Source: Thiothrix subterranea
GTDB taxonomy: Bacteria > Pseudomonadota > Gammaproteobacteria > Thiotrichales > Thiotrichaceae
Assembly: GCF_016772315.1 (NCBI RefSeq)
Contig: NZ_CP053482.1
Location: 3,715,501 to 3,779,500, forward strand
DNA length: 64,000 nucleotides
Direction: 5' to 3'
Shown here one piece after another: positions 1 to 64,000 of this stretch. Under the pieces are notes generated by a model. That model saw only the letters and a list, made by a program, of their open reading frames with translations. It was not told the origin of the DNA and made no database searches. Position 1 is the first letter of the stretch. Every line of letters begins with the position of its first letter. A program made the translations under genes and the position numbers.

Positions 1-1
1 C

Positions 2-2392
2 ACACGGCAAGGCCAAGTATTCAAACCGCTGAAAAGTCTGCTGAAAGTTACCTTGGCGCATATCGAGGAATTAAGCAAACTCGATACCAATATTACCGGC
101 GTTTCCACCGGCTACAGCCAATTGGACGAAATGACCTCAGGTTTGCAGAAAGGGGATTTGATCATCGTGGCGGGCAGGCCATCCATGGGCAAATGCATTG
201 TTACTGGCAGCCGCGTACTGGATCCGCTCACGGGGCGTTTGGAAGTTATTGACGATTTGGTTGCCCGACAACAAGGTTCATTGGCTACGCTAAACGCACA
301 GATGCGTTTGCAAGTCGCGCAACCGTCGCAATATGTTGATGATGGTATCAAACCCGTTTTCCGGGTACGCACGGCGCTTGGGCGTGAAATCACCACCACG
401 CTGACGCATCCTTTTCTCACGATTGAAGGTTGGAAGCCATTAGCGGATATTCAGATCGGTAAACGCATTGCAGTACCCCGTATTTTGCCGTTTTTTGGCA
501 AAGGCACGCTGTCAGAACAGCGCACTAAACTCATTGCTTATTTTTTAACTGATGGTGGCTTGACGCAAAGTTGCCCGCAATTCACCAATATTAACCCTCG
601 AATTCGCCAAGATTTTATTGCCGCACTCGACGATTTTCCGGGTGTGCAATGGCGCTTGGAAGACAGTAAGGGGCAACGCACCCCCAGTATCCGTGTTGCA
701 ACCGATACCGTATTTCAGCACAAAGCAAGGCAAGATTTTGCCGCACGTTTTAAATACCGCTTGCAAGAACTTTCCCTAAGTTTGAATGCATTAGCGCGGC
801 AATTAGGCGTTGCCGTGGCAACGGTACATTATTGGTCAGTAGGGAAAGCAGTTCCTGCTGGGGATATGTTCGGTATTTTGTGTCGGCAACTTCAGCTAGA
901 ACCCTCTGCCTTGATGCCACATGGCAGTGCTGCCACTACCCGTTCTGCGCCAAATCCGGTGACGGAATGGTTACAAACGTTGGATTTGATGGGCAAAAAT
1001 GCTTATGAAAAGCGTATACCGGCGCCTGTATATGAATTGCCGCGTGCATTGATGGCGGTTTTTTTGAACCGGGCGTTTGCGTGTGATGGCAGTGTTTACG
1101 TCCAAAACGGTGTTCAAGCGGGTATTTCCTATAGCACGGTTAGCTATGCATTAGCGCGGGATATGCAGCATTTATTGGTACGTTTTGGCATTCTTGCGAA
1201 ATTACGCCATCGGCAAGTGCGGTATCAGGGCGAGTATCGTGCCGCTTATGAATTGCGTATTACACATCAGCAACACGTTCGCCAATTTTTAGAAGAAATT
1301 GGCGTGTACGGTAAAGAAGAAGCCGTGCAAAAAGCCTTGACGGTCAGCCAAGAAAAAACACCCAAAGTCATTTTAGATACCTTGCCAAGCGAAACATGGG
1401 CAATTGTTGCAGATTGCAAAAGCGATTTGACCTGGGCGGAATTAGCGCATCGGATGGGGCGTAAACCCGGACATAATTTCCATGTGGGTAAGCGCGGCAT
1501 AGGTCGTGAGTTATTGGCAGAAATGGCAGCCGCGTTATCATCCGAGACACTTGCTACGCTTGCGCACAGTGATCTTTATTGGGATGAAATTGAATCCATT
1601 GATTATTTGGGTGAACAGCAAGTCTATGACTTGAGCGTACCGGATACGCACAATTTTGTTGCGGATGATGTGTTGGTACATAACACCACTTTTTCGATGA
1701 ACATCGCCGAATACGCCGCTGCGCACAAAAAACTCCCGACTGCCGTATTCAGCATGGAAATGCCCGCCGAACAGCTCACTTTGCGTTTGCTGTCTTCGAT
1801 GGGACGGGTTGACCAACACCGCATTCGGACGGGAAAACTCACCGACGAAGATTGGCCGCGCATTGCCACGGCGGTGAAAATTTTTGCCGATGTTCCCATG
1901 TTCATCGACGACAGCCCCGCACTTTCCCCAACCGAAGTTCGCGCCCGCGCCCGCCGCTTAATGCGTGAACACGGGCAACTCGGCTTGATTGTGCTGGACT
2001 ACCTGCAACTGATGCAAACCGGCACGAGCACCGACAACCGCACGGCGGAAATTTCCGAAATCTCACGCGGTTTGAAGTCGCTGGCAAAAGAACTCGCCGT
2101 TCCCGTGATTGCATTGTCACAGCTTAATCGCAGTTTGGAACAACGCCCCAATAAACGCCCAGTGATGTCGGATTTACGTGAATCTGGCGCTATAGAACAG
2201 GATGCTGATCTAATTATTTTTATCTATCGCGATGAAGTCTACAACCCCGAATCCCCCGACAAAGGCACGGCAGAAATCATCATTGCCAAGCAGCGTAACG
2301 GGCCGATTGGCAGTTTGCGCTTAACGTTCCTCGGTAAATACACCCGTTTTGAGAATTATACCCCTGACATTTATACCCCAGGATTTGAATAA
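2..2392 (+). CDS. dnaB: Replicative DNA helicase DnaB with intein (5' end outside window)
   Basis: DnaB is the hexameric helicase that unwinds DNA at the replication fork. The reading frame is open from base 2, so the gene begins upstream; TTG at 53 lies inside the coding frame and is not a credible start. The C-terminal RecA-like ATPase domain is present: the segment DLIIVAGRPSMGK leads to the Walker A lysine, and after the intein it resumes with TTFSMNIAEYA. LIVLDYLQLM is Walker B, and SDLRESGAIEQDADLIIF is the typical DnaB H4/arginine region. The DnaB N-terminal domain is not in the window. The P-loop is interrupted in frame by a 497-codon intein (194-1684), so the active helicase depends on protein splicing. 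alr follows 26 bp downstream on the same strand. Confidence 0.97.
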   Translation, partial: TRQGQVFKPLKSLLKVTLAHIEELSKLDTNITGVSTGYSQLDEMTSGLQKGDLIIVAGRPSMGKCIVTGSRVLDPLTGRLEVIDDLVARQQGSLATLNAQMRLQVAQPSQYVDDGIKPVFRVRTALGREITTTLTHPFLTIEGWKPLADIQIGKRIAVPRILPFFGKGTLSEQRTKLIAYFLTDGGLTQSCPQFTNINPRIRQDFIAALDDFPGVQWRLEDSKGQRTPSIRVATDTVFQHKARQDFAARFKYRLQELSLSLNALARQLGVAVATVHYWSVGKAVPAGDMFGILCRQLQLEPSALMPHGSAATTRSAPNPVTEWLQTLDLMGKNAYEKRIPAPVYELPRALMAVFLNRAFACDGSVYVQNGVQAGISYSTVSYALARDMQHLLVRFGILAKLRHRQVRYQGEYRAAYELRITHQQHVRQFLEEIGVYGKEEAVQKALTVSQEKTPKVILDTLPSETWAIVADCKSDLTWAELAHRMGRKPGHNFHVGKRGIGRELLAEMAAALSSETLATLAHSDLYWDEIESIDYLGEQQVYDLSVPDTHNFVADDVLVHNTTFSMNIAEYAAAHKKLPTAVFSMEMPAEQLTLRLLSSMGRVDQHRIRTGKLTDEDWPRIATAVKIFADVPMFIDDSPALSPTEVRARARRLMREHGQLGLIVLDYLQLMQTGTSTDNRTAEISEISRGLKSLAKELAVPVIALSQLNRSLEQRPNKRPVMSDLRESGAIEQDADLIIFIYRDEVYNPESPDKGTAEIIIAKQRNGPIGSLRLTFLGKYTRFENYTPDIYTPGFE
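194..1684 (+). other. Intein with LAGLIDADG-type homing endonuclease inside DnaB
   Basis: In-frame insertion between Lys and Thr of the DnaB P-loop (GRPSMGK / TTFSMN). The first residue is Cys (CIVTGSRVL, block A). TTLTHPFLTIEGW fits block B with its TxxH motif. The end YDLSVPDTHNFVADDVLVHN fits blocks F and G, with terminal His-Asn and Thr as the +1 extein residue. Two degenerate LAGLIDADG-like helices, LIAYFLTDGG and FLNRAFACDGS, suggest a homing endonuclease of the dodecapeptide family. An HTH-like stretch (SLNALARQLGVAVATVHYW) lies between them and could help bind DNA. All splicing residues look intact, so splicing is expected; endonuclease activity is uncertain because the motifs are degenerate. 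Confidence 0.93.
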
Positions 2393-2418
2393 TTGTTACA
2401 AACCGCTACACTGCCAGC

Positions 2419-3492
2419 ATGAAACGATCTGCACGCGCCATTATTGATACTGCTGCACTGCGGCATAACCTTGCACGCTGCCGCGAAGCCGCACCTAATA
2501 GTTTGGCAATGGCAGTGATCAAGGCCAATGCTTACGGGCATAATATGCTCAAAGCTGCTGAAACCCTTAGCAATGCTAACGGTTTCGCGGTCTCATGTTT
2601 GTCGGAAGCGACCGAATTGCGCCAAGCCCGCTTTATCCACCCGATTTTGGTGTTGCAAGGTTTCAATCATTTGCAAGGCATGAAAGCTGCCGCCGAACAT
2701 CGGTTTCGGGTTGTGCTGCACGATCTTTCCCAACTGGAATTACTCGATAATGCGCCCGCCTCGGTCAAAGTGGATGTTGCGCTGAAACTGGATACCGGGA
2801 TGCACCGTCTGGGGTTTCCGGTAGAGCAAGCGCCGCACTTATTCGAGCGCTTAAGCAAGCACCCGAACGTCAAGCCCAACCCGTGGTTGATGACACACAT
2901 GGCGTGTGCCGACGACTTGGATAGCGACAAAACCCCGCAACAACTGGAGCGATTCGCCAAATACACGGCTGGTTTGCAAGCACCGCGTAGCATCGGCAAT
3001 TCCGCCAGTATTTTGGGCTGGCCGCAAACCCATGTGAATTGGGTACGCCCCGGCATTATGCTGTATGGCTCTTCCCCGTTTGTGAATGGCGATGCCAAGC
3101 GTGACGGTTTACAGCCGGTAATGAGCTTGGTTGCGCCGCTGATTTCGATTCACACCATTCCGCAAGGCGAAAGCATTGGCTACGGGGCAAGTTGGGTATG
3201 CCCAGAAGACACCCGTACCGGCATCGTGGCGATTGGTTATGCAGACGGCTACCCGCGTCATGCGCCAACCGGCACGCCAGTCTGGATCAATGGCAAGCAA
3301 ACCCGTCTGCTAGGGCGGGTGTCGATGGATATGATCGTAATCGACCTCACCGCCATTGAAGCACGGGTGGGTGATCAGGTGGAATTGTGGGGAAAACACC
3401 TGTCTGTTGACCGGGTTGCGCACGCCGCTGGGACGATTAGTTACGAAATCCTGTGCAATGCAGGTAATCTTTGCAAGCATGAATATCTTTGA
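2419..3492 (+). CDS. alr: Alanine racemase, PLP-dependent
   Basis: Alr interconverts L- and D-alanine in the cytosol, supplying D-Ala for peptidoglycan. At 357 residues it has normal length. The PLP lysine lies in AVIKANAYGHN near the N-terminus. The second catalytic tyrosine is in the SIGYGASW segment, and GRVSMDMIVIDL is the conserved C-terminal beta-domain motif. The ATG at 2419 is 26 bp after the dnaB stop, and dnaB-alr adjacency is common in gammaproteobacteria. No terminator separates the two, so co-transcription is likely. No obvious hairpin follows, only an AT-rich stretch from 3493 to 3568. Confidence 0.96.
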   Translation: MKRSARAIIDTAALRHNLARCREAAPNSLAMAVIKANAYGHNMLKAAETLSNANGFAVSCLSEATELRQARFIHPILVLQGFNHLQGMKAAAEHRFRVVLHDLSQLELLDNAPASVKVDVALKLDTGMHRLGFPVEQAPHLFERLSKHPNVKPNPWLMTHMACADDLDSDKTPQQLERFAKYTAGLQAPRSIGNSASILGWPQTHVNWVRPGIMLYGSSPFVNGDAKRDGLQPVMSLVAPLISIHTIPQGESIGYGASWVCPEDTRTGIVAIGYADGYPRHAPTGTPVWINGKQTRLLGRVSMDMIVIDLTAIEARVGDQVELWGKHLSVDRVAHAAGTISYEILCNAGNLCKHEYL

Positions 3493-3568
3493 TTGAATAA
3501 ATATTTTTTTATTGCTGATAATTAAATAAGAATTTGCTATCCTATTTTTTGAACACATTAATCAAATC

Positions 3569-4267
3569 ATGGATGGGCTTGGAATGGCAGCAACAATCTA
3601 CACCGTAAAAAGTGGTCGCCGCGAACAAATGAAGCGTGAACTGATTGGTCTAGTGATTGGTACTACGTTGTTGATGGCGGGTATGGCTTTCCTGTTTTCG
3701 CAAAGTATTGTCGCCAGCAGCACCAGCGAAACCTTGGCTAAAATTGCTGAGACGCCAAGCGTAGCCACGGTTTCCGAGCCAGCCGTAACCGCAGCAGTGT
3801 TAGAACCGGTAACTGCGCCCGTTCTTCCTGCGATTAGCCCAACAGTGGCAGTTATCGCTGATCAAGTGGCACCGGTGACAACCGCTGTGACGGTTCCAGC
3901 ATTAGCCGCACTCACGGAAACACCACCGGAAACGCCAGAAAATACCCCTGCTGCTCCCGCAGAAGTATCAGAAAAAATAATTGAGCCACCCGCTGCTACG
4001 GGCTGGATTTATGCCGGACAATTTGCCAATGGCAAGTGGTCGGAACAAGGTTTGAAAATTGGCGCGGAATTGCCCGTCAGTGGCGCTAAATATGCATTAA
4101 CGTGGGGTGCTACTGTGCGTGAAAATCCCCCCGGCAAGCGTAGCGAAGGGGGCGGCAAGTTAAGTAAATCGCTTGGCAATGTAGCACCCGGTCGTGAAAT
4201 TGAAGTGGTGCAAGTCAAGAAATCGGGCAGCAAAGGCCATATTTGGCTGGAAATTAAATACCAATAA
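3569..4267 (+). CDS. Membrane-anchored SH3-like domain protein
   Basis: A 232-residue protein with one N-terminal transmembrane segment (about residues 24-45, ELIGLVIGTTLLMAGMAFLF). A long Ala/Pro/Thr/Val-rich linker (about 48-145) follows, then a C-terminal SH3-like fold (about 148-232). The tail contains GWIYAGQFANGKW and a tandem ATVRENPPGKRSEGGGKLSK segment of the bacterial SH3b type. The linker and anchor place the SH3 domain in the periplasm. Such domains usually bind cell wall or protein partners, but no catalytic domain is present. Starts at 3584 or 3629 are possible; the latter would begin directly before the membrane segment. Function is not assigned. Confidence 0.75.
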   Translation: MDGLGMAATIYTVKSGRREQMKRELIGLVIGTTLLMAGMAFLFSQSIVASSTSETLAKIAETPSVATVSEPAVTAAVLEPVTAPVLPAISPTVAVIADQVAPVTTAVTVPALAALTETPPETPENTPAAPAEVSEKIIEPPAATGWIYAGQFANGKWSEQGLKIGAELPVSGAKYALTWGATVRENPPGKRSEGGGKLSKSLGNVAPGREIEVVQVKKSGSKGHIWLEIKYQ

Positions 4268-4337
4268 TAACCAGCGCTGATACGTATGGTGCTAGACTTG
4301 CAACTATTCTTGAGTTGCCGTTGTCTCTATTTGCATC

Positions 4338-5804
4338 ATGATATTAAGTATTCGCACCAAACTGTTTATGGCTATCTTCCTTGCCTGCCTGCTGATTGCG
4401 GGCGGGTTGGGTGGCATTTTGCAATACCGGCTTAATCGCAGCTTTCTGGATTATCTCAATGAACAGGAAAATCGTTCGCTAACGCAACTGGAAAGCCGTT
4501 TAGTCGACGTCTACGAAGCCCGTGGCAGTTGGGAAGAACTTGAACAAAATCCCCAGCTCTGGACATCCATCCTCCTATCAGCGGTACGCAGCAGCTTTTT
4601 TCCGGTGAATGGCGACAAGTTTGGTGCTGAACCGCTACCACCCCCCATGCGTGAACGTGACCATGAATCAGGCAGGATGCCCCCGCCACGGGTGCACATT
4701 GCGCAACGCATGGAGCGCTTTGTCGGGCGCATTGTGTTATTGGATGCCAAACGCGCCGTGGTGAAAGGCAGTAGCCGCTTGGGTGTGCCAGACAATTTGC
4801 TGGAACTAAAGTCAGCGGGTAAAACCATTGGCTATTTGGGAATGCATCGCCGCCAAAGTCTAACCGAAAAAGTGGACGTGGACTTTGCGGAGCGTTTGCA
4901 ACGCACGGTGTGGTTGGTGGTGTTGCTACTCGCACTGCCCATGGCGGGGCTGCTATCGTTTTTATTGGCGCGGCATTTGGGCAAGCCGATTCAAGCTTTG
5001 CGTAAGGGGACGCGCCAACTCACCGACGGCAATTACAGTTTGCGCATGACACCGCAAGGGCGTGATGAGCTGGGCTTGCTGACCCGCGATTTCAACCAAT
5101 TAGCGGAACGTTTGCAGCAAAATGAGACCTCGCGCAAGCAGTGGATTGCCGATATTGCACATGAATTGCGTACCCCGCTGGCGATTTTGCGCGGCGAAAT
5201 TGAAGCGCTGCAAGATGGCATTAATCAGCCGGATACCGCTACCCTGGCTTCGTTGCATCAGGAAGTGAGCCATTTACAGCGCTTGGTCAGTGACCTTTAT
5301 GACCTTTCGATGTCAGACAGCGGGGCGCTCAGTTATCACAAGGAAACGCTTGATATTGTTGCGTTATTGCGTGAAACCCTGACCTTGCACCATACCGTTT
5401 TGCAAGAACAGGGGCTACAGGTGCAAACCCAAGGTTTGGCGCAGCAAGCCGTACTGGTGCAAGGCGATCCGCAACGTTTGCAACAATTGTTCAAAAATTT
5501 GTTGGAAAACAGCCTGCGCTATACCGATAAGCCGGGGCAATTACACATTAGCAGCCAGTTGCAGGCAGAATGGATGGATATTTTGTTTGAAGATTCCGCG
5601 CCGGGTGTGCCAAACGAAGCGCTGCCACAATTGTTTGAACGTTTATTCCGTGTGGAAAGTTCGCGCAACCGTGCGACAGGCGGCGCTGGTTTGGGCTTGA
5701 GCATTTGCCGTAATATCGTTGAAGCGCACGGTGGCACGATTAGTGCGGCTCATGCAGCACTGGGCGGGCTGCAAATTCGTGTTCACTTACCGCTGCACCG
5801 CTAA
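4338..5804 (+). CDS. Sensor histidine kinase, BaeS-like
   Basis: An inner-membrane sensor kinase of 488 residues. It has TM1 (about 7-29), a periplasmic sensing domain rich in Pro and Arg, and TM2 (about 190-212). A HAMP linker (LGKPIQALRKGTRQLTDGNY region) follows, then a HisKA domain with phospho-accepting His275 in IAHELRTPLAIL. The HATPase domain shows LLENSLRYTD (N box) and GGAGLGLSICRNIVEAHGG (G box). The H-box context is very close to E. coli BaeS. Its stop overlaps the start of the response regulator by one base (TAATG), so the two are translationally coupled. Two Spy-like genes downstream fit an envelope-stress role, as the BaeSR regulon of enterobacteria includes spy. The stimulus is unknown. 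Confidence 0.9.
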   Translation: MILSIRTKLFMAIFLACLLIAGGLGGILQYRLNRSFLDYLNEQENRSLTQLESRLVDVYEARGSWEELEQNPQLWTSILLSAVRSSFFPVNGDKFGAEPLPPPMRERDHESGRMPPPRVHIAQRMERFVGRIVLLDAKRAVVKGSSRLGVPDNLLELKSAGKTIGYLGMHRRQSLTEKVDVDFAERLQRTVWLVVLLLALPMAGLLSFLLARHLGKPIQALRKGTRQLTDGNYSLRMTPQGRDELGLLTRDFNQLAERLQQNETSRKQWIADIAHELRTPLAILRGEIEALQDGINQPDTATLASLHQEVSHLQRLVSDLYDLSMSDSGALSYHKETLDIVALLRETLTLHHTVLQEQGLQVQTQGLAQQAVLVQGDPQRLQQLFKNLLENSLRYTDKPGQLHISSQLQAEWMDILFEDSAPGVPNEALPQLFERLFRVESSRNRATGGAGLGLSICRNIVEAHGGTISAAHAALGGLQIRVHLPLHR

Positions 5805-6520
5805 TGGATAAGGGCATGGAAGCGATGGAACAGATTCTGATTGTCGAAGATGAACCCAAAATTGCCGATTTGCTGCAAAAATACCTGCAAAATGCCAATT
5901 ATCGCACCCATTGGCTTAATAGTGGGCTGGGAGTGGGGGATTGGGTACGCCAAACACCGCCCAGCCTCATTTTGCTGGATCTCATGTTACCCGGCAAGGA
6001 TGGCTTGGAAGTGTGTAAGGAAATTCGCCAGTTTTCGCTGCTGCCGATCATTATGCTAACGGCACGGGTCGAGGAAATTGACCGTTTATTGGGCTTAGAA
6101 CTCGGTGCAGATGACTATATTTGCAAGCCTTTTAGCCCGCGTGAAGTGGTGGCACGGGTCAAAGCAGTGCTACGACGCGGGCAGATTATGCCCAGCGATA
6201 CCCTTAGCATGGCTATCCATTCCAGCCCTAAGACGGCTTTGCTGGCATTGGATCGCGACCGTTTATTGGTCAGGGCAGGGCAACAGGAAATCACCTTAAC
6301 GCTGGTGGAATTTGAATTGCTGGCAACCTTGCAACAACAACCGGGCAGAATCTTCGGGCGTGATCAACTAATGAATAAGGTGTATACCGATAATCGCATT
6401 GTGTCTGATCGCACGATTGACAGCCATATCAAAAAGTTACGTAAAAAACTGTCAGAAATATTGCCGGATCAAGAACTCATCCACTCGGTTTACTCGGTGG
6501 GTTACAAGTTCGAGGTATGA
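5804..6520 (+). CDS. OmpR-family response regulator, BaeR-like
   Basis: A 238-residue transcription regulator. The receiver domain (about 9-122) has the acidic pair in ILIVEDEPKI, phospho-acceptor Asp59 in LILLDLMLPG, Thr in MLTARV and Lys in DYICKPFSPRE. The C-terminal winged helix (about 140-238) includes LTLVEFELLATL and SDRTIDSHIKKLRKKL, typical of OmpR/PhoB. It is encoded directly after and overlapping the BaeS-like kinase. Later in-frame ATGs at 5816 and 5825 are possible starts; 5825 (MEQILIVEDE) matches the usual BaeR N-terminus and 5816 has a purine-rich stretch before it. It likely activates the adjacent spy-like genes, by analogy. Confidence 0.92.
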   Translation: MDKGMEAMEQILIVEDEPKIADLLQKYLQNANYRTHWLNSGLGVGDWVRQTPPSLILLDLMLPGKDGLEVCKEIRQFSLLPIIMLTARVEEIDRLLGLELGADDYICKPFSPREVVARVKAVLRRGQIMPSDTLSMAIHSSPKTALLALDRDRLLVRAGQQEITLTLVEFELLATLQQQPGRIFGRDQLMNKVYTDNRIVSDRTIDSHIKKLRKKLSEILPDQELIHSVYSVGYKFEV

Positions 6521-6613
6521 CTTCCGCATTGTTTGCACAATTGCAGCAAATTTGGTGCGCAATTCACCCGTACTATGTTCCTCATCAACCAAGTCACACA
6601 AAAGGGACATAAC

Positions 6614-7030
6614 ATGAAAAAAGTATTAATGGCAGCAGCACTGATTGGCGCACTGGGCGTTTCCGTGGCATTTGCGGATCACGATTTCGGCGGCGGTAAA
6701 GGCGCTTGTGGTGGCAAAGGCGGGCATGGCGGCTTCGGCGGGCGCGGCGCGATGATGGGCGAAATGCTCACTGAAAAGCTGAAGTTGGATGACGCTCAAA
6801 AAGCCCAGTTTGACACCATCAAGCAAGAGCAACGCGCCAAAATGGAAGCCATGCGCACCCAAATGCAAACGCAAATGCAGGCCCTGCAAACGGAGAACGA
6901 AGCCAAGATTGCGGCAATTCTGACCCCGGAACAGGCAACAACGTTCAAGCAAATGCAAGAGGAACGTCAAAAACGCCAACAAGAGCGCTTGGAAGCGGTT
7001 AAAAAGCGTCTTGAAAGCAACACTTTCTAA
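6614..7030 (+). CDS. Spy/CpxP-family periplasmic protein (first copy)
   Basis: A 138-residue secreted protein with a clear signal peptide (MKKVLMAAALIGALGVSVAFA, cleavage after AFA). A Gly/His-rich stretch follows, then a long amphipathic helical region (LDDAQKAQFDTIKQEQRAKM) with the LTPEQ motif of the Spy/CpxP (LTXXQ) family. These proteins act as ATP-independent periplasmic chaperones or stress sensors. The ATG at 6614 is preceded by AAAGGGAC, so this start is preferred over an upstream extension to 6533. It lies 93 bp after the BaeR-like gene and 35 bp before a paralogue. The Gly-His-Cys-rich segment might bind metal (inference). Confidence 0.85.
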   Translation: MKKVLMAAALIGALGVSVAFADHDFGGGKGACGGKGGHGGFGGRGAMMGEMLTEKLKLDDAQKAQFDTIKQEQRAKMEAMRTQMQTQMQALQTENEAKIAAILTPEQATTFKQMQEERQKRQQERLEAVKKRLESNTF

Positions 7031-7065
7031 ACAACTCAATACAACGACAATAGGAAACACTACGC

Positions 7066-7422
7066 ATGAAAAAAGCATTAATCATCACGTCTTTGGTTGC
7101 CTTGTTAGGCACATCCGTTGCAATGGCTGACTACGGTTTTGGCGGCGGCAAAGGCATGGATCGCATGAAAACATTCCTCGGTCTGAGCGACACCCAAGCG
7201 GCGCAAGTGGATAGCATTATGCAAGACCAGCAAGCCAGAATGCAGGCATTGCGGGATGAAACCAACCAGCGCATTCAGGCACTGTTGACGCCGGAACAAG
7301 CAGCTAAATTCCAAGAAATGGAACAGCAACGCGGCGAACGCAAAGGCAATCGCATGGGCGGTTTTCAAGGCAATGCACCAGCACCAGCCGCACCTGCTGC
7401 GGGTAATTGGGGTGGTTTTTAA
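7066..7422 (+). CDS. Spy/CpxP-family periplasmic protein (second copy)
   Basis: A 118-residue protein with signal peptide MKKALIITSLVALLGTSVAMA, then DYGFGGGKG, which mirrors the FGGGKG of the upstream gene. A helical region carries the LTPEQAAKFQEMEQQR motif. The tail is rich in Gly, Ala and Pro. The shared signal peptide pattern, mature N-terminus and LTPEQ motif show that it arose with the preceding gene by tandem duplication. It is probably in one transcript with the two-component system, ending at the terminator at 7476-7503. The role is likely periplasmic folding or envelope-stress buffering; the substrate is unknown. Confidence 0.82.
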   Translation: MKKALIITSLVALLGTSVAMADYGFGGGKGMDRMKTFLGLSDTQAAQVDSIMQDQQARMQALRDETNQRIQALLTPEQAAKFQEMEQQRGERKGNRMGGFQGNAPAPAAPAAGNWGGF

Positions 7423-7475
7423 GTTGGTTTGATTTTTTCGCTGGTCTTATTTTGAGTCATATTTCACCTCGCTTC

Positions 7476-7503
7476 GGGCAGTCTATGGACTGCCCATTTT
7501 TTT
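7476..7503 (+). terminator. Rho-independent terminator after the spy-like pair
   Basis: A perfect 8-bp stem GGGCAGTC/GACTGCCC with a TATG loop is followed by A and seven T. It lies 53 bp after the second spy-like gene and closes the kinase-regulator-spy transcription unit. The stretch from 7504 to 7686 is AT-rich, without an ORF, and presumably holds the promoter of the next gene. Confidence 0.9.
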
Positions 7504-7686
7504 GTTGCCAAAAAAATTTATTTATTTTAAGGATTTATAAAATAAATTCAATAAAGCTAATTCACTAAAAATTTCCTTAATAAGCACCTGTTGCTGATTA
7601 AAATAAGTTAAAAAAATCTGTCTATCTGAAAAAGTTGACTAGAATTAGCGTAACACATTTCAGAACAGTCAACAGGGAAGGTGAAT

Positions 7687-8472
7687 ATGTTGGACAGTAC
7701 CGCAGATAATGATGATCTGACACCACTGCAAGAATACGTGATTGCCGGTGTAGTTATCCTATTGTTTGGCTTGCTTTATTGGTTTTTGAATCATGGCGAC
7801 AGTGATGAAGCGGCTTTGATGGCGGCTAATACTTCAACGCCGCAAGTGGTCATGCTGGCAGCACCACAAACACCTGTGGCAACAGCAACAGCGGAAGTTA
7901 ATGACGCAAACGTAGCGCCGGATGCCAAAAAAACTGACGATGGTAGCGCAACGCTAAGCGCTAAAACCGCGCCAGCACCGCTTCAAACCACACCATCCCC
8001 CGTGCCTGATATATCGGCAACACCTGCTGCTGCCACGCCTAAAGCAGCCACATTGGAAGCCGGGCCAGTTGGTTCTGCGAGTGCCAATGCAGGGCTGGCG
8101 TTTCGCGATGCCATTATTCAGCGCGAAGTCAATAAGCCGATTGTTTTCGACGAAATTAAATTTGATTCGGGTTCGAGTAAGCCGAATAACCAATCCAGCA
8201 CGCAGATTCAGCAAGTGGTGGCGTTGTTGCATGCAAACCCCGGCATCAAATTATTAATTCGCGGGCATACCGATGAGATTGGCACTGCTAAAGATAATAC
8301 CGAGTTATCGCTGATTCGCGCTAATGAAGTCGGTGTTGCGTTGGTTCAAGCGGGTATTGACCGCAAACGTTTGCGCATTATGGGCATGGGAAGTTCAGAG
8401 CCGATCAGTATTGACAATACGGATGCGGCGCGTGAGCGTAACCGCCGCATTGATGCTTTAATTCTTAAATAA
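7687..8472 (+). CDS. Inner-membrane-anchored OmpA-family protein
   Basis: About 261 residues. One TM helix (YVIAGVVILLFGLLYWFL, near residue 20) is followed by an Ala/Thr/Pro-rich linker. The C-terminal OmpA-like peptidoglycan-binding domain (about 155-261) has the core motif IRGHTDEIG, then ELSLIRANEV and ARERNRRIDALI. Such proteins tether the inner membrane to peptidoglycan. AGGGAAG at 7674-7680 sits six bases before the ATG at 7687, so this start is preferred over GTG at 7681. The next gene, an MscS-like channel, follows after 18 bp, so the pair is probably an operon. Confidence 0.88.
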   Translation: MLDSTADNDDLTPLQEYVIAGVVILLFGLLYWFLNHGDSDEAALMAANTSTPQVVMLAAPQTPVATATAEVNDANVAPDAKKTDDGSATLSAKTAPAPLQTTPSPVPDISATPAAATPKAATLEAGPVGSASANAGLAFRDAIIQREVNKPIVFDEIKFDSGSSKPNNQSSTQIQQVVALLHANPGIKLLIRGHTDEIGTAKDNTELSLIRANEVGVALVQAGIDRKRLRIMGMGSSEPISIDNTDAARERNRRIDALILK

Positions 8473-8490
8473 TCGACAGGAGTAATCACT

Positions 8491-9651
8491 ATGGATGGAA
8501 TGTCATCATCTCTCACCACGATGCTAGGGAGCTTAGCCTCTGGTAAATTGGGTCATGCCTTGATTGGTTTGGCCATTCTGATTGTGGGGCTGGTTATTGT
8601 CAGCTTTATTGCGGGCTTTATCAGACGTATGTTGGGTAAAGTGGGTTTCTTGCAGCGTTCTAATTTAGCTAAGCCACTGGCTTCTTTGATCAAAGCGTTG
8701 CTAACCATTTTTGTATTGATGGCAGTGTTACAACATTTTGGATTAACCGATGTGTTAGCGCCGCTAAAAACCATGTTGAATAAATTCCTCGCAGCAGTTC
8801 CTAATATTATTGGGGCGGGTGTGATTGGTTACGCCGGTTGGGTAATCGCGAAAATCGTTTCAGAATTAACCGGTGTTGCGCTCGGTAAAGTTGACCGTCA
8901 ATTGGCGCTTAAAATGGGCGATCAAGGTACACAAGGTGTGAAGTTGTCTAAAATTGGCAGTTCATTCATCTTTGCGGCTATTTTGATTCCGATTGCGGTT
9001 AGCGCTTTGGGAGTTTTGAATATTCCTTCAATTACAGAACCTGCGTCTGAGATGTTGAATAAATTGTTGGCGGCGATTCCCAACATTATTGGCGCAGGCA
9101 TTATTTTGGCTGTCACCTATTTTGTGGCTAAGTTTGTGGTGTCGATGCTGACGAGTGTGTTGGATGGTGTCAATATCAATGGTATGCCGCAAAAGTTAGG
9201 GTTAACCGGTGTATTTAGCGACTCATTTACCCCGACTAAATTGATTGGCAATGTCATTATGTTTTTTGCGATGTTGACGGCAGCAACGGCGGCAGTCAAT
9301 ACGTTGGGTATTGAGATTATCTCCAATATCTTTGCCAAAGTGCTGGAGTTTGGCGGTGGTATTCTGGTAGGCGGCGTTATTCTGTTGGTGGGTTATTTCC
9401 TGAGTACCTTGGCTTATAATAAATTGAGTCAGTATGGTAGTGCGGGAATTGCCAGTATTGCGCGTTTCGCTATTTTAGGGCTGGTGTTAGCGATGGGGCT
9501 GCGGGCAATGGGGCTGGCGGATAATATCGTGAATATGGCATTTGGCTTTACGCTGGGTGCGGTGGCGATTGCAGCGGCATTGGCGTTTGGCTTAGGTGGG
9601 CGTGAAGCGGCTAAGCGCATTGCAAATAGCTGGGCGGATAAAATCCAATAA
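8491..9651 (+). CDS. MscS-like membrane protein with repeated conserved TM helices
   Basis: A 386-residue, very hydrophobic protein. It contains internal repeats of a conserved TM helix with the pattern PNIIGAGVIGYAGWVIAKIV (about residue 105) and again IPNIIGAGIILAVTYFVAKF (about 190). This matches the conserved TM-helix repeat family annotated as mechanosensitive-channel related. The C-terminal GFTLGAVAIAAALAFGLGGR resembles the pore-lining TM3 of MscS, but the usual cytosolic beta domain is absent, since the protein ends about 20 residues later. CAGGAG precedes the ATG with good spacing. Pairing with an OmpA-like gene suggests an envelope or osmotic role. The terminator at 9678 ends the unit. 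Confidence 0.8.
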   Translation: MDGMSSSLTTMLGSLASGKLGHALIGLAILIVGLVIVSFIAGFIRRMLGKVGFLQRSNLAKPLASLIKALLTIFVLMAVLQHFGLTDVLAPLKTMLNKFLAAVPNIIGAGVIGYAGWVIAKIVSELTGVALGKVDRQLALKMGDQGTQGVKLSKIGSSFIFAAILIPIAVSALGVLNIPSITEPASEMLNKLLAAIPNIIGAGIILAVTYFVAKFVVSMLTSVLDGVNINGMPQKLGLTGVFSDSFTPTKLIGNVIMFFAMLTAATAAVNTLGIEIISNIFAKVLEFGGGILVGGVILLVGYFLSTLAYNKLSQYGSAGIASIARFAILGLVLAMGLRAMGLADNIVNMAFGFTLGAVAIAAALAFGLGGREAAKRIANSWADKIQ

Positions 9652-9677
9652 CAGCGTTTGATGTGTGAATAGTGGAA

Positions 9678-9707
9678 GGGGAGTATGCGTTATACTCCCC
9701 TTTTTTT
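9678..9707 (+). terminator. Rho-independent terminator after the MscS-like gene
   Basis: A 9-bp perfect stem GGGGAGTAT/ATACTCCCC with loop GCGTT is followed by seven T. It separates the channel gene from the small membrane protein that starts 15 bp further on. Confidence 0.93.
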
Positions 9708-9721
9708 GTTGGTAATTTACG

Positions 9722-10075
9722 ATGACGTTGCACCCTGTTTTAATCAGTATTCTGTTGCTATTGTGCAGCAATATTTTCATGACCTTCGCGTGGTATGCGC
9801 ATCTAAAAGAACTCAATCACAAACCTTGGCTGATCGCTGCGTTGCTCAGTTGGGGAATTGCGCTATTTGAATACCTATTGCAAGTGCCTGCGAATCGTAT
9901 TGGCTATACCGTTTTGAGCGTGGGGCAACTCAAGATTATTCAGGAAGTGATCACGTTAACGGTGTTTGTGCCGTTTGCGGTATTGTATTTGAAAGAGCCG
10001 CTGAAGCTGGATTATTTGTGGGCAGGTTTGTGTTTGTTGGGCGCGGTGTATTTTATGTTTCGTGAAAAACTATAG
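9722..10075 (+). CDS. DMT-superfamily small membrane protein (DUF486 type)
   Basis: A 117-residue protein with four predicted TM helices. The order and motifs (FMTFAWYAHLK, then FEYLLQVPANRIG and LKIIQEVITLTVF, and finally DYLWAGLCLLGAVYFMF) match the DUF486/DMT family protein type. These are single-domain, multidrug-resistance-like relatives with unknown substrates. The ATG at 9722 has only a weak ribosome site. The 3' end overlaps the convergent ATPase gene by 6 bp. No strong functional prediction can be made beyond integral membrane protein. Confidence 0.82.
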   Translation: MTLHPVLISILLLLCSNIFMTFAWYAHLKELNHKPWLIAALLSWGIALFEYLLQVPANRIGYTVLSVGQLKIIQEVITLTVFVPFAVLYLKEPLKLDYLWAGLCLLGAVYFMFREKL

Positions 10076-11716
10076 AGGATTTTCTAGTAATTTGGCAATC
10101 TGCCCCTTGAACCATTGAGTTCTAGCCAGTTCCAAAGGATTGCGATTTGCCCGTTGTAGCAATTGTTTTCCGTAATCCTTGGCAGGAAACACTTTGTAAA
10201 AGGTTTCAAAGTCATCGCTGTTGAGCAGTTCACGGATACCTTGGGCATCGTTGTGATACTGCTTGCGCCTGTCACCCTGCAATTCCTTGTCGAACGGGTA
10301 ACTTTCCCGCGCTTTCTGGATACCGAATACCAAGTCTTCTTTGATGCGGTTTTTGGTGGCTGTTAACTGACTGATGTAAGCCGTTTTGTCAAAGGCTGCA
10401 CCATCCACTTCCGCTAAATTGTCAGGGTGATAAAGGTAATTTTCGATGCTGTAATAGCGCAGGATGTGGATGAAGGGGAACAGTTTTTCAAACGCATCCA
10501 CTTCCGCATCCGTCAGATAATCGCGATCAATAATGCCTTCCGCTTTGGTATCCCGTGCGCGTACAAACACTTGAAACTTGTTGTAGCGGTTGCTTGCGAA
10601 CAGAACATTCGGCAACTGTAAGCTATTGTATTTAGAGGTGTCTTCGCCTTCGCAGAACACGAAGCGACGTTCTGCCAACAAGTTGCCTAGAAACTCGTGA
10701 GGGATGGCAATTTCCAGTACATCAAGATTTTCCTTGGGTTCTGGTGTAAGCGTTTGGGGAATATCAAAATCCAGCGAATCAAAGTCAATAATGGCGGCAT
10801 GGGGGGCTTGGCGGGCGTAGTCGATAAACCCCAAAGCGTGGGAGGCTGTCCACAATTGTGAAGTCGCAGGAATCCAGTTTTCGGTCACTTCTCTCAATAG
10901 ATCAAATTGCAGGCGGGTATTCATGTGACCATCCATTTCGTCAATGTAGATGATCTTGTTTGCCAGATAGTCTTGCCGCACCAACAGGTTAAACAGGATG
11001 ATCACCACCTGTTTTTCCCCGTGGCTGAGTAGCTCGAAGGGAATCTCGCTATTGCCTTTTTTGAAGTAGGGTTCGACCGCAGTGCGTGGATTGGGCTGCT
11101 TGTAGACAGCAAACCGCAGTGTTGTCGCGGTGTCTTCGCCAAAAATATGGCTCAGGGCAGTGTTGACTTTGGATATGTATTTGTCGCGGACTTTGGCGAC
11201 TTCTTGCTCGTTGGCTTTGCCTTCCACCAACAGGCGTTGCAGGGCTTGGTTCAACAAGTCGGCATGAGCGTGGACATCGGCGGCAAAGCGTTCATCCTGA
11301 TCAATGAAATAGGATGGGGTATCGGCATTGATTCTGAGAATATCGGCAACATCCAATTCCTGATCGGTCGGTTTTTTGATGCGTGGGGTAATGCGCAAAC
11401 TACTACGACCGTAGAACTTTCCGGCACTGTCTTTGGAAAAAGCATCTGCACTTCGCTCGTAGGTGGCGGTATCCGTGGTGATGGTTACGGCGGGTGTAGC
11501 GGCATTTTTGCTGAAATACGGGTCGTTATCTTGCTGGTGCAACGGTTGGTAGCCGTGCGCGGGGGGAGATAACCAATTAAACGCATCAAACACGCTGGAT
11601 TTGCCGCAGCCATTTGCACCGATCAGCAGCACCAGTTTGGCATCGCTGGGGATGTTGCGAATGGTCAGGTCGGTAAAGCGTTTGAAGTTTTGTAGGCGTA
11701 ATTCCCGAATCTGCAC
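10070..11716 (-). CDS. AAA (SMC-like) ATPase fused to a DUF4435/TOPRIM-like domain; candidate PARIS-like defence protein
   Basis: 548 residues. The N-terminal ATPase opens as RecF/OLD-like proteins do (IRELRLQNFKRF). Walker A is GANGCGKSS (Lys39), the ABC-like signature is LLSHGEKQ (231-236) and Walker B is IIYIDEMDGHM (Asp259, Glu260). From about residue 345 comes a second domain: CEGED (Glu356), IDRD (Asp397/Asp399) and YYSIENYL. This E...DxD plus SIEN pattern is that of DUF4435/TOPRIM-like nucleases. In known PARIS systems the ATPase AriA and the DUF4435 nuclease AriB act together and fused forms exist, so a fused PARIS-like role is inferred. An OLD-family nuclease is the alternative. The gene stands alone, next to an immunity-like gene on the same strand. 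Confidence 0.8.
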   Translation of the reverse strand: MQIRELRLQNFKRFTDLTIRNIPSDAKLVLLIGANGCGKSSVFDAFNWLSPPAHGYQPLHQQDNDPYFSKNAATPAVTITTDTATYERSADAFSKDSAGKFYGRSSLRITPRIKKPTDQELDVADILRINADTPSYFIDQDERFAADVHAHADLLNQALQRLLVEGKANEQEVAKVRDKYISKVNTALSHIFGEDTATTLRFAVYKQPNPRTAVEPYFKKGNSEIPFELLSHGEKQVVIILFNLLVRQDYLANKIIYIDEMDGHMNTRLQFDLLREVTENWIPATSQLWTASHALGFIDYARQAPHAAIIDFDSLDFDIPQTLTPEPKENLDVLEIAIPHEFLGNLLAERRFVFCEGEDTSKYNSLQLPNVLFASNRYNKFQVFVRARDTKAEGIIDRDYLTDAEVDAFEKLFPFIHILRYYSIENYLYHPDNLAEVDGAAFDKTAYISQLTATKNRIKEDLVFGIQKARESYPFDKELQGDRRKQYHNDAQGIRELLNSDDFETFYKVFPAKDYGKQLLQRANRNPLELARTQWFKGQIAKLLENPL

Positions 11717-11798
11717 GGCGCGGCTCTCATGTGAAGGGTGTTTTGTGATTCTAGCTTAACTGTATCATGGTTGTTAGCGGTCTTGTTTCGTGCGATCA

Positions 11799-12392
11799 CT
11801 ACAATATTTTCAATTGTTCATACACATTTACCGCATAAGCGTGCCGCAAACCGCTCAGGGTCAAGCCGTGCAAGATGGCTTCCCGGTTGTTAAATGCTGC
11901 TTGGGGCGTTGGGAAAGTTCCGGCGCGTACCAGCTCTTCGCACATCCACGCCACATTTGCGTAGGCGGTGCGCATTCCAAACTGTGGGTTGATTTGGAAC
12001 ATCCGGTAGATTTCGGAACTCATCCGTAACCAGATTAACTGGCGTTGGTCTTTGATGCGGTCAAGGGTGGCGGCGGTTTGCTGCGCGGTTGGGGTCATGG
12101 CGGGAATGATCGCCCTGAATATCTGATAGCTCAGGTCAATCAGGTTTTCGCCGCTGGCTTGCAGGGTGTATCCGCCACGTTCGCAGTAAAACAACTGCTG
12201 CTTAAATTCGCTGATTTCCACCGACAACCAATCCTCGGCGTATTCACCGAAAGCAGGCCAGCGGCTGATGGGGTAAGGTAATTGTTGCGCCAACGCCTGC
12301 AATTGCGTGGCGTAAGCACGGTGATCACGCAGCGGGAGTAAGCTGGTCAGGTCGCTGAATGGAATGCTGGTGGTTGGGGCGGGTAGTGGCAT
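11799..12392 (-). CDS. Uncharacterised protein, resembles Imm63-type immunity proteins
   Basis: About 197 residues from the ATG at 12392; a TTG at 12443 would add 17 residues. It is soluble, with no signal peptide. The central segment FGEYAEDWLSVEI, then FYCERGGYTL, then NLIDLSYQIFRAI and DQRQLIWLRMSSEI recalls the ERG and deLLY pattern of polymorphic-toxin immunity proteins of the Imm63 type. This is from memory of the family and not certain. No toxin gene is adjacent: the upstream neighbour on this strand is the divergent uvrA and the downstream one is the ATPase/DUF4435 gene. If it is an immunity protein it is an orphan. Function otherwise unknown. Confidence 0.6.
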   Translation of the reverse strand: MPLPAPTTSIPFSDLTSLLPLRDHRAYATQLQALAQQLPYPISRWPAFGEYAEDWLSVEISEFKQQLFYCERGGYTLQASGENLIDLSYQIFRAIIPAMTPTAQQTAATLDRIKDQRQLIWLRMSSEIYRMFQINPQFGMRTAYANVAWMCEELVRAGTFPTPQAAFNNREAILHGLTLSGLRHAYAVNVYEQLKIL

Positions 12393-12588
12393 TGCGGTGG
12401 TTTCCAAAGAGTGGTTGGTAAACGCGGGCTTGGATTCTGCCAAACGTTTGCTGACGATGTTATCCTAAGTGCCTATCACCGATATATGTGAAGGCTGTTT
12501 TTTAACCTATTTTTCAGTTAGTAGGGAAATCTCCCTTTCTGCCAAAACCTGCTAAACTTCGCTTTTTGTTCGGCACGAGCTTGCAATC

Positions 12589-15408
12589 ATGGAAAAATTC
12601 ATCCGCATTCGCGGCGCACGCACCCACAACCTGAAAAACATCGACCTTGACCTGCCGCGTGACAAGCTGATCGTGATCACGGGCTTGTCGGGTTCGGGCA
12701 AGTCGTCGCTGGCGTTCGACACGATCTTTGCGGAAGGGCAGCGGCGTTACGTCGAGTCGCTGTCCGCCTACGCCCGCCAGTTCTTGTCGATGATGGAAAA
12801 GCCGGACATCGACCACATCGAAGGGCTGTCCCCGGCGATTTCCATCGAGCAGAAAACCACCTCGCACAACCCGCGTTCCACCGTCGGCACGATCACCGAG
12901 ATTTACGACTACCTGCGCCTGCTGTATGCGCGGGCGGGTGTGCCGCGTTGCCCGACGCATCACGTTGATTTGCAAGTGCAAACCGTCAGCCAGATGGTCG
13001 ATCAGGTGTTGAGTTTGCCCGAAGGCAGCAAGCTGATGTTGCTTGCCCCGGTGGTGCGCGAACGCAAGGGCGAGCATGTGCAACTGTTTGATTCGTTGCG
13101 GGCGCAAGGCTATTTGCGGGCGCGGGTAAATGGCGTGGTCTACGAACTGGACGTGCCGCCGACGCTGGAATTGCGCAAGAAACACACCATCGAAGTGGTG
13201 ATTGACCGTTTCAAAGTGCGCGACGACATGCAGTTGCGTCTCGCCGAATCGTTTGAAACTGCGCTGAAACTCGCCAATGGGCTGGCAACAGTGGCGTGGA
13301 TGGACGGTGACGGCGAAGACATGATTTTTTCCGCCAACTACGCCTGCCCGCATTGCGGCTGGTCGCTGACCGAACTCGAACCGCGCTTGTTCTCGTTCAA
13401 CGCACCCGCTGGCGCGTGCCAGACCTGCGACGGCTTGGGCGTGGAACAGTTTTTCGACCCGCAACGGGTGGTGGCCAATCCGTCGATGAGTCTTGCGGGG
13501 GGCGCGGTGCGCGGCTGGGATCGGCGCAACGCCTACTACTTCCAGATGCTCACGTCGCTTGCCGAACATTTCAGCTTTGACGTGGAACAGCCGTGGGACG
13601 AATTGCCCGCGTCTGTCCACAAACTGATCTTGCACGGCAGCGGTTTGGAGGAGGTGGAATTCACCTACGTCGGGCAAAAAGGCCAGATTTACACCCGTTC
13701 GCACACCTTTGAAGGCGTATTGAACAACCTCAAACGCCGTTACCGCGAAACCGATTCGAGTGCGGTGCGCGAAGAATTGGCGAAATACCTTGCCAGCCGT
13801 GCCTGCCCCGATTGCGGCGGCACACGCTTGAACGAACAGGCGCGGAACGTGTTTATCGCGGGGCGCAATTTGCCTGCGATCACGCATTTGCCGATTGGTG
13901 AAAGCCATGCGTTTTTCCGCAGCCTGAATTTGCCGGGGACTCAGGGGCAAATTGCCGACAAGATTTTGCGCGAAATTGCCTTGCGCCTGGAATTTTTGGT
14001 CAATGTCGGGCTGGATTATTTGACCCTGAGCCGCAGCGCGGAAACGCTTTCCGGCGGTGAAGCGCAACGCATCCGCCTCGCCTCGCAGATTGGCGCGGGG
14101 CTGGTTGGGGTGATGTACGTGCTGGATGAGCCATCCATCGGCTTGCACCAGCGCGACAATGCCCGCTTGCTGAAAACGCTGTTCCGCCTGCGCGACCTTG
14201 GCAATACCGTGATCGTGGTCGAGCATGACGAAGACGCGATCCGTTCCGCCGACCATGTGCTGGATATTGGCCCCGGCGCGGGCGTGCATGGCGGGTACAT
14301 TATTGCGCAAGGCACGCCCGAAGAAGTGTTTGCCACGCCGGATTCGGTGACGGGGCAATTCATGTCCGGGCGGCGCAAAATCACCATGCCCGCCCAACGC
14401 ACCCCGTTCAACCCCGAACGCACCATCAAACTGATTGGCGCGACCGGCAATAACCTCAATGACGTGTCGCTGGAAATTCCGCTGGGGCTGCTGACCTGCA
14501 TCACGGGCGTGTCGGGGTCGGGCAAATCGACGTTGATCAACCGCACGCTGTACCCGTTTCTGGCGCGGCATCTGCACGATAGCAGCGTGGAAGTTGCCCC
14601 GGTGCGCGAAGTGCTGGGTGTGGAGCAAATCGACAAAATCATCGACATCGACCAAAGCCCGATTGGGCGCACCCCGCGTTCCAACCCCGCGACCTACACG
14701 GGCGTGTTTACCGCGATCCGCGATATGTTTGCGGCGACGCAGGAAGCGCGTTCACGCGGTTATTTGCCGGGGCGGTTTTCGTTCAACGTCAAAGGCGGAC
14801 GCTGCGAAGCGTGTTCTGGTGACGGTTTGATCAAGGTCGAAATGCACTTTTTGCCGGACGTGTACGTGACCTGCGAAGTGTGCGATGGCAAGCGTTACAA
14901 CCGCGAAACGCTCGACATCCGCTACAAGGGCAAGAACATCAGCGAAGTGCTGGCGATGACGGTGGAAGATGCCTGCGAATTTTTCGCCGCCGTGCCGTCG
15001 ATCCACACCAAGCTGCAAACGCTGATGGACGTGGGGCTGTCGTATATTACGCTGGGGCAAAACGCGACCACGCTTTCCGGCGGCGAAGCGCAGCGAGTGA
15101 AGTTGGCGAAGGAGCTGTCCAAACGCGGCACGGGCAAGACGATTTATATTCTGGATGAACCGACCACGGGGCTGCATTTCCATGACGTTGACCAGTTGCT
15201 GCAAGTGCTGCACCGCTTGCGTGACGGTGGCAATACCGTGGTGGTGATCGAGCATAATCTGGATGTGATTAAGACGGCGGATTGGGTGGTGGATTTGGGG
15301 CCGGAAGGCGGGAGTCGTGGCGGGCATGTGATTGCTGTTGGTACGCCGGAGCAGGTGGCTGAAACTGAAGGGTCGTTTACGGGGGAGTTCCTGAAACGCA
15401 TGTTGTGA
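12589..15408 (+). CDS. uvrA: Excinuclease ABC subunit A
   Basis: UvrA is the damage-recognising ATPase of nucleotide excision repair, acting with UvrB and UvrC. It is 939 residues, normal length. It has two ABC ATPase modules: Walker [14 protein letters not shown] near residue 33 with signature [12 protein letters not shown], and [13 protein letters not shown] with [13 protein letters not shown] in the second half. Two zinc modules are seen (CPHC...CQTC and CEAC...CEVC). The C-terminus is [14 protein letters not shown]. No LexA-type box (CTGT-N8-ACAG) is visible in the 196-bp divergent upstream region. Codon use is GC-rich. The last codons recur as relics at 16134-16216 and 17987-18024, so the 3' end has been a recombination site. 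Confidence 0.98.
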
Positions 15409-15454
15409 TACAGTACCAATCATGTAAAAAATCATTGTCGTCATGAGGTTAGCC

Positions 15455-15691
15455 ATGAATACACAAACGGTGATGGAGGGCTTTTCTTCCCTTCCCCCAG
15501 ATGCGCAACAGCAAGTTGCCGATTTCATTGATTTTCTGAAAGTTCGTTACCAAAAAGCCAAGCCTGTAAAAAAGAAAGTTGCGCGTGCAGCCTTGGCGCA
15601 AGAGGCATTCATCGGCATGTGGCGTGAGCGTAAGGACATGCAGGATAGTAACCAGTGGGTACGCGAGTTACGCAGCAAGGAATGGGGCTAA
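15455..15691 (+). CDS. Antitoxin of VapBC-type pair (DUF2281-like)
   Basis: A 78-residue protein: NTQTVMEGFSSLPPDAQQ followed by QVADFIDFLKVRYQ, then a basic stretch (KPVKKKVARAALAQEAF). The N-terminus matches the DUF2281-type antitoxins that pair with PIN toxins. GAGG at 15445-15448 lies six bases before the ATG at 15455, so this start is preferred over 15443. It ends two bases before the toxin start, which implies coupled translation. By analogy it binds the toxin and represses its own promoter. Confidence 0.8.
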   Translation: MNTQTVMEGFSSLPPDAQQQVADFIDFLKVRYQKAKPVKKKVARAALAQEAFIGMWRERKDMQDSNQWVRELRSKEWG

Positions 15692-15693
15692 GG

Positions 15694-16086
15694 ATGGCTG
15701 AGTGGACGTTAGTCGATACGGATATTCTGATTGATGCGGCACACAAAGATGAGATGGCAGTTACCGTATTGCAAAATCTCGAATCAACTTCCGGTCTTGC
15801 TGTCAGTATCGTGACTCAAATGGAGTTGGTGGTAGGTTGCCGCAACAAAACTGAGCAGCGCGAACTTGCCAAATTCTTGCAGCGTTTTCAGGTTATCCAT
15901 TTGTCGGCAAGTATTTCACAGCGGGGCTTGGAGTTACTGCAACAATACCGCTTGAGCCACGGTTTGCTGATTCCTGATGGGCTGATTGCTGCTACTGCGA
16001 TAGAGGCAGGTATCCCATTGATTAGTAAGAATCAGAAGGATTACCGCTTTATTGATGGATTGCAGCTTCTGCCTTATCCGCCCTAG
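15694..16086 (+). CDS. PIN-domain toxin, VapC family
   Basis: A 130-residue PIN-domain ribonuclease. The acidic metal-binding residues are visible: Asp in LVDTDILIDAA, Glu in VTQMELVVG, Asp in LIPDGLIAATA, and the terminal segment LISKNQKDYRFI with its Asp. VapC toxins usually cleave tRNA or rRNA. It starts two bases after the antitoxin stop; AAGG precedes the ATG. The pair lies between the intact uvrA 3' end and the first uvrA-tail relic, so it appears to have been inserted behind uvrA. Confidence 0.88.
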   Translation: MAEWTLVDTDILIDAAHKDEMAVTVLQNLESTSGLAVSIVTQMELVVGCRNKTEQRELAKFLQRFQVIHLSASISQRGLELLQQYRLSHGLLIPDGLIAATAIEAGIPLISKNQKDYRFIDGLQLLPYPP

Positions 16087-16133
16087 CAGCAGGCAGACTA
16101 CGGTGGCGCGGTGAGTAAGCTACCATAGGCGCG

Positions 16134-16216
16134 GCAGTCGTGGGGGATGTGGAACATAGAAGGAAGTCGCTGAAACTGAAGAGTCGTTTACTGGGCAGTT
16201 CCTCAAGCGGATGCTA
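16134..16216 (+). pseudogene. Relic of a uvrA 3' end (first extra copy)
   Basis: In one frame, bases 16169-16216 encode AETEESFTGQFLKRML, against [16 protein letters not shown] at the end of the intact UvrA. 40 of 48 bases match, and five of seven changed codons are synonymous. Similarity continues weakly upstream to about 16134 (GTCGTGG.GGG pattern) with small indels. The synonymous differences mean that this tail diverged as coding DNA before it was left here, so it is more likely the end of another uvrA allele than a recent local copy. The stop codon is lost and the GIY-YIG-like gene ends inside it on the other strand. Confidence 0.8.
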
Positions 16217-16793
16217 TATAGGGTTCTTCTGAGTCTTCAATCAATGAAAGTGACGCATCCATTGTTGGCATGATGGAAAAGAAAGCATTAGCTTTGCTTG
16301 CAACTTCAGCGATGGACGTGGTGCGAAATACTTCTGTGTGAAGTTGCTCGCAGCCATTTGTTACGCAATCTATGGCAGCTTTTTCCCAAGTACGGCGACA
16401 AGGCCAATCCTGCAAATATTGGGCAAAAGGTGCGGAGCATCGGTGCTTTCTGAGACGACCATCAGGTGATGTTGTAAACCCGACCTTGAACCGACCAGAG
16501 TCATATTCCGGTTCTAATTGGATCAAATAGAACATCCCAACGTCATCAGCGCAAAAAGTCGTACTGTTTTCATCGGATTGGTTTGGCTGCTTCGATCCAG
16601 TGGTACGGCGCAGTTCATCCCGAATTGCAGAAGCTTCGCTTGATGTTATCGTCGCAACATTTTGGTTTCTACGACTGACTTCGCGACGCATGACTGTTTG
16701 AATTCCTATGCGTTTCAATACTTTAAAAAGTGTCTGTTTGCGAACTTGGAGTTCATCTGCCAAGTCGCTGATGATAATTCTTTCGTCAATCAT
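16203..16793 (-). CDS. HTH plus GIY-YIG-like (T5orf172/Mug113-type) protein
   Basis: 196 residues. The N-terminus (about 1-45) is helix-turn-helix-like: ISDLADELQVRKQTLFKVLK. The C-terminal half has FYLIQLEPEYDSGRFKVGFT, then RLRKHRCSAPFAQYLQDWPC, WEKAAIDCV and TEVF. This order of a YLI strand, KVGFT, R..KH and a Glu helix fits the T5orf172/GIY-YIG-related nuclease family. Catalytic activity is uncertain because the canonical GIY-YIG motif is degenerate. The last codons lie inside the uvrA-tail relic. It sits between two uvrA relics with the Rpn gene, as part of an apparent insertion. Confidence 0.65.
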   Translation of the reverse strand: MIDERIIISDLADELQVRKQTLFKVLKRIGIQTVMRREVSRRNQNVATITSSEASAIRDELRRTTGSKQPNQSDENSTTFCADDVGMFYLIQLEPEYDSGRFKVGFTTSPDGRLRKHRCSAPFAQYLQDWPCRRTWEKAAIDCVTNGCEQLHTEVFRTTSIAEVASKANAFFSIMPTMDASLSLIEDSEEPYIASA

Positions 16794-16816
16794 TATGTAT
16801 TCTTAAATCGTAGTTA

Positions 16817-16927
16817 TTAGTCGTTGTGTGGTAATGGTATGGTACGAGCATCTGATTCTACAACGGGAGCACCACCTACAATTTGCCCGAACTCATACAC
16901 ATCAATGGCATTCCTCAATTGCGACAT
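16817..16927 (-). CDS. Possible 36-codon ORF upstream of the GIY-YIG-like gene
   Basis: ATG at 16927 to TAA at 16817 encodes a short peptide containing SQLRNAIDVYEFGQIVGGAP. It runs in the same direction as the GIY-YIG-like gene and ends 23 bp before it. The frame stays open upstream past the ATG (DVHIE), so it may be the end of a broken gene. No homology is recognised and no strong ribosome site is seen, so it is weakly supported. Confidence 0.25.
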   Translation of the reverse strand: MSQLRNAIDVYEFGQIVGGAPVVESDARTIPLPHND

Positions 16928-16957
16928 TTCGATATGGACATCGGCCTGCCAACCGAC

Positions 16958-16983
16958 TATAGCAGATTGGCAAGTCTGCTATA
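16958..16983. promoter_or_regulatory. Palindromic operator candidate over a -10 box upstream of the Rpn gene
   Basis: A perfect 9-bp inverted repeat TATAGCAGA / TCTGCTATA with an 8-base spacer. The right arm overlaps TATAAT (16980-16985), a consensus -10 box, 32 bp before the Rpn start codon. The arrangement suggests a repressor site, perhaps autoregulatory, but no regulator can be named from sequence. Confidence 0.6.
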
Positions 16984-17017
16984 ATGTGTCTGTACTTACT
17001 TCACCGGACTTATCGCC

Positions 17018-17947
17018 ATGCGCTTTCTCGATGTAAAAACCGATTTCGCCTTCAAAAAAGTGTTCGGCAGCGAACAGAGCAAGCCGATTCTGATCAGTTT
17101 CCTCAACGCCCTGCTGGACTACCACAATGGTGATGAAATCACTGATCTGACCATTATCGACCCATACCAAGCACCAAAAATCCTTGGTATGAAAGATACT
17201 TACGTCGATGTTAAGGCAGTTTGCGCCAATGGCAGTACCGTAATCATCGAAATGCAGGTGCTGAACGTGGAAGGCTTTGAAAAGCGTGTGCTCTACAACG
17301 CCGCCAAAGCCTATTCCGCGCAACTCGGCAAAGGTGAAAAATACCACTTACTGAACCCAGTTATTGCCTTGACTCTGACTGACTTTGTGATGTTCCCCGA
17401 CCAGTCAGAAGTGTTCAGCCATTACCGTCTACTTGAAAAACAGACACTGGCACACTACAGCGGTGATTTGGAGTTGGTGTTCATCGAACTACCCAAGTTC
17501 ACCAAGGAACTGGTGGATTTGGTCAATATCAGTGACAAATGGGTATATTTCGTCAAGAATGCGGGTAGTCTTGATTATGTGCCAGATTCACTCAAAACAG
17601 ACCCCTGTATTGTGGATGCTTTCGGTATTGCCAACCAAGCCGGGCTGACCGAAGAAGAAATGGAAGCGCAGGAACAACGTTACGATTTTCTGCGGATACA
17701 GCGGGCATTACACGATGAAAGGAAAGCGGTGGAAATAAAGCTGATAGAGGCTGAGGAAAAACGGCAAGCAGCGGAACAAAAACGGCAAGCAGCGGAAGAA
17801 CGAGCAGTAACAGCGGAAAAAGCATTGCTAGAAAGCAAAACAAATTTTGCCCGTAGCTTGTTGGATATTTTGGACGATACAACGATTGCTTTGAAAACAG
17901 GTTTGACAGTAAAGGAAGTCAGTGCATTACGCCAATCTGTGGCGTGA
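17018..17947 (+). CDS. Rpn-family recombination-promoting nuclease / putative transposase (PD-(D/E)XK)
   Basis: 309 residues. The N-terminus MRFLDVKTDFAFKKVFGSE is diagnostic of the Rpn/PDDEXK_2 family. The nuclease core appears as KDTYVDVKAVCANGSTVIIE followed by MQV, with Asp and Glu-x-Gln of the E-x-Q variant. RVLYNAAKAYSAQL follows. The C-terminal part (about 225-275) is a coiled coil with repeats of KRQAAE, and the end VSALRQSVA is typical of this family. E. coli Rpn proteins are DNA endonucleases that raise recombination and lie in variable loci. Here it lies between two uvrA-tail relics, which fits a role in, or association with, the insertion event. Confidence 0.88.
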   Translation: MRFLDVKTDFAFKKVFGSEQSKPILISFLNALLDYHNGDEITDLTIIDPYQAPKILGMKDTYVDVKAVCANGSTVIIEMQVLNVEGFEKRVLYNAAKAYSAQLGKGEKYHLLNPVIALTLTDFVMFPDQSEVFSHYRLLEKQTLAHYSGDLELVFIELPKFTKELVDLVNISDKWVYFVKNAGSLDYVPDSLKTDPCIVDAFGIANQAGLTEEEMEAQEQRYDFLRIQRALHDERKAVEIKLIEAEEKRQAAEQKRQAAEERAVTAEKALLESKTNFARSLLDILDDTTIALKTGLTVKEVSALRQSVA

Positions 17948-17986
17948 TAAGTTGGATCTGGGCGTTGTAGACAGGCTGTGGCAACG

Positions 17987-18024
17987 GTTGGCTTACCGAG
18001 CAGTTCCTGAAACGCATGTTGTGA
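17987..18024 (+). pseudogene. Relic of a uvrA 3' end (second extra copy)
   Basis: Bases 18002-18024 are identical to the last 23 bases of uvrA (15386-15408), including the stop codon. The preceding frame reads LTEQFLKRML. Weak similarity to the upstream uvrA sequence (GGATCTGGG, GTTGG..ACC.GAGCAG) suggests deletions inside a once longer tail. This places an uvrA end directly after the Rpn gene and before the hemerythrin-like gene, which was probably the original downstream neighbour of uvrA. Confidence 0.85.
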
Positions 18025-18131
18025 AATCTACGGCTATGCGCTAAATTCGTATCGCAAATCCACTAACAGGTGGCAAAAGCCAAACCATATTGGCGCTCTC
18101 CCACTCCTAGCAAATAACGAAAGGCAATACC

Positions 18132-18566
18132 ATGGTTTCATTTACCGAACTTAATCAGCAGAATGACACAATCACCGAGCTTTCCAACGTACTTTGTCAT
18201 TTGATTGACGAGCGTTCCGTTTGCGACTTGAAAGTTACCTGTGACCTGTTTTTCTCTTACGTTGACCAGGTGAAAGAGCATCTGGATCTGGAAGAGCGTG
18301 AACTGTACCAGTCCATGTTATTGCATAGTGATCAGAACATCCGCAATACAGCGAATAAATTCCTTTCCGGTTCGGGTGAAATCAAGCGGGTATTTGGGCA
18401 GTACCTCAAACGCTGGAGCAAGAATAAGGAATTGCGCATCAATGACCATGATCAGTTCGTGAAAGATACCCGTGAAATGTTCCAACTGGTATTCAACCGG
18501 ATTGAAGACGAAGTGGAACATCTCTACCCCACCGTGCGGGCAGTACAAGCGGCTATGTCGAAGTAA
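18132..18566 (+). CDS. Hemerythrin/HHE-like protein
   Basis: 144 residues, all helical. VKEHLDLEERELYQSML gives an H-x3-E-type pair and INDHDQFVKD with IEDEVEHLYP gives the later His/Glu/His set. This is the metal-ligand layout of HHE cation-binding (hemerythrin-like) four-helix bundles, which bind a di-iron centre and sense or handle O2, NO or redox signals. No signal peptide, so cytosolic. It is followed after 16 bp by the NYN-domain gene. Family assignment is from motifs and could be to a related DUF. Confidence 0.65.
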   Translation: MVSFTELNQQNDTITELSNVLCHLIDERSVCDLKVTCDLFFSYVDQVKEHLDLEERELYQSMLLHSDQNIRNTANKFLSGSGEIKRVFGQYLKRWSKNKELRINDHDQFVKDTREMFQLVFNRIEDEVEHLYPTVRAVQAAMSK

Positions 18567-18582
18567 TGGTTGCTCAGGTTGA

Positions 18583-19065
18583 ATGAAAAAAGTCAGTCTC
18601 TTCGTCGATGTACAAAACATCTACTACACCACTCGCGCTGCTTACGGATGCAGTTTCGATTACAACCGTTTCTGGGCGCAAGCCACCGCCGGGCGTGAAG
18701 TGGTGCAAGCGCGTGCCTATGCGATTGGGCGCGGTGACGAAAAGCAAATGCAGTTTCAAAACATCCTGCGGGCGATTGGTTTTGAGGTGAAACTCAAACC
18801 CTATATCCAGCGCAGCGACGGTTCTGCCAAAGGCGATTGGGATGTGGGCATCACGCTGGATGTGATCGAAGCCGCCGCCAACACCGACATTATCGTGTTG
18901 GCATCCGGCGATGGCGATTTCGATATGTTGCTGCTGCGGGCATACCAACGCTACGGTGTGGAAACTGAGGCGTATGGTGTCCCCGGTTTGACCGCCAATT
19001 CCCTCATCAATGCCGCGACCCGTTACGTGCCGATTGACGACAGCCTGTTATTGGGCAAACGCTAA
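18583..19065 (+). CDS. NYN-domain (LabA/PIN-like) ribonuclease-type protein
   Basis: 160 residues. The N-terminal strand KVSLFVDVQNIYYTT carries the first acidic residue and the N of the NYN motif. KGDWDVGITLDVIEAA and IIVLASGDGDFDMLL supply the remaining acidic residues of the PIN-like active site. YGVPGLTANSLINAATRYV closes the domain, as in LabA/DUF88 proteins. These are thought to be metal-dependent RNases. The 3' end overlaps hflC (opposite strand) by 4 bp. Confidence 0.88.
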   Translation: MKKVSLFVDVQNIYYTTRAAYGCSFDYNRFWAQATAGREVVQARAYAIGRGDEKQMQFQNILRAIGFEVKLKPYIQRSDGSAKGDWDVGITLDVIEAAANTDIIVLASGDGDFDMLLLRAYQRYGVETEAYGVPGLTANSLINAATRYVPIDDSLLLGKR

Positions 19066-20063
19066 TCCCCTGACGGTGGCGCAGCATACGTTTCCGGCAA
19101 TGCCGCAGTGCCTTTGAGCAAGCGGAAAATATCGCTATCGGTCGACAAAATCAGGCTGGTATCCGGTGTCATAACCGCCTGATAAGCATCCAAGGTGCGG
19201 GTAAAGGCGTAAAAGTCAGCCGCTGCCTGACTCTGGTTATAAGCCTTGGCGTAAATTTCGGTAGCTTCCGCATCGCCTTTGCCGCGAATCTCTTCCACTT
19301 GGCGATAAGCTTCGGATTGAATGCGGTTCAGGTCGCGGGTCATATTGCCGCGAATCCGTGCCGCTTCGCCATTGCCTTCAGAGCGGAAGCGTTCGGCAAT
19401 TTGGCGGCGTTCGCTGATCATGCGTTCGTAGATTTTGGGTTCGACACTGGCATTGTAATTAATGCGCTTGAAACGAATATCCAGCAATTCCACCCCGAAC
19501 ACTTTGAGCTTTTCCGCAGCGGCTTTGTAGATTTCTTGTTCAACCAAGACTCGCCCTTTTTGGATTGGCACAAGTGAACCCACCACATTGTTGGTATCTG
19601 CGCTATTTGCCGCACCTTCCACCAACGTCGGGTCTTTGAGGGGAACACGCCCTTTGGTGGTGCGTACAATTTCAATCAATTCGTGTTTGGCAACCGCGTT
19701 ACGGGTTTCGCTGCCGAGGATGTCATCCAAACGCGATAAGGCGCTGCGTTCGTCGCGTAACCGCAGGAAATAGGGGAGTGGTTCCACAATGCGCCAGCGG
19801 GCAAACAAATCCACCGAGATGTAGAGCTTGTCTTTGGTCGGCATATCCGAAGGGCTGCCATCCCACGGCAGTACCCGTTTGTCGATGCGGTTTACCTCTT
19901 GAATAAACGGGATTTTCATTTTCAAACCTGCTTCGGTCACGGGTTCTTTCACCGGCTTGCCGAATTGGGTCAAGATTACTTGCTGCGCTTCACCCACGGT
20001 ATAGAACGCATTGAACAACACAAACGCCAGCAAACCGGCAAGCACTAGGAGTAAACGGTTCAT
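19062..20063 (-). CDS. hflC: FtsH protease modulator HflC
   Basis: 333 residues. An N-terminal membrane segment (LLLVLAGLLAFVLFNAFYTV) is followed by an SPFH/band-7 domain (EAQQVILTQFGKPV, then AGLKMKIPFIQEV and RVLPWDG). A long coiled-coil region (ISERRQIAERFRSEGNGEAA) and RIQSEAYRQVEEIRGKGDAEA match HflC. HflC and HflK form a periplasmic cage around FtsH in the inner membrane and modulate membrane protein quality control. It overlaps the upstream hflK by 4 bp (ATGA), so the two are coupled. Confidence 0.95.
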   Translation of the reverse strand: MNRLLLVLAGLLAFVLFNAFYTVGEAQQVILTQFGKPVKEPVTEAGLKMKIPFIQEVNRIDKRVLPWDGSPSDMPTKDKLYISVDLFARWRIVEPLPYFLRLRDERSALSRLDDILGSETRNAVAKHELIEIVRTTKGRVPLKDPTLVEGAANSADTNNVVGSLVPIQKGRVLVEQEIYKAAAEKLKVFGVELLDIRFKRINYNASVEPKIYERMISERRQIAERFRSEGNGEAARIRGNMTRDLNRIQSEAYRQVEEIRGKGDAEATEIYAKAYNQSQAAADFYAFTRTLDAYQAVMTPDTSLILSTDSDIFRLLKGTAALPETYAAPPSGD

Positions 20064-21055
20064 GGTGTTGCCTCCGCTGGGGTTTTCTGTGAGGTGTTGA
20101 GGTTGAGCAGGGGTAACAGGTTTTTCATGCCTTCATCCACCACGATTTTGTTTTGAATGCCGGGTAAGATGGCTTGCATGGTTTCCAGATACAAACGCCG
20201 TTGGGTAATGTCGGGGGCTTTTTGGTATTCGGTGAATACCGCGTTGAAACGTGCTACGTCGCCCTCGGCTTCGTTGACGCGCTTGAGGCGGTAGCCTTCG
20301 GCTTCGCGGATGCGCTGGTCTTTTTCACCTTCCGCCAAGGGGATGACTTTGTTGTAATCGCGGCGGGCTTCGTTAATGAGCTTTTCTTTTTCCTGCTGCG
20401 CTTGGTTGACTTCGTTGAAGGATTCTTGCACTGGGCGTGGCGGGTTAATGTTCTTTAATTGCACTTGGTCGATGCTCACGCCCATCAGGTAACGGGTGGC
20501 GAGTTGCTGGAGTTTGACCAATGCTTCGGCTTCGATTTCTTGCCGCCCAATGGTGAGAACTTCATCGACAGTGCGATCCCCGACCACTTCGCGCATCACC
20601 GATTCCGAGGCATTGCGCAAAGTAATGCCCGGTTCGCGCACCGCAAATAAATAATTGGTGGGTTCAGCAATGCGGTATTGCACTACCCATTCCACCAGTG
20701 CGACATTCAAATCGCCTGTGACCATCGGGGATTCCGCCGCTGGATTGTCGGAGTATTGGTCGACATTGCTTGCACCTTCCGTATAAAAGCCGAATTCCTG
20801 TTTTAATTGGCGTTTGACTGGCAAAATGGTGGCGACATCCACGCCCAAGGGAATTTTAAAATGCAAACCGGGTTGGACTTCCGCTTTGAACTTTCCGAAG
20901 CGTTGCACGATGGCGACGGAATCGCTGGGGACGGTGTACCAAGATGACCAGGCGGTGATGCCGAGCAGGATAATGATCACAGGGGCAATGCCCATTAGCT
21001 TGAAGCGTGGTAAGCGTGGTCGCGAGGTCATGGGAAAGGATGGTATTGGGTTCAC
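20060..21055 (-). CDS. hflK: FtsH protease modulator HflK
   Basis: 331 residues. One TM helix (IAPVIIILLGITAWSSWYTV), then an SPFH domain (SVAIVQRFGKFKAEVQPGLH) and VGDRTVDEVLTIGRQEIEAE. The segments PPRPVQESFNEVNQAQQEKE and EAEGYRLKRVNEAEGDVARF are signature HflK. It lacks the long Gly-rich cytosolic N-terminus of E. coli HflK. The start is GTG at 21055, with GGAGG nine bases upstream. It forms a complex with HflC around FtsH. The 197 bp upstream shared with the SEFIR gene holds no ORF. Confidence 0.93.
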   Translation of the reverse strand: MNPIPSFPMTSRPRLPRFKLMGIAPVIIILLGITAWSSWYTVPSDSVAIVQRFGKFKAEVQPGLHFKIPLGVDVATILPVKRQLKQEFGFYTEGASNVDQYSDNPAAESPMVTGDLNVALVEWVVQYRIAEPTNYLFAVREPGITLRNASESVMREVVGDRTVDEVLTIGRQEIEAEALVKLQQLATRYLMGVSIDQVQLKNINPPRPVQESFNEVNQAQQEKEKLINEARRDYNKVIPLAEGEKDQRIREAEGYRLKRVNEAEGDVARFNAVFTEYQKAPDITQRRLYLETMQAILPGIQNKIVVDEGMKNLLPLLNLNTSQKTPAEATP

Positions 21056-21252
21056 GCGGAATTCCCTCCGGTCATAAAAGTTTTGTGATTATGATCATGA
21101 CTCTACGCCGTACTGTGTGGTTTAGCGAGAAGCTTCCGAGGAAATGGGGTTGTCGGCGGATAAAGATTGCATTGGCATGTTGGTGGTTTCGGGTTTGGCT
21201 AAATTCTGGTATTAATCTGTGAGGGATTTTAAGCAGGGGAATTGCACGGGTT

Positions 21253-24144
21253 ATGTCTCAGCCAATCAGAGTTTTTATCAGTTATAGCCATGATGATGAC
21301 GCGCATCGTGAGTTTGTGTTGCGTTTGGCAAACCGTTTGCGTACCGAGCAAGGGATAGAATGCCTGCTTGATCAGCACTTTCTACCGGGATTTCCGCCGC
21401 AAGGCTGGACTAAGTGGATGCGGGATTCAGTACGCGATGCTAAGCATGTGTTGATGGTATGCACACCGAAATATCGAAACCGTTACGAGCGCAATTTGGA
21501 AAATCTGGAAGATACCGGGCGTGGCGTGGCATTTGAGGGTGTGGTCATTTCACAGACGCTGTATGAAGATTATTTTCACAACCACGGATTGAAATTTATT
21601 CCTGTGCTGCCCAGTAATGGGAAACGTGACGATGTACCGCGTGAGCTGCGGGATTTCAGCATTTACACCTTGCCGGATGCGTTTCAGCAGGTATGCGATT
21701 TGATTAAGGGGGTGCAATACAACCCGTTGCCGCCTTTGGGGAGTCCGCCAGTACGTGACACCCTAGAAACCCGTGTCGATGCCTATCTTGGTTGGGTGCA
21801 GGATACCTTTTTGCATAGCATGGATGCCTACACTAGCATGTATGGCAAGAAGCGGGTGCGGGCGCAGCCACCTGTTCGACGAAAGCCTTTTATCGGCAAG
21901 CGAAAGTTCGCGATTCTTGACTCTGCTTTCAGTGGTTGCCGTGAACAAGAATTGTTGGCAGAAAAAACGTTTGACAATATTCTCGAAGCCTTGAATGAAA
22001 CCGGGCAAGGGGTGTTTCTCGGCAAGCCGGGTGCTGGCAAGACCACGACTCTATGGAAATTGGCAGATGATGAGATTAGGGCAAATAAGCATAGGGAACG
22101 AAAGCAGCGTATAGTCCCGGTTATTTTACGCCTCGGTTTTTGGGTGCTGGGCGGGCAATCCTTACAGGACTTTATTTTTGCCAAAACCAATGTTGTTGAG
22201 AGTATGTTGGGTAACAGTTTCTCTGAACTGTTGGAACAAAATCGTATTCTGCTGATTCTTGATGGTCTTAATGAACTGCCCATCATGCAGCAACAAGTCA
22301 AAGGCGAGCAAATCCGGGATTTTCTGAGCAAGCATCCGCAGGTGCGGGCTTATGCTTCCTGCCGTGAGGATGATTACAGTGATGACGTGCGCCTGCCGCT
22401 GCCGGAGTTGCATATTCAGCCGCTCGATATTCCCCGTATCCAAACTTTTATCCGCCAATATCTGGAGGCAGATAATCCCGAATATCTTGGACAAAAAGCA
22501 GAGGAACTGTTTTGGGAAATTGCGGGTGGGCAAAGTGTGCGTGATGTTTGGCAGCGATGGGAACAGCTTGGGGCAAGCCATAAACAATTCTGGGATGGTG
22601 AGGATATTCCTCGTGAAAACCCCAATGTTTATAGTAAGACTTCAGCTCCGCAAGACAAAATTTGGTATGACAAGGTAAAGAATAATCCACATAGCCTGAT
22701 GCGTTTGGCGAGTAATCCTTACTTGTTGTCGATGTTGATGATGGTGTATGACAAAAAGGGAGCGATTCCAGATAATCGAGGGCAATTGCTAGAAGCCTTT
22801 TTCCAAGAACTCATCAGTCGGGAAGTAGACCCCGATGAACCTAAAAATAACAACGAACGCTTGCAGGATGGCGGTAAGCAACTGGAAACCCTGATTGGAA
22901 AACTGGCATGGGCAATGCAGGCACAAACCAGTACCTCACGCCCTGATGCCTTAGCCGTCATGGATTATGATGAACAATGGTTGAAACTCGCCATCCGCTG
23001 CAATGTGCTGGAACAGATTGGTGAAGACATCCGCTTTAGCCACCAATTGTTGCAGGACTATTTTATTGCGGTGGGGATGAAACAGCGTTTGGATGCGAAA
23101 GATTTGGATGCAGCTACCTTCTGGAAATCAGACAATTGGTGGGAGCCAACGGGCTGGGAAGAACCCACTATTTTGTTGGCAGGTTTGTATCCAAAGGGTT
23201 GTTCTCCGGTTGTGGATTGGCTGAAGCAGGCTAATCCCAAACTGGCAGCACGTTGCATATTGGAAAGTGGCGTTGGTTGTGAACCCGCTACTGTTGTTGG
23301 TTTGGCTGCGCCTTGGTTGTCACGCTTGACCAATGTGGAAATTGACCCTAATCCCTCTGCGCGTATGGCTATTGGCACAGCCATTGCTAGGTTGACATTG
23401 GATAAGCGTAAAGGGGTAGGGCTGAATACCAAAGGTTTGCCTGATATTGATTGGGTAGAAATTCCCGCAGGCAAGTTTATCTATCAAGATAGCAAGCGTA
23501 AAAAGTTGCCCCTCGATACTTTCTGGATGAGTCGTTACCCTGTCACGAATGCTCAATTTCATGCTTTTGTGGTAGCTGACGATGGTTACGGCAATGATGG
23601 CTGGTGGCAAGATCTGCAAAAACCGGAAACGCCCCATGAGCCATATTGGAAAGAAAATAACCGTCCGGTGGAGCAGGTGGATTGGTATGAGGCGATGGCT
23701 TTCTGCCGCTGGCTGTCTAAAAAGCTGGACTTGGATATTCGTCTGCCCACCGAAGAGCAATGGGAAAAAGCCGCACGGGGTACGGATGGTCGGGAATACC
23801 CGTGGGGTAACGGCTACAAAACAGGCTATGCGAATATCAACGAAACGTATAGTGAAGTTGGAACATACAACTTACAGGAAACTTCTGCGGTTGGTCTTTA
23901 CCCTCAAGGTAAGTCGCCCTATGGTTTGATGGATATGTCCGGCAACGTCTGGGAATGGTGTCTCAATAAGTATGATGAACCCCAGATAACTACTGCTGAT
24001 GTTTCTGGCGGTGTTCGTGTGGTTCGGGGCGGCGCGTGGAGCCTCAGTTCAGTGTATTGCCGCTCTTCTTCGCGCTCCTACGATCATCCGCACGATCGTT
24101 TCTTCAATCTGGGTTTTCGGTTGTTGTGTTGTTTCCCCCATTGA
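21253..24144 (+). CDS. SEFIR-NACHT-FGE/C-lectin-fold protein; candidate DGR-diversified immune sensor
   Basis: 963 residues in three parts. Residues 1-150 form a SEFIR/TIR-like domain (IRVFISYSHDDDAHREFVLR) with LMVCTPKYRNRY, typical of signalling or NAD-related effectors. A NACHT STAND NTPase follows: Walker A GKPGAGKTT (Lys263) and Walker B ILLILDGLNELP (Asp337). A NACHT-associated helical region runs to about 730. The C-terminus (about 735-963) is an FGE-sulfatase/formylglycine-enzyme-like domain (IPAGKFIYQ, MSRYPVTNAQF, RLPTEEQWEKAARG, DMSGNVWEWC, RGGAW, GFRLL). This architecture is of NLR-like conflict proteins: the FGE domain would sense, NACHT oligomerise and SEFIR act. The last 40 residues have the makeup of a DGR variable region. 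No reverse transcriptase is in the window. Confidence 0.9.
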   Translation: MSQPIRVFISYSHDDDAHREFVLRLANRLRTEQGIECLLDQHFLPGFPPQGWTKWMRDSVRDAKHVLMVCTPKYRNRYERNLENLEDTGRGVAFEGVVISQTLYEDYFHNHGLKFIPVLPSNGKRDDVPRELRDFSIYTLPDAFQQVCDLIKGVQYNPLPPLGSPPVRDTLETRVDAYLGWVQDTFLHSMDAYTSMYGKKRVRAQPPVRRKPFIGKRKFAILDSAFSGCREQELLAEKTFDNILEALNETGQGVFLGKPGAGKTTTLWKLADDEIRANKHRERKQRIVPVILRLGFWVLGGQSLQDFIFAKTNVVESMLGNSFSELLEQNRILLILDGLNELPIMQQQVKGEQIRDFLSKHPQVRAYASCREDDYSDDVRLPLPELHIQPLDIPRIQTFIRQYLEADNPEYLGQKAEELFWEIAGGQSVRDVWQRWEQLGASHKQFWDGEDIPRENPNVYSKTSAPQDKIWYDKVKNNPHSLMRLASNPYLLSMLMMVYDKKGAIPDNRGQLLEAFFQELISREVDPDEPKNNNERLQDGGKQLETLIGKLAWAMQAQTSTSRPDALAVMDYDEQWLKLAIRCNVLEQIGEDIRFSHQLLQDYFIAVGMKQRLDAKDLDAATFWKSDNWWEPTGWEEPTILLAGLYPKGCSPVVDWLKQANPKLAARCILESGVGCEPATVVGLAAPWLSRLTNVEIDPNPSARMAIGTAIARLTLDKRKGVGLNTKGLPDIDWVEIPAGKFIYQDSKRKKLPLDTFWMSRYPVTNAQFHAFVVADDGYGNDGWWQDLQKPETPHEPYWKENNRPVEQVDWYEAMAFCRWLSKKLDLDIRLPTEEQWEKAARGTDGREYPWGNGYKTGYANINETYSEVGTYNLQETSAVGLYPQGKSPYGLMDMSGNVWEWCLNKYDEPQITTADVSGGVRVVRGGAWSLSSVYCRSSSRSYDHPHDRFFNLGFRLLCCFPH
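24022..24141 (+). other. Putative DGR variable region at the 3' end of the SEFIR-NACHT-FGE gene
   Basis: The segment encodes RGGAW, then six changing positions, CR, three positions, R, four, P, two, R, four, GFRLLC. This scaffold is the C-lectin-fold variable region of DGR target proteins. Of the 19 codons at the expected variable positions, 15 end in C or T, as expected if they derive from AAC/AAT codons of a template repeat by adenine-directed mutagenesis. The framework codons do not show this pattern. No template repeat is seen in the window, so it would have to be supplied in trans. Confidence 0.55.
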
Positions 24145-24182
24145 CTTTATTGATCACTGATTTGCTGGTCACTGTACCCCTG

Positions 24183-24212
24183 TCAGCCGCGTAGCGGCTG
24201 AAGATTTTTTTT
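24183..24212 (+). terminator. Hairpin with T-run after the SEFIR-NACHT-FGE gene
   Basis: An 8-bp stem TCAGCCGC/GCGGCTGA with loop GTA is followed by AGA and eight T. It fits a rho-independent terminator 39 bp after the stop. DGR targets can carry a short GC-rich hairpin just after the variable region that aids retrohoming; this one could serve both roles, but the distance makes that speculative. Confidence 0.8.
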
Positions 24213-24254
24213 CACCACCTGAACTGCTTCAGCATGTGCTTTCGCAAGCTGCGT

Positions 24255-24377
24255 TTGTCTGAACTGGGATTTATAGGATGAAAGGATTAGTAGGATGGGG
24301 GAGAAATTTCGGATAGCGGGTGGCGATGATTCTTTATCCTGCCCATCTTTTCATCCTGAAAATCTTAGTTCAGACAA
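24255..24377. repeat. Long imperfect palindrome (TTGTCTGAAC ... GTTCAGACAA)
   Basis: A 123-bp imperfect inverted repeat between two genes. Left arm TTGTCTGAACTGGGATTT, then AGGATGAAAGGATTAGTAGG; the right arm is its near complement, ending AATCTTAGTTCAGACAA. The outer 10 bp pair perfectly. Sequences of this kind (GTCTGAA with repeated AGGAT blocks) occur as dispersed intergenic palindromes in many bacterial genomes. It may be a non-autonomous element or a structured RNA; only one copy is present here. Confidence 0.7.
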
Positions 24378-24402
24378 TTTCCCCGTGTATTGCCTAACCC
24401 TG

Positions 24403-24759
24403 TTATCGAATGACTTCCAGCCGCACATCCGCCGTACCCGGCAGAATTAACCCAAGCTGTTCCGCCGCTGCCAACGACACATCGACAACCCGCCCCGCTT
24501 TGAAAGGGCCACGGTCATTCACCCGTACTACGACAGAACGCCCGTTTTGCAGATTGGTCACACGCAGCAACGTGCCAAAAGGCAAACTGGGGTGAGCGGC
24601 GGTCATCGCATACATATTGTACGGTTCACCGCTGGCAGTCGGGCGACCGTGGTATTGGTGTGCATAGTACGAAGCCTTGCCTGCCATCCCCGTTCCAAGC
24701 GTTTGGCAAGCGACCAGAAAGCAGCAGGACAATAGCAGTAAAGTGCTGGATTTATTCAT
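24403..24759 (-). CDS. RlpA-like septal ring lytic transglycosylase family lipoprotein
   Basis: 118 residues. The N-terminus is a lipoprotein signal with lipobox LVAC (Cys18). The double-psi beta-barrel domain of RlpA follows: [38 protein letters not shown] and [19 protein letters not shown]. The conserved His and Asp (HP.LPFGT, RVNDRGP) are present. RlpA cleaves glycan strands lacking stem peptides at the division septum. The C-terminal SPOR domain of full RlpA is absent, so this is a short form that probably does not bind septal denuded glycan through SPOR. Confidence 0.9.
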
Positions 24760-24989
24760 GATGCCCCCATGTTTCCGTTGTCTGTGTTGACTGTACGCTT
24801 GTCAGCCACGTAAAAATAATCATGATTCCCCCCGAAAGTGCCAAAATAAATGAACACTTTTCTCTGAAACTTTTCAGAATTATAAACGCTTTAGGCACTA
24901 TCGACGTCATCCCCGCGTGGCGTTTCCTATTGTATAACCCCCCGTTTTGTACTAAACAATAAGCAGCCGAAAAATAATGCGGGGGACGC

Positions 24990-27900
24990 ATGGATTCTAT
25001 CAAGATCAGTGGCAAGTTGACCGGGCAAGACTTTCCACTCAAAACGCACGGCGCTTATGCCGATATTCTCACCATTATCTGCCAACAAGAAGTCACGCTA
25101 GAAGCCCTACGCAGTGGCGGTAAAAGTGTCGAACTCAACAACCTTGACCCTGACACCTTAGTCGAACTCGAATTTGAAGGCGGGTTCAAACGTTGGGTGC
25201 GAGCGGGCGAATTACGGGCGCAAGCCAGACAAGAAACCAGCCGCTCTGCCAGCAGCGAATTCATGCTCACGCCCGCCAGTTTTGATGTGAGTAACCAGCG
25301 CGGTGTGGTCGGGTTGGTATTGAAATTTCTGCGGGTACTGAACGTCGATCCAGTCAGCGACATGAGCGATGCGTTGGCGGAGGTGTTAATCGACAAGTTG
25401 GAAACCCGCAAAATTCCGCAACCGGGTGTGTATCGCTGCCACAATACCGATCAATTAACGCTGGAGTTGGTCACGCAAGCCGGAGACATTGATACCAGCA
25501 AGCCGGTATTGCTGTTTTTGCACGGCACGTTTTCCAGCACCGATGGCAGTTTCGGCGAATTGTGGGAATCGCGCCAAGGCTACAATGCCGCCGCTTGGTT
25601 GCAACGTTTGTTCGCGCCTTACGGTCAGCAAGTGTTTGCGCTGGAACACCACACCCTCACTGTCAGCCCGGTGCAAAATGCGTTACAAGTGTTGCGCTTA
25701 TTGCCGCCACACACGCGCTTGCACCTGATTAGCCATTCACGCGGCGGCTTGGTGGGGGAATTGCTTTGCCAAGGCGTGTTGCAGCGTAAAACTCGCGAGT
25801 CCGGCGCTAAGTTTTTGGAGAGCGAGGAGATTTTCTCCAAGGCGGAACTCCAGCTATTTGAGCATCAGGCGCGTCTCCATGATCTGCAAGGATTGCAAGA
25901 AATTGCCGCCTTGCTGACGGATAAACACATTAAGGTGGAACGCTTTGCAAGGGTAGCGTGTCCGGGGCGTGGCACGGTGTTAGCCTCGGAACGGCTGGAA
26001 GACAATCTGTCGGTGATTTTCAATGTATTGAATTTTATTCCAGCGCCTCGGTTTCAGATGTTAGCGGAATTTGTGCGCATGGTGTTGATGGCAACTGCTC
26101 GCAAGCGTACCAATCCGCAAGAATTACCAGGGTTGGAGGCGATGATGCCCGCGTCCCCGTTAATCCGTTTGCTGAATCGCCCGGATGTACAGCTCGATTC
26201 TGACATGACCGTGATTTCGGGGGATATGCGTGCCTCGACTTTGTTAGGGCATTTTAAGGAATGGGTGACGCAGCGCTTTTTCGGTGAAGAAAACGATTTT
26301 GTGGTGAATACGGCGGGAATGTACGGCGGGGCGCGGCGCTTGCGGGGGATGCGGTTTTATCTGGATCAGGGCGATGACAGCAGCCATTTCAATTATTTTC
26401 GTAAAGGCGAAGTGCGCGACCGTTTGCTCAGTGCCTTGCAACACCCCGATACCGATTTGCGCTTGCGTCCGCTGTTGACCGAGACACCGGTGGCACGTCC
26501 GGCGGCGCGTTCTGGGCGTGATGCGCAAGCCGCCAAGCGTAGCACGGTGTATTTTCTGCCCGGTTTCATGGGGTCGACGCTGCAAATCAACGACACACCC
26601 ATCTGGTTGGATATGTCGGCATTGAGTTGGGGGGATTTTTCGCGCCTGCAAATCGACAGTGCCGGGGTGCAAGCCGAAGGGGTGTTGGAAGCGCCGTACC
26701 GTCCTTTGCTCACTATGTTAGCGGCTAGTCATACGCTGGTGGAATTTGCCTACGATTGGCGGCGTTCGTTTGCAGAAGCGGGGCGGCGGCTGGCGGATGC
26801 GCTGGAACAGGAGTTAGATCAAGCCAAAACCAGCAATAGCAAATTGGTGGTGAGGTTACTGGCGCATTCCAGCGGGGGCTTGGTGGCTTTGGCGTTGATG
26901 AGTGAAGCGCCCAAGGTGTGGCAACGCTTGCGCGAAGAGGCGGATTGCCGCGTGGTGATGCTGGGTACGCCCTTGCAGGGAACGTATACGGCGGTGCAAT
27001 TGTTGCTGGGGCAACACCGTTTACTGGGCCTGTTGAATTTGCTGGATGGGCGCATGGATGAGCGCGAAGCGCAGTCATTGGCACAGCAGTTTGCGCGTTA
27101 CCCCGGTGTGCTGGAATTGCTGCCTGCGGCGTATTTGCACGAAGAACGTTGGCAAACCTTGCTGGGGGAAGCGTTTCACACCTGGCCTGCCCGCCATTTG
27201 CTGGCGGATGCACGGCGAATACGCGAACAGTTACGCGCGGTAGAGCTGGATACACAACGCCTGTTGTACCTGTATGGCAAGTCGAGTCTTACGCCGGATG
27301 AAGTGGCGGAACACCAAGGTGGCTGGCGTTTTCATGCCAGTGGTGCGGGGGATGGCGTGAGCTTGTGGGGGGAATTGCCCGCGAAATTGCCGACTTGGTA
27401 TTTGCCGGTGGAACACGGGCGCATGGCCAGCCACAGCGAACATTTTCAGACCTTGCAATATTTACTTGACGATGGGGTGTCACGGCAATTGGCGACTCAG
27501 CCGCCCGCTATCGGCAAAGCGACGGGGGAATGGTTGCCGACCCTGCGCAATGAATTGTTTCCCGATGAACAGGAATTGTTGGCAGCGGCCTTGGGCTACC
27601 ACACCCGCATGACGCAAGCAGAAGTGCGTTCACCCGTGGAAGTGCGCGTGGTGCATGGCAATCTGGAACAAGTTACGCATCCGGTGGTGGTCGGGCATTA
27701 CGCAGGGGATTCCATCCTCAGTGCCGAGGCTTTGCTGGATAAGCGTTTGCAGGGGCGGCTCGGTGAATTGCATCGCATGGGCTTGTATCCGGGTGAATTG
27801 GGTACGTCACACGTGTTCCTGAATCCGGGGCAAAAACCGGGGGGCGCAGTGATTGTCGGGCTGGGTGAAGTCGGCAAGCTGACGGCGGGGGAATTAACCG

Positions 27901-30356
27901 CGAGTTTTACCCGTGCGCTGATGGATTATTCGCTGAAAATCCGTGAAGCCTTGGAGCAAACTCCACCGAGCAATCCGTTGGCAGAGGCGGAAGCTTTGCC
28001 GGTGCATGTGGCGACCTTGTTGATTGGGACGGTGGGCGGCGGCAGTGTGACCTTGGCAGATTCGATTACGGCAATTTTGCGGGCAATTGCGCGAGCGAAT
28101 CAGGCGTTGGATAAGAGCGAACGCGGCTTGCGCTTGCGTTTGCAGGTGGTGGAATTCATCGAGCTGTACGAAGATCGCGCGGTGGAAGCGGCGCGTTTGG
28201 TGCAAGATTTCGTATTGCTGCCAGAATTTCGCAACGATTTCAATGTTAAGAGCCTGATGCAATGCTTACTGGGGAAGCGGCGGCGGGTGATGTATAACGA
28301 TCCGCCGGGTTGGTGGCGGCGGATTCAGGTGGAAGCGAGCGCCGAGGGTTTGAAATACACCGCGCTGACCGATAAGGCTCGCGCCGAGTTGGTATTGCAA
28401 GCCACGCAGCGCAAGTTGGTGGATCAGTTTATCGACAAAGCCATCACCTCCAGCGCGGATGACCCGGATACCGGCAAAATTTTGTTTGAATTATTGCTGC
28501 CCGCTGCGATGAAAGAACAAGCGCCGAATGCCGAAAATTTGGTGATGGTGTTGGATAGCGCCGCGTCTGCCTACCCGTGGGAATTGCTCTACAACCGTTT
28601 TGACCACGAATCACAACCGTTGGCGGTGCGGTTTGGGTTGGTGCGTCAGCTACAGGTGGGGCAATACCGCCAGCATGTGGTAAACCCCTTGGAACGTTCG
28701 GCGTTGGTGATCGGCGATCCGCCTGTGAATGGCGAGTTCGTGCGCTTGCCCGCCGCCCGGCAGGAGGCTGAAACCGTAGCAAACTTGCTGGAATCGGGTG
28801 GTTTCAGCACCGTGACCCGCGAAATTGGCACGGATTCACACGCCATTTTAAAAGCGTTGCACACGGGCGATTATCGCGTGCTGCATTTGGCGGGGCATGG
28901 GGTTTACCGCTACCGCCCTGACCCTGAGAGCGCGTTGGAAGTCAGCGGCATGGTGTTGGGCGATGGCATTTTCCTCACGCCGGTCGAAATTGGGCAGATG
29001 CGCAAAGTGCCGGAATTAGCCTTCATCAATTGCTGTCATTTGGCGCAAATGGATTTCATGAGCGCCGAGGTGCAAACCGCTGTGAGCAGCGACCGCAGCA
29101 AATTAGCGGCAAGTTTGGCGCAAGAATTAATTCGTATGGGGGTGCGGGCTGTCATTGCGGCGGGCTGGGCGATTAATGACAGTGCGGCGCAAGTGTTTGC
29201 CGAACAGTGTTACCAGGCGCTATTGCAAGGGCATACGTTTGGCATGGCAACCTTGTTGGCACGGCGCGAAACTTGGCAACAATACCCGCAGAGTAATACG
29301 TGGGGTGCTTATCAGTGTTACGGCGACCCGGATTACAAACTGTTGAGCCGCCAACCGGATAGCAATGCCGATGATAAGACGGTGGATAGCTGGCGCTTCG
29401 TAGCGGAAGTCGAGGTGGTGGCGGAATTGCAAAACCTGATTCATGCCGCCGATACCGCGCAACCGGGGGATATTGTGTGGTTGCAGGAACGTTTGCCGCA
29501 ATTGCATCGGGCGATTCCGGCGGAATGGCTGGCTCATGCCGATATTTTGTATGCCTTGGGGCGGGCTTACGGCAAGTTGGATATGTTTGTTCCGGCGCTG
29601 GATGCGTATCAGGCAGCATTGGATTCGCCGCAAGCCGATTACCCGGTGATCTTGCTGGAAGACAAAGTGAGTGTGCAAACCGCGCTGGCCTTGGCATGGG
29701 CGCAGGGCAGGGTGGCAGCACCGGAAACGCGCTTGGCAGAATCCCCCGCAGCATTAATGTCGGACAGTTTCAAAACTCTGCAATTGCTGGATGGTTTGGG
29801 AAATAGCCTGCAACGCTTTGAAGAGGTGGGCAAGTTTTGGAAACGTAGCGCCTTAATGGTCACGGGCGAGGAGCGGGCGAATGCGTTGCGCGAAATGGAG
29901 CAAGCGTACCGGCGGGCGCATGAGTTTGCTTTGCAGGAAACCCACGCGGTGGCGGGATATCCGCTGATTAATTGGTTGACGTGCAAAGTGGTGCGTTATT
30001 TGCGCGGGCATGTGAAGCAATTGGATCGGCAGGAACTCAAGCATTGGCTGGAACAAGCGCGGCAATGTGCCGAGTCGGGCGAGCGGGGAATGGCGGCGTT
30101 TTGTTCGGGGATTACCCGTGCGGAATACAGCTTGCTGCATTATTTGATTGGGGCACGTTTGAACGAAACCATTCAGGTGCAAAAAGTGGTGACCGATTAT
30201 GTGCAAGCGGTGGGGCGCGGGGCAGCACCCCGGCAATTGCGGTTTGTGCGTGAACATTTGGATTTCTTGCGCACGATGTTGGGTGAGTTTCAGGAGGAGA
30301 AGCCGCAATTGCGCCCGGTAGTGATGGCGTTGATGGAGATCGAAGAGAAATTATAA
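24990..30356 (+). CDS. Giant protein: two alpha/beta-hydrolase domains, aminopeptidase-N-like domain, CHAT protease, helical C-terminus
   Basis: 1788 residues, apparently cytosolic. A small N-terminal domain (1-110) precedes alpha/beta-hydrolase 1 (about 150-480), with VLLFLHGTFSS and nucleophile Ser250 in SHSRGGLVGE. Hydrolase 2 (about 520-830) has VYFLPGFMGSTLQ and Ser627 in AHSSGGLVAL, like lipases/acyltransferases. Residues about 880-1060 (VRVVHGNLEQV, HYAGDSILSAEALLD) resemble the N-terminal domain of leucyl aminopeptidases. The CHAT caspase-like protease follows: His1303 in HLAGHGVYRY and Cys1349 in FINCCHLAQ. The C-terminal 300 residues look TPR-like. CHAT proteases act in conflict and Craspase-type systems, so a self-contained effector with lipase and protease parts is inferred. 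A small membrane protein gene follows after 48 bp. Confidence 0.85.
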   Translation: MDSIKISGKLTGQDFPLKTHGAYADILTIICQQEVTLEALRSGGKSVELNNLDPDTLVELEFEGGFKRWVRAGELRAQARQETSRSASSEFMLTPASFDVSNQRGVVGLVLKFLRVLNVDPVSDMSDALAEVLIDKLETRKIPQPGVYRCHNTDQLTLELVTQAGDIDTSKPVLLFLHGTFSSTDGSFGELWESRQGYNAAAWLQRLFAPYGQQVFALEHHTLTVSPVQNALQVLRLLPPHTRLHLISHSRGGLVGELLCQGVLQRKTRESGAKFLESEEIFSKAELQLFEHQARLHDLQGLQEIAALLTDKHIKVERFARVACPGRGTVLASERLEDNLSVIFNVLNFIPAPRFQMLAEFVRMVLMATARKRTNPQELPGLEAMMPASPLIRLLNRPDVQLDSDMTVISGDMRASTLLGHFKEWVTQRFFGEENDFVVNTAGMYGGARRLRGMRFYLDQGDDSSHFNYFRKGEVRDRLLSALQHPDTDLRLRPLLTETPVARPAARSGRDAQAAKRSTVYFLPGFMGSTLQINDTPIWLDMSALSWGDFSRLQIDSAGVQAEGVLEAPYRPLLTMLAASHTLVEFAYDWRRSFAEAGRRLADALEQELDQAKTSNSKLVVRLLAHSSGGLVALALMSEAPKVWQRLREEADCRVVMLGTPLQGTYTAVQLLLGQHRLLGLLNLLDGRMDEREAQSLAQQFARYPGVLELLPAAYLHEERWQTLLGEAFHTWPARHLLADARRIREQLRAVELDTQRLLYLYGKSSLTPDEVAEHQGGWRFHASGAGDGVSLWGELPAKLPTWYLPVEHGRMASHSEHFQTLQYLLDDGVSRQLATQPPAIGKATGEWLPTLRNELFPDEQELLAAALGYHTRMTQAEVRSPVEVRVVHGNLEQVTHPVVVGHYAGDSILSAEALLDKRLQGRLGELHRMGLYPGELGTSHVFLNPGQKPGGAVIVGLGEVGKLTAGELTASFTRALMDYSLKIREALEQTPPSNPLAEAEALPVHVATLLIGTVGGGSVTLADSITAILRAIARANQALDKSERGLRLRLQVVEFIELYEDRAVEAARLVQDFVLLPEFRNDFNVKSLMQCLLGKRRRVMYNDPPGWWRRIQVEASAEGLKYTALTDKARAELVLQATQRKLVDQFIDKAITSSADDPDTGKILFELLLPAAMKEQAPNAENLVMVLDSAASAYPWELLYNRFDHESQPLAVRFGLVRQLQVGQYRQHVVNPLERSALVIGDPPVNGEFVRLPAARQEAETVANLLESGGFSTVTREIGTDSHAILKALHTGDYRVLHLAGHGVYRYRPDPESALEVSGMVLGDGIFLTPVEIGQMRKVPELAFINCCHLAQMDFMSAEVQTAVSSDRSKLAASLAQELIRMGVRAVIAAGWAINDSAAQVFAEQCYQALLQGHTFGMATLLARRETWQQYPQSNTWGAYQCYGDPDYKLLSRQPDSNADDKTVDSWRFVAEVEVVAELQNLIHAADTAQPGDIVWLQERLPQLHRAIPAEWLAHADILYALGRAYGKLDMFVPALDAYQAALDSPQADYPVILLEDKVSVQTALALAWAQGRVAAPETRLAESPAALMSDSFKTLQLLDGLGNSLQRFEEVGKFWKRSALMVTGEERANALREMEQAYRRAHEFALQETHAVAGYPLINWLTCKVVRYLRGHVKQLDRQELKHWLEQARQCAESGERGMAAFCSGITRAEYSLLHYLIGARLNETIQVQKVVTDYVQAVGRGAAPRQLRFVREHLDFLRTMLGEFQEEKPQLRPVVMALMEIEEKL

Positions 30357-30404
30357 GGTGTTTTTGTGATATTGTGCTACCCAATCAATACAGGGGAAAC
30401 ACCA

Positions 30405-30689
30405 ATGACAACACTCTGGATCAACACCCTCGTCAGTGTGATCGGCGTTCTTCTCGGCGCATTCTTGGCGATGGGCAGCGTTATGAGCATCGCCAATATG
30501 CAGGTCGCGTGGGCTGGCGCATTACTGATCGCAGCGTTTGGCGTACCACTAGCCTTTGCGATTTCAGGCATCGGCGCATGGTGGGCGTATGCCACAGGCA
30601 CAACCCACCTCATCACCTACCTAATCGCCTTCCCGTGGGTATATTTGGCGGCTTTTATTGCAGCAATGCTGCTGTCATTCAAGCTCTAA
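30405..30689 (+). CDS. Small three-TM membrane protein downstream of the CHAT protein
   Basis: 94 residues from ATG at 30405, preceded by AGGGGAAA with good spacing. Almost the whole chain is hydrophobic, with three TM helices: LWINTLVSVIGVLLGAFLAM, then AGALLIAAFGVPLAFAISGI, and YLIAFPWVYLAAFIAAMLLS. It has no recognised family. It lies 48 bp after the giant CHAT gene on the same strand and could be its membrane partner or target, but adjacency is the only support. It ends convergently 5 bp from glnS. Confidence 0.7.
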   Translation: MTTLWINTLVSVIGVLLGAFLAMGSVMSIANMQVAWAGALLIAAFGVPLAFAISGIGAWWAYATGTTHLITYLIAFPWVYLAAFIAAMLLSFKL

Positions 30690-30694
30690 CCTGT

Positions 30695-32362
30695 TTACTT
30701 CTTCTCCCAAGTATCCCGCAATCCAATTACCCGATTAAACACGAGCTTCTCAGCCGCTGAATACTTGGAATCCAACACAAAATACCCCTCACGCTCAAAC
30801 TGATAGCGGTCTTCCAGCGTGGCCTTCGCCAGCCCGATTTCGCCTTTGCAGCCGTTGAGGATTTCCAAACTGTGCGGATTCATGAATTCCAAGAAGTTTT
30901 TGCCGCCCGCATCCGGTGCAGGGTCGCTGAACAAACGGTCATACAAACGCACTTCGCAATCCACGTTATCACGCGCTGATACCCAATGAATCACGCCCTT
31001 GGCTTTCACGCCATCGGCTGGGTCTTTGCCAACCGTGTCTTCAATCACGCGAGCGCGAATTTCGATGATGTTGCCGTCGGCATCTTTCACCGCCTCATCC
31101 GCCTCAATCACGTAGCTGTTACGCAGGCGTACTCGTTTACCCAATACCAAACGCTTGTACTGCTTGTTGGCTTCTTCGCGGAAATCGTCCTGATCAATCA
31201 GAATCTCGCGGCAGAACGGCATTTCGCGTGTCCCCATCGCCTCATTTTGTGGATGCACGGGCGCTGTCATGGTTTCCACTTGATCATCAGGATAGTTGGT
31301 CAAGGTGACTTTGAGCGGGCGCAATACGCACATGGCACGCGGGGAAATATTGTTCAAGTCTTCGCGGATGGCGAATTCCAACATGCCAAGATCCACCACG
31401 CCTTCGACCTTGGTCACGCCTGCCATTTCGCAGAAATCGTTAATGGCTTTGGGGGTGAAACCCCGACGGCGCAACCCCGAAACGGTCGGCATACGCGGGT
31501 CATTCCAGCCGTCAACGTGCTTTTCATCGACCAATTGCTTGAGCTTGCGCTTGCTGGTGACAGTGTAATTGATATTGAGGCGCGAAAATTCGTACTGGTG
31601 CGGGGTCGCAGGCACGGGAATATTGTCGATAAACCAGTCATACAGCGGGCGATGCACTTCAAATTCCAGCGTGCAGACGGAATGGCTGATGCCTTCAATA
31701 GCGTCACTTTGCCCGTGCGCGTAATCGTAAGACGGGTAAATGCACCATTTATCACCCGTTTGGTGATGCGTGGCGCGTTTAATGCGGTAAATCACCGGGT
31801 CGCGCAAATTGATATTGGAGGATGCCATGTCAATCTTGACGCGCAAGGTGCGGCTACCGTCAGGGAATGCGCCGTCACGCATCTGGGTGAACAGTTCGAG
31901 GTTTTCTTCCACGGAACGGTTGCGGAACGGACTTTCTTTACCGGCTTCGGTCAAATTGCCACGGTATGCCCGCATTTCTTCAGCGGTCAAATCGCATACA
32001 AACGCCTTGCCCGCATTGATCAGGTGTACCGCCCAATCATACAACTGGTCGAAATAGTCGGAGGCGTAATGCACGTCGCCATCCCATTGATAACCCAACC
32101 ATTGCACATCTGCTTTGATGGATTCGACGTATTCTTCGTCTTCTTTTTCGGGGTTGGTGTCATCCATGCGCAGGTTGCACTTGCCGCCGAATTTCTGTGC
32201 CAGCCCGAAGTTCAGCCAGATGGATTTGGCGTGACCGATGTGCAGGTAGCCGTTAGGTTCGGGGGGGAAGCGCGTGCGCACATTGGTGATTTTGCCGCTT
32301 TCAACGTCTTCTTTGACGATACGTTCAATAAAATTGAGTGGTTTGCTGATTTCTTCGCTCAT
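30695..32362 (-). CDS. glnS: Glutaminyl-tRNA synthetase
   Basis: 555 residues, class I synthetase that charges tRNA-Gln with glutamine in the cytosol. HIGH-type motif is [12 protein letters not shown] and the KMSKS-type motif is VTSKRKL. Other matches are [11 protein letters not shown]-like [20 protein letters not shown] and [20 protein letters not shown], which are signature for GlnRS. The C-terminal beta-barrel anticodon-binding region is complete. Presence of GlnRS fits a gammaproteobacterium. Monocistronic as far as visible; the next minus-strand gene upstream is 94 bp away. Confidence 0.98.
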
Positions 32363-32456
32363 GGGGGTAGTTCTTGTCGATTATTGCAATGCAGGAATTA
32401 GACTATTAAGCACCGCCGTTGTCCAGTGCGGTGCTCACCCATTTGCGTTGTGGTGC

Positions 32457-33431
32457 TTAATGCCCCGGTTTGCAGATGTCGTGACGCACTATTGCACGTA
32501 ATGTCAACGTCACCAGCAAAATCACCAACACGCTCAGCAACACCAACAAACCGCTGGCAATCCACAGGTACGTCGCCGCCTGCGACTGTTCATACATAAT
32601 GAAGCTGGCAATGGTAATCGCCGCCAACGGGAACGAATACGCCCACCAAGGCATTCCAAACTTCAATTTCGCAAACCGCCCAATTTGGCTAAACAGCAAA
32701 ATGGTCAGGAACAAACCAAAGAAATACAACACTCGCGCAAATGCATCCAGCTCATTTTCTAAACGCATATAGGCAATAAAGCCAACGGCTGGCGGCGCAA
32801 TCAAAATGAACAAACTTGGCAGCAAAAACGCATCAATCGCCTGATGAAACATCATGCGGTTAAACACCAGCGTCATTAAAATCAGCCAGAAAAACATGCC
32901 GATGCTGAAGAAAAACCACGACACATCCACAAAACCAAGCGGCACGCCAACCACTGGCACGAGCACATTCCCCACCGCCGGAATAAACCACGCCGGGTTA
33001 ATGTGCTGAATCTGAAAATGTTCGTGGTGCATCCATTTATTAATCACATACAGCGTAAACACCAGATGCAATAACGTTCCCGCCACCCAGACGGGCAGGG
33101 CAAGCTCAGCATTCACCCCATACAACGCCGTCGCAATCAGCAACAAACTGATCGAAATGGTCGGGAAAAAACTGAGCTTGACCGGATGCGCCAACTCCTG
33201 CGCCACACTCTGCGGGTAACGCCACGCTTTACTCACATACAGCAGGAATAACAGCGCGAAGACACTGACAGTCACTGCCAGCATCCCGACAGTGATACCC
33301 AAATCGCGGTGAAACACGTGCTGGGCTTTTTCCCACGCAATCGTTAAACCGGATAAGCCCATTACCACCGAAAAGAACGAGATGGGTAAAAAGGCTAAGC
33401 GCCCGTGTGGTGCAGGAGTGTGTTCCATCAT
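32457..33431 (-). CDS. SLAC1/TehA (TDT) family anion channel or transporter
   Basis: 324 residues with about ten TM helices. The motifs PISFFSVVMGLSGLTIAWEK, then INPAWFIPAVGNVLVPVVG and SWFFFSIGMFFWLILMTLVF match the TDT/SLAC1 family, which includes TehA and fungal sulfite exporter Ssu1. These carry anions across the inner membrane. It is 8 bp downstream of a small conserved gene and the Phs-like operon lies divergently upstream, so a role in moving a sulfur anion such as sulfite is possible but is inference. GAGGAT precedes the ATG pair; translation may start at either. Confidence 0.85.
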   Translation of the reverse strand: MMEHTPAPHGRLAFLPISFFSVVMGLSGLTIAWEKAQHVFHRDLGITVGMLAVTVSVFALLFLLYVSKAWRYPQSVAQELAHPVKLSFFPTISISLLLIATALYGVNAELALPVWVAGTLLHLVFTLYVINKWMHHEHFQIQHINPAWFIPAVGNVLVPVVGVPLGFVDVSWFFFSIGMFFWLILMTLVFNRMMFHQAIDAFLLPSLFILIAPPAVGFIAYMRLENELDAFARVLYFFGLFLTILLFSQIGRFAKLKFGMPWWAYSFPLAAITIASFIMYEQSQAATYLWIASGLLVLLSVLVILLVTLTLRAIVRHDICKPGH

Positions 33432-33439
33432 GCCAATCC

Positions 33440-33835
33440 TCAGTCGTTAATGACTAATGCTTTTGCCCAAGCTTCCATCGCATTATTGGCAAGCGGCATA
33501 GGCGCTTCCATAAAGCTGATGACGAAAGTATCGGCTTTTTCAGCAATGCCAATGGCGCGGGGGCGGACTGCCAGCACTTGCGGGTTAGGTAAATGCGTAC
33601 CGAAGCAGAACACCACGTTTTTAGCCGCGATAATGTCGGCAGCGATTTCGCCTTGTGGCAGCGCTTTGGTGTGCGCGTAGTGGTCGAAAACCGCAATGAA
33701 TTGGGCCACCGGGTGTTCGGCGATTTTCGCTAAGAAATAGTCAACAATGCCGTCTACGGTGCGGTGGGCAATTTCATTTTTGCCGACTTCCATCGTGAAA
33801 ACGGGGTATTTTTCTTGCAGCATCATTTGTTTCAT
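33440..33835 (-). CDS. Conserved small cytosolic protein (DUF6858-like)
   Basis: 131 residues, no signal peptide or TM helix. Visible features are KYPVFTMEVGKNEI, the segment HPVAQFIAVFDHYAHTKALP, NVVFCFGTHLPNPQVLAVRP and a Pro-Met-rich end. I believe similar proteins are named DUF6858 and occur next to SLAC1-type genes in sulfur oxidisers, but this is from memory. AAGGAA precedes the ATG. It is the first gene of a two-gene unit with the channel gene 8 bp downstream. Function unknown; the neighbours suggest a link to sulfur anion handling. Confidence 0.7.
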   Translation of the reverse strand: MKQMMLQEKYPVFTMEVGKNEIAHRTVDGIVDYFLAKIAEHPVAQFIAVFDHYAHTKALPQGEIAADIIAAKNVVFCFGTHLPNPQVLAVRPRAIGIAEKADTFVISFMEAPMPLANNAMEAWAKALVIND

Positions 33836-34104
33836 GGGGATTCCTTCTAAAAGAGTAAAAAGCTAAAAGTAGGGGCGATTCTAGCGGTTGATAGCTGGTT
33901 TGGCATTGAAAAATAGCAAACTAAAGCACTAAGGTATTGCACCGTTCATCGCCGCGCAACAATCGTGGTTTTCATGATGTAAGTCAAACAATACTCAACA
34001 AAACCTTGCGATTTAACAAGGTTGATTTGTGCCTCGCCCCGCAGACTACGCCTTATAAACAGATGTCAATGAACATCGTTGTATCGCGCTAGTAGGAGTC
34101 AAAC

Positions 34105-36405
34105 GTGCAGGAATCAAATCAATCCGGCAAGGCATCGCGCCGCGCCTTTCTCAAAGGCATGATGGGAACGGCAGTCGCTTCAACGGCTGCGTTAAGCCTT
34201 GATGCGCAAGCGCGTATCCATGCCCCCCACGAACTAGAAACCCTCAAGGATTACGAAGAACACTGGGGGTTTTGTGACATGTGTTACTGGCGCTGTGGCT
34301 TGAAAGTCCGCACCCGTGACGGCAAAGCTTTCAAAATCGACGGCAACCCGGAACACCCGCTCAATCGAGGCGTGGTGTGTGGCAAAGGCAATTCCGGCAT
34401 TCAGGTGGCGTTTGCGCCCAACCGTTTGAAGCAGCCAATGGAACGTACCGGCGCACGCGGCGACAATAAATGGCGACCCATGCCGTGGGATGAAGCACTC
34501 GACAAAGTAGCGCACGAACTCAATAAGGTGAAGGAAAAATACGGCCCGCAAGCATTGGTGATGATTGGTCACGGTACGTGGGAAAAGCCTTATCACCGCC
34601 TTGCCCACGCTTTCGGTACACCCAACACGACCAGCCCGGTTTTTGGTCTATGCTGCGGGCCACGCGGGGTTGCCAATATGTTGGTAGCGGGGCGCGAACT
34701 GGGCGGCAATGAAACGCTGGATCTGGAAAACTGCAAATATTTCCTGATGATGGGGCGTAACGTCACCGAATCCCTGCACAACGGCGAAACCCTCGGCTGG
34801 ATTGATGGCGTAGCGAATGGCGCGAAAGTGACTTATGTGGATCCGCGTTACACCATCACAGCCTCCAAAGCCGATGAGTGGCTGTCGATTCGCCCGCTCA
34901 CTGACCATGCCTTTTTGCTGGCACTGATTCATGTGGTGATTAAAGGCGGCCTGTACGACAAGCAGTTTGTCGCCGAATATGTCACCGGCTTGGATGAGTT
35001 GGCTGCCAAAGTCGAGCAATACACCCCCGAATGGCAGGAAGAAATCACTACGATTCCGGCGGACACGGTGCGCCGCATTGCGCTCGAAATGGCACAGAAA
35101 GCCCCTGCCGTCTTGGTCTATAGCCCGCGCCGCTTGACGCGCAGTTCCAATGATTTAGGGACGGGCATGAGCATTTCGATCCTCAACTCGCTATTCGGTG
35201 TGTGGGATCGTACTGGCGGAATTTTTACGCCGCAAACCTTCAAAATCCCTGAAATCACCTTGCCGGAATTTCCGCACGCGCATGTGGCTCGCGGTGAAAC
35301 GGGCGGTGATTTCGATTTCGCCCAAACGCCCTTTGCTACCGATGCGGAAGGTAAAATCCAGCGGGCAGATGGCGCAGGTGTGGTCGGACGTTGGCCGCTG
35401 GCGAATGCCCAGTACGGTTTAACCAATGAAATGTGGCGGGCAATGGCGGAACAGGATCCTTACCCGCTTAAAGCCTTGTTGACGGCGGGGGGTAACGGCT
35501 TCAGCAATAGCACCGACTACGACACTATTCGTAAAGCCTTGCTGAATATGGATTTTTACGTCGCTGCCGATGTTATCCCCAACGAAATGAACAGTTACGC
35601 CGACATCTTGTTGCCGGAAGCGAGCTATCTGGAGCGTTACGACGACTTGCAAACCGGTGGGATGCAGGAAGGGTTTGTGGCGTTGCGCGAACCGGCGATG
35701 CAGCCGTTGCATGATACCAAAGGCTCGTGGGACATCTGTAAAGCATTGTCACAACGCATGGGCTTAGAGGCGTGGTTCCCACACGATTCCATTGAGGCAT
35801 TGCTGGAAGATCGCCTGAAAAAAGCGGGTTTGTCGCTGGCAGAATTGAAGGAAAAGGGCGTTATCAAAATTCCCGCCGACCCCAAAATCAATTTCCCGCG
35901 TGAACACGGCGGTAAGTCGGTATTCCCGACCCCCAGCGGCAAGATCGAGCTGATTCCCAGCCAGTTACAAGCACTGGGCATGGCGGATGCGATTGAGTGG
36001 GCAGAGCAGCCACGCCCTAAGGACGGTGAGTTCCATTTTACCTTTGGGCGGGTGGGTTTCCATACCCATGCGCGGACTCAGGACAATATCTGGTTGAACT
36101 ATTTCATGCCGGAAAACTTGTTGTGGATACACCCGGACGCTGCCGCCAAGCTCGGCATTAGCGATGGCGAGACGGTGGAGGTCAAGGATCCCAAAGGGCG
36201 CGGTGGCAAGATTGCCGCCAAAGTCACGCCGCGCATCCGCCCGGATACGGTGTTCACGGTACACGGTTTTGGGCATTGGGATACGCGCATGACCACGGCA
36301 GTCGGCAAAGGGTTGTCGGATTCGTTGCTGGCATCGGATACCCGTGAAAAACACATTGGCAGTATTTCGATGGGTATGAACATGGTCACTGTGACTAAAG
36401 TCTGA
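34105..36405 (+). CDS. Tat-exported molybdopterin oxidoreductase, catalytic subunit (PhsA/PsrA type)
   Basis: 766 residues. The N-terminal twin-arginine signal is SRRAFLKGMMGTAVAS. The [4Fe-4S] motif is CDMCYWRCGL with a further Cys in VVCGKGN. Mo-bis-MGD domains follow, with a Cys pair in PVFGLCCGPRG as candidate Mo ligand and the typical ADILLPEASYLER and YDDLQTGG segments. Length matches PhsA/PsrA (thiosulfate or polysulfide reductases) better than the longer SoeA. The GTG start at 34105 has AGGAG six bases upstream. Three genes form the complex: this subunit, a four-cluster ferredoxin subunit and a cytochrome b. Direction (reduction of sulfur species or oxidation) cannot be told from sequence. 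Confidence 0.9.
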   Translation: MQESNQSGKASRRAFLKGMMGTAVASTAALSLDAQARIHAPHELETLKDYEEHWGFCDMCYWRCGLKVRTRDGKAFKIDGNPEHPLNRGVVCGKGNSGIQVAFAPNRLKQPMERTGARGDNKWRPMPWDEALDKVAHELNKVKEKYGPQALVMIGHGTWEKPYHRLAHAFGTPNTTSPVFGLCCGPRGVANMLVAGRELGGNETLDLENCKYFLMMGRNVTESLHNGETLGWIDGVANGAKVTYVDPRYTITASKADEWLSIRPLTDHAFLLALIHVVIKGGLYDKQFVAEYVTGLDELAAKVEQYTPEWQEEITTIPADTVRRIALEMAQKAPAVLVYSPRRLTRSSNDLGTGMSISILNSLFGVWDRTGGIFTPQTFKIPEITLPEFPHAHVARGETGGDFDFAQTPFATDAEGKIQRADGAGVVGRWPLANAQYGLTNEMWRAMAEQDPYPLKALLTAGGNGFSNSTDYDTIRKALLNMDFYVAADVIPNEMNSYADILLPEASYLERYDDLQTGGMQEGFVALREPAMQPLHDTKGSWDICKALSQRMGLEAWFPHDSIEALLEDRLKKAGLSLAELKEKGVIKIPADPKINFPREHGGKSVFPTPSGKIELIPSQLQALGMADAIEWAEQPRPKDGEFHFTFGRVGFHTHARTQDNIWLNYFMPENLLWIHPDAAAKLGISDGETVEVKDPKGRGGKIAAKVTPRIRPDTVFTVHGFGHWDTRMTTAVGKGLSDSLLASDTREKHIGSISMGMNMVTVTKV

Positions 36406-36418
36406 GGAGGCGAATAAC

Positions 36419-37168
36419 ATGGTTGCAAAATACGTGATGTTGGCGGATACCACCCGCTGCATTAACTGCAAGGCGTGCGAAGTCGCTTGCCGTGCGGAAT
36501 GGGATACCCCGCTGGGTTACTCGCGTGACTGGGTGAAGGAAGTCGAATACGTCAATGCCAAGGGGTTGCCGGAAGTGCAATTATTCCCCGGTCGTTGCCA
36601 GCATTGCGACGACCCGCCGTGCGTGGAGGTTTGCCCCTCCGGTGCGTCCTGGAAGCGTGACGACGGCATTGTGTTGGTGGATCATGCCATTTGTTCCGGT
36701 TGCGAATTGTGCGTTCCGGCTTGCCCGTATGAAGCGCGATGGCTGAATCCGGTGACGAATACCATTAGCAAATGCACGTTCTGCCAGCCGCGCATCGACA
36801 AGGGCTTGCAGCCTGCGTGCGTGGAGACGTGTGTGGGGCGTGCGCTGATTTTTGGTGATGCCAATGACCCGAATTCTGAGGTTTCCCAATTGCTGAAAGC
36901 CAAAGAATGGCAAAAACTGGTGACGGATGAGGTCAATATTGGCCCTAACCATTATTACTACACAGCGGGCAAAGCGATTCCTGACACGGTGATGCCGAAG
37001 CTGAATGAGCGGCATTTGTCCGGCACGCTGATGGAAAACATCGTTAACCCGCTGGGGACACTGGGTATCGGCGGGATGATGGCGGTATTCCTCGGTGCAG
37101 GTATTAAAAAATTGATCGACCGTCGCCAAGACGTGAGTAACAAGGAGGTCAGCCATGAGCAGCACTAA
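36419..37168 (+). CDS. Four [4Fe-4S] ferredoxin-type electron-transfer subunit (PhsB/PsrB-like)
   Basis: 249 residues. Cys motifs for several clusters are visible: CINCKACEVAC near the N-terminus, CQHCDDPPCVEVCP, then CSGCELCVPACPYEA and CTFCQPRIDKGLQPACVETC. A C-terminal TM helix (LGTLGIGGMMAVFLGAGIKK) is an addition compared with PhsB and suggests direct anchoring, like formate dehydrogenase FdnH. It passes electrons between the Mo subunit and the cytochrome b. GGAGG precedes the ATG, 13 bp after the catalytic gene, and its 3' end overlaps the next gene by 14 bp. Confidence 0.93.
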   Translation: MVAKYVMLADTTRCINCKACEVACRAEWDTPLGYSRDWVKEVEYVNAKGLPEVQLFPGRCQHCDDPPCVEVCPSGASWKRDDGIVLVDHAICSGCELCVPACPYEARWLNPVTNTISKCTFCQPRIDKGLQPACVETCVGRALIFGDANDPNSEVSQLLKAKEWQKLVTDEVNIGPNHYYYTAGKAIPDTVMPKLNERHLSGTLMENIVNPLGTLGIGGMMAVFLGAGIKKLIDRRQDVSNKEVSHEQH

Positions 37169-37883
37169 ACCCACCATTAAGGTGCGTACCAAGGATGTGA
37201 TTGCGATCCATTGGTTCAACGCTTTCTTCTGGCTGACGCTGGTATTGACTGGCTTTGGCATTATTTCCGGCGATTTTGTGCGCCTTGCTCCGGCATTCTG
37301 GCCGACATTCCTGCAAAACCTGCTGGGGGGCAATGCCAATTTGGTGCTGCTGCACGGCATCGGTGGCATGGTGTGGGCAGGCGTGATTGGCGTGTATGCA
37401 TTGTTGAATTTCAAGCGAGTGGTATTGCCGTTTCTGAAAAATGTGTTGGTGTTAACGCCTAAGGCAGCGATCGCGGATGTGAGTTCGATGGTGATCACGC
37501 TGGCGCATTTATTTGGCTTGCTGAAACACAAAAGCGTGCCACCGCAAGGGCGTTACAACGGGGCGCAACGTTTGCTGGGGACGATGATTATTGCGTGTTC
37601 GCTGGCGATTGCGGTGACGGGGATGTATTTGTTCCTCAGCCCCATGCTTCTGGATTTTGCCGGATCAGCGGGGGTCTTGGGGGGCGTGTTCCGCTGGGCG
37701 TTGGTGATTCATTTGGCAGCGGTGTTGCTGGTATTGTTGGGCTTGGTGGCGCATATCTATTTTGCGGTGGTGGAAGAGCCGGAATCGCTGGAAACCATGA
37801 AATCGGGCGAGGCGGAAGTTGCGTTTATCAAGCACCATAATCCCTTGTGGTATGCGGAGTTGGAGCGCGAGGGGAAGGTTTGA
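37155..37883 (+). CDS. Cytochrome b membrane subunit (FdhI/PhsC-like)
   Basis: 242 residues, four to five TM helices. Candidate haem b His residues are in VIAIHWFNAFFW, LLHGIGGMVW and LVIHLAAVLLVLLGLVAHIY. The GRYNGAQRL segment matches the FdhI-type diheme cytochrome b. This subunit exchanges electrons with the quinone pool in the inner membrane. It overlaps the ferredoxin gene by 14 bp, so its synthesis is coupled. Cytochrome b type instead of NrfD type separates this complex from SoeABC and PsrABC, and makes PhsABC or formate-dehydrogenase-like the nearest model. Confidence 0.9.
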   Translation: MSSTKPTIKVRTKDVIAIHWFNAFFWLTLVLTGFGIISGDFVRLAPAFWPTFLQNLLGGNANLVLLHGIGGMVWAGVIGVYALLNFKRVVLPFLKNVLVLTPKAAIADVSSMVITLAHLFGLLKHKSVPPQGRYNGAQRLLGTMIIACSLAIAVTGMYLFLSPMLLDFAGSAGVLGGVFRWALVIHLAAVLLVLLGLVAHIYFAVVEEPESLETMKSGEAEVAFIKHHNPLWYAELEREGKV

Positions 37884-37989
37884 ACAATTGCCTTAATTTA
37901 CCTAGTTTACGGGATATATAAGCCTCTCCCAACGGCATAGAGTCAACCAAACGGTTAACTTAAACACTATGCTAGATGGGGAGAATGTG

Positions 37990-40023
37990 ATGATCACGCA
38001 AATCGTTAATGGGCTGGGCGGCGCTATTGGTTGCCGTCATCTGCCGCTGCAAAACCAACTGTTGTTTGTCGAATACAGCGGCAAAATTTCTGTCATTGAC
38101 CTCATTAGACCGCTGGTGAGTACGGTGTCGCAAGGGACAATCGTGCTCAAGGGTACGTGGATATTTGACTGCGAAACCGGCACGTTGGGCGGTGCTGGTG
38201 GGGCTGGTGACATTTGGTGGGAACAGATGACCGCGACAGAACGGCAGATGAAGCCGGTCAATGGTGCGAAAATCGTTAACTTGGGGCAGGTTGACTGGAG
38301 CAGCGTCACCCATGCCACGCTCCAGACCCTCAGTTTCAGCACCACACCGATTCCGGGTAGTACGGATGCCAGTAACCAACTGACGAATGGCAACATTTTT
38401 GCGGTGCTGACCAATGCGGGCAATTATGCCAAGGTGCAGGTGCTCGATTACGGTTACAACATGACGGTGCGTTGGGCGACTTACCGGGTTGGCTCCAAGT
38501 ACCGGGTGTTAGGTACTGGTTACACCGAACCTGAAGACATTGCGGCGACTGCCAGTGAAACCAGCGCTTATGTGACCGAACGCAGCGGCAATTTCTTGCG
38601 AGTACCGTTGGGCAGCGCCAACCGTGCCAGTGCCACTGTCCTCGCCAGCGGTTTGACCGCACCGCAACAGATGTATCTGGATGAAGCGAACGGTTATGCC
38701 TATGTGGTCGAGTTTACATCAGTCGGCAGGCTGGTGCGGATCAGGCTTGCTGACGGGACAATCACGCCGTTGGCAACCAACCTGAATAATGCGGTTGGTT
38801 TGGTCGTGACCGCAGACCGGCAACACGCCTACGTGAGTGAGCAAACTGAGAAAGGCGGGCGCATCGTCAAGATCACGTTTAGCACCGGCACTAAGCAGGT
38901 TGTGGCGACTGAGCTGGTTCAGCCATTCTTTTTGACTTGGGCTGATGCCAGCGAGGAACGGCTGTTCGTCACCGAACGCGGTACTGCCAAACGACTTGCT
39001 GCCATCGACCTGACGCAAACGCCAGCGGTGGTCTCGCGGGTGGAAACAGGGTTGCCCAATAATCCTTCCAGTACGGCTGTCATCGCACCGGGTAAATTAC
39101 TGATTTGCTGTGATGCTGAAATCGGCGAACTCAATGTTGCCGGGCTGGTTATATCGTCTGCTGCCCCGTTGTTCATGGGCATTGGCAAAGTGCCTTTTGA
39201 TCGGATTATTGATGGTTTGGCAGATACAACGGCTGACCCCACTTACCCTTACCAGTTCAATAAGATGCCATTCGGCGGCACGCTACCGCTGCTGATTAAC
39301 CATCAACGCGCTTTTACAATGGGTGCGAGGTTTTATCAGGTGTTGGTGGATGGCACGCCCCGCTTCGATGGGTATACGGATTATCGCTGGAATGCCGTTC
39401 TGGGGCGTTACCAAGTGCGCACCCAAGCAGCCACCAGCGTAGCGGGGGGAGCTGGATATTTCCCGGTACGCTCACCGTCCGAGCTGTTTTTATGGTTAAG
39501 CCCAGCACTCGGCTTGCAACTGAACACAGTCGGCTTGTCTGATTCGTCGCATATAATCACTATCCGGTTTGTGGATGCCACGGGGAGTGAGTTTCGCGAC
39601 AGCACTGCTTCAATCAGTATCATGGTGAATAACCAGTCGTGTGTGGCAACTATCGGCTTGCCAACTTTAGGTGGTGTTGAGGCTGATCCGAATTGCGGAA
39701 CCTTACGCTATACGCCGGGATCGCCGGGAACAGTCGTCATGCCGTTCACCGCGTCACATCCAGCCGGGTATGCAAGCTACAGCTTCAGTCTCGTTAAAGG
39801 CGTAAACACATTAACTCCGCCAAGCATGGGGGGCAATGTTGCGAGCGCACCCAATCGGGCGGCGGCATCGGTGACGGACTTGTTGGGAACTTGCATTGCT
39901 TCGCCGGGTGTTGCGGGTTTTGCTGAGCATGTTTATGTGGCGGCAAATATCATCAATGGGGAAGGTAGGCAGAGTCAATACGATGCTTCTGCCACGATCG
40001 CCTTTGTGCTGGCTCCGGTCTGA
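37990..40023 (+). CDS. Beta-propeller (NHL/SMP-30-like) protein of unknown function
   Basis: About 677 residues, no signal peptide or TM helix. Residues about 160-400 contain repeated blades of the form AYVTERSGNFLRVPLG, AYVVEFTSVGRLVRIRL, AYVSEQTEKGGRIVKITF and LFVTERGTAKRLAAIDL, spaced about 45 residues apart, giving a six- or seven-bladed propeller. The N-terminal part also looks like propeller strands. The C-terminal 250 residues are beta-rich with no match. GGGGAG six bases before the ATG at 37990 makes it a better start than 37969. It lies 106 bp after the Phs-like operon with no clear link. Codon use is unremarkable. Binding or scaffold role likely, ligand unknown. Confidence 0.75.
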   Translation: MITQIVNGLGGAIGCRHLPLQNQLLFVEYSGKISVIDLIRPLVSTVSQGTIVLKGTWIFDCETGTLGGAGGAGDIWWEQMTATERQMKPVNGAKIVNLGQVDWSSVTHATLQTLSFSTTPIPGSTDASNQLTNGNIFAVLTNAGNYAKVQVLDYGYNMTVRWATYRVGSKYRVLGTGYTEPEDIAATASETSAYVTERSGNFLRVPLGSANRASATVLASGLTAPQQMYLDEANGYAYVVEFTSVGRLVRIRLADGTITPLATNLNNAVGLVVTADRQHAYVSEQTEKGGRIVKITFSTGTKQVVATELVQPFFLTWADASEERLFVTERGTAKRLAAIDLTQTPAVVSRVETGLPNNPSSTAVIAPGKLLICCDAEIGELNVAGLVISSAAPLFMGIGKVPFDRIIDGLADTTADPTYPYQFNKMPFGGTLPLLINHQRAFTMGARFYQVLVDGTPRFDGYTDYRWNAVLGRYQVRTQAATSVAGGAGYFPVRSPSELFLWLSPALGLQLNTVGLSDSSHIITIRFVDATGSEFRDSTASISIMVNNQSCVATIGLPTLGGVEADPNCGTLRYTPGSPGTVVMPFTASHPAGYASYSFSLVKGVNTLTPPSMGGNVASAPNRAAASVTDLLGTCIASPGVAGFAEHVYVAANIINGEGRQSQYDASATIAFVLAPV

Positions 40024-40033
40024 TGAACTGAAC

Positions 40034-40498
40034 TTAACGTTGTTTGACCACATCCAGCATGGCTTGGGCGTGACCGTTAGGGGTGACTTGATACTGGGCT
40101 GTTACCAGCGTTCCATCTTTGTCGATGACGAAGGTGGAGCGCACAATGCCCATTTTCTTCACACCGTTCTTTTCCTTTTCCTGCCACACGCCATAAGCCG
40201 CGCAGACTTCGCCGGAGGTATCCGCCAACAGTTCCACTTTTAGCCCGAATTTGTCGATGAAGGCTTGATGGCTGCCGCAATCATCCTTGCTCACACCGAT
40301 CACCACAGCATTATGCGCGGCAAATTCGGCTGCCAGAGCGGTGAATTCGTTCGCTTCAATGGTGCAGCCGGGGGTATCGTCTTTGGGGTAAAAGTACAGC
40401 ACGACGTGTTGTTTGCCTGCGAAATCAGCCAGTGACACGGTTGTGCCATGCTGATTGGGGGAACTGAACGCGGGGGCAGGTTGCTTGGCTTGTAACAT
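40034..40498 (-). CDS. bcp: Thioredoxin-dependent peroxiredoxin, BCP/PrxQ type
   Basis: 154 residues. The peroxidatic Cys is in YPKDDTPGCTIEANEF, a match to the BCP/PrxQ family. The usual resolving Cys five residues later is missing, so it is of the one-Cys-helix type. It reduces hydroperoxides in the cytosol with thioredoxin. HVVLYFYPKDD and VIGVSKDDCGSHQAFIDKF are further family motifs. It is 29 bp downstream of the alpha/beta-hydrolase gene and may end the Rieske gene cluster transcript. Confidence 0.95.
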   Translation of the reverse strand: MLQAKQPAPAFSSPNQHGTTVSLADFAGKQHVVLYFYPKDDTPGCTIEANEFTALAAEFAAHNAVVIGVSKDDCGSHQAFIDKFGLKVELLADTSGEVCAAYGVWQEKEKNGVKKMGIVRSTFVIDKDGTLVTAQYQVTPNGHAQAMLDVVKQR

Positions 40499-40527
40499 CA
40501 GCGGGTCTCCAAAAAATAAAACAGCCG

Positions 40528-41421
40528 CTAAGATAGCCTGAAACCCGCTTCCCGTAAAAAAGCCAGCAATGCGGGCGCGTGTTCCTCGATTTTATCGACG
40601 GAGGCGTGACCCGCGTCGGGAATTTCCAGCAGGGTTAAACGTGCTTGTGGGCAATGGCTGACGATGGCATGTGCATCGGCGAGTGGCACAACCTGATCGT
40701 CTACCCCGTGCACCAGCAGAATGGGGCAATCAATCTGGCATACGCTATTCAGCGGCGCAATCGCCGCAAAGCGATGCCCGATGACCCATTGTACGTAACG
40801 ATTGACCCCACGAATCAGCAAGCGTGGTAAGTGCAACGTTTGCAGGTAACGGCGCATCACCCATTCAGGGTGCGCAAATGCCGAAACACTGATCACCGCA
40901 GCAATGTCAGTGCGCCGCGCCGCTGCCAGCAACACTGCACCCGCACCGACAGAATGCCCCAGCAACACCAGTTTCTCGCAAGCCGCCGGATGATTGGCGT
41001 GCAACCAAGCGAGCGCACTCTCCAAATCTTCAGCAAAACGTGGCAGGGAGGAAAAGCTGTGGGTATCACTTTGCCCGTGATTGCGGGCATCGAAGAGCAG
41101 CACATTCAACCCAGCCCGCTGAAAGGGCGCGGCGATGGGCAACATCAGTTCGGCATTGCTGCCCCAGCCGTGCAAGATGACTAGGGTTTGCGTGGCAGTG
41201 CCAGCGGGTAAAAACCAGCCGAATAAGCGTTTGTTGGCAACGCTGGGAATCCACACTTGTTCAAAGGCAAAACCTAAATCTTGCGGTGTGCCGTTTTCAA
41301 TTTGACGTGGCGCACGAAAGCCCCAGTGGATGCCGAGCATGAATAGCGCAATTGCTGCGACAATAATTCCCGCAATGATCAGCAATGCCAGTGTCAAAAG
41401 TCGTAGCCCGCCCCGATCCAC
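40528..41421 (-). CDS. Alpha/beta-fold hydrolase with N-terminal membrane anchor
   Basis: 297 residues. One N-terminal TM helix (LLTLALLIIAGIIVAAIALF). The hydrolase has VILHGWGSNAEL (oxyanion region), nucleophile Ser in LLGHSVGAGAVLL, Asp in LLVHGVDDQVVP and His in PDAGHASVD, so the catalytic triad is complete. The start is GTG at 41421, overlapping the preceding gene by 28 bp; a start at the later Met before GIHWGFRAP is possible but would remove the anchor. Substrate unknown; it resembles membrane-anchored serine hydrolases of the BEM46/YfhR group. Confidence 0.85.
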   Translation of the reverse strand: MDRGGLRLLTLALLIIAGIIVAAIALFMLGIHWGFRAPRQIENGTPQDLGFAFEQVWIPSVANKRLFGWFLPAGTATQTLVILHGWGSNAELMLPIAAPFQRAGLNVLLFDARNHGQSDTHSFSSLPRFAEDLESALAWLHANHPAACEKLVLLGHSVGAGAVLLAAARRTDIAAVISVSAFAHPEWVMRRYLQTLHLPRLLIRGVNRYVQWVIGHRFAAIAPLNSVCQIDCPILLVHGVDDQVVPLADAHAIVSHCPQARLTLLEIPDAGHASVDKIEEHAPALLAFLREAGFRLS

Positions 41422-42293
41422 GTACTGTCATGCGCAAAATTCGCATCAAACATACCCGGAACACTGGCGCTGCCGATGGGCGTGTTAATCGCGGCGCTGT
41501 CGTAATCCCAGTCGCTGCGGCTATGCCCGATGCTGACGAAGGCATTTTTCAGTTGCGGCTGATTCAGCAGTTTGGCGGGTTTGAGCTTGGCTTCCACTTC
41601 CAGCGTGCGGTACGTGCCGTCCATGTCGATGCCGGAGTCGACCCAGCCGTTATCCATCTCGCCAGTTTGGTGGTTGAGGGAGGCATTGCCCGCCACTTCC
41701 AGCCAAGGGGTTGCCTGATAGCTGCTTTGCACTGCGACACCGGCTTTGTAGGTAGTGACTTCGGTATCAAAGGTATCCAGCATATCCAAGGCAAGATTGG
41801 CGGCAGGCAGGGCATTGCGCACTTTCATGAATGGCGTGCTGACACCCGTATTCACGCCCACCCCGACATGCCCCCGCGCCGTTTTCAGCACATCGTAACC
41901 CACGCCCACGTCAAGGTTGACGCCGTGGATGCGGTAATCGGCTGGGACGGGAATCGCGGTATTGTCCGCAATCAAATCGGTGACACTGCTACCGATCACG
42001 GGCAGGCTGCTGGTCAGCGGCAAGCTGGCAAGGTCGGTCATCTGGTTCACGGTATCCGAGTCGAAATAATCGGCGCGGAACTGGTAATACAGCGGCGAAC
42101 CGTTGATATTGCGGTGCGGTTCTGCCAGCGTCCACGTATCCACTTCCAGCGAGGTATCCATGCTGACAAAGGGTTTGGCGGCTGCGCCCATGTCGAAATC
42201 ACCGCTGCCGTAGCGCAATTCCAAGGCGTGGGCGGGGGCGATGCTGGTTAATGCAAGGCAGGCGAGGGCTGCTGAGCGGGTTAATACATCCAT
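41394..42293 (-). CDS. Predicted outer-membrane beta-barrel protein
   Basis: About 299 residues from the ATG at 42293. A Sec signal peptide MDVLTRSAALACLALTSIAP ends at AHA. The mature chain is beta-rich with alternating patterns (FDMGAAAKPFVSMDTSLEVD, GVNLDVGVGYDVLKTARGHV) and ends in an aromatic residue, DSTWIGAGYDF, as barrel proteins do. No family recognised. An upstream extension to 42356 would add a Thr/Ile-rich stretch that overlaps the His-rich codons of the next gene, so it is rejected. It overlaps the hydrolase gene and lies 16 bp after the NifX-like gene, so it belongs to the Rieske cluster transcript. Confidence 0.75.
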   Translation of the reverse strand: MDVLTRSAALACLALTSIAPAHALELRYGSGDFDMGAAAKPFVSMDTSLEVDTWTLAEPHRNINGSPLYYQFRADYFDSDTVNQMTDLASLPLTSSLPVIGSSVTDLIADNTAIPVPADYRIHGVNLDVGVGYDVLKTARGHVGVGVNTGVSTPFMKVRNALPAANLALDMLDTFDTEVTTYKAGVAVQSSYQATPWLEVAGNASLNHQTGEMDNGWVDSGIDMDGTYRTLEVEAKLKPAKLLNQPQLKNAFVSIGHSRSDWDYDSAAINTPIGSASVPGMFDANFAHDSTWIGAGYDF

Positions 42294-42309
42294 GTAAACA
42301 AGTCCTGAA

Positions 42310-42702
42310 TTAGTGGTGATGCTCGTGATCGTGATGATGGTCATGATCGTGTTCATGCGGCGCTGCCGGTGGCAGTGTATTCGACAACAAGGCTTTTACC
42401 GCCGTCACCGGATCAGTTTCCGCCGTTGCCCGCACCATCACACCCCTGCTGCTCATTTTACGCATGAAACCTTCGCCGCAGCCGCTGGTGATTAAATAGT
42501 CTAGTTCAAACAGCGGGTGTTCACCTTGACCATTCCATTCGTGCAAGGCCATTTCCTTGGGCAAGTCCAGCCGCTCAAGTTCCTGTATTTCGTTGCCGTC
42601 ATAAGTTTCGTACACCATAAAACGCCGCCCTTTACCGGCATGTCCAGTAATGGTGCGGAAATTCTGGCTGCTGACGCCAATTTTCAAAGAACCAACTTTC
42701 AT
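42310..42702 (-). CDS. NifX/NifB-type cofactor-binding protein with His-rich tail
   Basis: 130 residues. KIGVSSQNFRTITGHAGKGR and LDYLITSGCGEGFMRKMSSR match the dinitrogenase iron-molybdenum cofactor-binding fold (NifX/NifY/VnfX family). That fold also occurs in non-nitrogen-fixing bacteria as carriers of Fe-S or Mo-type cofactors. The tail HEHDHDHHHDHEHHH is a strong metal-binding stretch. It lies between the Rieske gene (14 bp) and the barrel gene (16 bp). No nitrogenase genes are in the window, so a role in metal or Fe-S trafficking for the nearby redox proteins is inferred. Confidence 0.85.
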   Translation of the reverse strand: MKVGSLKIGVSSQNFRTITGHAGKGRRFMVYETYDGNEIQELERLDLPKEMALHEWNGQGEHPLFELDYLITSGCGEGFMRKMSSRGVMVRATAETDPVTAVKALLSNTLPPAAPHEHDHDHHHDHEHHH

Positions 42703-42716
42703 GGGGGAATCCTCGT

Positions 42717-43313
42717 TTAAGCCACGTTACCGTCTTCGCCGATCAACAGGGTGGCATCGTCTTTGAAGTAGTACGGTGGTACGACCAGATTGGTGGCTGC
42801 CGGTACGTTTTTGTACACCCGCCCTGCCAAGTCAAAGCGTGAACCGTGGCACGGGCAATACCAGCCGCCTTTCCAATCCGCACCCAAATCTTCCGGCGCG
42901 ACTTCCGGGCGGTAAGTTGGCGAGCAACCCAGATGGGTACAAATCCCCACCAATACCAAATATTTTGGGTTGCGCGAACGGTGTGCGTTTTGCGCATAGG
43001 TCGGTTGTTGTTCAACCACGGCGGAGGCTGGGTCACGCAAGTTGTCATCGTTGCTGGGCAAATTCGCCAGCATTTCTTCGGTGCGGTTCACCACCCACAC
43101 CGGTTTGCCGCGCCAAACGATCCGAATCAATTGCCCAGGCTCGACTTTGCTGATGTTGGCTTCAACCGGCGCACCCGCAGCCAGCGCCCGCGCACTCGGC
43201 GACCATGAATTAAGAAACGGGACGGCAACCGCTGCCACTCCCGCCGCGCCCACGACGGAGGTAGCAGCAACGAGCAGGCGACGGCGGCCTTGATTAATGT
43301 CTGTGTGTGTCAT
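42717..43313 (-). CDS. Rieske iron-sulfur protein (PetA-like), no cytochrome b/c1 partner nearby
   Basis: 198 residues. An N-terminal RRRLLVAATSVVGAAG-type Tat/TM anchor is followed by the Rieske [2Fe-2S] domain with CTHLGC and CPCHGSRFDLAGRVYKNVP. This matches the iron-sulfur subunit of ubiquinol-cytochrome c reductase. petB and petC are not adjacent; the gene leads a cluster with a NifX-like protein instead. It diverges from the bd/Fcc operon across a 288-bp region with palindromes. It could be a second, specialised Rieske protein, or the complex III genes may be elsewhere. Confidence 0.92.
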   Translation of the reverse strand: MTHTDINQGRRRLLVAATSVVGAAGVAAVAVPFLNSWSPSARALAAGAPVEANISKVEPGQLIRIVWRGKPVWVVNRTEEMLANLPSNDDNLRDPASAVVEQQPTYAQNAHRSRNPKYLVLVGICTHLGCSPTYRPEVAPEDLGADWKGGWYCPCHGSRFDLAGRVYKNVPAATNLVVPPYYFKDDATLLIGEDGNVA

Positions 43314-43438
43314 GCAACAGTGACTCCTAAAAATAAATGCCGGTATTAAACCCGCGATGACTGAGCAAACTACTGGGTTAAGCGCCTGATTGCATTGCGA
43401 AACTGCAAACCAGTTGCATGTCGTGCACGATTTTTTTA

Positions 43439-43493
43439 TTGATATTTGTCAACAAACGTGAAATTTCACGGTTTTTTCATTGATTTTTTCAAT
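43439..43493. promoter_or_regulatory. Palindrome cluster in the divergent region between the Rieske and bd/Fcc operons
   Basis: Three dyads in 55 bp: TTGATATTTGTCAA (43439-43452), one base from the FNR consensus TTGAT-N4-ATCAA; CGTGAAATTTCACG (43457-43470), a perfect 14-bp palindrome; and ATTGA-N5-TCAAT (43479-43493). The first suggests oxygen control by an FNR/Anr-type protein, which would suit a bd-type oxidase operon. The second fits no regulator I can name. They lie 109-163 bp before the oxidase start. AAGGAG precedes that ATG. Confidence 0.55.
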
Positions 43494-43601
43494 CTTTTAA
43501 AAATGTCAAAGCTGATTACTCGGAAAAGGAGGAATCTCCACATCCTGCTTTAGGGTGCAATGACCACGGGTTGTTGCTAGATAAATAACAAGGAGATTTC
43601 C

Positions 43602-44945
43602 ATGGAAATGCTCGGATTATACCCCACTTGGCTAGAGCCAATGTTGGGCAGCGGTTGGGTGGTCGCCATTATTTCGACCATCCATGTCTTGGCGTCCCAC
43701 ACTTCGGTGGGCGCGGCAATGGTGTTCGCCTACCTTGCGGTGGTGGCGTACCGGCAAGACAAGCCGGAATTGCTCGATTACATCAAAAAGTACGGCATGT
43801 TCCTGCTGGTATTTTCTTATGTGATTGGCTCGATCACCGGCCCCGGTATCTGGTTTTCGACCACCGTTGCCAGCCCGCGTGGGATTTCGGCACTGATCCA
43901 CAGCTTTGTATGGAAGTGGGCAACCGAATGGGTGTTCTTCGTCATCGAAGTGGTTGGGGTGTATCTGGTGGTGTATTTGGTCGGCAAGGTTGACCAGAAA
44001 ACGCACATGCGCATTGCGGTCATTTTCGGGCTGGCTTCTTACACCACCATGCTGATTATTATCGGAATTTTGTCGTTCATGATGTGGCCGGGCAAGGAAG
44101 TCTGGTTCACCGAAGGCGGTTATCTCAACGGTTTCTACGGGGCGAATACGTTTGCGCAATTGGCGATGCGGACTGCGTTCATGTTCACCATGACGGCGGT
44201 GGTTGGCGGGATTGTCGCGTCGGGTATTAAGGAATTGGCGTTTAAGAAAGCCATGCTGCGCCGTTTGGCAGTGTTGGGGATTGTCTCTACCTTGGCGGGT
44301 TCGCTGCTGTTCCAGTGGTATCTGCATACCCTGCCGGAACAGGCGCATATCGTGTTGGAAAACCGTTTGCCGGATTATTTCCAGCCTGCGTTGATGATGG
44401 TGTTGAGTGGTATTTTGGCGTATTTCCTGTTTACCTTGGTGATGCCGCGTTTGATTGTGCCAGCGATTGCGAGCGTGATGACGGTGGCGATTCTGGTGTT
44501 TGGTTTGTGGCCTGAAGAAGTGGCGCGTGAATCCATCCGCAAGCCTTTTGTGGCGGGGCAATACGTGTATTCCAACCAGGTTATTGCACGGGATGTGCCG
44601 GGGCTGGGAATTAAATCGGAAATTCCGTTGCTGGAGGAAAAAGGTTTTCTGCAAAGCCATGTATTTTTGCCGGAAAACCTGCGCACCGTCACGCCGGATA
44701 ATGCGCGGGCGGTGGGTCATGCACTGGCAATGACGGCATGTTCCAACTGCCATTCCTTGACCGATACGGGGATGCGTCCGCTGGCAAAGTATTTCGGGGG
44801 CAATACCGATGTGGGTGACATCAAGGATTATTTGCTGGGCGCATTGGCGACGGGCAATACCTTGTACATGCCGAAAATTCCGCTGACTGATAGCGAAGCC
44901 GAAGCCTTGGCGGTGTATATCGGCGCGTTGGATGGGGAGAAATAA
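43602..44945 (+). CDS. bd-type oxidase subunit I-like protein fused to a C-terminal cytochrome c domain
   Basis: 447 residues. The first 340 hold about nine TM helices resembling CydA: two His near the start (IHVLASHTSVG, His28 and His33), GSITGPGIWFSTTVASPRG, then WATEWVFFVIEVVGVYLV and an MMWPGKEVWF loop. The CydA quinol-site motif GRQPW is not found. The last 100 residues are a class I cytochrome c domain with CSNCH (Cys380, Cys383, His384) and a Met in LYMPKIPLTDSEAEAL. The fused c-type haem and lack of the Q-loop motif suggest electrons enter from cytochrome c, not quinol. The gene starts the operon with FccB. Identity as a divergent bd superfamily member is from motifs and needs alignment. 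Confidence 0.75.
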   Translation: MEMLGLYPTWLEPMLGSGWVVAIISTIHVLASHTSVGAAMVFAYLAVVAYRQDKPELLDYIKKYGMFLLVFSYVIGSITGPGIWFSTTVASPRGISALIHSFVWKWATEWVFFVIEVVGVYLVVYLVGKVDQKTHMRIAVIFGLASYTTMLIIIGILSFMMWPGKEVWFTEGGYLNGFYGANTFAQLAMRTAFMFTMTAVVGGIVASGIKELAFKKAMLRRLAVLGIVSTLAGSLLFQWYLHTLPEQAHIVLENRLPDYFQPALMMVLSGILAYFLFTLVMPRLIVPAIASVMTVAILVFGLWPEEVARESIRKPFVAGQYVYSNQVIARDVPGLGIKSEIPLLEEKGFLQSHVFLPENLRTVTPDNARAVGHALAMTACSNCHSLTDTGMRPLAKYFGGNTDVGDIKDYLLGALATGNTLYMPKIPLTDSEAEALAVYIGALDGEK

Positions 44946-44948
44946 ACC

Positions 44949-46172
44949 ATGAATGCTGAAATGTTATACGCCTTGCGCGATGTGGCGGGTGTGCCTTCGC
45001 ACCCTGTGACCTTCCTGATTTTGGGGGTGTTGACGTTTGCGTTGCACATCCTCGCGGTGCAGGTGATGTTGGGCGCGTCCGGTCTGGTGATTTGGGGTGC
45101 GTTGTCGAAAGCGGCTTATCAACGCCAATTGGCGCAGGCGATGTTGGGCGTGGCGAAAATTGCCGTGTCGGTCGCGGTGGTGTTGGGGGTTGCGCCCTTG
45201 CTGTTTGTGCAGGTGATTTATGACCCGTTTTGGTACACCTCGAACGTGCTGTCGGCGTGGTGGGTGATTGGATTTATTTTGATCCTCACCGTCGCTTATT
45301 TGCTGATGTATTTTTTCTACGCGAAAAACCACCATTTGGCAACGCAGAAAACCATTTGCCCCGGCTCGATGATCCTGTCACTGGCGTTGATGTTGGTGGT
45401 CGGTTTCATTATGCACGTCCTCACCTATCAAATGTTGTCGCCGGATCAGTGGATGCAATGGTATGCGCCCAACGGTGAAATTGATGCGTCAGGGCGCAAA
45501 TTGCACGCTTACAACGGGTGGCGTTTTGGGTTTTTCATCAGCTTGTCCGTGTTAGCGATCAGCGGCTGGTTGTTTGCTTACCGCCATTATATTAGCCACC
45601 GCACCGATGTGGATAACGGTTATCTGCAATGGTTGAAAGGGCTGGCAACGGTCTTGAGTCTCGCTGGTGGCATCGTCGCACTGGCCTTCGGCATTGGCTG
45701 GATGGCGACACTGCCAGACAGTCAGGCCGGTTTTGGTTTCTCCCCTTGGGTTGGGCTGGCAGCGGTGCTTATCTCCCTCACCGCTGTCATGCCGAAACTC
45801 ATTGGTAGCCGCGTGAATGCGCCGCTGTTTGGTTACGGTCTGTTTGGGCTGGCAGCCATCACGGGGATTGTGGTGGCGATTGCGCGGGAAGTGTTGCGCT
45901 GGAATATTCTGTTTGGCGATTTTGGCTACAACGCGCTGGATTATCCGGTGAATATGGACTGGTACAGCACGCTGCTGTTCTTTGGCACGTTTGTGATTAT
46001 TGGTGGCTTGGTGTTGAGCTATTTCCTCACCGTGGCCTGGCAAGCGGGGCAAACGGAAGGGGTGTATACGCCTTCGCCTGCGGTGACGCGCTTGGGTAAT
46101 CTTTCCATCCTCCTCATCACGTTGTGGATTATCCACTTCTTCGTGCTGGGGTTGTGGGTGTGGCTGCGCTAA
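44949..46172 (+). CDS. Polytopic membrane subunit, partner of the bd-type/cytochrome c fusion
   Basis: 407 residues, about ten TM helices, 3 bp after the oxidase-like gene. His-rich or aromatic motifs that could hold haem are VLTFALHILAVQVMLGASGL and KNHHLATQKTICPGS, with GFIMHVLTYQMLSPDQWMQW. It does not match canonical CydB by motif and may be a second CydA-like core. In several bd-superfamily branches subunit II is such a diverged protein. Tight spacing implies stoichiometric expression. Function assigned by position and topology. Confidence 0.65.
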   Translation: MNAEMLYALRDVAGVPSHPVTFLILGVLTFALHILAVQVMLGASGLVIWGALSKAAYQRQLAQAMLGVAKIAVSVAVVLGVAPLLFVQVIYDPFWYTSNVLSAWWVIGFILILTVAYLLMYFFYAKNHHLATQKTICPGSMILSLALMLVVGFIMHVLTYQMLSPDQWMQWYAPNGEIDASGRKLHAYNGWRFGFFISLSVLAISGWLFAYRHYISHRTDVDNGYLQWLKGLATVLSLAGGIVALAFGIGWMATLPDSQAGFGFSPWVGLAAVLISLTAVMPKLIGSRVNAPLFGYGLFGLAAITGIVVAIAREVLRWNILFGDFGYNALDYPVNMDWYSTLLFFGTFVIIGGLVLSYFLTVAWQAGQTEGVYTPSPAVTRLGNLSILLITLWIIHFFVLGLWVWLR

Positions 46173-46179
46173 GGGGGCA

Positions 46180-46671
46180 ATGATGAAACTGAACACAATC
46201 CTATTGCCGCTGTTGCTGGTGTCCTGCATTGGCACGGTACAGGCAGACGAGAAAAAAGCCGTCGAAAAAGTCGCCAAAGCCGTAGAAGCCAAAACGGTAG
46301 AAGCGAAAGCACCTGCCGACAGCGTTTCCAAAGACGAATTACGCGAGATGATCCGCGAATTGATTCAGGAAGAAATGGCGAATCTGCAACCGACCAGCAA
46401 CACGGACAGCAAGCCAGTTGCACCTGCTCATGCCGCGAAAGCGGGCGAAATCCTCGCCCATACCTGCGCCGGATGTCATGGCACAAATGGCACGCTGGAA
46501 AACGAAGCGTTCATGCCGCTGGCAGGAATGCCGGAGCAGGAATTCGTTAAAACCATGCTGGATTTCCGCGATGGAGCACGCCAATCGACCCTGATGGGCA
46601 CGGTTGCCAACGGCTTGAGCGAACAGCAAATCCGCGACATGGCACGTTATTTTATGGAGGTTTCCCCATGA
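46180..46671 (+). CDS. Periplasmic monohaem cytochrome c with N-terminal helical linker
   Basis: 163 residues. Signal peptide (LNTILLPLLLVSCIGTVQA), then a charged Lys/Glu/Ala helical segment (about 23-75), then a class I cytochrome c domain with CAGCH. MPLAGMPEQEFVKTMLDFRD and MARYFMEVSP match FccA-type/cytochrome c4-type half domains. It lies 8 bp after the membrane subunit and overlaps fccB by 4 bp (ATGA). It may be one cytochrome partner of FccB or a shuttle to the oxidase. Confidence 0.88.
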   Translation: MMKLNTILLPLLLVSCIGTVQADEKKAVEKVAKAVEAKTVEAKAPADSVSKDELREMIRELIQEEMANLQPTSNTDSKPVAPAHAAKAGEILAHTCAGCHGTNGTLENEAFMPLAGMPEQEFVKTMLDFRDGARQSTLMGTVANGLSEQQIRDMARYFMEVSP

Positions 46672-48020
46672 GTCTGAGCCGACGTGAGTTTTTGGGGCTG
46701 CTCGGCGCAACCGCGCTGGCGGGCGCATTCCCTGTCCGTAGCGCGTTTGCGGTGGCGCAACCGCATGTGGTCATTATCGGCGGCGGGGTAGGCGGGGCAA
46801 CCGCTGCCAAATACCTGCGGCTGCTGGATGCCAACCTCAAAGTGACGGTGATTGAAAAAAATCCGGTCTACATCCGCCCTTACGGTTCGTCCGAAGTCGT
46901 GACCGGACATATCAAAATGGACGATTTGAACGTGACGTATGACGCGCTCAAATCCAAATACGGCGTGAATGTCATTATCGACGAAGTGGTTGGTTTCGAC
47001 CCCGACAAGCGCAACGTCAAGCTCAAAGGTGGGCGTGCCGTGCGTTACGACAAGCTGGTGGTATCGCCGGGGATTGAGTTGCTGTACGACAAAATTCCGG
47101 GCTATTCCGCTGAAATTGCCGACACTAAAGTCACTTCGGGCTGGATTCCGGGCAAGCAAACCGCGTTGCTGGGCGAACAGCTCAAAGCCATGCCGCAAGG
47201 CGGTACGTTCCTGATGGTGGCTCCACCCGCGCCGTACCGTTGCCCGCCGGGGCCTTACGAGCGTCCGGCTCTGGTGGCGGAATGGTGCCAAAAACACAAC
47301 CCGACCGCCAAAGTCATTATCGTTGACCCGAAAGACGAATTCGTCACCGACCAGACCATGATGCTGGGCTGGAATCGTTTGTACGGCTTCAATATCCCGG
47401 AAAAATTCCGCAAGGATATGCCCGCAAGTGTGGAGATCAAGCAGCACAGCAATCCCGGCATCCTGAGCTGGATTCCGAAAGCGGATGGCGGCACACCCGT
47501 GTTGCTGGACGTTGAAAAAATGACGCTGAAAACCGACGGCGGCGACATCAAGGCGGATGTGATCAATATCGTACCGCCGATGCGGGCGGGCAAGATTGCC
47601 ACCGCGATGGGGCTGACCGACGAAAAAGGTTGGTGTCCGAATCAGCGCAAGACCTTCGAGTCCAGCCTGCACCCGCATGTGCATGTGATTGGCGATGCGT
47701 GTCATGCCGATGCGATGCCGAAATCCGGCTTTTCGGCGAATACGCAGGCAAAAACCGTAGCGCGTGCGATTGTCGAAGCGTTGGCAGGGCGTGAAATTCC
47801 CACACCTAGTTGGGAGAACACCTGTTACGCGCTGGCGGGTTCGGATTACGGGCTGTTCGTCGCTGACGTATTCGAGCTGGTGGAAGCCGAAAACAAGATC
47901 AAGCGTGTCGGTAAATTCAGCCGTTACCTGAAGCTGGATGCGACTCCGGCACAAATTCGCATGGGCGCGGTGTATCAGCAGGCTTGGCTGAAATCCTTCA
48001 CGGAGGACTGTTTTGCATGA
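46668..48020 (+). CDS. fccB: Flavocytochrome c sulfide dehydrogenase, flavin subunit
   Basis: 450 residues. A Tat signal (SLSRREFLGLLGATALAGAF) fits periplasmic export with FAD bound. The FAD site is HVVIIGGGVGGATAAKYLR. YRCPPGPYERP and NTCYALAGSDYG carry the Cys pair that forms the redox disulfide in known FccB, and VHVIGDACHADAMPKSGFSA is the second FAD motif. It oxidises sulfide to sulfur or polysulfide and passes electrons to a cytochrome c. It overlaps genes for cytochromes c on both sides by 4 bp, so it is translated with them. Confidence 0.95.
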   Translation: MSLSRREFLGLLGATALAGAFPVRSAFAVAQPHVVIIGGGVGGATAAKYLRLLDANLKVTVIEKNPVYIRPYGSSEVVTGHIKMDDLNVTYDALKSKYGVNVIIDEVVGFDPDKRNVKLKGGRAVRYDKLVVSPGIELLYDKIPGYSAEIADTKVTSGWIPGKQTALLGEQLKAMPQGGTFLMVAPPAPYRCPPGPYERPALVAEWCQKHNPTAKVIIVDPKDEFVTDQTMMLGWNRLYGFNIPEKFRKDMPASVEIKQHSNPGILSWIPKADGGTPVLLDVEKMTLKTDGGDIKADVINIVPPMRAGKIATAMGLTDEKGWCPNQRKTFESSLHPHVHVIGDACHADAMPKSGFSANTQAKTVARAIVEALAGREIPTPSWENTCYALAGSDYGLFVADVFELVEAENKIKRVGKFSRYLKLDATPAQIRMGAVYQQAWLKSFTEDCFA

Positions 48021-48718
48021 AAATTTCACAAATTTCCTTGATTGGGGTGGGTGCTGCCCTGTTGGTATCCGGCTGGGTGTGGGCGAATGAGGCCGCGCAT
48101 GAAGCGGTGGATGCGGTTAAATGGAAACCCGCCACCTTGCGCGTAGCGTTGGCGGACATGCCAGCGGGTGACATTGCGCGTGGTAAAGCGCTGAATTCGC
48201 AACTGATGTGCGCGTCGTGCCACGGTGAAAATGGCGTTGCTCCGACCAGCAATTGGCCAAACGTTGCGGGGCAAAAAAACGATTACACCTACAAAATGTT
48301 GCTGGATTATAAGTCGGGTTTGCGTAGCGAAGATGAGCGCAGCAAGTTGATGACGGTGGCAGTCGAGCCAATGAGTCAGCAGGATATGGCGGATGTGGCG
48401 GCGTATTACGCGAGTTTGCCTGCACATGAAGTCACGGTGAAAGCTCCAGCGCACGCGGATGCGGAACGGCTGGTGCGCAAGGGCGATCCAACGCGCTTGC
48501 TGACACCGTGTGCGTCGTGCCACGGGGTGAAGGGGCAGGGCGGCAAGGAGGCGGCTCCGGCATTGGCGGGGCAGTCGGAAAAAGCGTTTATCCGTACCAT
48601 GATGCTGTATAAAAACGGCGAGCGCGATAATGATGTGAACAAGTCGATGGCGCAGTTTGCCGGTAAGCTGACGGATGAGGAAATTCGGCAGTTGGCGGCG
48701 TATTACCACACGCGATAG
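48017..48718 (+). CDS. Dihaem cytochrome c (FccA/cytochrome c4-like)
   Basis: 233 residues with a signal peptide (KISQISLIGVGAALLVSGWV, ending WANEA). Two similar cytochrome c domains each contain CASCHG (LMCASCHGENG and TPCASCHGVKG) with candidate Met ligands in VAVEPMSQQDMA and VNKSMAQFAGKL. This is the organisation of FccA and cytochrome c4. GGAGG lies about ten bases before the ATG, which overlaps the fccB stop. It would accept electrons from FccB and hand them on, possibly to the fused cytochrome c of the bd-like oxidase. A terminator follows. Confidence 0.9.
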   Translation: MKISQISLIGVGAALLVSGWVWANEAAHEAVDAVKWKPATLRVALADMPAGDIARGKALNSQLMCASCHGENGVAPTSNWPNVAGQKNDYTYKMLLDYKSGLRSEDERSKLMTVAVEPMSQQDMADVAAYYASLPAHEVTVKAPAHADAERLVRKGDPTRLLTPCASCHGVKGQGGKEAAPALAGQSEKAFIRTMMLYKNGERDNDVNKSMAQFAGKLTDEEIRQLAAYYHTR

Positions 48719-48732
48719 TTTCGTTAGTGCTT

Positions 48733-48763
48733 CCTCCTCCTGGCACGTATCGGGGGAGGTTTT
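48733..48763 (+). terminator. Terminator of the bd/Fcc operon
   Basis: Stem CCTCCTCC paired with GGGGGAGG (8 bp, one G-U) with an 11-base loop, followed by four T. It lies 15 bp after the dihaem cytochrome gene. Confidence 0.65.
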
Positions 48764-49064
48764 GCGGTTGATTGTTGGGGATTATAAATGCAGATTCCAT
48801 GCGGCGGCGTTATGATTTACACTCGTTCAGATGACGATCAGAGTAAAGTTTTTGCAACTGTTGGTGTGTACGCGCTAGGGCGGTAGCGTGGTTTCATGGC
48901 AACTCACCTCCGCAGTCCCAGACTATGCTATGCGGAAGACTTGCGAACTGGATACGCGGCGTGTGCTCACTGATTGAGCGCAGGCTTCCTATCCTGATAT
49001 TCCAGAACGCCGCCTAATAAACTGTTAGAAATTCAAACCCTCAATACAACCCACGCAAAAGAAT
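48764..49064. other. Non-coding stretch at the junction to the cassette array
   Basis: No convincing gene is seen. It marks the change from GC-balanced operon DNA to AT-rich cassettes. At its end is the box CGCCGCCTAATAAACTGTTA (49008-49027), repeated with one difference at 52993-53012. The following GTTAGAA at 49024 resembles a cassette start but lacks the final pyrimidine of the consensus, and no R'' partner is found upstream, so a full attC or attI cannot be claimed. Confidence 0.5.
49008..49027 (+). repeat. 20-bp boundary box, copy 1
   Basis: CGCCGCCTAATAAACTGTTA; the second copy at 52993-53012 differs only by C for T. Both lie at cassette edges. The inner part is a small dyad around AAC. 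It may be a degenerate recombination site. Confidence 0.6.
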
Positions 49065-49661
49065 ATGAATACAACATCTTTAATTGTTGAAGTCTTAGTT
49101 GGCGGATTCGTCACGCTCATTTGGATCGGATTAATAATAATCAAAGCATATGGTATTGATTATCCAGATATTGATGCTTTTATTGTCAAATACAAAGATT
49201 GGTCAAACATTATATTATTCTCAATCATGGCATTTTCGTATCAATTGGGCTGGGTGATGATACATTTAAGCTATATTGCCACCAACAGACCAATAATAAT
49301 TCCTCTCAGAAAAAAGATATTTGGCGATAAACATAAAAATTACAGAACAATAAAAAATAAAGTATATTTTAACTCAAACAGTGATTTGATGTCAGGGATA
49401 GAGAAAGACCGGAGCGTTATCAGATTGACAAGAACAGGTTTACTCAACTTTATCATTCTTGCTATTGTCCTTTTATTTTATAAACTATGGTGGCTGGCAT
49501 TTGCTGCTTTTATCATTTCCATGATTTCCCTAATGCAGCTACGCACGGTTTATTTATCTCTTTACAAAAAATTAAATGACAGTCATTCAGAAATAATGGA
49601 TGACGTGATGATTTCTAACGAGTTATTCGACGACGGACGCGGTGACAACCCGCAACTCTGA
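49065..49661 (+). CDS. AT-rich cassette gene: four-TM membrane protein of unknown function
   Basis: 198 residues, AT-rich and unlike the codon use of the preceding operon. TM helices: LIVEVLVGGFVTLIWIGLII, a second near IILFSIMAFSYQLGWVMIHL, then two close together near LLNFIILAIVLLFYKLWWLA and AAFIISMISLMQLRTVYL. A basic loop lies between TM2 and TM3. The last residues (NELFDDGRGDNPQL) are encoded by the attC site, which is common for cassette genes. No family recognised; start ATG 49065 has only a weak ribosome site. Confidence 0.7.
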   Translation: MNTTSLIVEVLVGGFVTLIWIGLIIIKAYGIDYPDIDAFIVKYKDWSNIILFSIMAFSYQLGWVMIHLSYIATNRPIIIPLRKKIFGDKHKNYRTIKNKVYFNSNSDLMSGIEKDRSVIRLTRTGLLNFIILAIVLLFYKLWWLAFAAFIISMISLMQLRTVYLSLYKKLNDSHSEIMDDVMISNELFDDGRGDNPQL

Positions 49662-49699
49662 TTTAATTACTCCCCGCCGCGCCCGTCAATTCGGACGTT
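49613..49699 (+). repeat. attC site 1, left part (interrupted by the IS)
   Basis: R'' box TTCTAAC at 49613-49619, then ATTCGACGACGGACGCGG, and later CCGCGCCCGTC, shared with attC sites 2 and 3. The R' core GTTAGAC is completed only after the IS: GTT at 49697-49699 and again GTT at 51488 followed by AGAC. Joining the two flanks restores a normal attC of about 91 bp. Confidence 0.85.
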
Positions 49700-49717
49700 G
49701 AGGCTGTAGAAAAACCC
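49700..49717 (+). repeat. Left terminal inverted repeat of the IS
   Basis: GAGGCTGTAGAAAAACCC; the complement of the right end is GAGGGTGTAGAAAAACCC, one mismatch. Confidence 0.9.
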
Positions 49718-49777
49718 TCTTTTTCGCCATTTTGTGGGATAATCAGGCATCACAAGCACCCGAACGAGTAAGCAGGC

Positions 49778-51301
49778 ATGGCACGCTACAAACCGATTCA
49801 TCAAGGCGTAAAACTGTTGGCAGTGGACTTTGACCGCCAAATTCTCCCCGGCACGTTTGAACATGCGCTGCGCCATTTGGTTGACCACGAACTCGACCTT
49901 GAAGGTTTCCACCAGCGTTATAAGAATGATGTGCAGGGAGCGGCAGCATTTAACCCAGCGGTGTTACTCAAAATCATCCTGTTAGCTTACAGCCGTGGCA
50001 TTATCAGTAGCCGCAAAATCGAAGCGGCGTGCCGCGAGAATATGCTGTTCATAGCGATTTCCGGTGACAGCCAGCCGCATTTCACCACGCTGGCGGCTTT
50101 CATCGCCAATGCCGGGGAGTTGATCGCCAAACTGTTTACCCAAGTGCTGCTAATTTGTGACCGCCAAGGCTTGATCGGGAAGGAGATGTTTGCCATTGAC
50201 GGGGTGAAGTTGCCCTCCAATGCCAGCAAAGAAAGGTCTGGCACTCGCGCTGACTTCTTGCGCCAAGCCGAACGCATGGAAAAAGCCGCCGCCAAGATCA
50301 TCGACAAACACCAACAAGCCGATGCCAGTAAAACGGATGCGGCGGCAGCCCAGCGCGAAGCCAAACAACTGAAACGCCTGCAACACGAAGCCAAACAGTT
50401 ACGCTATTGGTTGGCGGACAACCCCGAAGACCGCAAGGGGGTTAAGGATGGCATCCGCCTGTCCAACCGCACCGACAACGAATCCGCTAAAATGGCAACC
50501 AGCAAAGGCGTGGTGCAAGGTTATACCGGCGTAGCAGCCGTGGATTGCCACTACCAAATCATTATCGAAGCCCAAGCCCACGGCACAGGGTCGGAACAAG
50601 AACTGCTGATGCCCGTGGTCAATGCCACCGCTTCAATGCGCACTCCCGAAACGGTGATCACCGCCGACAACGGCTACCACAGTGAAGCCAACCTCAAAGC
50701 CTTGGCGGATGCTGGAATTGATGCCTACATCCCTGACAAGGATTACCGCAAACGCGATGAACGCTATGCCGATCAGACGGTGCATCAGCAAAAACCTGAC
50801 CCCTTATCGAACAAATGCCCCAAGCCCAGCAAAACCAAAACCTATAAACCTGCCGACTTCCAATTAGCCGCTGACCTTAGCCATTGTCTTTGCCCGGCGG
50901 GAAAACGCCTTTACCGTACCGGCAGAAATTGTACCCTGAATGGCTATGCTTCGGTACGTTTCCAAGGGGCGTTGCGTGACTGTGAACCCTGTACACAGCG
51001 TCCCCAATGCCTGAAAGACCCGGCAAAAACCCGCGCACGGCAAGTCACTTTCCTGCAAGGCAAGCGCGATGACACCCCCAGCCACACCGATTTGATGAAA
51101 CCCAAAATCGACTCCGACCTCGGCAAGCGCATGATCACCCAACGCTTCGCCACCGTCGAACCGGTGTTTGGGAACTTGCGCGGCAACAAACGCCTGCACC
51201 GCTTCACCTTGCGCAGCAAAGCCAAAGTGGACGGGCAATGGAAACTGTTTTGCCTGATGCACAACCTCGAAAAGCTGGCACATCACGGGTATGCCGCATG
51301 A
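49778..51301 (+). CDS. IS1182-family DDE transposase
   Basis: 507 residues, intact. The N-terminus (FDRQILPGTFEHALRHLVDH, then GAAAFNPAVLLKIILLAYSR) and RKIEAACRENMLFIAISGDS match IS1182-type transposases. EMFAIDGVKLPSNASKERSG contains the first catalytic Asp; VITADNGYHSEANLKAL the second, and the Glu is expected in RFATVEPVFGNLRGNK. A Cys-rich segment (CLCPAGKRL, CEPCTQRPQC) is typical of the family. It catalyses cut-and-paste movement of the element. Its GC content is higher than that of the surrounding cassettes. Confidence 0.93.
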   Translation: MARYKPIHQGVKLLAVDFDRQILPGTFEHALRHLVDHELDLEGFHQRYKNDVQGAAAFNPAVLLKIILLAYSRGIISSRKIEAACRENMLFIAISGDSQPHFTTLAAFIANAGELIAKLFTQVLLICDRQGLIGKEMFAIDGVKLPSNASKERSGTRADFLRQAERMEKAAAKIIDKHQQADASKTDAAAAQREAKQLKRLQHEAKQLRYWLADNPEDRKGVKDGIRLSNRTDNESAKMATSKGVVQGYTGVAAVDCHYQIIIEAQAHGTGSEQELLMPVVNATASMRTPETVITADNGYHSEANLKALADAGIDAYIPDKDYRKRDERYADQTVHQQKPDPLSNKCPKPSKTKTYKPADFQLAADLSHCLCPAGKRLYRTGRNCTLNGYASVRFQGALRDCEPCTQRPQCLKDPAKTRARQVTFLQGKRDDTPSHTDLMKPKIDSDLGKRMITQRFATVEPVFGNLRGNKRLHRFTLRSKAKVDGQWKLFCLMHNLEKLAHHGYAA

Positions 51302-51469
51302 AGGGGGAAATGATGCTGCCAAACACGCAAAAACACACCGTATTGCCCGTCTCAGATGGCATTCAGGGCGTTATGGGAAGGTTGGAAACTGGCAACAGTG
51401 AAAAAAACGCCCAGCCGGTTGGGGTGTTCAAAAAAATGACTGACCGGTCTGGATGGGATGATCAGATTC

Positions 51470-51487
51470 GGGTTTTTCTACACCCTC
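51470..51487 (-). repeat. Right terminal inverted repeat of the IS
   Basis: Plus strand GGGTTTTTCTACACCCTC, near complement of the left end. The next bases, GTTAGAC, are the R' core of attC 1. Confidence 0.9.
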
Positions 51488-51518
51488 GTTAGACCTCCAT
51501 AAGGACATAACCATACTC

Positions 51519-52382
51519 ATGCAAAATCTGAAAGAAAAGATTGCAGAAAACAAGCTACCCGCTTTATTTCATTTGTCAAAAATAGGCATATACCACAATG
51601 AAATATTATTAGATAATCAGCCTGACTATGATCTCACAAGTTACGAAGGTTTAAACCAAAAAGAATATGCGCTAAATGAAATAGCCAATATCTCATTAGA
51701 CTATCAATACATCTTTCATGTGGATTTACATGACTTAAAAAAAATTGACTATTACGATAATGAAGAGATAGGTGATATATCTTCTAAATATTTTATCAAG
51801 AGGGTTGATAGACGATTAAAGGAGATAGAGTTTAAAGGGCAGTTACTAGGAGATGGCTTTGACATTGGAGGAGAACTCTACAAAACTATTGCAGATATTG
51901 AAGTTATTGGTTTAACAAAAGTCGATGCTAATCAATTGAGTTTATATCAAGAACTTATGCTAGAAGGGCATCTCCTTGAATTAGAAAATAACTATAGAAT
52001 GAGCTTTTTCACATATTTCACAGCACTTGAAAGTTTCGTAAGAGAGAAATTGGAAGAAATAAAGAATAATACATATAAAGAATTACATGAAAAAATTGAA
52101 AATTTAAGTCTTAGAGATAAAATCAGTATCCTTTTCAAAAAAGAATTCAATATTGAAAACTTAGATGAGTCTACATTCTGGTCTACTCTTTCAGGTTCTA
52201 AATTAATAAAGAAGGCCGTTGATATGAGAAATGACATAGCGCATGGAAAACATAAAGATGATTTAACCCAAGAAATTGTTGATGATTGTTTTTTATTGAT
52301 GGCACTATTGATCGGCTCATTGAGAGATCATATTCACGATGTCAATAAAATTAGAAAATATCTGTATCCAAAAATAGTCTAA
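51519..52382 (+). CDS. Cassette gene: HEPN-like protein
   Basis: 287 residues, AT-rich. The C-terminal half is helical and ends with the RxxxxH motif of HEPN ribonucleases in VDMRNDIAHGKH. FFTYFTALESFVREKLEEIK fits the first HEPN helix. The N-terminal half (YALNEIANISLDYQYIFHVD) has no match. HEPN proteins often cut RNA in toxin-antitoxin or abortive-infection systems; no partner gene is in the same cassette, so the toxin role is inference. The stop lies inside attC 2. Confidence 0.65.
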   Translation: MQNLKEKIAENKLPALFHLSKIGIYHNEILLDNQPDYDLTSYEGLNQKEYALNEIANISLDYQYIFHVDLHDLKKIDYYDNEEIGDISSKYFIKRVDRRLKEIEFKGQLLGDGFDIGGELYKTIADIEVIGLTKVDANQLSLYQELMLEGHLLELENNYRMSFFTYFTALESFVREKLEEIKNNTYKELHEKIENLSLRDKISILFKKEFNIENLDESTFWSTLSGSKLIKKAVDMRNDIAHGKHKDDLTQEIVDDCFLLMALLIGSLRDHIHDVNKIRKYLYPKIV

Positions 52383-52468
52383 CGATTACATCGACGACGG
52401 ACGCGGTGATAGCCCGCGATTCTTAATTTCTATTTCCCGCCGCGCCCGTCCAAGACAAAACGTTAGGC
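52378..52468 (+). repeat. attC site 2 (complete)
   Basis: R'' GTCTAAC (52378-52384) and R' GTTAGGC (52462-52468), with the inner arms GACGACGGACGCGG and CCGCGCCCGTC in between. 91 bp, able to fold as a hairpin. Shares its inner sequence with attC 1 and attC 3, as in one chromosomal integron. Confidence 0.9.
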
Positions 52469-52485
52469 GGCAAGGCAGATCACAT

Positions 52486-52962
52486 ATGCGCCCTTACGAC
52501 GGAATTGACTATCGATACAGCAACAATGACCCTGAACAGGAAGAAGCCATCGGAGTCATTGCAAACATCTTGGGTTTCCGGCCTTCAGCAACCGATCTGG
52601 GTTACGCCCTGAATTTTTATGCCGGGGGCTCAGGGATAGATGATCGTTTAGCCATTCGTTGTCTATATGTCGCGTCTGATTGGCCTTCGATAGCCCGCAC
52701 ACTTCGGCTCAAGAGAGTTAGTGAAGTGTCCAGCGACCCCGATTGGGAAGAAGCATTTCGCTGGTTGATAGATGCAGAAGACATCGAAAAATCACTTGAA
52801 ATTCACAGCCACCGGTTCATCAACAATAAGAAGCTCGAATTCCAAGATATTGCTGATGAGCGCTGGGAAGTCTTCTTCTCCAACGAAAGTGATGTGAATT
52901 CGTGGTGCGTTGTATGGCGCAATAACACCCACCTAAACTACGTGAGCTTCGATCAAGGATGA
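52486..52962 (+). CDS. Cassette gene: hypothetical 158-residue protein
   Basis: Soluble, acidic and without signal peptide or TM helix. Visible features: NDPEQEEAIGVIANILGFRP, the segment DWPSIARTLRLKRV, WEEAFRWLIDAEDIEKSLEI and ERWEVFFSNESDVNSWCVVW. It looks like an intact globular protein, but no family is recognised. It starts 18 bp after the R' core of attC 2. GC content is higher than in the neighbouring cassettes, suggesting a different source. Confidence 0.65.
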   Translation: MRPYDGIDYRYSNNDPEQEEAIGVIANILGFRPSATDLGYALNFYAGGSGIDDRLAIRCLYVASDWPSIARTLRLKRVSEVSSDPDWEEAFRWLIDAEDIEKSLEIHSHRFINNKKLEFQDIADERWEVFFSNESDVNSWCVVWRNNTHLNYVSFDQG

Positions 52963-52992
52963 TCATGCACCTAATTCGGCTTTGCGAAACTC

Positions 52993-53012
52993 CGCCGCCT
53001 AACAAACTGTTA
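52993..53012 (+). repeat. 20-bp boundary box, copy 2
   Basis: CGCCGCCTAACAAACTGTTA, one base different from 49008-49027. It follows the hypothetical gene by 30 bp and holds GCCTAAC (R''-like) and GTTAAAT (R'-like) almost side by side, so it may be a collapsed or unusual attC. Confidence 0.6.
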
Positions 53013-53133
53013 AATGACCAAGAAGCACAAAAAACCACCAATTCAATAAAGTAAACTGATCAATCATATAACAACACTTGCTTATTTGATGTGATACACT
53101 TAAGTTTGGTTTTCGTATAGAGAAAAGCTAAAA

Positions 53134-53568
53134 ATGAAGCTGTATCTTGACAATTGTATGTTCAATCGACCGTTTGATGATCAATCAAACCTTAAAGTAT
53201 TGCTAGAATCCGAGGCAAAATTAAGAATACAAGAAAATATTCGTTCAGGTATATATGAACTTGTTTGGTCTTATATATTGGATTATGAAAACAATAAAAA
53301 TCCCTTCTTAGAAAGAAAAGAACAAATTGGAAAGTGGAAACTATATGCACACACTGACATAGAAGAAGATGAAACCATAATTAATCTTGCAAAGTCAATA
53401 AATCAACTTGGCTTAAAAAAGTTTGATTCTTTACATATCGCTTGTGCCATTAAAGCAAATTCAGACTATTTTCTAACCACCGATATTGGCATAATTAAAA
53501 AAGCCAACATTGTTAAAACCATTAAGATAAAAGACCCAATTGATTTTATCCGGGAGGTGTTCGCATGA
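53134..53568 (+). CDS. Cassette gene: PIN-domain toxin
   Basis: 144 residues. MKLYLDNCMFNRPFDDQ holds the first Asp of a PIN domain; YELVWSYILDYENNKNP follows, then LKKFDSLHIACAIKANSDYF and LTTDIG with the other acidic residues. Such proteins are RNase toxins of VapC-like pairs. The downstream gene overlaps by 4 bp, so toxin precedes antitoxin. About 120 bp of leader with AT-rich boxes suggests its own promoter, as is usual for toxin-antitoxin cassettes in integrons. Confidence 0.8.
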   Translation: MKLYLDNCMFNRPFDDQSNLKVLLESEAKLRIQENIRSGIYELVWSYILDYENNKNPFLERKEQIGKWKLYAHTDIEEDETIINLAKSINQLGLKKFDSLHIACAIKANSDYFLTTDIGIIKKANIVKTIKIKDPIDFIREVFA

Positions 53569-53768
53569 TTACTGATACAGAGATAAGAGTAAAAGGGGTT
53601 CAAGTTCTTGCTCAATATCTAGGTGATATTGAGATGGAAAGATTTATAGCTCTCATTCAAAGAGAACCCTTTGATTATACTAAATGGCGACAAAATATAG
53701 ACGATGATGATAGCATCGAGAGTATTAGCAAAAAAGCAATGCAATTAAGAGCCAATAAAACTAATTAA
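53565..53768 (+). CDS. Cassette gene: antitoxin-like partner of the PIN toxin
   Basis: 67 residues. ITDTEIRVKGVQVLAQYLGD, then MERFIALIQREPFDYTKWRQ and a charged tail. The protein is of a type often found after PIN genes. It overlaps the toxin gene by 4 bp. It has no recognised DNA-binding fold; the antitoxin role rests on size and position. The stop lies 6 bp before attC 3. Confidence 0.75.
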   Translation: MITDTEIRVKGVQVLAQYLGDIEMERFIALIQREPFDYTKWRQNIDDDDSIESISKKAMQLRANKTN

Positions 53769-53773
53769 AAATC

Positions 53774-53858
53774 ATCTAACGAATACATCGACGACGGACG
53801 CGGTGACAGCCCGCGTCTTCGTCTATTCTCCCCCGCACCCGTCATATTAACGTTAGGT
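53774..53858 (+). repeat. attC site 3 (complete)
   Basis: R'' ATCTAAC (53774-53780) and R' GTTAGGT (53852-53858), with inner arms GACGACGGACGCGG and CCGCACCCGTC. 85 bp. Very similar to attC 1 and 2. Confidence 0.9.
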
Positions 53859-53863
53859 ATTCC

Positions 53864-54286
53864 ATGGACTATACACCCTCCGATGACGTTGAGAAATCGC
53901 TAGATTTAACTGAGCAATTGATGCTTGGCTATTACAGAGAATATGGCCTCGTTTGGGATAGGGGCAAACGTAGGGAGCTTTTAGATTCAGTGGAGCATTT
54001 CCATATTTTGAATAATGGCTCCTTTATTGGCTTTTTCGCATTCTTCAAAGAAGAAGATTATATTTATGTCTGCGATCTGCAATTGTCACCAGAGCACCAA
54101 AATAAGGGTGTGGGTAGTGCTGTAATGCAGTATATTATTGGCATTGCGTCATCGTTGGGTTTAATGGCTATAAAACTGTCCGTCTTTAAGTCCAATAGCG
54201 TCGCAATGCATCTTTATCGGCGTATTGGTTTTGTTGTGTCGGAAGAGGGTAAAATGGTTTATCGGCTTAGTTATGAACTTACCTAA
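53864..54286 (+). CDS. Cassette gene: GNAT-family N-acetyltransferase
   Basis: 140 residues. The acetyl-CoA site is QLSPEHQNKGVGSAVMQYII (Q/RxxGxG/A-type loop QNKGVG). The C-terminal motif is NSVAMHLYRRIGFVVSEEGK, typical of GNAT enzymes. Such cassettes acetylate antibiotics, proteins or toxins; the substrate is unknown. It starts 6 bp after attC 3, and its stop lies at the start of attC 4. Confidence 0.9.
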   Translation: MDYTPSDDVEKSLDLTEQLMLGYYREYGLVWDRGKRRELLDSVEHFHILNNGSFIGFFAFFKEEDYIYVCDLQLSPEHQNKGVGSAVMQYIIGIASSLGLMAIKLSVFKSNSVAMHLYRRIGFVVSEEGKMVYRLSYELT

Positions 54287-54391
54287 CAATCGCAACTAGC
54301 CGGAAATATTTTCCGTTCCTTATTTTGCGGTCTACGCTACGCTACCGCAAAACAATCCACTCCAAATATTCCGCTGTTGCGAGCGTTATAT
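54281..54391 (+). repeat. attC site 4 (longer type)
   Basis: R'' ACCTAAC (54281-54287). The left arm TAACAATCGCAACTAGCCGG continues AAATATTT and pairs with the right arm AAATATTCCGCTGTTGC, then GAGCGTTA. R' is GTTATAT (54385-54391), slightly off the GTTRRRY consensus, as is common. 111 bp and different in inner sequence from attC 1-3. Confidence 0.75.
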
Positions 54392-54414
54392 TTTTACCGA
54401 ACGGTTATACATCA

Positions 54415-55428
54415 ATGGAAAAAGTTTTCAGAAATTATAAATACGTTAATTCTTCTATTTTTGACTTGATAGATGGTGACAAAGAAGTAAAACAAACAAT
54501 AGCCCTTGGTTATCTTTTATCTCAAGATGAGAATATACTAAGACAATTTTTAAGCCTAAAGCCAATTGTTTCTGTGATGGGGAAATATAAAGAAACTGAT
54601 TTTTCAAAAATTATAATACATACTGAATTGACCTCAAAAAATGACAAAAGAATCGACATATCAATTCAATTTTATAAAAATAACAAACCAATAAAAGCAT
54701 TAATAATAGAAGCCAAGAACATTAAACTAAACATCTCGCCTAAAAATGTCGTTAATCAAATCACTAAATACTTAGAGAATGAAGAGTTTAAAGAGTTACA
54801 TGGTTTTGAGGTATTGTATGGCTGTATTTTATCAAAAAACAATTTTATATTTAAATCAGAAAAAATAGTCTCAATATTTTGGAGTGATATAATAAATATT
54901 TTATACAAGTCTGCTGGTCTAGCTAAAGATTTTTTAACCTTTTTGACAAGGATAAATGGCTCTATGAATTTCTACGAGAAAGAAGTTTACTCAGTACCTG
55001 CTGGTGAAACATCTATATATCAATATGGTTATCCACATATATACGAATGCCCTAATTCTGGAAAAAATTATAAATCAATAAAAAAACCACTATATTTTGC
55101 TTTCCGACAGAAGGATGGTGGTATAATGGAAAAACTATTTGGGGTTGAAGAAATTATTATCTTGAATCCTAATCAGGACTTTGAATCATTCTTAGATGAT
55201 CCCTCATATTCTGACACAACAAAAGAGAGAATAAAGAACTATTGTGACAATATTTGGGGAGAGGAAAAATATAGCGATGATGAAAAGCAATTTTTTATTT
55301 TATCTTCATCAAATCAAATTAATCTTTCGCATAAGCCCAGACCAAAAGCTAATAATTCTTTTAGAGCCTACTACAAATTATCTGATTTGCTTGACGTTAA
55401 CAAAATATATGTTGAGGCAGAGAAATGA
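54415..55428 (+). CDS. Cassette gene: restriction-endonuclease-like (PD-(D/E)XK) protein
   Basis: 337 residues from the ATG at 54415, after the R' core of attC 4; an earlier in-frame start at 54325 would be inside the attC. The nuclease core is DKRIDISIQFYKNNK with Asp, then ALIIEAKNIK with the Glu-x-Lys pair, and QITKYL in the next helix. This D...ExK layout fits the PD-(D/E)XK superfamily, as in type I/IIG restriction enzymes or defence nucleases. The C-terminal half (SVPAGETSIYQYGYPHIYEC) is not recognised. GC content is very low. A DNA-cleaving defence role is an inference. Confidence 0.65.
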   Translation: MEKVFRNYKYVNSSIFDLIDGDKEVKQTIALGYLLSQDENILRQFLSLKPIVSVMGKYKETDFSKIIIHTELTSKNDKRIDISIQFYKNNKPIKALIIEAKNIKLNISPKNVVNQITKYLENEEFKELHGFEVLYGCILSKNNFIFKSEKIVSIFWSDIINILYKSAGLAKDFLTFLTRINGSMNFYEKEVYSVPAGETSIYQYGYPHIYECPNSGKNYKSIKKPLYFAFRQKDGGIMEKLFGVEEIIILNPNQDFESFLDDPSYSDTTKERIKNYCDNIWGEEKYSDDEKQFFILSSSNQINLSHKPRPKANNSFRAYYKLSDLLDVNKIYVEAEK

Positions 55429-55621
55429 GTGATAATACATAAAAATTTATTCTTATCTGTCAAATTATATAAGCATCCATGCGAAATTTTTTGGCGGATT
55501 AATAGATTAACTTATTTGATAAATAAGCATACAAATCCTAAAAAACCATAAAAAGGTATTTATCTTTAAATTATAGTTAGAGCAGGATAAGCCAATCCAT
55601 TTAGTTTAAGTCTTAATTTTT

Positions 55622-56443
55622 ATGATTATAACTTCTATTGCCGTAAGTCTTTATTTATGTTTATTACTGGTTTTTATAGCTTATAGACCAGATGATAGAA
55701 TATCCATAAAATATACCGCATTTCCTGCTTTTTTGATAAATAACGAAGATATAAAAATATACTCAAATGATAAAAATCTCTATGTTTATTCGATTTTTAT
55801 AAAAAACAGCAAAAAGAAAAATATTTTAAACTATGAAAGTTTGAAAACAATAAAAATTACGACAGAGAACAGTGTTAGCTTCAAATCCATAATTTCAAGT
55901 AATCCTTCTTATATAAAAAATAATATTTTACTAAAAGATAAGGAAGTGAGCATTCATGTTGCTGAATTACAAGAACATGACTTTATACGCATAGATTTTT
56001 TATATTTATCAGATTTCAAAAGTCATCATCAAAAAGATAAAAATACGATATTTTTTGACCCACCATGTTTGTGTTTTAATGATGAAATAATAAATAAAGA
56101 AATTTCTGTTAATCAGTTCCGTATTGGAAAAATAACAGAAAGTAGTTTTTTTGGAAAAATATTAAGAAGTTTTTTTATCATTTTCATGAATACTGCAATT
56201 CTATTAGTGATATATGGAATTATTAATCAATTGAGTGATATTCTTTATACGAATGTTTCTTTTGATATTAAAGAAGTTGTTTATAATTTTTTTGAATCTA
56301 TTTTTATTTTAGCAACTGCTGCATTTCTGTTAATGTTTTTTGGATATACAAAGCATGAAAACGAAAATAATCTTGTGAATGATATTAAAGATTATTACGG
56401 AATTTCTAATGCGATTAATATTATTGCATATGTTATTATGTAG
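55622..56443 (+). CDS. AT-rich gene: membrane protein of unknown function
   Basis: 273 residues. One N-terminal TM helix (MIITSIAVSLYLCLLLVFIA), a beta-rich domain of about 150 residues, and two further TM helices near IIFMNTAILLVIYGIINQLS and FFESIFILATAAFLLMFFGY. A soluble tail ends with DYYGISNAINIIAYVIM. Extremely AT-rich codons. No attC is visible between it and the nuclease gene 193 bp upstream, so the two may share a cassette or lie beyond the array. Not recognised; could be a membrane effector. Confidence 0.6.
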   Translation: MIITSIAVSLYLCLLLVFIAYRPDDRISIKYTAFPAFLINNEDIKIYSNDKNLYVYSIFIKNSKKKNILNYESLKTIKITTENSVSFKSIISSNPSYIKNNILLKDKEVSIHVAELQEHDFIRIDFLYLSDFKSHHQKDKNTIFFDPPCLCFNDEIINKEISVNQFRIGKITESSFFGKILRSFFIIFMNTAILLVIYGIINQLSDILYTNVSFDIKEVVYNFFESIFILATAAFLLMFFGYTKHENENNLVNDIKDYYGISNAINIIAYVIM

Positions 56444-56457
56444 TTGTTTCAATATTG

Positions 56458-56484
56458 AGCTTTATTGATAAAAAGCATAAAGCT
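56458..56484 (+). terminator. Possible terminator after the AT-rich membrane protein gene
   Basis: 8-bp stem AGCTTTAT/ATAAAGCT with an 11-base loop, then GATTTTC. The stem is AT-rich and the T-run short, so termination would be weak. The rest of the gap to 56651 has no ORF. Confidence 0.4.
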
Positions 56485-56651
56485 GATTTTCTTGGTAATT
56501 TAAATATTAAATGATGCTGGTGATTGATCGCATAAGACAGAAATGCGAACGGACAAGGCTTTAGGCGGATTGCCCTACTGCTTGGGTAGCTATCCCAACA
56601 GAATGGGGTGGTGTTATGCTCTACGCCACCAAGTGTTAGGAAGGAGGTTTC

Positions 56652-57578
56652 ATGTCAGCAAAACACCCGATTGTGGCGATTACCGGCGCGATGGAGTCCG
56701 GTTCTGTGTCTGTTATTCAGGCATTAGAGCGGATTTTTTACCGTGAACGGGTCAAGGCCGTGTATATCGACGGCAGCGCTTTCCGGCGTTATGATCGCAC
56801 AGCGATGCGCGATGAAGTGCGTAAAGCGCAGGAAGAGGGGCGCGTTCTAGGGCATTTTGGCCCCGAAGGTAATCATCTGGATAAGCTGGAAAGCTTATTT
56901 TTCGAGTATGCCGCTGTCGGCAGAGGCTTGTACCGTCACTATTTACACACAACGGGGCAAGCCGCCAAGTACGGGCAAACCGTTGGCACGTTTACGCCTT
57001 GGGAGCCGATGGATCCCGACAGTGATTTATTGTTGTACCGTGGCTTGCATGGGGCGGCGCTGGTCGATGATATTGATATTGCGCAATACCCCGATTTGTC
57101 GATTGGAATTTCACCGAACGCCAATTTGGAGTGGATGGCAAAAATCCAGCACGAAATCAAAGAAAAAGGCGTGGCGTTGGAAGATGCGAAAACCGCATTG
57201 CTGAACCGTTTGCACGATTATGTGCATCACATTACTCCGCAATTCATGCGCACCCACATTAATTTCCAGCTTATTCCTTTGGTGGATACGTCCGACCCGT
57301 TTGGGGCAGAAGCCGTGCCAAGCCCGGATGAGTGTTATTTGGTGATGCGGTTTGCGCCGAAATTCTTGCCTGATTTTATCCCGTTGCTGCACGATATTCC
57401 GGGGGCGTTTATGTCACGCCGCAATACGCTGGTAGTACCAAGTAGCAAGATGTTGATGGCGATTGAGCTGGTGTTGATGCCGATTATTCATAACCTGATT
57501 GATGACAGCCGCCAATTGCGTGGCATTACCGACGTGCCGGAAGATCGTGGTGCGGGCGTGTTAGGTTTAGTGGAATAA
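56652..57578 (+). CDS. Phosphoribulokinase-family protein with replaced active-site residues (likely pseudoenzyme)
   Basis: 308 residues, colinear with proteobacterial PRK, the Calvin-cycle kinase that makes ribulose-1,5-bisphosphate (TFTPWEPM, GLHGAALVDDI, DYVHHITPQFMRTHINFQLI, DTSDPFGAE, FMSRRNTLVVPSSKM). The catalytic positions are changed. P-loop GSSGAGTT-type is GAMESGSV (residues 12-19). The catalytic Asp of the GDSFHR motif is Ser42 and its His is Arg45. The Walker B Glu of YEGLHG is Arg130. The late catalytic Asp is Glu168. Arg49 and the Lys of EWMAKI remain. The reading frame is intact with a strong GGAGG site, so the protein is made but is unlikely to be a normal kinase. Regulatory or binding role is possible. 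Confidence 0.88.
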   Translation: MSAKHPIVAITGAMESGSVSVIQALERIFYRERVKAVYIDGSAFRRYDRTAMRDEVRKAQEEGRVLGHFGPEGNHLDKLESLFFEYAAVGRGLYRHYLHTTGQAAKYGQTVGTFTPWEPMDPDSDLLLYRGLHGAALVDDIDIAQYPDLSIGISPNANLEWMAKIQHEIKEKGVALEDAKTALLNRLHDYVHHITPQFMRTHINFQLIPLVDTSDPFGAEAVPSPDECYLVMRFAPKFLPDFIPLLHDIPGAFMSRRNTLVVPSSKMLMAIELVLMPIIHNLIDDSRQLRGITDVPEDRGAGVLGLVE

Positions 57579-57586
57579 CGGCAGCC

Positions 57587-58714
57587 GTGATTTATCGCAA
57601 GGAAATTGACGGGTTACGCGCTCTAGCAGTGCTGCCCGTGATGTTGTTTCATGCCGGATTCAGCACCTTTGGTGGTGGATTCGTGGGCGTGGATGTCTTT
57701 TTTGTCATCAGTGGCTATTTGATTACGTCAATTATTCTGGCTGAACTGGAGACAGGCACGTTCAGTCTCGCGGGCTTTTACGAACGGCGGGCGCGGCGGA
57801 TTTTGCCCGCGTTATTCTTTGTATTGCTGGCGTGTTTGCCTTTGGCGTGGTGGTGGCTATTGCCGCATGAATTGGTCGCGTTTGGGGAAAGCTTGATCGC
57901 GGTGGCGGTGTTTGCATCGAATATTTTGTTTTGGTTGCAAACCGACTATTTTGCGGCGACGGCAGAGCAGATTCCGTTATTGCATACCTGGAGCTTGGCG
58001 GTTGAGGAGCAGTATTATCTGGTGTTCCCGCTGTTGATGTTGCTGGCGTGGGGCTTGGGTAAGCGCTGGTTGCTGGGCTTGTTGGCGGTGATTGCGCTAC
58101 TGAGTTTGGGCTGGTCGGAATGGTTGTGGCGGAACTCGGTCGAAGCCAATTTCTATTTGATTCCCAGCCGTGCATGGGAATTATTGGTGGGGGCATTGGC
58201 GGCATTTTATTGGCAAAAACACCCGTTTCCACAAGGAATCTTGGCGCAAATTGGCAGTCTATTGGGTATCGCTTTATTGGCTTACGCGGTATTGTTTTTT
58301 AATGAGGGGATGCCGTTTCCAAGCCTGTATGCGCTAGTGCCGACGCTTGGCGCGGTATTGTTGATTGTGTTTGCAACGCCCGCGACATGGGTTGGTCAAT
58401 TGCTGGCATTCCCGCCGTTGGTGCGGGTGGGGCTGATTTCGTACAGTGCGTATTTGTGGCATCAGCCGGTATTCGTGTTTGCGCGGCTGCAAGCGTTGGA
58501 AGAACCGAGCCAAAGTGTCATGGCAGCGCTGATAGCGTTGAGTTTGGGGCTGGCGTGGTTTAGCTGGCGTTTTGTGGAAAAACCGTTTCGCAATCGGCAG
58601 CGTTTTACCCGAACCCAAGTATTCGCGTGGGCATTGGTTGGTAGTGTGCTGTTCATTGCAGTGGGGGCAGTGTTGGTGTTGACCGATGGCTTTGCGGGGC
58701 GTTTTGCGGATTGA
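57587..58714 (+). CDS. Acyltransferase 3 family membrane protein (OafA/OatA-type, without fused SGNH domain)
   Basis: 375 residues, about ten TM helices. YRKEIDGLRALAVLPVMLFH has the conserved Arg and His, followed by GGGFVGVDVFFVISGYLIT and FYERRARRILPALF, all signature of acyltransferase 3 proteins that O-acetylate surface polysaccharides. HTWSLAVEEQYYLVFPLLML is the second block. In many relatives a C-terminal SGNH domain follows; here the chain ends and the SGNH domain is a separate gene 7 bp downstream. The start is GTG at 57587, 8 bp after the PRK-like gene, so all three may be co-transcribed. Confidence 0.9.
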   Translation: MIYRKEIDGLRALAVLPVMLFHAGFSTFGGGFVGVDVFFVISGYLITSIILAELETGTFSLAGFYERRARRILPALFFVLLACLPLAWWWLLPHELVAFGESLIAVAVFASNILFWLQTDYFAATAEQIPLLHTWSLAVEEQYYLVFPLLMLLAWGLGKRWLLGLLAVIALLSLGWSEWLWRNSVEANFYLIPSRAWELLVGALAAFYWQKHPFPQGILAQIGSLLGIALLAYAVLFFNEGMPFPSLYALVPTLGAVLLIVFATPATWVGQLLAFPPLVRVGLISYSAYLWHQPVFVFARLQALEEPSQSVMAALIALSLGLAWFSWRFVEKPFRNRQRFTRTQVFAWALVGSVLFIAVGAVLVLTDGFAGRFAD

Positions 58715-58721
58715 AGAACCT

Positions 58722-59534
58722 ATGATGAAAATTTACGTGCCGTTATTGCTAGGTTTGTTGTGTATCGGTGGCATGACGCCGGTGTGGGCGGATGCGTCGT
58801 CTGAGGCTTTACTCAAGGCGGCGGATACCGAAGCCAGTGGTGAATACACCCGCCAGCGCTTTCTCGCGGTGCAGAAAAAACCGTTTGATGCGGCGGATGC
58901 ACGTAAAAAAGTGCTAATCATTGGCGATAGTCACGCGCAGGATTTTTTTAACGGTGTGCTGGAAAATGGTTATTTGAGCGCTTATCAACTGAGTACCCGC
59001 TACATTCCGACCCGTTGCCAAATGGTATGGGGCGATAAAGGTGCTGAATTTGTTCAGTCGAAAGACACGGCACTGTGTGCGGAATCGGATAATGTGACGC
59101 AAGCCGCCGCGCAGATTGCCGAGGCGGATGTGGTCATTATGGTGGCGCGTTGGCAAGAGTGGGCAGCAACATTGTTACCGGAGACGATTCAACAGATGAA
59201 GCTGCGGGCGGATCAGCAATTGATCGTCATTGGGGCAAAGGATTTCGGCAAAATTTCCATTAGGAATTACATGAAGCTGTCTGCTGATGAACGGCTGGCT
59301 TTGCGTAACAAAGTTGATCCGAAACCGTTGGCAAGTAACCAATGGTTACGCGATACCTTGGGCGCGGCGGTGTTTATTGATCAGCAGCGCCTGATTTGCG
59401 GTGAGGGCGACAGTTGCCGCCTGTTCACCGATGCGGGGGAATTGTTGTCGTATGACGGCGGGCATTTAACCCCCGCCGGGGCGAAATACGTCGGCAAGTT
59501 ATTGTTTACCGAATCATTGCTCCAAGGGCTTTAA
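58722..59534 (+). CDS. Secreted SGNH-hydrolase-like protein, partner of the acyltransferase
   Basis: About 270 residues from ATG ATG at 58722/58725. A signal peptide (MKIYVPLLLGLLCIGGMTPVWA) exports it. The SGNH fold is shown by block I VLIIGDSHAQDFFNGV with nucleophile Ser, MVARWQEWAA, and block V DGGHLTPAGAKYVGKL with the Asp and His. It is the domain that usually follows the acyltransferase in one chain and completes acetyl transfer in the periplasm. The own signal peptide shows that the split is functional and not a frameshift. The 3' end overlaps the convergent helicase gene by 21 bp. Confidence 0.88.
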   Translation: MMKIYVPLLLGLLCIGGMTPVWADASSEALLKAADTEASGEYTRQRFLAVQKKPFDAADARKKVLIIGDSHAQDFFNGVLENGYLSAYQLSTRYIPTRCQMVWGDKGAEFVQSKDTALCAESDNVTQAAAQIAEADVVIMVARWQEWAATLLPETIQQMKLRADQQLIVIGAKDFGKISIRNYMKLSADERLALRNKVDPKPLASNQWLRDTLGAAVFIDQQRLICGEGDSCRLFTDAGELLSYDGGHLTPAGAKYVGKLLFTESLLQGL

Positions 59535-62500
59535 TAAATCCAACAAATCTTCGGAACTGAAGCGCACGCCTTCTTGTGCGCCGGTTTCTGAATACAAGCC
59601 ATTGGCGAGCATCTGCTTTTTTTCCTGCAATTTGAGAATCTTTTCTTCTACCGTGTCTTCGGTAATCAGCTTGTAGACGAAGACGGGTTTGTCTTGCCCA
59701 ATGCGGTAAGCGCGGTCGGTGGCTTGTTGTTCCACTGCCGGATTCCACCAAGGGTCGTAGTGAATCACGGTATCCGCAGCGGTTAAGTTTAGCCCAGTCC
59801 CCCCAGCTTTTAGGCTAATCAGGAACACTGTCGCATCACCTTCTTGGAAGTGCGCAATGACTTCTTCGCGATTTTTGGTTTGCCCGGTGAGTTTGGCGTA
59901 AACGATATTGGCGGCGACCAATTCGGCTTCGATGAGTGCCAGCATCGAGGTGAATTGTGAGAATAACAGTACTTTACGACCTTCTTCTAACATTTCAGGT
60001 AACAAGGTCATCAACAATTCGAGCTTGGCGGATTGCTCAACATTTTTGGCTTTGTCGAGCTTAACCAGACGCGGGTCGCAACACACTTGGCGCAGTTTTA
60101 GCAAGGCATCCAGAATCATAATGTGGCTGCGAGCGAAACCGTTGCGGCTGATTTCTTCCTGTAATTTGGTGTCCATCGCCAAGCGCACAGTTTCGTAAAG
60201 GTCGCGTTGTTTGCCTTCGAGCGCCACGCTGCGGATGATTTCGCTTTTCGGCGGTAATTCACTGGCGACCAGTTCCTTGGTGCGGCGCAACATAAAGGGC
60301 AGGACGCGCTGGCGTAATTGCTGCTGCCTGCCTGCATCGCCTTGCTTTTCAATGGGATTGCGGAACAGGCGCGTAAATTTGTCGTGCGCACCTAAAAAAC
60401 CGGGCATCAGGAAATGGTACATTGACCATAATTCACCCAGATGATTTTCCAGCGGTGTACCTGTCAGGCATAGGCGATGCTTGGCTTTGAGGGTGTAAAT
60501 GACTTGGGTGGTGCGTGAAGCGGCGTTTTTAATCGCTTGCGCTTCGTCCAAAATCAGGTAGTGGAAGGTGTGGCGCAAATACTGTTCTTCGTCACGCACA
60601 ATCAAAGGGTAAGTGGTGAGCAGCAAATCGTATTCACCCAGTTTGTCGAAATGCTGGTGGCGGTCGTTGCCGTGAATCACTCGCACCCGCAAATCGGGGG
60701 TGAAACGGGCGGCTTCGCGTCGCCAATTGCCCATTAAGCTGGTGGGGGCGATGACTAGGGCGGGTTGGGTTAAGCGCCCCGCTTGCTTTTCGATGAGCAA
60801 ATGGGCGAGGGCTTGCAAGGTTTTGCCCAAGCCCATGTCATCGGCGAGGATGCCATTGAATTGGTATTCGCGTAAGAATTGCAGCCAGCTCAAGCCTTCG
60901 TGTTGGTAATGGCGCAAGTCGGCATTCAGCCCTTCGGGTAAGTTAACAGCTTGAATCCCTTGGAAATCCCGTAACTTTTGGGTGAGCGCCAGCAATTCTT
61001 CTGCGCCTTTCCATTTCATGCCGGGGGCATTGAGCAGTGCGCCTAGATTCGTGCCTTGGTATTTGCTGAGTTCCAAATTGCCATCGGCATTCAGGGGTTG
61101 GTGGTCGTAGAGTTCCACCAGTGTTTCGAGGATTCCGGCGAGGCGATGCGATTCGAGTTTTGCCCAGCGATTGCCGGAAAGCGGCACGAAAATGTACGGT
61201 TGGCGTTCCAGCAAATCGCGCAAGGCTTGCGGGCTTTCCATTTGCCCCAGCATTTCCACCAGAATCGGCAACAGATTGATGCGTTGTCCGTCGACTTCAA
61301 AACCGAGGCTGATTTCAAACCAGTCGTTGCCATTCGCGCTTTCTTCCCACGCGGCATCGAGATCCCCAACGATGTCAAAATGCAGGTCGAAATTGTCGTC
61401 CAACGTGACATTCCAGCCGGAATCGCGCAGTGCGGTCACGCCATGATCGAGGAAATCATTCCAACGTAACGCCGTCAGCGACGGGGTATCGGGGTGCATC
61501 AGCAATTCGAGGCGGTGCAGGTCGCTAAAGCGGGTATTGACGCTTTCAAAACCGTAATCGGCAAGCGTGTCGAGCGCGTCCTGTTCCGTCGTAAGGTTGC
61601 GGTGAATGCGGTAACGGTTGGCACCGACTTTGTGCAAGCTGCTGGGTTTGTGTTGCGCGGGTTGCAACACATGCCCTGCGTAGTTAAAGCGCAAACTGGC
61701 AATGTGGGTATCGTGACCCGTGTCCGGTAGGCGGGTGCAGCGCAAGTACAAATCCGGGGTGGGTTCGGCGTGTAAATCGTCAATGTGTTGGCGGATTTTC
61801 GGTGAGGGCGCGGGAATATCCACATCCGGCAGGGCTTCCAGCAAACGTTCGCTGACGGTTTCGGCTTGCGCGGCGGGAATCGGGGGCGCATTCAGGAATT
61901 TTTCGACTTGCGTGGGGCTAAGGTCGGGGTGCTCCAGCAAGCCGCAGGTGCGGGTGGCGGTGTCGATATACCAGAATTTGTTGTTGAGCCAAAAATGTTC
62001 GGTAATGGGGCGGTCGGTTTGTAATTCAACGGTGAATTCTTGCTTATCGTTGGCTTGCCAGATGAATTGTAAGCCGAGCGGTGCGCCATGCTTTAAGGGT
62101 TGGGCTTCGCGTTGCCAAGTGTCGACGGTTGCCCAAAAAGCGCGTCCGGTTTTTAGCACTTCCAGCAGGGCCTGTTCGCCGTGTTTGCCGCTTAAATTGC
62201 CCTTGTTCCAGTGATGCAAAAAGCGCATTCCGGGCATGGCAAGTAATTGCGCGATCATTAAGTCGTGGGGTTCATACGCGAAATTGCGGGCGCGGTACGG
62301 GGTTAGCAGGGCTTCGAGTTGTACGTGTGAGGGTTTGCCGTAGCCACCTTTTTTGAGGGTATTGGCTTTGTACAAGCTCAAGGTAAGTTGCTGGTGGCTA
62401 TCGGCATCTAAAAAATACAGTAAGTCGGCACCGGGTACGTCATTTTCTGGGCTAAACAGTGGGCTGTCGTGGGTGTCGCTGGCGGTTCTTAAACTCTGCA

Positions 62501-62939
62501 ACCATACATCGACCGGCGAACGTGTGACGGCTGCTCTGGCGGTGGTGGGCATGGTGGCGGCGGTAAACGCTGGCACGGGCTTGCGTTGCGGTTCTCTGGC
62601 TTTTTGTTTGCGGGCGTGTTCGAGGTATTCAAACAGGGCGGCGACGGCGTGTTTGCAGGCCATGGTGACGGGGCAGGTGCAAACGCCGGTGATCCAACGC
62701 GGTGATTGTTCGTTGTAATTGATGACGGTGACGTAGGGTTCTTTACTGCTGCCTTGTACTTTCGCGGTGATGGATACATTGCCATTGCCGCTTTTTTCTG
62801 CACGAAAATTGGTGACTTTGCCCGTGTCGTAATAGTCGATACCCCGCTCCAGCGTCACGGTGTCGAATACGTTGAATAGGACGGATGGGGGGAGGTTGTT
62901 ATCGGCCAGTAAGTCGAGATGTTTAGTTTTCAAATGCAT
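59514..62939 (-). CDS. SNF2-family DNA/RNA helicase with N-terminal SWIM zinc finger
   Basis: 1141 residues from the ATG at 62939 (HLKTKHLDLLADNNLPPSVL); an in-frame extension to 63068 has no supporting site. SWIM finger CTCPVTMACKHAVAALFEY (CxCxnCxH) at about residues 85-105. The middle part is a long family-specific region. The SNF2 ATPase is C-terminal: ILADDMGLGKTLQALAHLL (motif I), LILDEAQAIKN (motif II, DEAQ), LCLTGTPLENHLGELWSMYH (III), FLISLKAGGTGLNLTAADTV (V) and ATDRAYRIGQDKPVFVYKLI (VI). It is a double-strand DNA translocase that probably remodels protein-DNA complexes, like RapA relatives. Upstream is mscL, same strand. Confidence 0.93.
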   Translation of the reverse strand: MHLKTKHLDLLADNNLPPSVLFNVFDTVTLERGIDYYDTGKVTNFRAEKSGNGNVSITAKVQGSSKEPYVTVINYNEQSPRWITGVCTCPVTMACKHAVAALFEYLEHARKQKAREPQRKPVPAFTAATMPTTARAAVTRSPVDVWLQSLRTASDTHDSPLFSPENDVPGADLLYFLDADSHQQLTLSLYKANTLKKGGYGKPSHVQLEALLTPYRARNFAYEPHDLMIAQLLAMPGMRFLHHWNKGNLSGKHGEQALLEVLKTGRAFWATVDTWQREAQPLKHGAPLGLQFIWQANDKQEFTVELQTDRPITEHFWLNNKFWYIDTATRTCGLLEHPDLSPTQVEKFLNAPPIPAAQAETVSERLLEALPDVDIPAPSPKIRQHIDDLHAEPTPDLYLRCTRLPDTGHDTHIASLRFNYAGHVLQPAQHKPSSLHKVGANRYRIHRNLTTEQDALDTLADYGFESVNTRFSDLHRLELLMHPDTPSLTALRWNDFLDHGVTALRDSGWNVTLDDNFDLHFDIVGDLDAAWEESANGNDWFEISLGFEVDGQRINLLPILVEMLGQMESPQALRDLLERQPYIFVPLSGNRWAKLESHRLAGILETLVELYDHQPLNADGNLELSKYQGTNLGALLNAPGMKWKGAEELLALTQKLRDFQGIQAVNLPEGLNADLRHYQHEGLSWLQFLREYQFNGILADDMGLGKTLQALAHLLIEKQAGRLTQPALVIAPTSLMGNWRREAARFTPDLRVRVIHGNDRHQHFDKLGEYDLLLTTYPLIVRDEEQYLRHTFHYLILDEAQAIKNAASRTTQVIYTLKAKHRLCLTGTPLENHLGELWSMYHFLMPGFLGAHDKFTRLFRNPIEKQGDAGRQQQLRQRVLPFMLRRTKELVASELPPKSEIIRSVALEGKQRDLYETVRLAMDTKLQEEISRNGFARSHIMILDALLKLRQVCCDPRLVKLDKAKNVEQSAKLELLMTLLPEMLEEGRKVLLFSQFTSMLALIEAELVAANIVYAKLTGQTKNREEVIAHFQEGDATVFLISLKAGGTGLNLTAADTVIHYDPWWNPAVEQQATDRAYRIGQDKPVFVYKLITEDTVEEKILKLQEKKQMLANGLYSETGAQEGVRFSSEDLLDLLKPLEQ

Positions 62940-63087
62940 TGCGTTTGTGTATCTACCAGACTGAATTTTTAGTCGGGTAACATTGTGCAGTGAAGGGCTG
63001 GCTTTGTCACGGCAATTAAGCCGTGTGTTGAGCGTTTGGATGTGAACAAAGGGGAGCTTTGCCCACATCCTCGTGAAAACAGAGGCT

Positions 63088-63498
63088 TTATTTCTGCTTT
63101 AACAGATCACGGATTTCGCCTAATAACACTTCTTGATTAGACGGTGCTGCCGGTGCTGGTGCGACTTCTTCTTTGCGCTTTAGCTTGTTCATGGCTTTAA
63201 TCGCAATAAAAATCGCAAGTGCCACAATCGTGAAGTCAAAAACAGTTTGGATAAACGCACCATAAGCCAAGACTAAATCGGGGATAGGCGGGACAGCCGC
63301 GGGGTCGCCTGCTTTGAGCAGAATGCCCATTTTGCTGAAGTCGACTCCGCCGATCAACAAGCCCAGCAGTGGCATCACGACACCATCCACGAAGGCGGAG
63401 ACGATTTTGCCGAAGGCAGCGCCGATAATGACACCCACGGCGAGATCGACCACATTGCCTTTCATGGCAAACTCTTTGAATTCACTGACGAAACTCAT
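63088..63498 (-). CDS. mscL: Large-conductance mechanosensitive channel
   Basis: 136 residues from ATG at 63498, with GGAGG five bases upstream. MscL is a homopentameric inner-membrane emergency valve opening at high tension. [20 protein letters not shown] is the N-terminal amphipathic helix with the pore TM1 ([20 protein letters not shown]). [20 protein letters not shown] is TM2 and the C-terminal helix [14 protein letters not shown] follows. Length normal. Confidence 0.97.
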
Positions 63499-63637
63499 AC
63501 ATACCTCCAATGTTTGTAAAAAAACTGTCTATCTGACGACATAAGTGTGATTTTGGTTCACCATTTTCAACGTATCGCTAAAGACTTCACCGAACCAGTA
63601 GTTTAAGACAATGTTCAAAATTTTGGGTATGAGCGCG

Positions 63638-64000
63638 TTATTTTTTATTGCCGAGCGCACAAATCGGGCAATCGGGGTCTGGCGTTAAGCGCATGTCACG
63701 CCAGCGCATCTGCTTCGCATCCAGCAATAACAGCCGCCCGCTGAGCGTGGGCAAATCCAATAACGCTTTGAGGGTTTCTGCGGCTTGCATACTGCCAATA
63801 ATGCCCGCCAATGGCGCAAGAATGCCGGTGGTGCTACAGGTGTCCTCCTGCGTGCCGTCTTCCGTGTAAAGGCAGCGGTAGCACGCGGTACGCGGCTGGC
63901 GAAAGTCGAAGGTGGTGATTTGCCCTTCTAAACGAATCACCGCGCCTGAAATCAATGGCTTGGCGGCGATTTTGCACGCACGGTTGAGCGCAAAGCGCGT
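63638..64000 (-). CDS. MoeB/ThiF/HesA-family adenylyltransferase, C-terminal part (gene continues past window)
   Basis: The frame is open to the window edge, so only about 120 C-terminal residues are seen. ACYRCLYTEDGTQEDTCSTT gives two Cys of the zinc site; CPICAL at the end gives the other two. TTGILAPLAGIIGSMQAAE is the family motif. These enzymes adenylate the C-terminus of MoaD- or ThiS-like proteins for molybdopterin or thiamin synthesis. MoeB would fit the Mo enzyme in this window, but the distinction from ThiF needs the missing part. Confidence 0.9.
   Translation of the reverse strand, partial: TRFALNRACKIAAKPLISGAVIRLEGQITTFDFRQPRTACYRCLYTEDGTQEDTCSTTGILAPLAGIIGSMQAAETLKALLDLPTLSGRLLLLDAKQMRWRDMRLTPDPDCPICALGNKK

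Follow-up and report, generated by a model that had tools for sequence, protein, structure and literature searches.

The question raised by this locus is whether a bacterium can pass electrons from sulfide to oxygen through an oxidase of the cytochrome bd superfamily that takes them from cytochrome c instead of quinol. The window, a 64,000-nucleotide stretch of the Thiothrix subterranea genome, contains five genes in close succession at the place where the sequence-only reading had put them. That reading described an operon linking a cytochrome c-fused bd-type oxidase to sulfide dehydrogenase. As annotated in this study, the genes are as follows.

43602..44945, plus strand: subunit I, bd-superfamily (CydA-fold) membrane protein with a C-terminal haem-c domain; 447 aa, 8 predicted TM helices
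44949..46172, plus strand: subunit II, the other membrane subunit, a subunit I paralogue with a CydA/CydB-like fold; 407 aa
46180..46671, plus strand: monohaem cytochrome c, from PDB matches probably FccA, the haem subunit of flavocytochrome c sulfide dehydrogenase (FCSD); 163 aa
46668..48020, plus strand: FccB, flavin subunit of flavocytochrome c sulfide dehydrogenase, from Pfam and PDB matches and redox cysteines; 450 aa
48017..48718, plus strand: c4-like dihaem cytochrome c and probable electron shuttle, from a PDB match and two CASCH motifs; 233 aa

The genes are indeed tightly packed, and tight spacing applies to all four junctions rather than to three as first counted: in gene order there are gaps of 3 and 7 bp and two 4-bp overlaps, the first of which joins the stop of the third gene to the start of FccB. 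The haem-binding motifs were read correctly: subunit I has CSNCH at residues 380–384, the third protein a single CAGCH and the fifth a pair of CASCH.

Subunit I had been called CydA-like, which is right, though it is the fold and not the sequence that decides. Pfam and NCBIfam give this protein only a weak c-haem label. The CydA family PF01654 did not match the window protein at 1e-3; at 0.01 it matches 18 of 43 relatives. Comparison with a CydA profile, which lacks the weak PF01654 matches L136 and L137 missed by the first profile comparison, scored 58.7, the reversed control still giving 42.1. A sequence search against PDB chains returned nothing useful, and a fold search was needed instead. 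With a predicted structure of moderate quality (pLDDT 76, weakest near E109 and directly after E310), the ten best PDB entries were all cytochrome bd (Z 18.8–21.8, about 300 residues aligned; the best at 21.8 over 303 residues), and Foldseek matched cytochrome bd at 7e-5. An unrelated enzyme fold was thus not what the search returned. The same bundle is common to the membrane subunits of alternative complex III and polysulfide reductase (Z 14.5–16.1), and we found no assay of any member of this clade in the literature, so that subunits I and II might have a substrate other than oxygen (e.g. NO) or serve as an electron conduit in the membrane. We regard this as improbable, given that the CydA entries score clearly higher and that residues like those of the CydA active site are kept.

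These residues were compared among 82 aligned relatives. H28, E109 and E310 are invariant in all of them, as are C380, C383, H384 and M423 of haem c; E116 is conserved in 81 and replaced by D in Thermus. H28 aligns with E. coli H19 in the profile alignment, and E310 was matched to E445 by motif spacing and the alignment offset in the fold comparison. We take H28, E109/E116 and E310 to correspond to the CydA active-site haem residues H19, E99/E107 and E445, which makes H28, E109 and E310 candidate active-site haem residues. The parts of CydA that serve quinol fared differently. In the predicted model about 16 residues join TM6 and TM7, leaving no Q-loop. Haem b558 of quinol-oxidising bd is held by H186 and M393; the 82 relatives share neither a His in TM5 nor a Met in TM7. 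Hence, alignment with CydA, proposed earlier as a check on both haem ligands and quinol-site residues, recovers the H19-, E107- and E445-like residues and loses the b558 ligands, and a complete quinol site is absent. The motif GRQPW is literally missing, as claimed, but the region is degenerate rather than gone: E310-x-x-R313-K-P315 retains the spacing of AE-x-x-R-Q-P in CydA, presumably E445-x-x-R448-Q-P450 beside GRQPW. This remnant is the one feature in favour of a quinol oxidase in which the c-haem is an accessory. We consider that reading highly improbable, since the Q-loop and the conserved b558 ligands are absent and E445 binds an active-site haem, not quinol. In subunit I a bd-superfamily protein is joined to a c-haem, and the quinol module is missing.

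The second membrane subunit is present as stated, and its identity can be corrected. It is a paralogue of subunit I with a CydA/CydB-like fold, not an evident CydB. The window protein has no match in Pfam or NCBIfam; H33, H156, H186, E314 and R317 are its conserved residues.

The third gene, previously just a cytochrome c, does encode a monohaem cytochrome c and is best read as FccA. Its best PDB matches are cytochrome c4 (5.9e-15) and the FCSD haem subunit (4.3e-13), and it aligns with the haem subunits 3vrd_A and 1fcd_C. A lipoprotein anchor (LVSC) considered for the window protein was dropped, as the proteins of other loci, in our reading, mostly start with an ordinary signal peptide or a helix. 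FccB is confirmed (FCSD_central, 6.5e-37; 3vrd_B, 8.6e-104): it carries FCSD_central and FCSD-flav_bind domains, aligns over its full length, also with 1fcd_A, and begins with a twin-arginine-like N-terminus. Its redox cysteines C192 and C386 are invariant in 57/57 oxidase-linked rows. Position 71 is Pro and aligns with the flavin-linking Cys, which we take to be Cys42 of the Allochromatium enzyme with its covalent FAD. This Cys is present in 21 of 57 oxidase-linked FccBs versus 29 of 37 others; because 8 of the 37 unlinked proteins also lack it, we did not treat it as defining for FccB. The fifth protein is a dihaem cytochrome c as described, matching cytochrome c4 at 2.9e-25, and is a probable electron shuttle judging by its motifs and this match.

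Relatives of the unit were collected by a genome scan, in which the best 80 of 208 confirmed stretches yielded 79 loci, a sample biased to close relatives. Gene starts in this survey were chosen by script, and single gap values are rough. Within these best 80 of 208 stretches, the complete five-gene unit is found in 61 of 79 loci, 56 of the 61 keeping a single gene order, and FccB lies beside the oxidase in 65 of 79. Ten further loci end too near a contig end for FccB to be called (L029, L034, L042, L045, L053, L069, L083, L087, L092, L095) and four have no FccB, one of which (L094) has less than 500 bases of upstream sequence, so that an FccB may lie farther upstream. Since complete sets recur in 61 of 79 loci, the five-gene arrangement is more than chance. 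A wider conserved neighbourhood was sought and rejected: in the same best 80 of 208 stretches the commonest neighbour family occurs beside only 10 loci, all from Thiomicrorhabdus or Thiotrichales/gammaproteobacterial bins, and therefore the conserved unit ends at five genes. In Thiomicrorhabdus heinhorstiae two operons stand in tandem, with identical oxidase genes and FccBs 46% identical to each other. No relative was found in a scan of viral contigs.

We then built phylogenetic trees for FccB and subunit I; both are quick trees without bootstraps, the latter with long outgroup branches. For FccB, 149 sequences were reduced to 116 by removing identical ones and to 94 by merging those more than 90% identical; L022/L169 was left out. 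All 57 oxidase-linked FccBs fall into a near-pure clade of 59 rows, where one row labelled as linked, L035_170, represents an additional FccB some 5.7 kb upstream of the subunit I gene. The FccBs counted as alone were defined by no close subunit I in the same genome sample (L140–L168) or come from stretches with little flank (L199–L218), L190 and L206 being the only such rows checked over 16 kb. Genomes G139 and G242 have a 31% subunit I homologue on another contig. The tree of subunit I was made without L022 and L027 and lacks the cut sequences L053 and L087; on it, a single change accounts for FccB linkage. Repeated independent recruitment of FccB was considered, as FccB identity to the window protein drops to 37% while that of subunit I stays at least 60% (62 rows), and was rejected, given that the tree yields one linked clade. 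The specific link to FccB that the earlier reading suggested, and for which it advised a co-occurrence survey, is thus borne out by both the loci and the near-pure clade.

FccB-free homologues of the oxidase exist in methanotrophs (L097, L099 and Methylosinus L009), two Thiobacillaceae bins (L094, L096), Thermus (L010), Agrobacterium (L011) and another Thiothrix (L107), and therefore the oxidase itself is not sulfide-specific. In a phylum sample most FccBs sit in genomes without this oxidase (95/398 versus 3/398). The Thiothrix genome has a bc1 operon, three matches to the COX1 family and two canonical CydA as well, which speaks against taking the suggested bypass of quinones and complex III as given. 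The FccB-free homologues, the FccBs in genomes without this oxidase and the additional oxidases are consistent with shared regulation: subunits I and II would form a general cytochrome c oxidase co-induced with FccAB and working when sulfide poisons haem-copper oxidases, while electrons from FccAB would enter a common cytochrome c pool open to any oxidase. We consider such an arrangement unlikely, though a serious competitor, as the linked FccBs group in one clade of their own and do not come from many, and one order is kept in 56 of 61 complete loci of the best 80 of 208 stretches.

We favour, with a probability of about 0.6, a sulfide-to-oxygen system in which a bd-superfamily oxidase that oxidises cytochrome c, and probably belongs to the OR-C family, is paired with its own FccAB. 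Inferred for this system are its haems, its reduction of oxygen, the course and partners of electron flow, its resistance to sulfide and its energy coupling. In the periplasm, FccAB would oxidise sulfide at the flavin/disulfide site, with reduction of its own haem c. From there electrons would reach the c-haem of subunit I, carried either by the c4-like dihaem protein or directly by FccA. This fused haem may take the place of haem b558 and the quinol site, both lost, and supply a two-haem active site reducing oxygen; protons would presumably come from the cytoplasmic side, as they do in cytochrome bd. The oxidase would consist of two paralogous membrane subunits and be copper-free, and sulfide would be respired without the quinone pool or bc1. 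A bolder version is tentative and somewhat doubtful: all five proteins may form one dedicated sulfide:oxygen oxidoreductase complex around a dimer of CydA-like paralogues, both retaining a haem pocket of the oxidase type (H28/E310 and H33/E314), with c-type cytochromes as the only electron source and a respiration that resists sulfide and needs no quinone, bc1 or copper.

The literature listings searched revealed no report of this five-gene operon. The closest described relative is OR-C, with a CydA-fold core lacking the quinol site and, as proposed in the passages on this family, no use of quinol; we take it to carry a fused C-terminal cytochrome c, as subunit I does. The missing quinol site and the fused cytochrome are both seen in subunit I, and the oxidase probably belongs to OR-C, an assignment by description rather than by comparison with the published tree and profiles. 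The same passages do not mention pairing with FccB, the five-gene unit or a paralogous subunit II with its own His and Glu. The canonical CydAB (qOR) shares the CydA fold and the H19-, E99/E107- and E445-like residues; the present oxidase differs in lacking the Q-loop, conserved b558 ligands and GRQPW, in its extra haem c and in a subunit II that is not an evident CydB. Known FccAB (1fcd, 3vrd, 5n1t) shares the full-length FccB match, both redox cysteines and a haem-c gene directly upstream, whereas the linked FccBs form their own clade, the window protein has Pro at the flavin-linking position, and there is a genetic tie to an oxidase. OR-N, or CydAA', of Nitrospirota and Nitrospinota also lacks the quinol site and is proposed, in the relevant passages, to oxidise cytochrome c using two paralogues, and OR-N5 adjoins alternative complex III (PMC10839748, PMC12342949). 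Going by these descriptions, the two systems have in common a bd-superfamily oxidase without quinol site, paired paralogues and, in some cases, a neighbouring respiratory complex; the present one belongs to a different branch, its partner is a sulfide dehydrogenase and its haem c is fused to subunit I. In E. coli the bd oxidases are insensitive to H2S, whereas bo3 is inhibited (PMC8657789), in line with the favoured reading.

As subunit II is unlabelled and subunit I has only a weak c-haem label in Pfam/NCBIfam, surveys by family name would miss this oxidase. In the literature consulted, the donors that feed bd-superfamily oxidases of the non-quinol type are proposals and have not been demonstrated; with the oxidase stably paired to sulfide dehydrogenase in dozens of genomes, one particular donor can be named and put to the test. 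If the proposed system is real, Thiothrix, Thiomicrorhabdus, Halothiobacillus, Thiomonas, Hydrogenophaga and others would possess a quinone-independent and possibly sulfide-proof respiratory branch.

The sequence-only reading of a five-gene operon holds in gene order, gaps and overlaps; a purine-rich stretch lies immediately 5' of every one of the five gene starts. The operon and the neighboring features are as follows.

43602-48718, + strand: five-gene operon (gaps of 3 bp and 7 bp, two 4-bp overlaps) encoding, in order, a membrane protein with a c-haem end (subunit I), a membrane protein (subunit II), a monohaem cytochrome c, FccB and a dihaem cytochrome c
42717-43313, - strand, upstream, divergent from the operon: Rieske protein
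42310-42702, - strand, upstream, divergent: small NifX-like protein
Upstream, divergent: one protein without assignment
3' of the operon: one ORF without assignment
49778-51301, 3' of the operon: ORF that we take to be transposase-like

The Rieske gene is the second one in the genome, with 72% identity over 200 aa to that of the bc1 operon, and neither a cytochrome b nor a c1 gene is next to it. The NifX-like protein has a Nitro_FeMo-Co match below the cut-off and a His-rich tail, and its relative adjoins the operon in six loci (L022, L058, L062, L073, L078, L081). A metallo-beta-lactamase-fold protein, presumably resembling persulfide dioxygenase, is encoded 3' of the operon in six loci (L046, L061, L066, L071, L072, L075). 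A low-GC stretch (52000-56000; 0.30-0.38) and the transposase-like ORF lie closely 3' of the window operon, which is absent from half of the Thiothrix genomes sampled.

Conservation was scanned in 84,980 species genomes; of the 208 stretches that were confirmed, the best 80 yielded 79 distinct loci. Co-occurrence of the genes was confirmed: all five are complete in 61 of the 79 loci, in the window order in 56 and with the cytochrome c-FccB pair first in five. FccB is found in the same locus as subunit I (further referred to as linked) in 65 loci; in 10 the contig end is too near, and in four, two from Methylococcus and two from Thiobacillaceae bins, FccB is absent. An oxidase without FccB is rare in the clade of the window. 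Among these best 80 stretches, Thiothrix caldifontis (99%) and T. lacustris (97%) are the named relatives nearest to the window at the operon locus; numerous carriers bear names of sulfur oxidisers, and Hydrogenophaga, Rhodoferax, Tepidimonas, Marinobacterium and others are also represented. Within the genus sample, 8 of 16 genomes, including the studied one (4.08 Mb), have a copy with 96-100% identity, and one has a 29% homologue; subunit I was found in none of the 41 other sampled family or class members. In the phylum sample FccB is present in 95 of 398 genomes and subunit I in three (two at 31% only), and therefore FccB mostly occurs without the oxidase.

Window subunit I has no PF01654 match at 1e-3, and a sequence search of the PDB gave no useful match. 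In a scan of its own genome with PF01654 it scored below the cut-off (E 0.004), and two full canonical CydA genes were also found; 18 of 43 family members match PF01654 (E up to 0.01). Foldseek with the AlphaFold model (pLDDT 76, pTM 0.73; low confidence at 103-107 and 314-325) ranks cytochrome bd first (7e-5). The ten best VIA-align entries are all cytochrome bd (Z 18.8-21.8; 303 residues aligned to 6rx4_A), and alternative complex III and polysulfide reductase rank next (Z 14.5-16.1). When profiles were compared, subunit I matched 29 canonical CydA (27 loci of a 60-genome phylum sample and both own-genome copies) with 91% probability (E 1.1e-6) across TM1-TM5; the probability was 49% in an earlier comparison that used fewer rows of subunit I. 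Given that the reversed controls score high (42.1 and 35.0 vs 58.7), structure is the stronger evidence for the CydA kinship.

Key residues were examined in 82 aligned sequences: 78 close relatives, window included, and homologues from Methylosinus, Thermus, Agrobacterium and a second Thiothrix. Invariant are H28, H33, E109, R190, E306, R309, E310, R313, K314, C380, C383, H384 and M423; E116 is replaced by D in Thermus only. For CydA, we assume the roles and numbering of H19, E99, E107, E445, H186 and M393. In the profile alignment H28 falls on the E. coli H19 position. The alignment with 6rko_A ends at the pair 324/459; the offset of 135 places residue 310 on 445, and the spacing of E310-x-x-R313-K-P315 equals that of E445-x-x-R448-Q-P450. 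No quinol module is seen: the alignment shows neither a conserved His in TM5 nor a conserved Met in TM7, and the Q-loop is missing, since the TM6-TM7 connection in the model is only about 16 residues long. The c-haem domain forms the end of the protein, after TM8. This anatomy fits haem c in place of the quinol site and haem b558.

No Pfam or NCBIfam match was found for window subunit II, and 42 members of its family gave nothing except scattered DUF matches and one ABC-domain match. In structure comparison (one chain shown per entry), its model (pLDDT 92) is best matched by CydA chains, which reach Z 25.7, while a CydB chain scores 22.1; the top Foldseek rows are a mixture of CydA and CydB. 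Profile comparison relates subunit II to subunit I (score 72.9 against 18.4 and 21.5 for the reversed controls; E 6.8e-9); its match to the CydA profile is weak (E 0.0035), and it does not match the own-genome CydB sequence (18.8). The TM1 histidine H33, E314-x-x-R317, H156 and H186 are kept in all 73 close relatives; at position 314, the two most distant homologues have His instead of Glu. Because of the profile kinship, the absence of a CydB match and these conserved residues, subunits I and II look like a pair of superfamily paralogues, and subunit II may itself bind haem. A similar two-paralogue makeup is proposed for CydAA' enzymes in the available parts of PMC10839748 and PMC12342949.

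FccB matches flavin subunits of flavocytochrome c (up to 8.6e-104), retains both redox cysteines (C192, C386) and has a twin-arginine-like start. The gene for the monohaem cytochrome c overlaps that for FccB; its product resembles cytochrome c4 (5.9e-15) as well as the haem subunit of flavocytochrome c sulfide dehydrogenase, FCSD (4.3e-13), and is by sequence best read as a putative FccA. The fifth protein, too, resembles c4 (2.9e-25). A membrane-bound FCSD was reportedly described in Thiobacillus W5 (Visser 1997). The genome has a second monohaem c-FccB pair without an adjoining oxidase (locus L105:4161-5878; own-genome contig C1, 2469160-2470877), whose FccB falls outside the linked clade. 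At another own-genome locus (L104:4946-9146; C1, 3395945-3400145), a gene of the FccB/SQR family (25% to FccB; the SQR label is putative) lies 171 bp 5' of canonical cydA and cydB, and an ABC-transporter gene comes after them; it is possible that this gene and cydAB are the quinone-route counterpart of the window operon.

The FccB tree (94 rows, 57 linked and 37 not) contains one clade of 59 (SH-aLRT 100) with all 57 linked proteins and two others, whose genomes also carry a linked copy. Linkage requires three changes on this tree, compared to 29.3 on average when the labels were shuffled 500 times; on the tree of subunit I (82 rows, of which 64 are linked, 10 are not and 8 are of undecidable linkage), a single change is enough, with support 95. 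The FccB link is thus specific. Distances correlate between subunits I and II (r 0.91) and between subunit I and FccB (r 0.70; 62 rows), with none of 999 permutations as high; shared descent alone could suffice for this. Thiomicrorhabdus heinhorstiae has two tandem operons (L056:3885-13204 and L204) with identical genes for subunits I and II (1455/1455 and 1212/1212 bases) and FccBs 46% identical; a single oxidase type is retained with two different sulfide dehydrogenases.

In the proposed route, electrons would pass from sulfide to the flavin/disulfide of FccB, then to the FccA haem, from there to haem c of subunit I, directly or via the dihaem c4, and finally through the active-site haems to O2. 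The chief rival is common regulation of oxidase and dehydrogenase without a dedicated electron path. According to the available part of PMC8657789, E. coli bd oxidases are sulfide-insensitive and bo3 is inhibited, which offers a rationale for the pairing. The claim of a c-haem-fused bd oxidase wired to FccB stands in part: the bd fold and the missing quinol module are supported and the case for a specific FccB link is strengthened, while the electron route is a proposal.

More distant oxidase pairs were found in another Thiothrix genome (G001; L107:5798-8586), where both membrane subunits end with a c-haem domain, and on an Agrobacterium plasmid (L011:7995-10558); in both pairs, subunit II has His in place of E314. 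On a plasmid of Methylosinus sp. C49 (L009:8001-12943), the oxidase pair, a c-type cytochrome and a sensor kinase/response regulator pair adjoin methanobactin genes, which would fit a copper-free enzyme for copper starvation.

As far as the available parts of the papers show, qOR (canonical quinol-oxidising cytochrome bd), OR-C and OR-N families are described, with the quinol site in qOR only (PMC13189123, PMC10839748, PMC11707229), and a Thiothrix genome paper lists fccAB apart from the oxidases cbb3, cox and cyd (PMC7767063). A literature search for papers that connect flavocytochrome c, FccAB or sulfide oxidation to an oxidase of the bd, OR-C or CydA-like type gave no report of such an operon in the titles and abstract beginnings among the matches listed. 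Non-quinol members of the bd superfamily are already described; what the operon adds to them is the genetic tie to a dedicated sulfide dehydrogenase.
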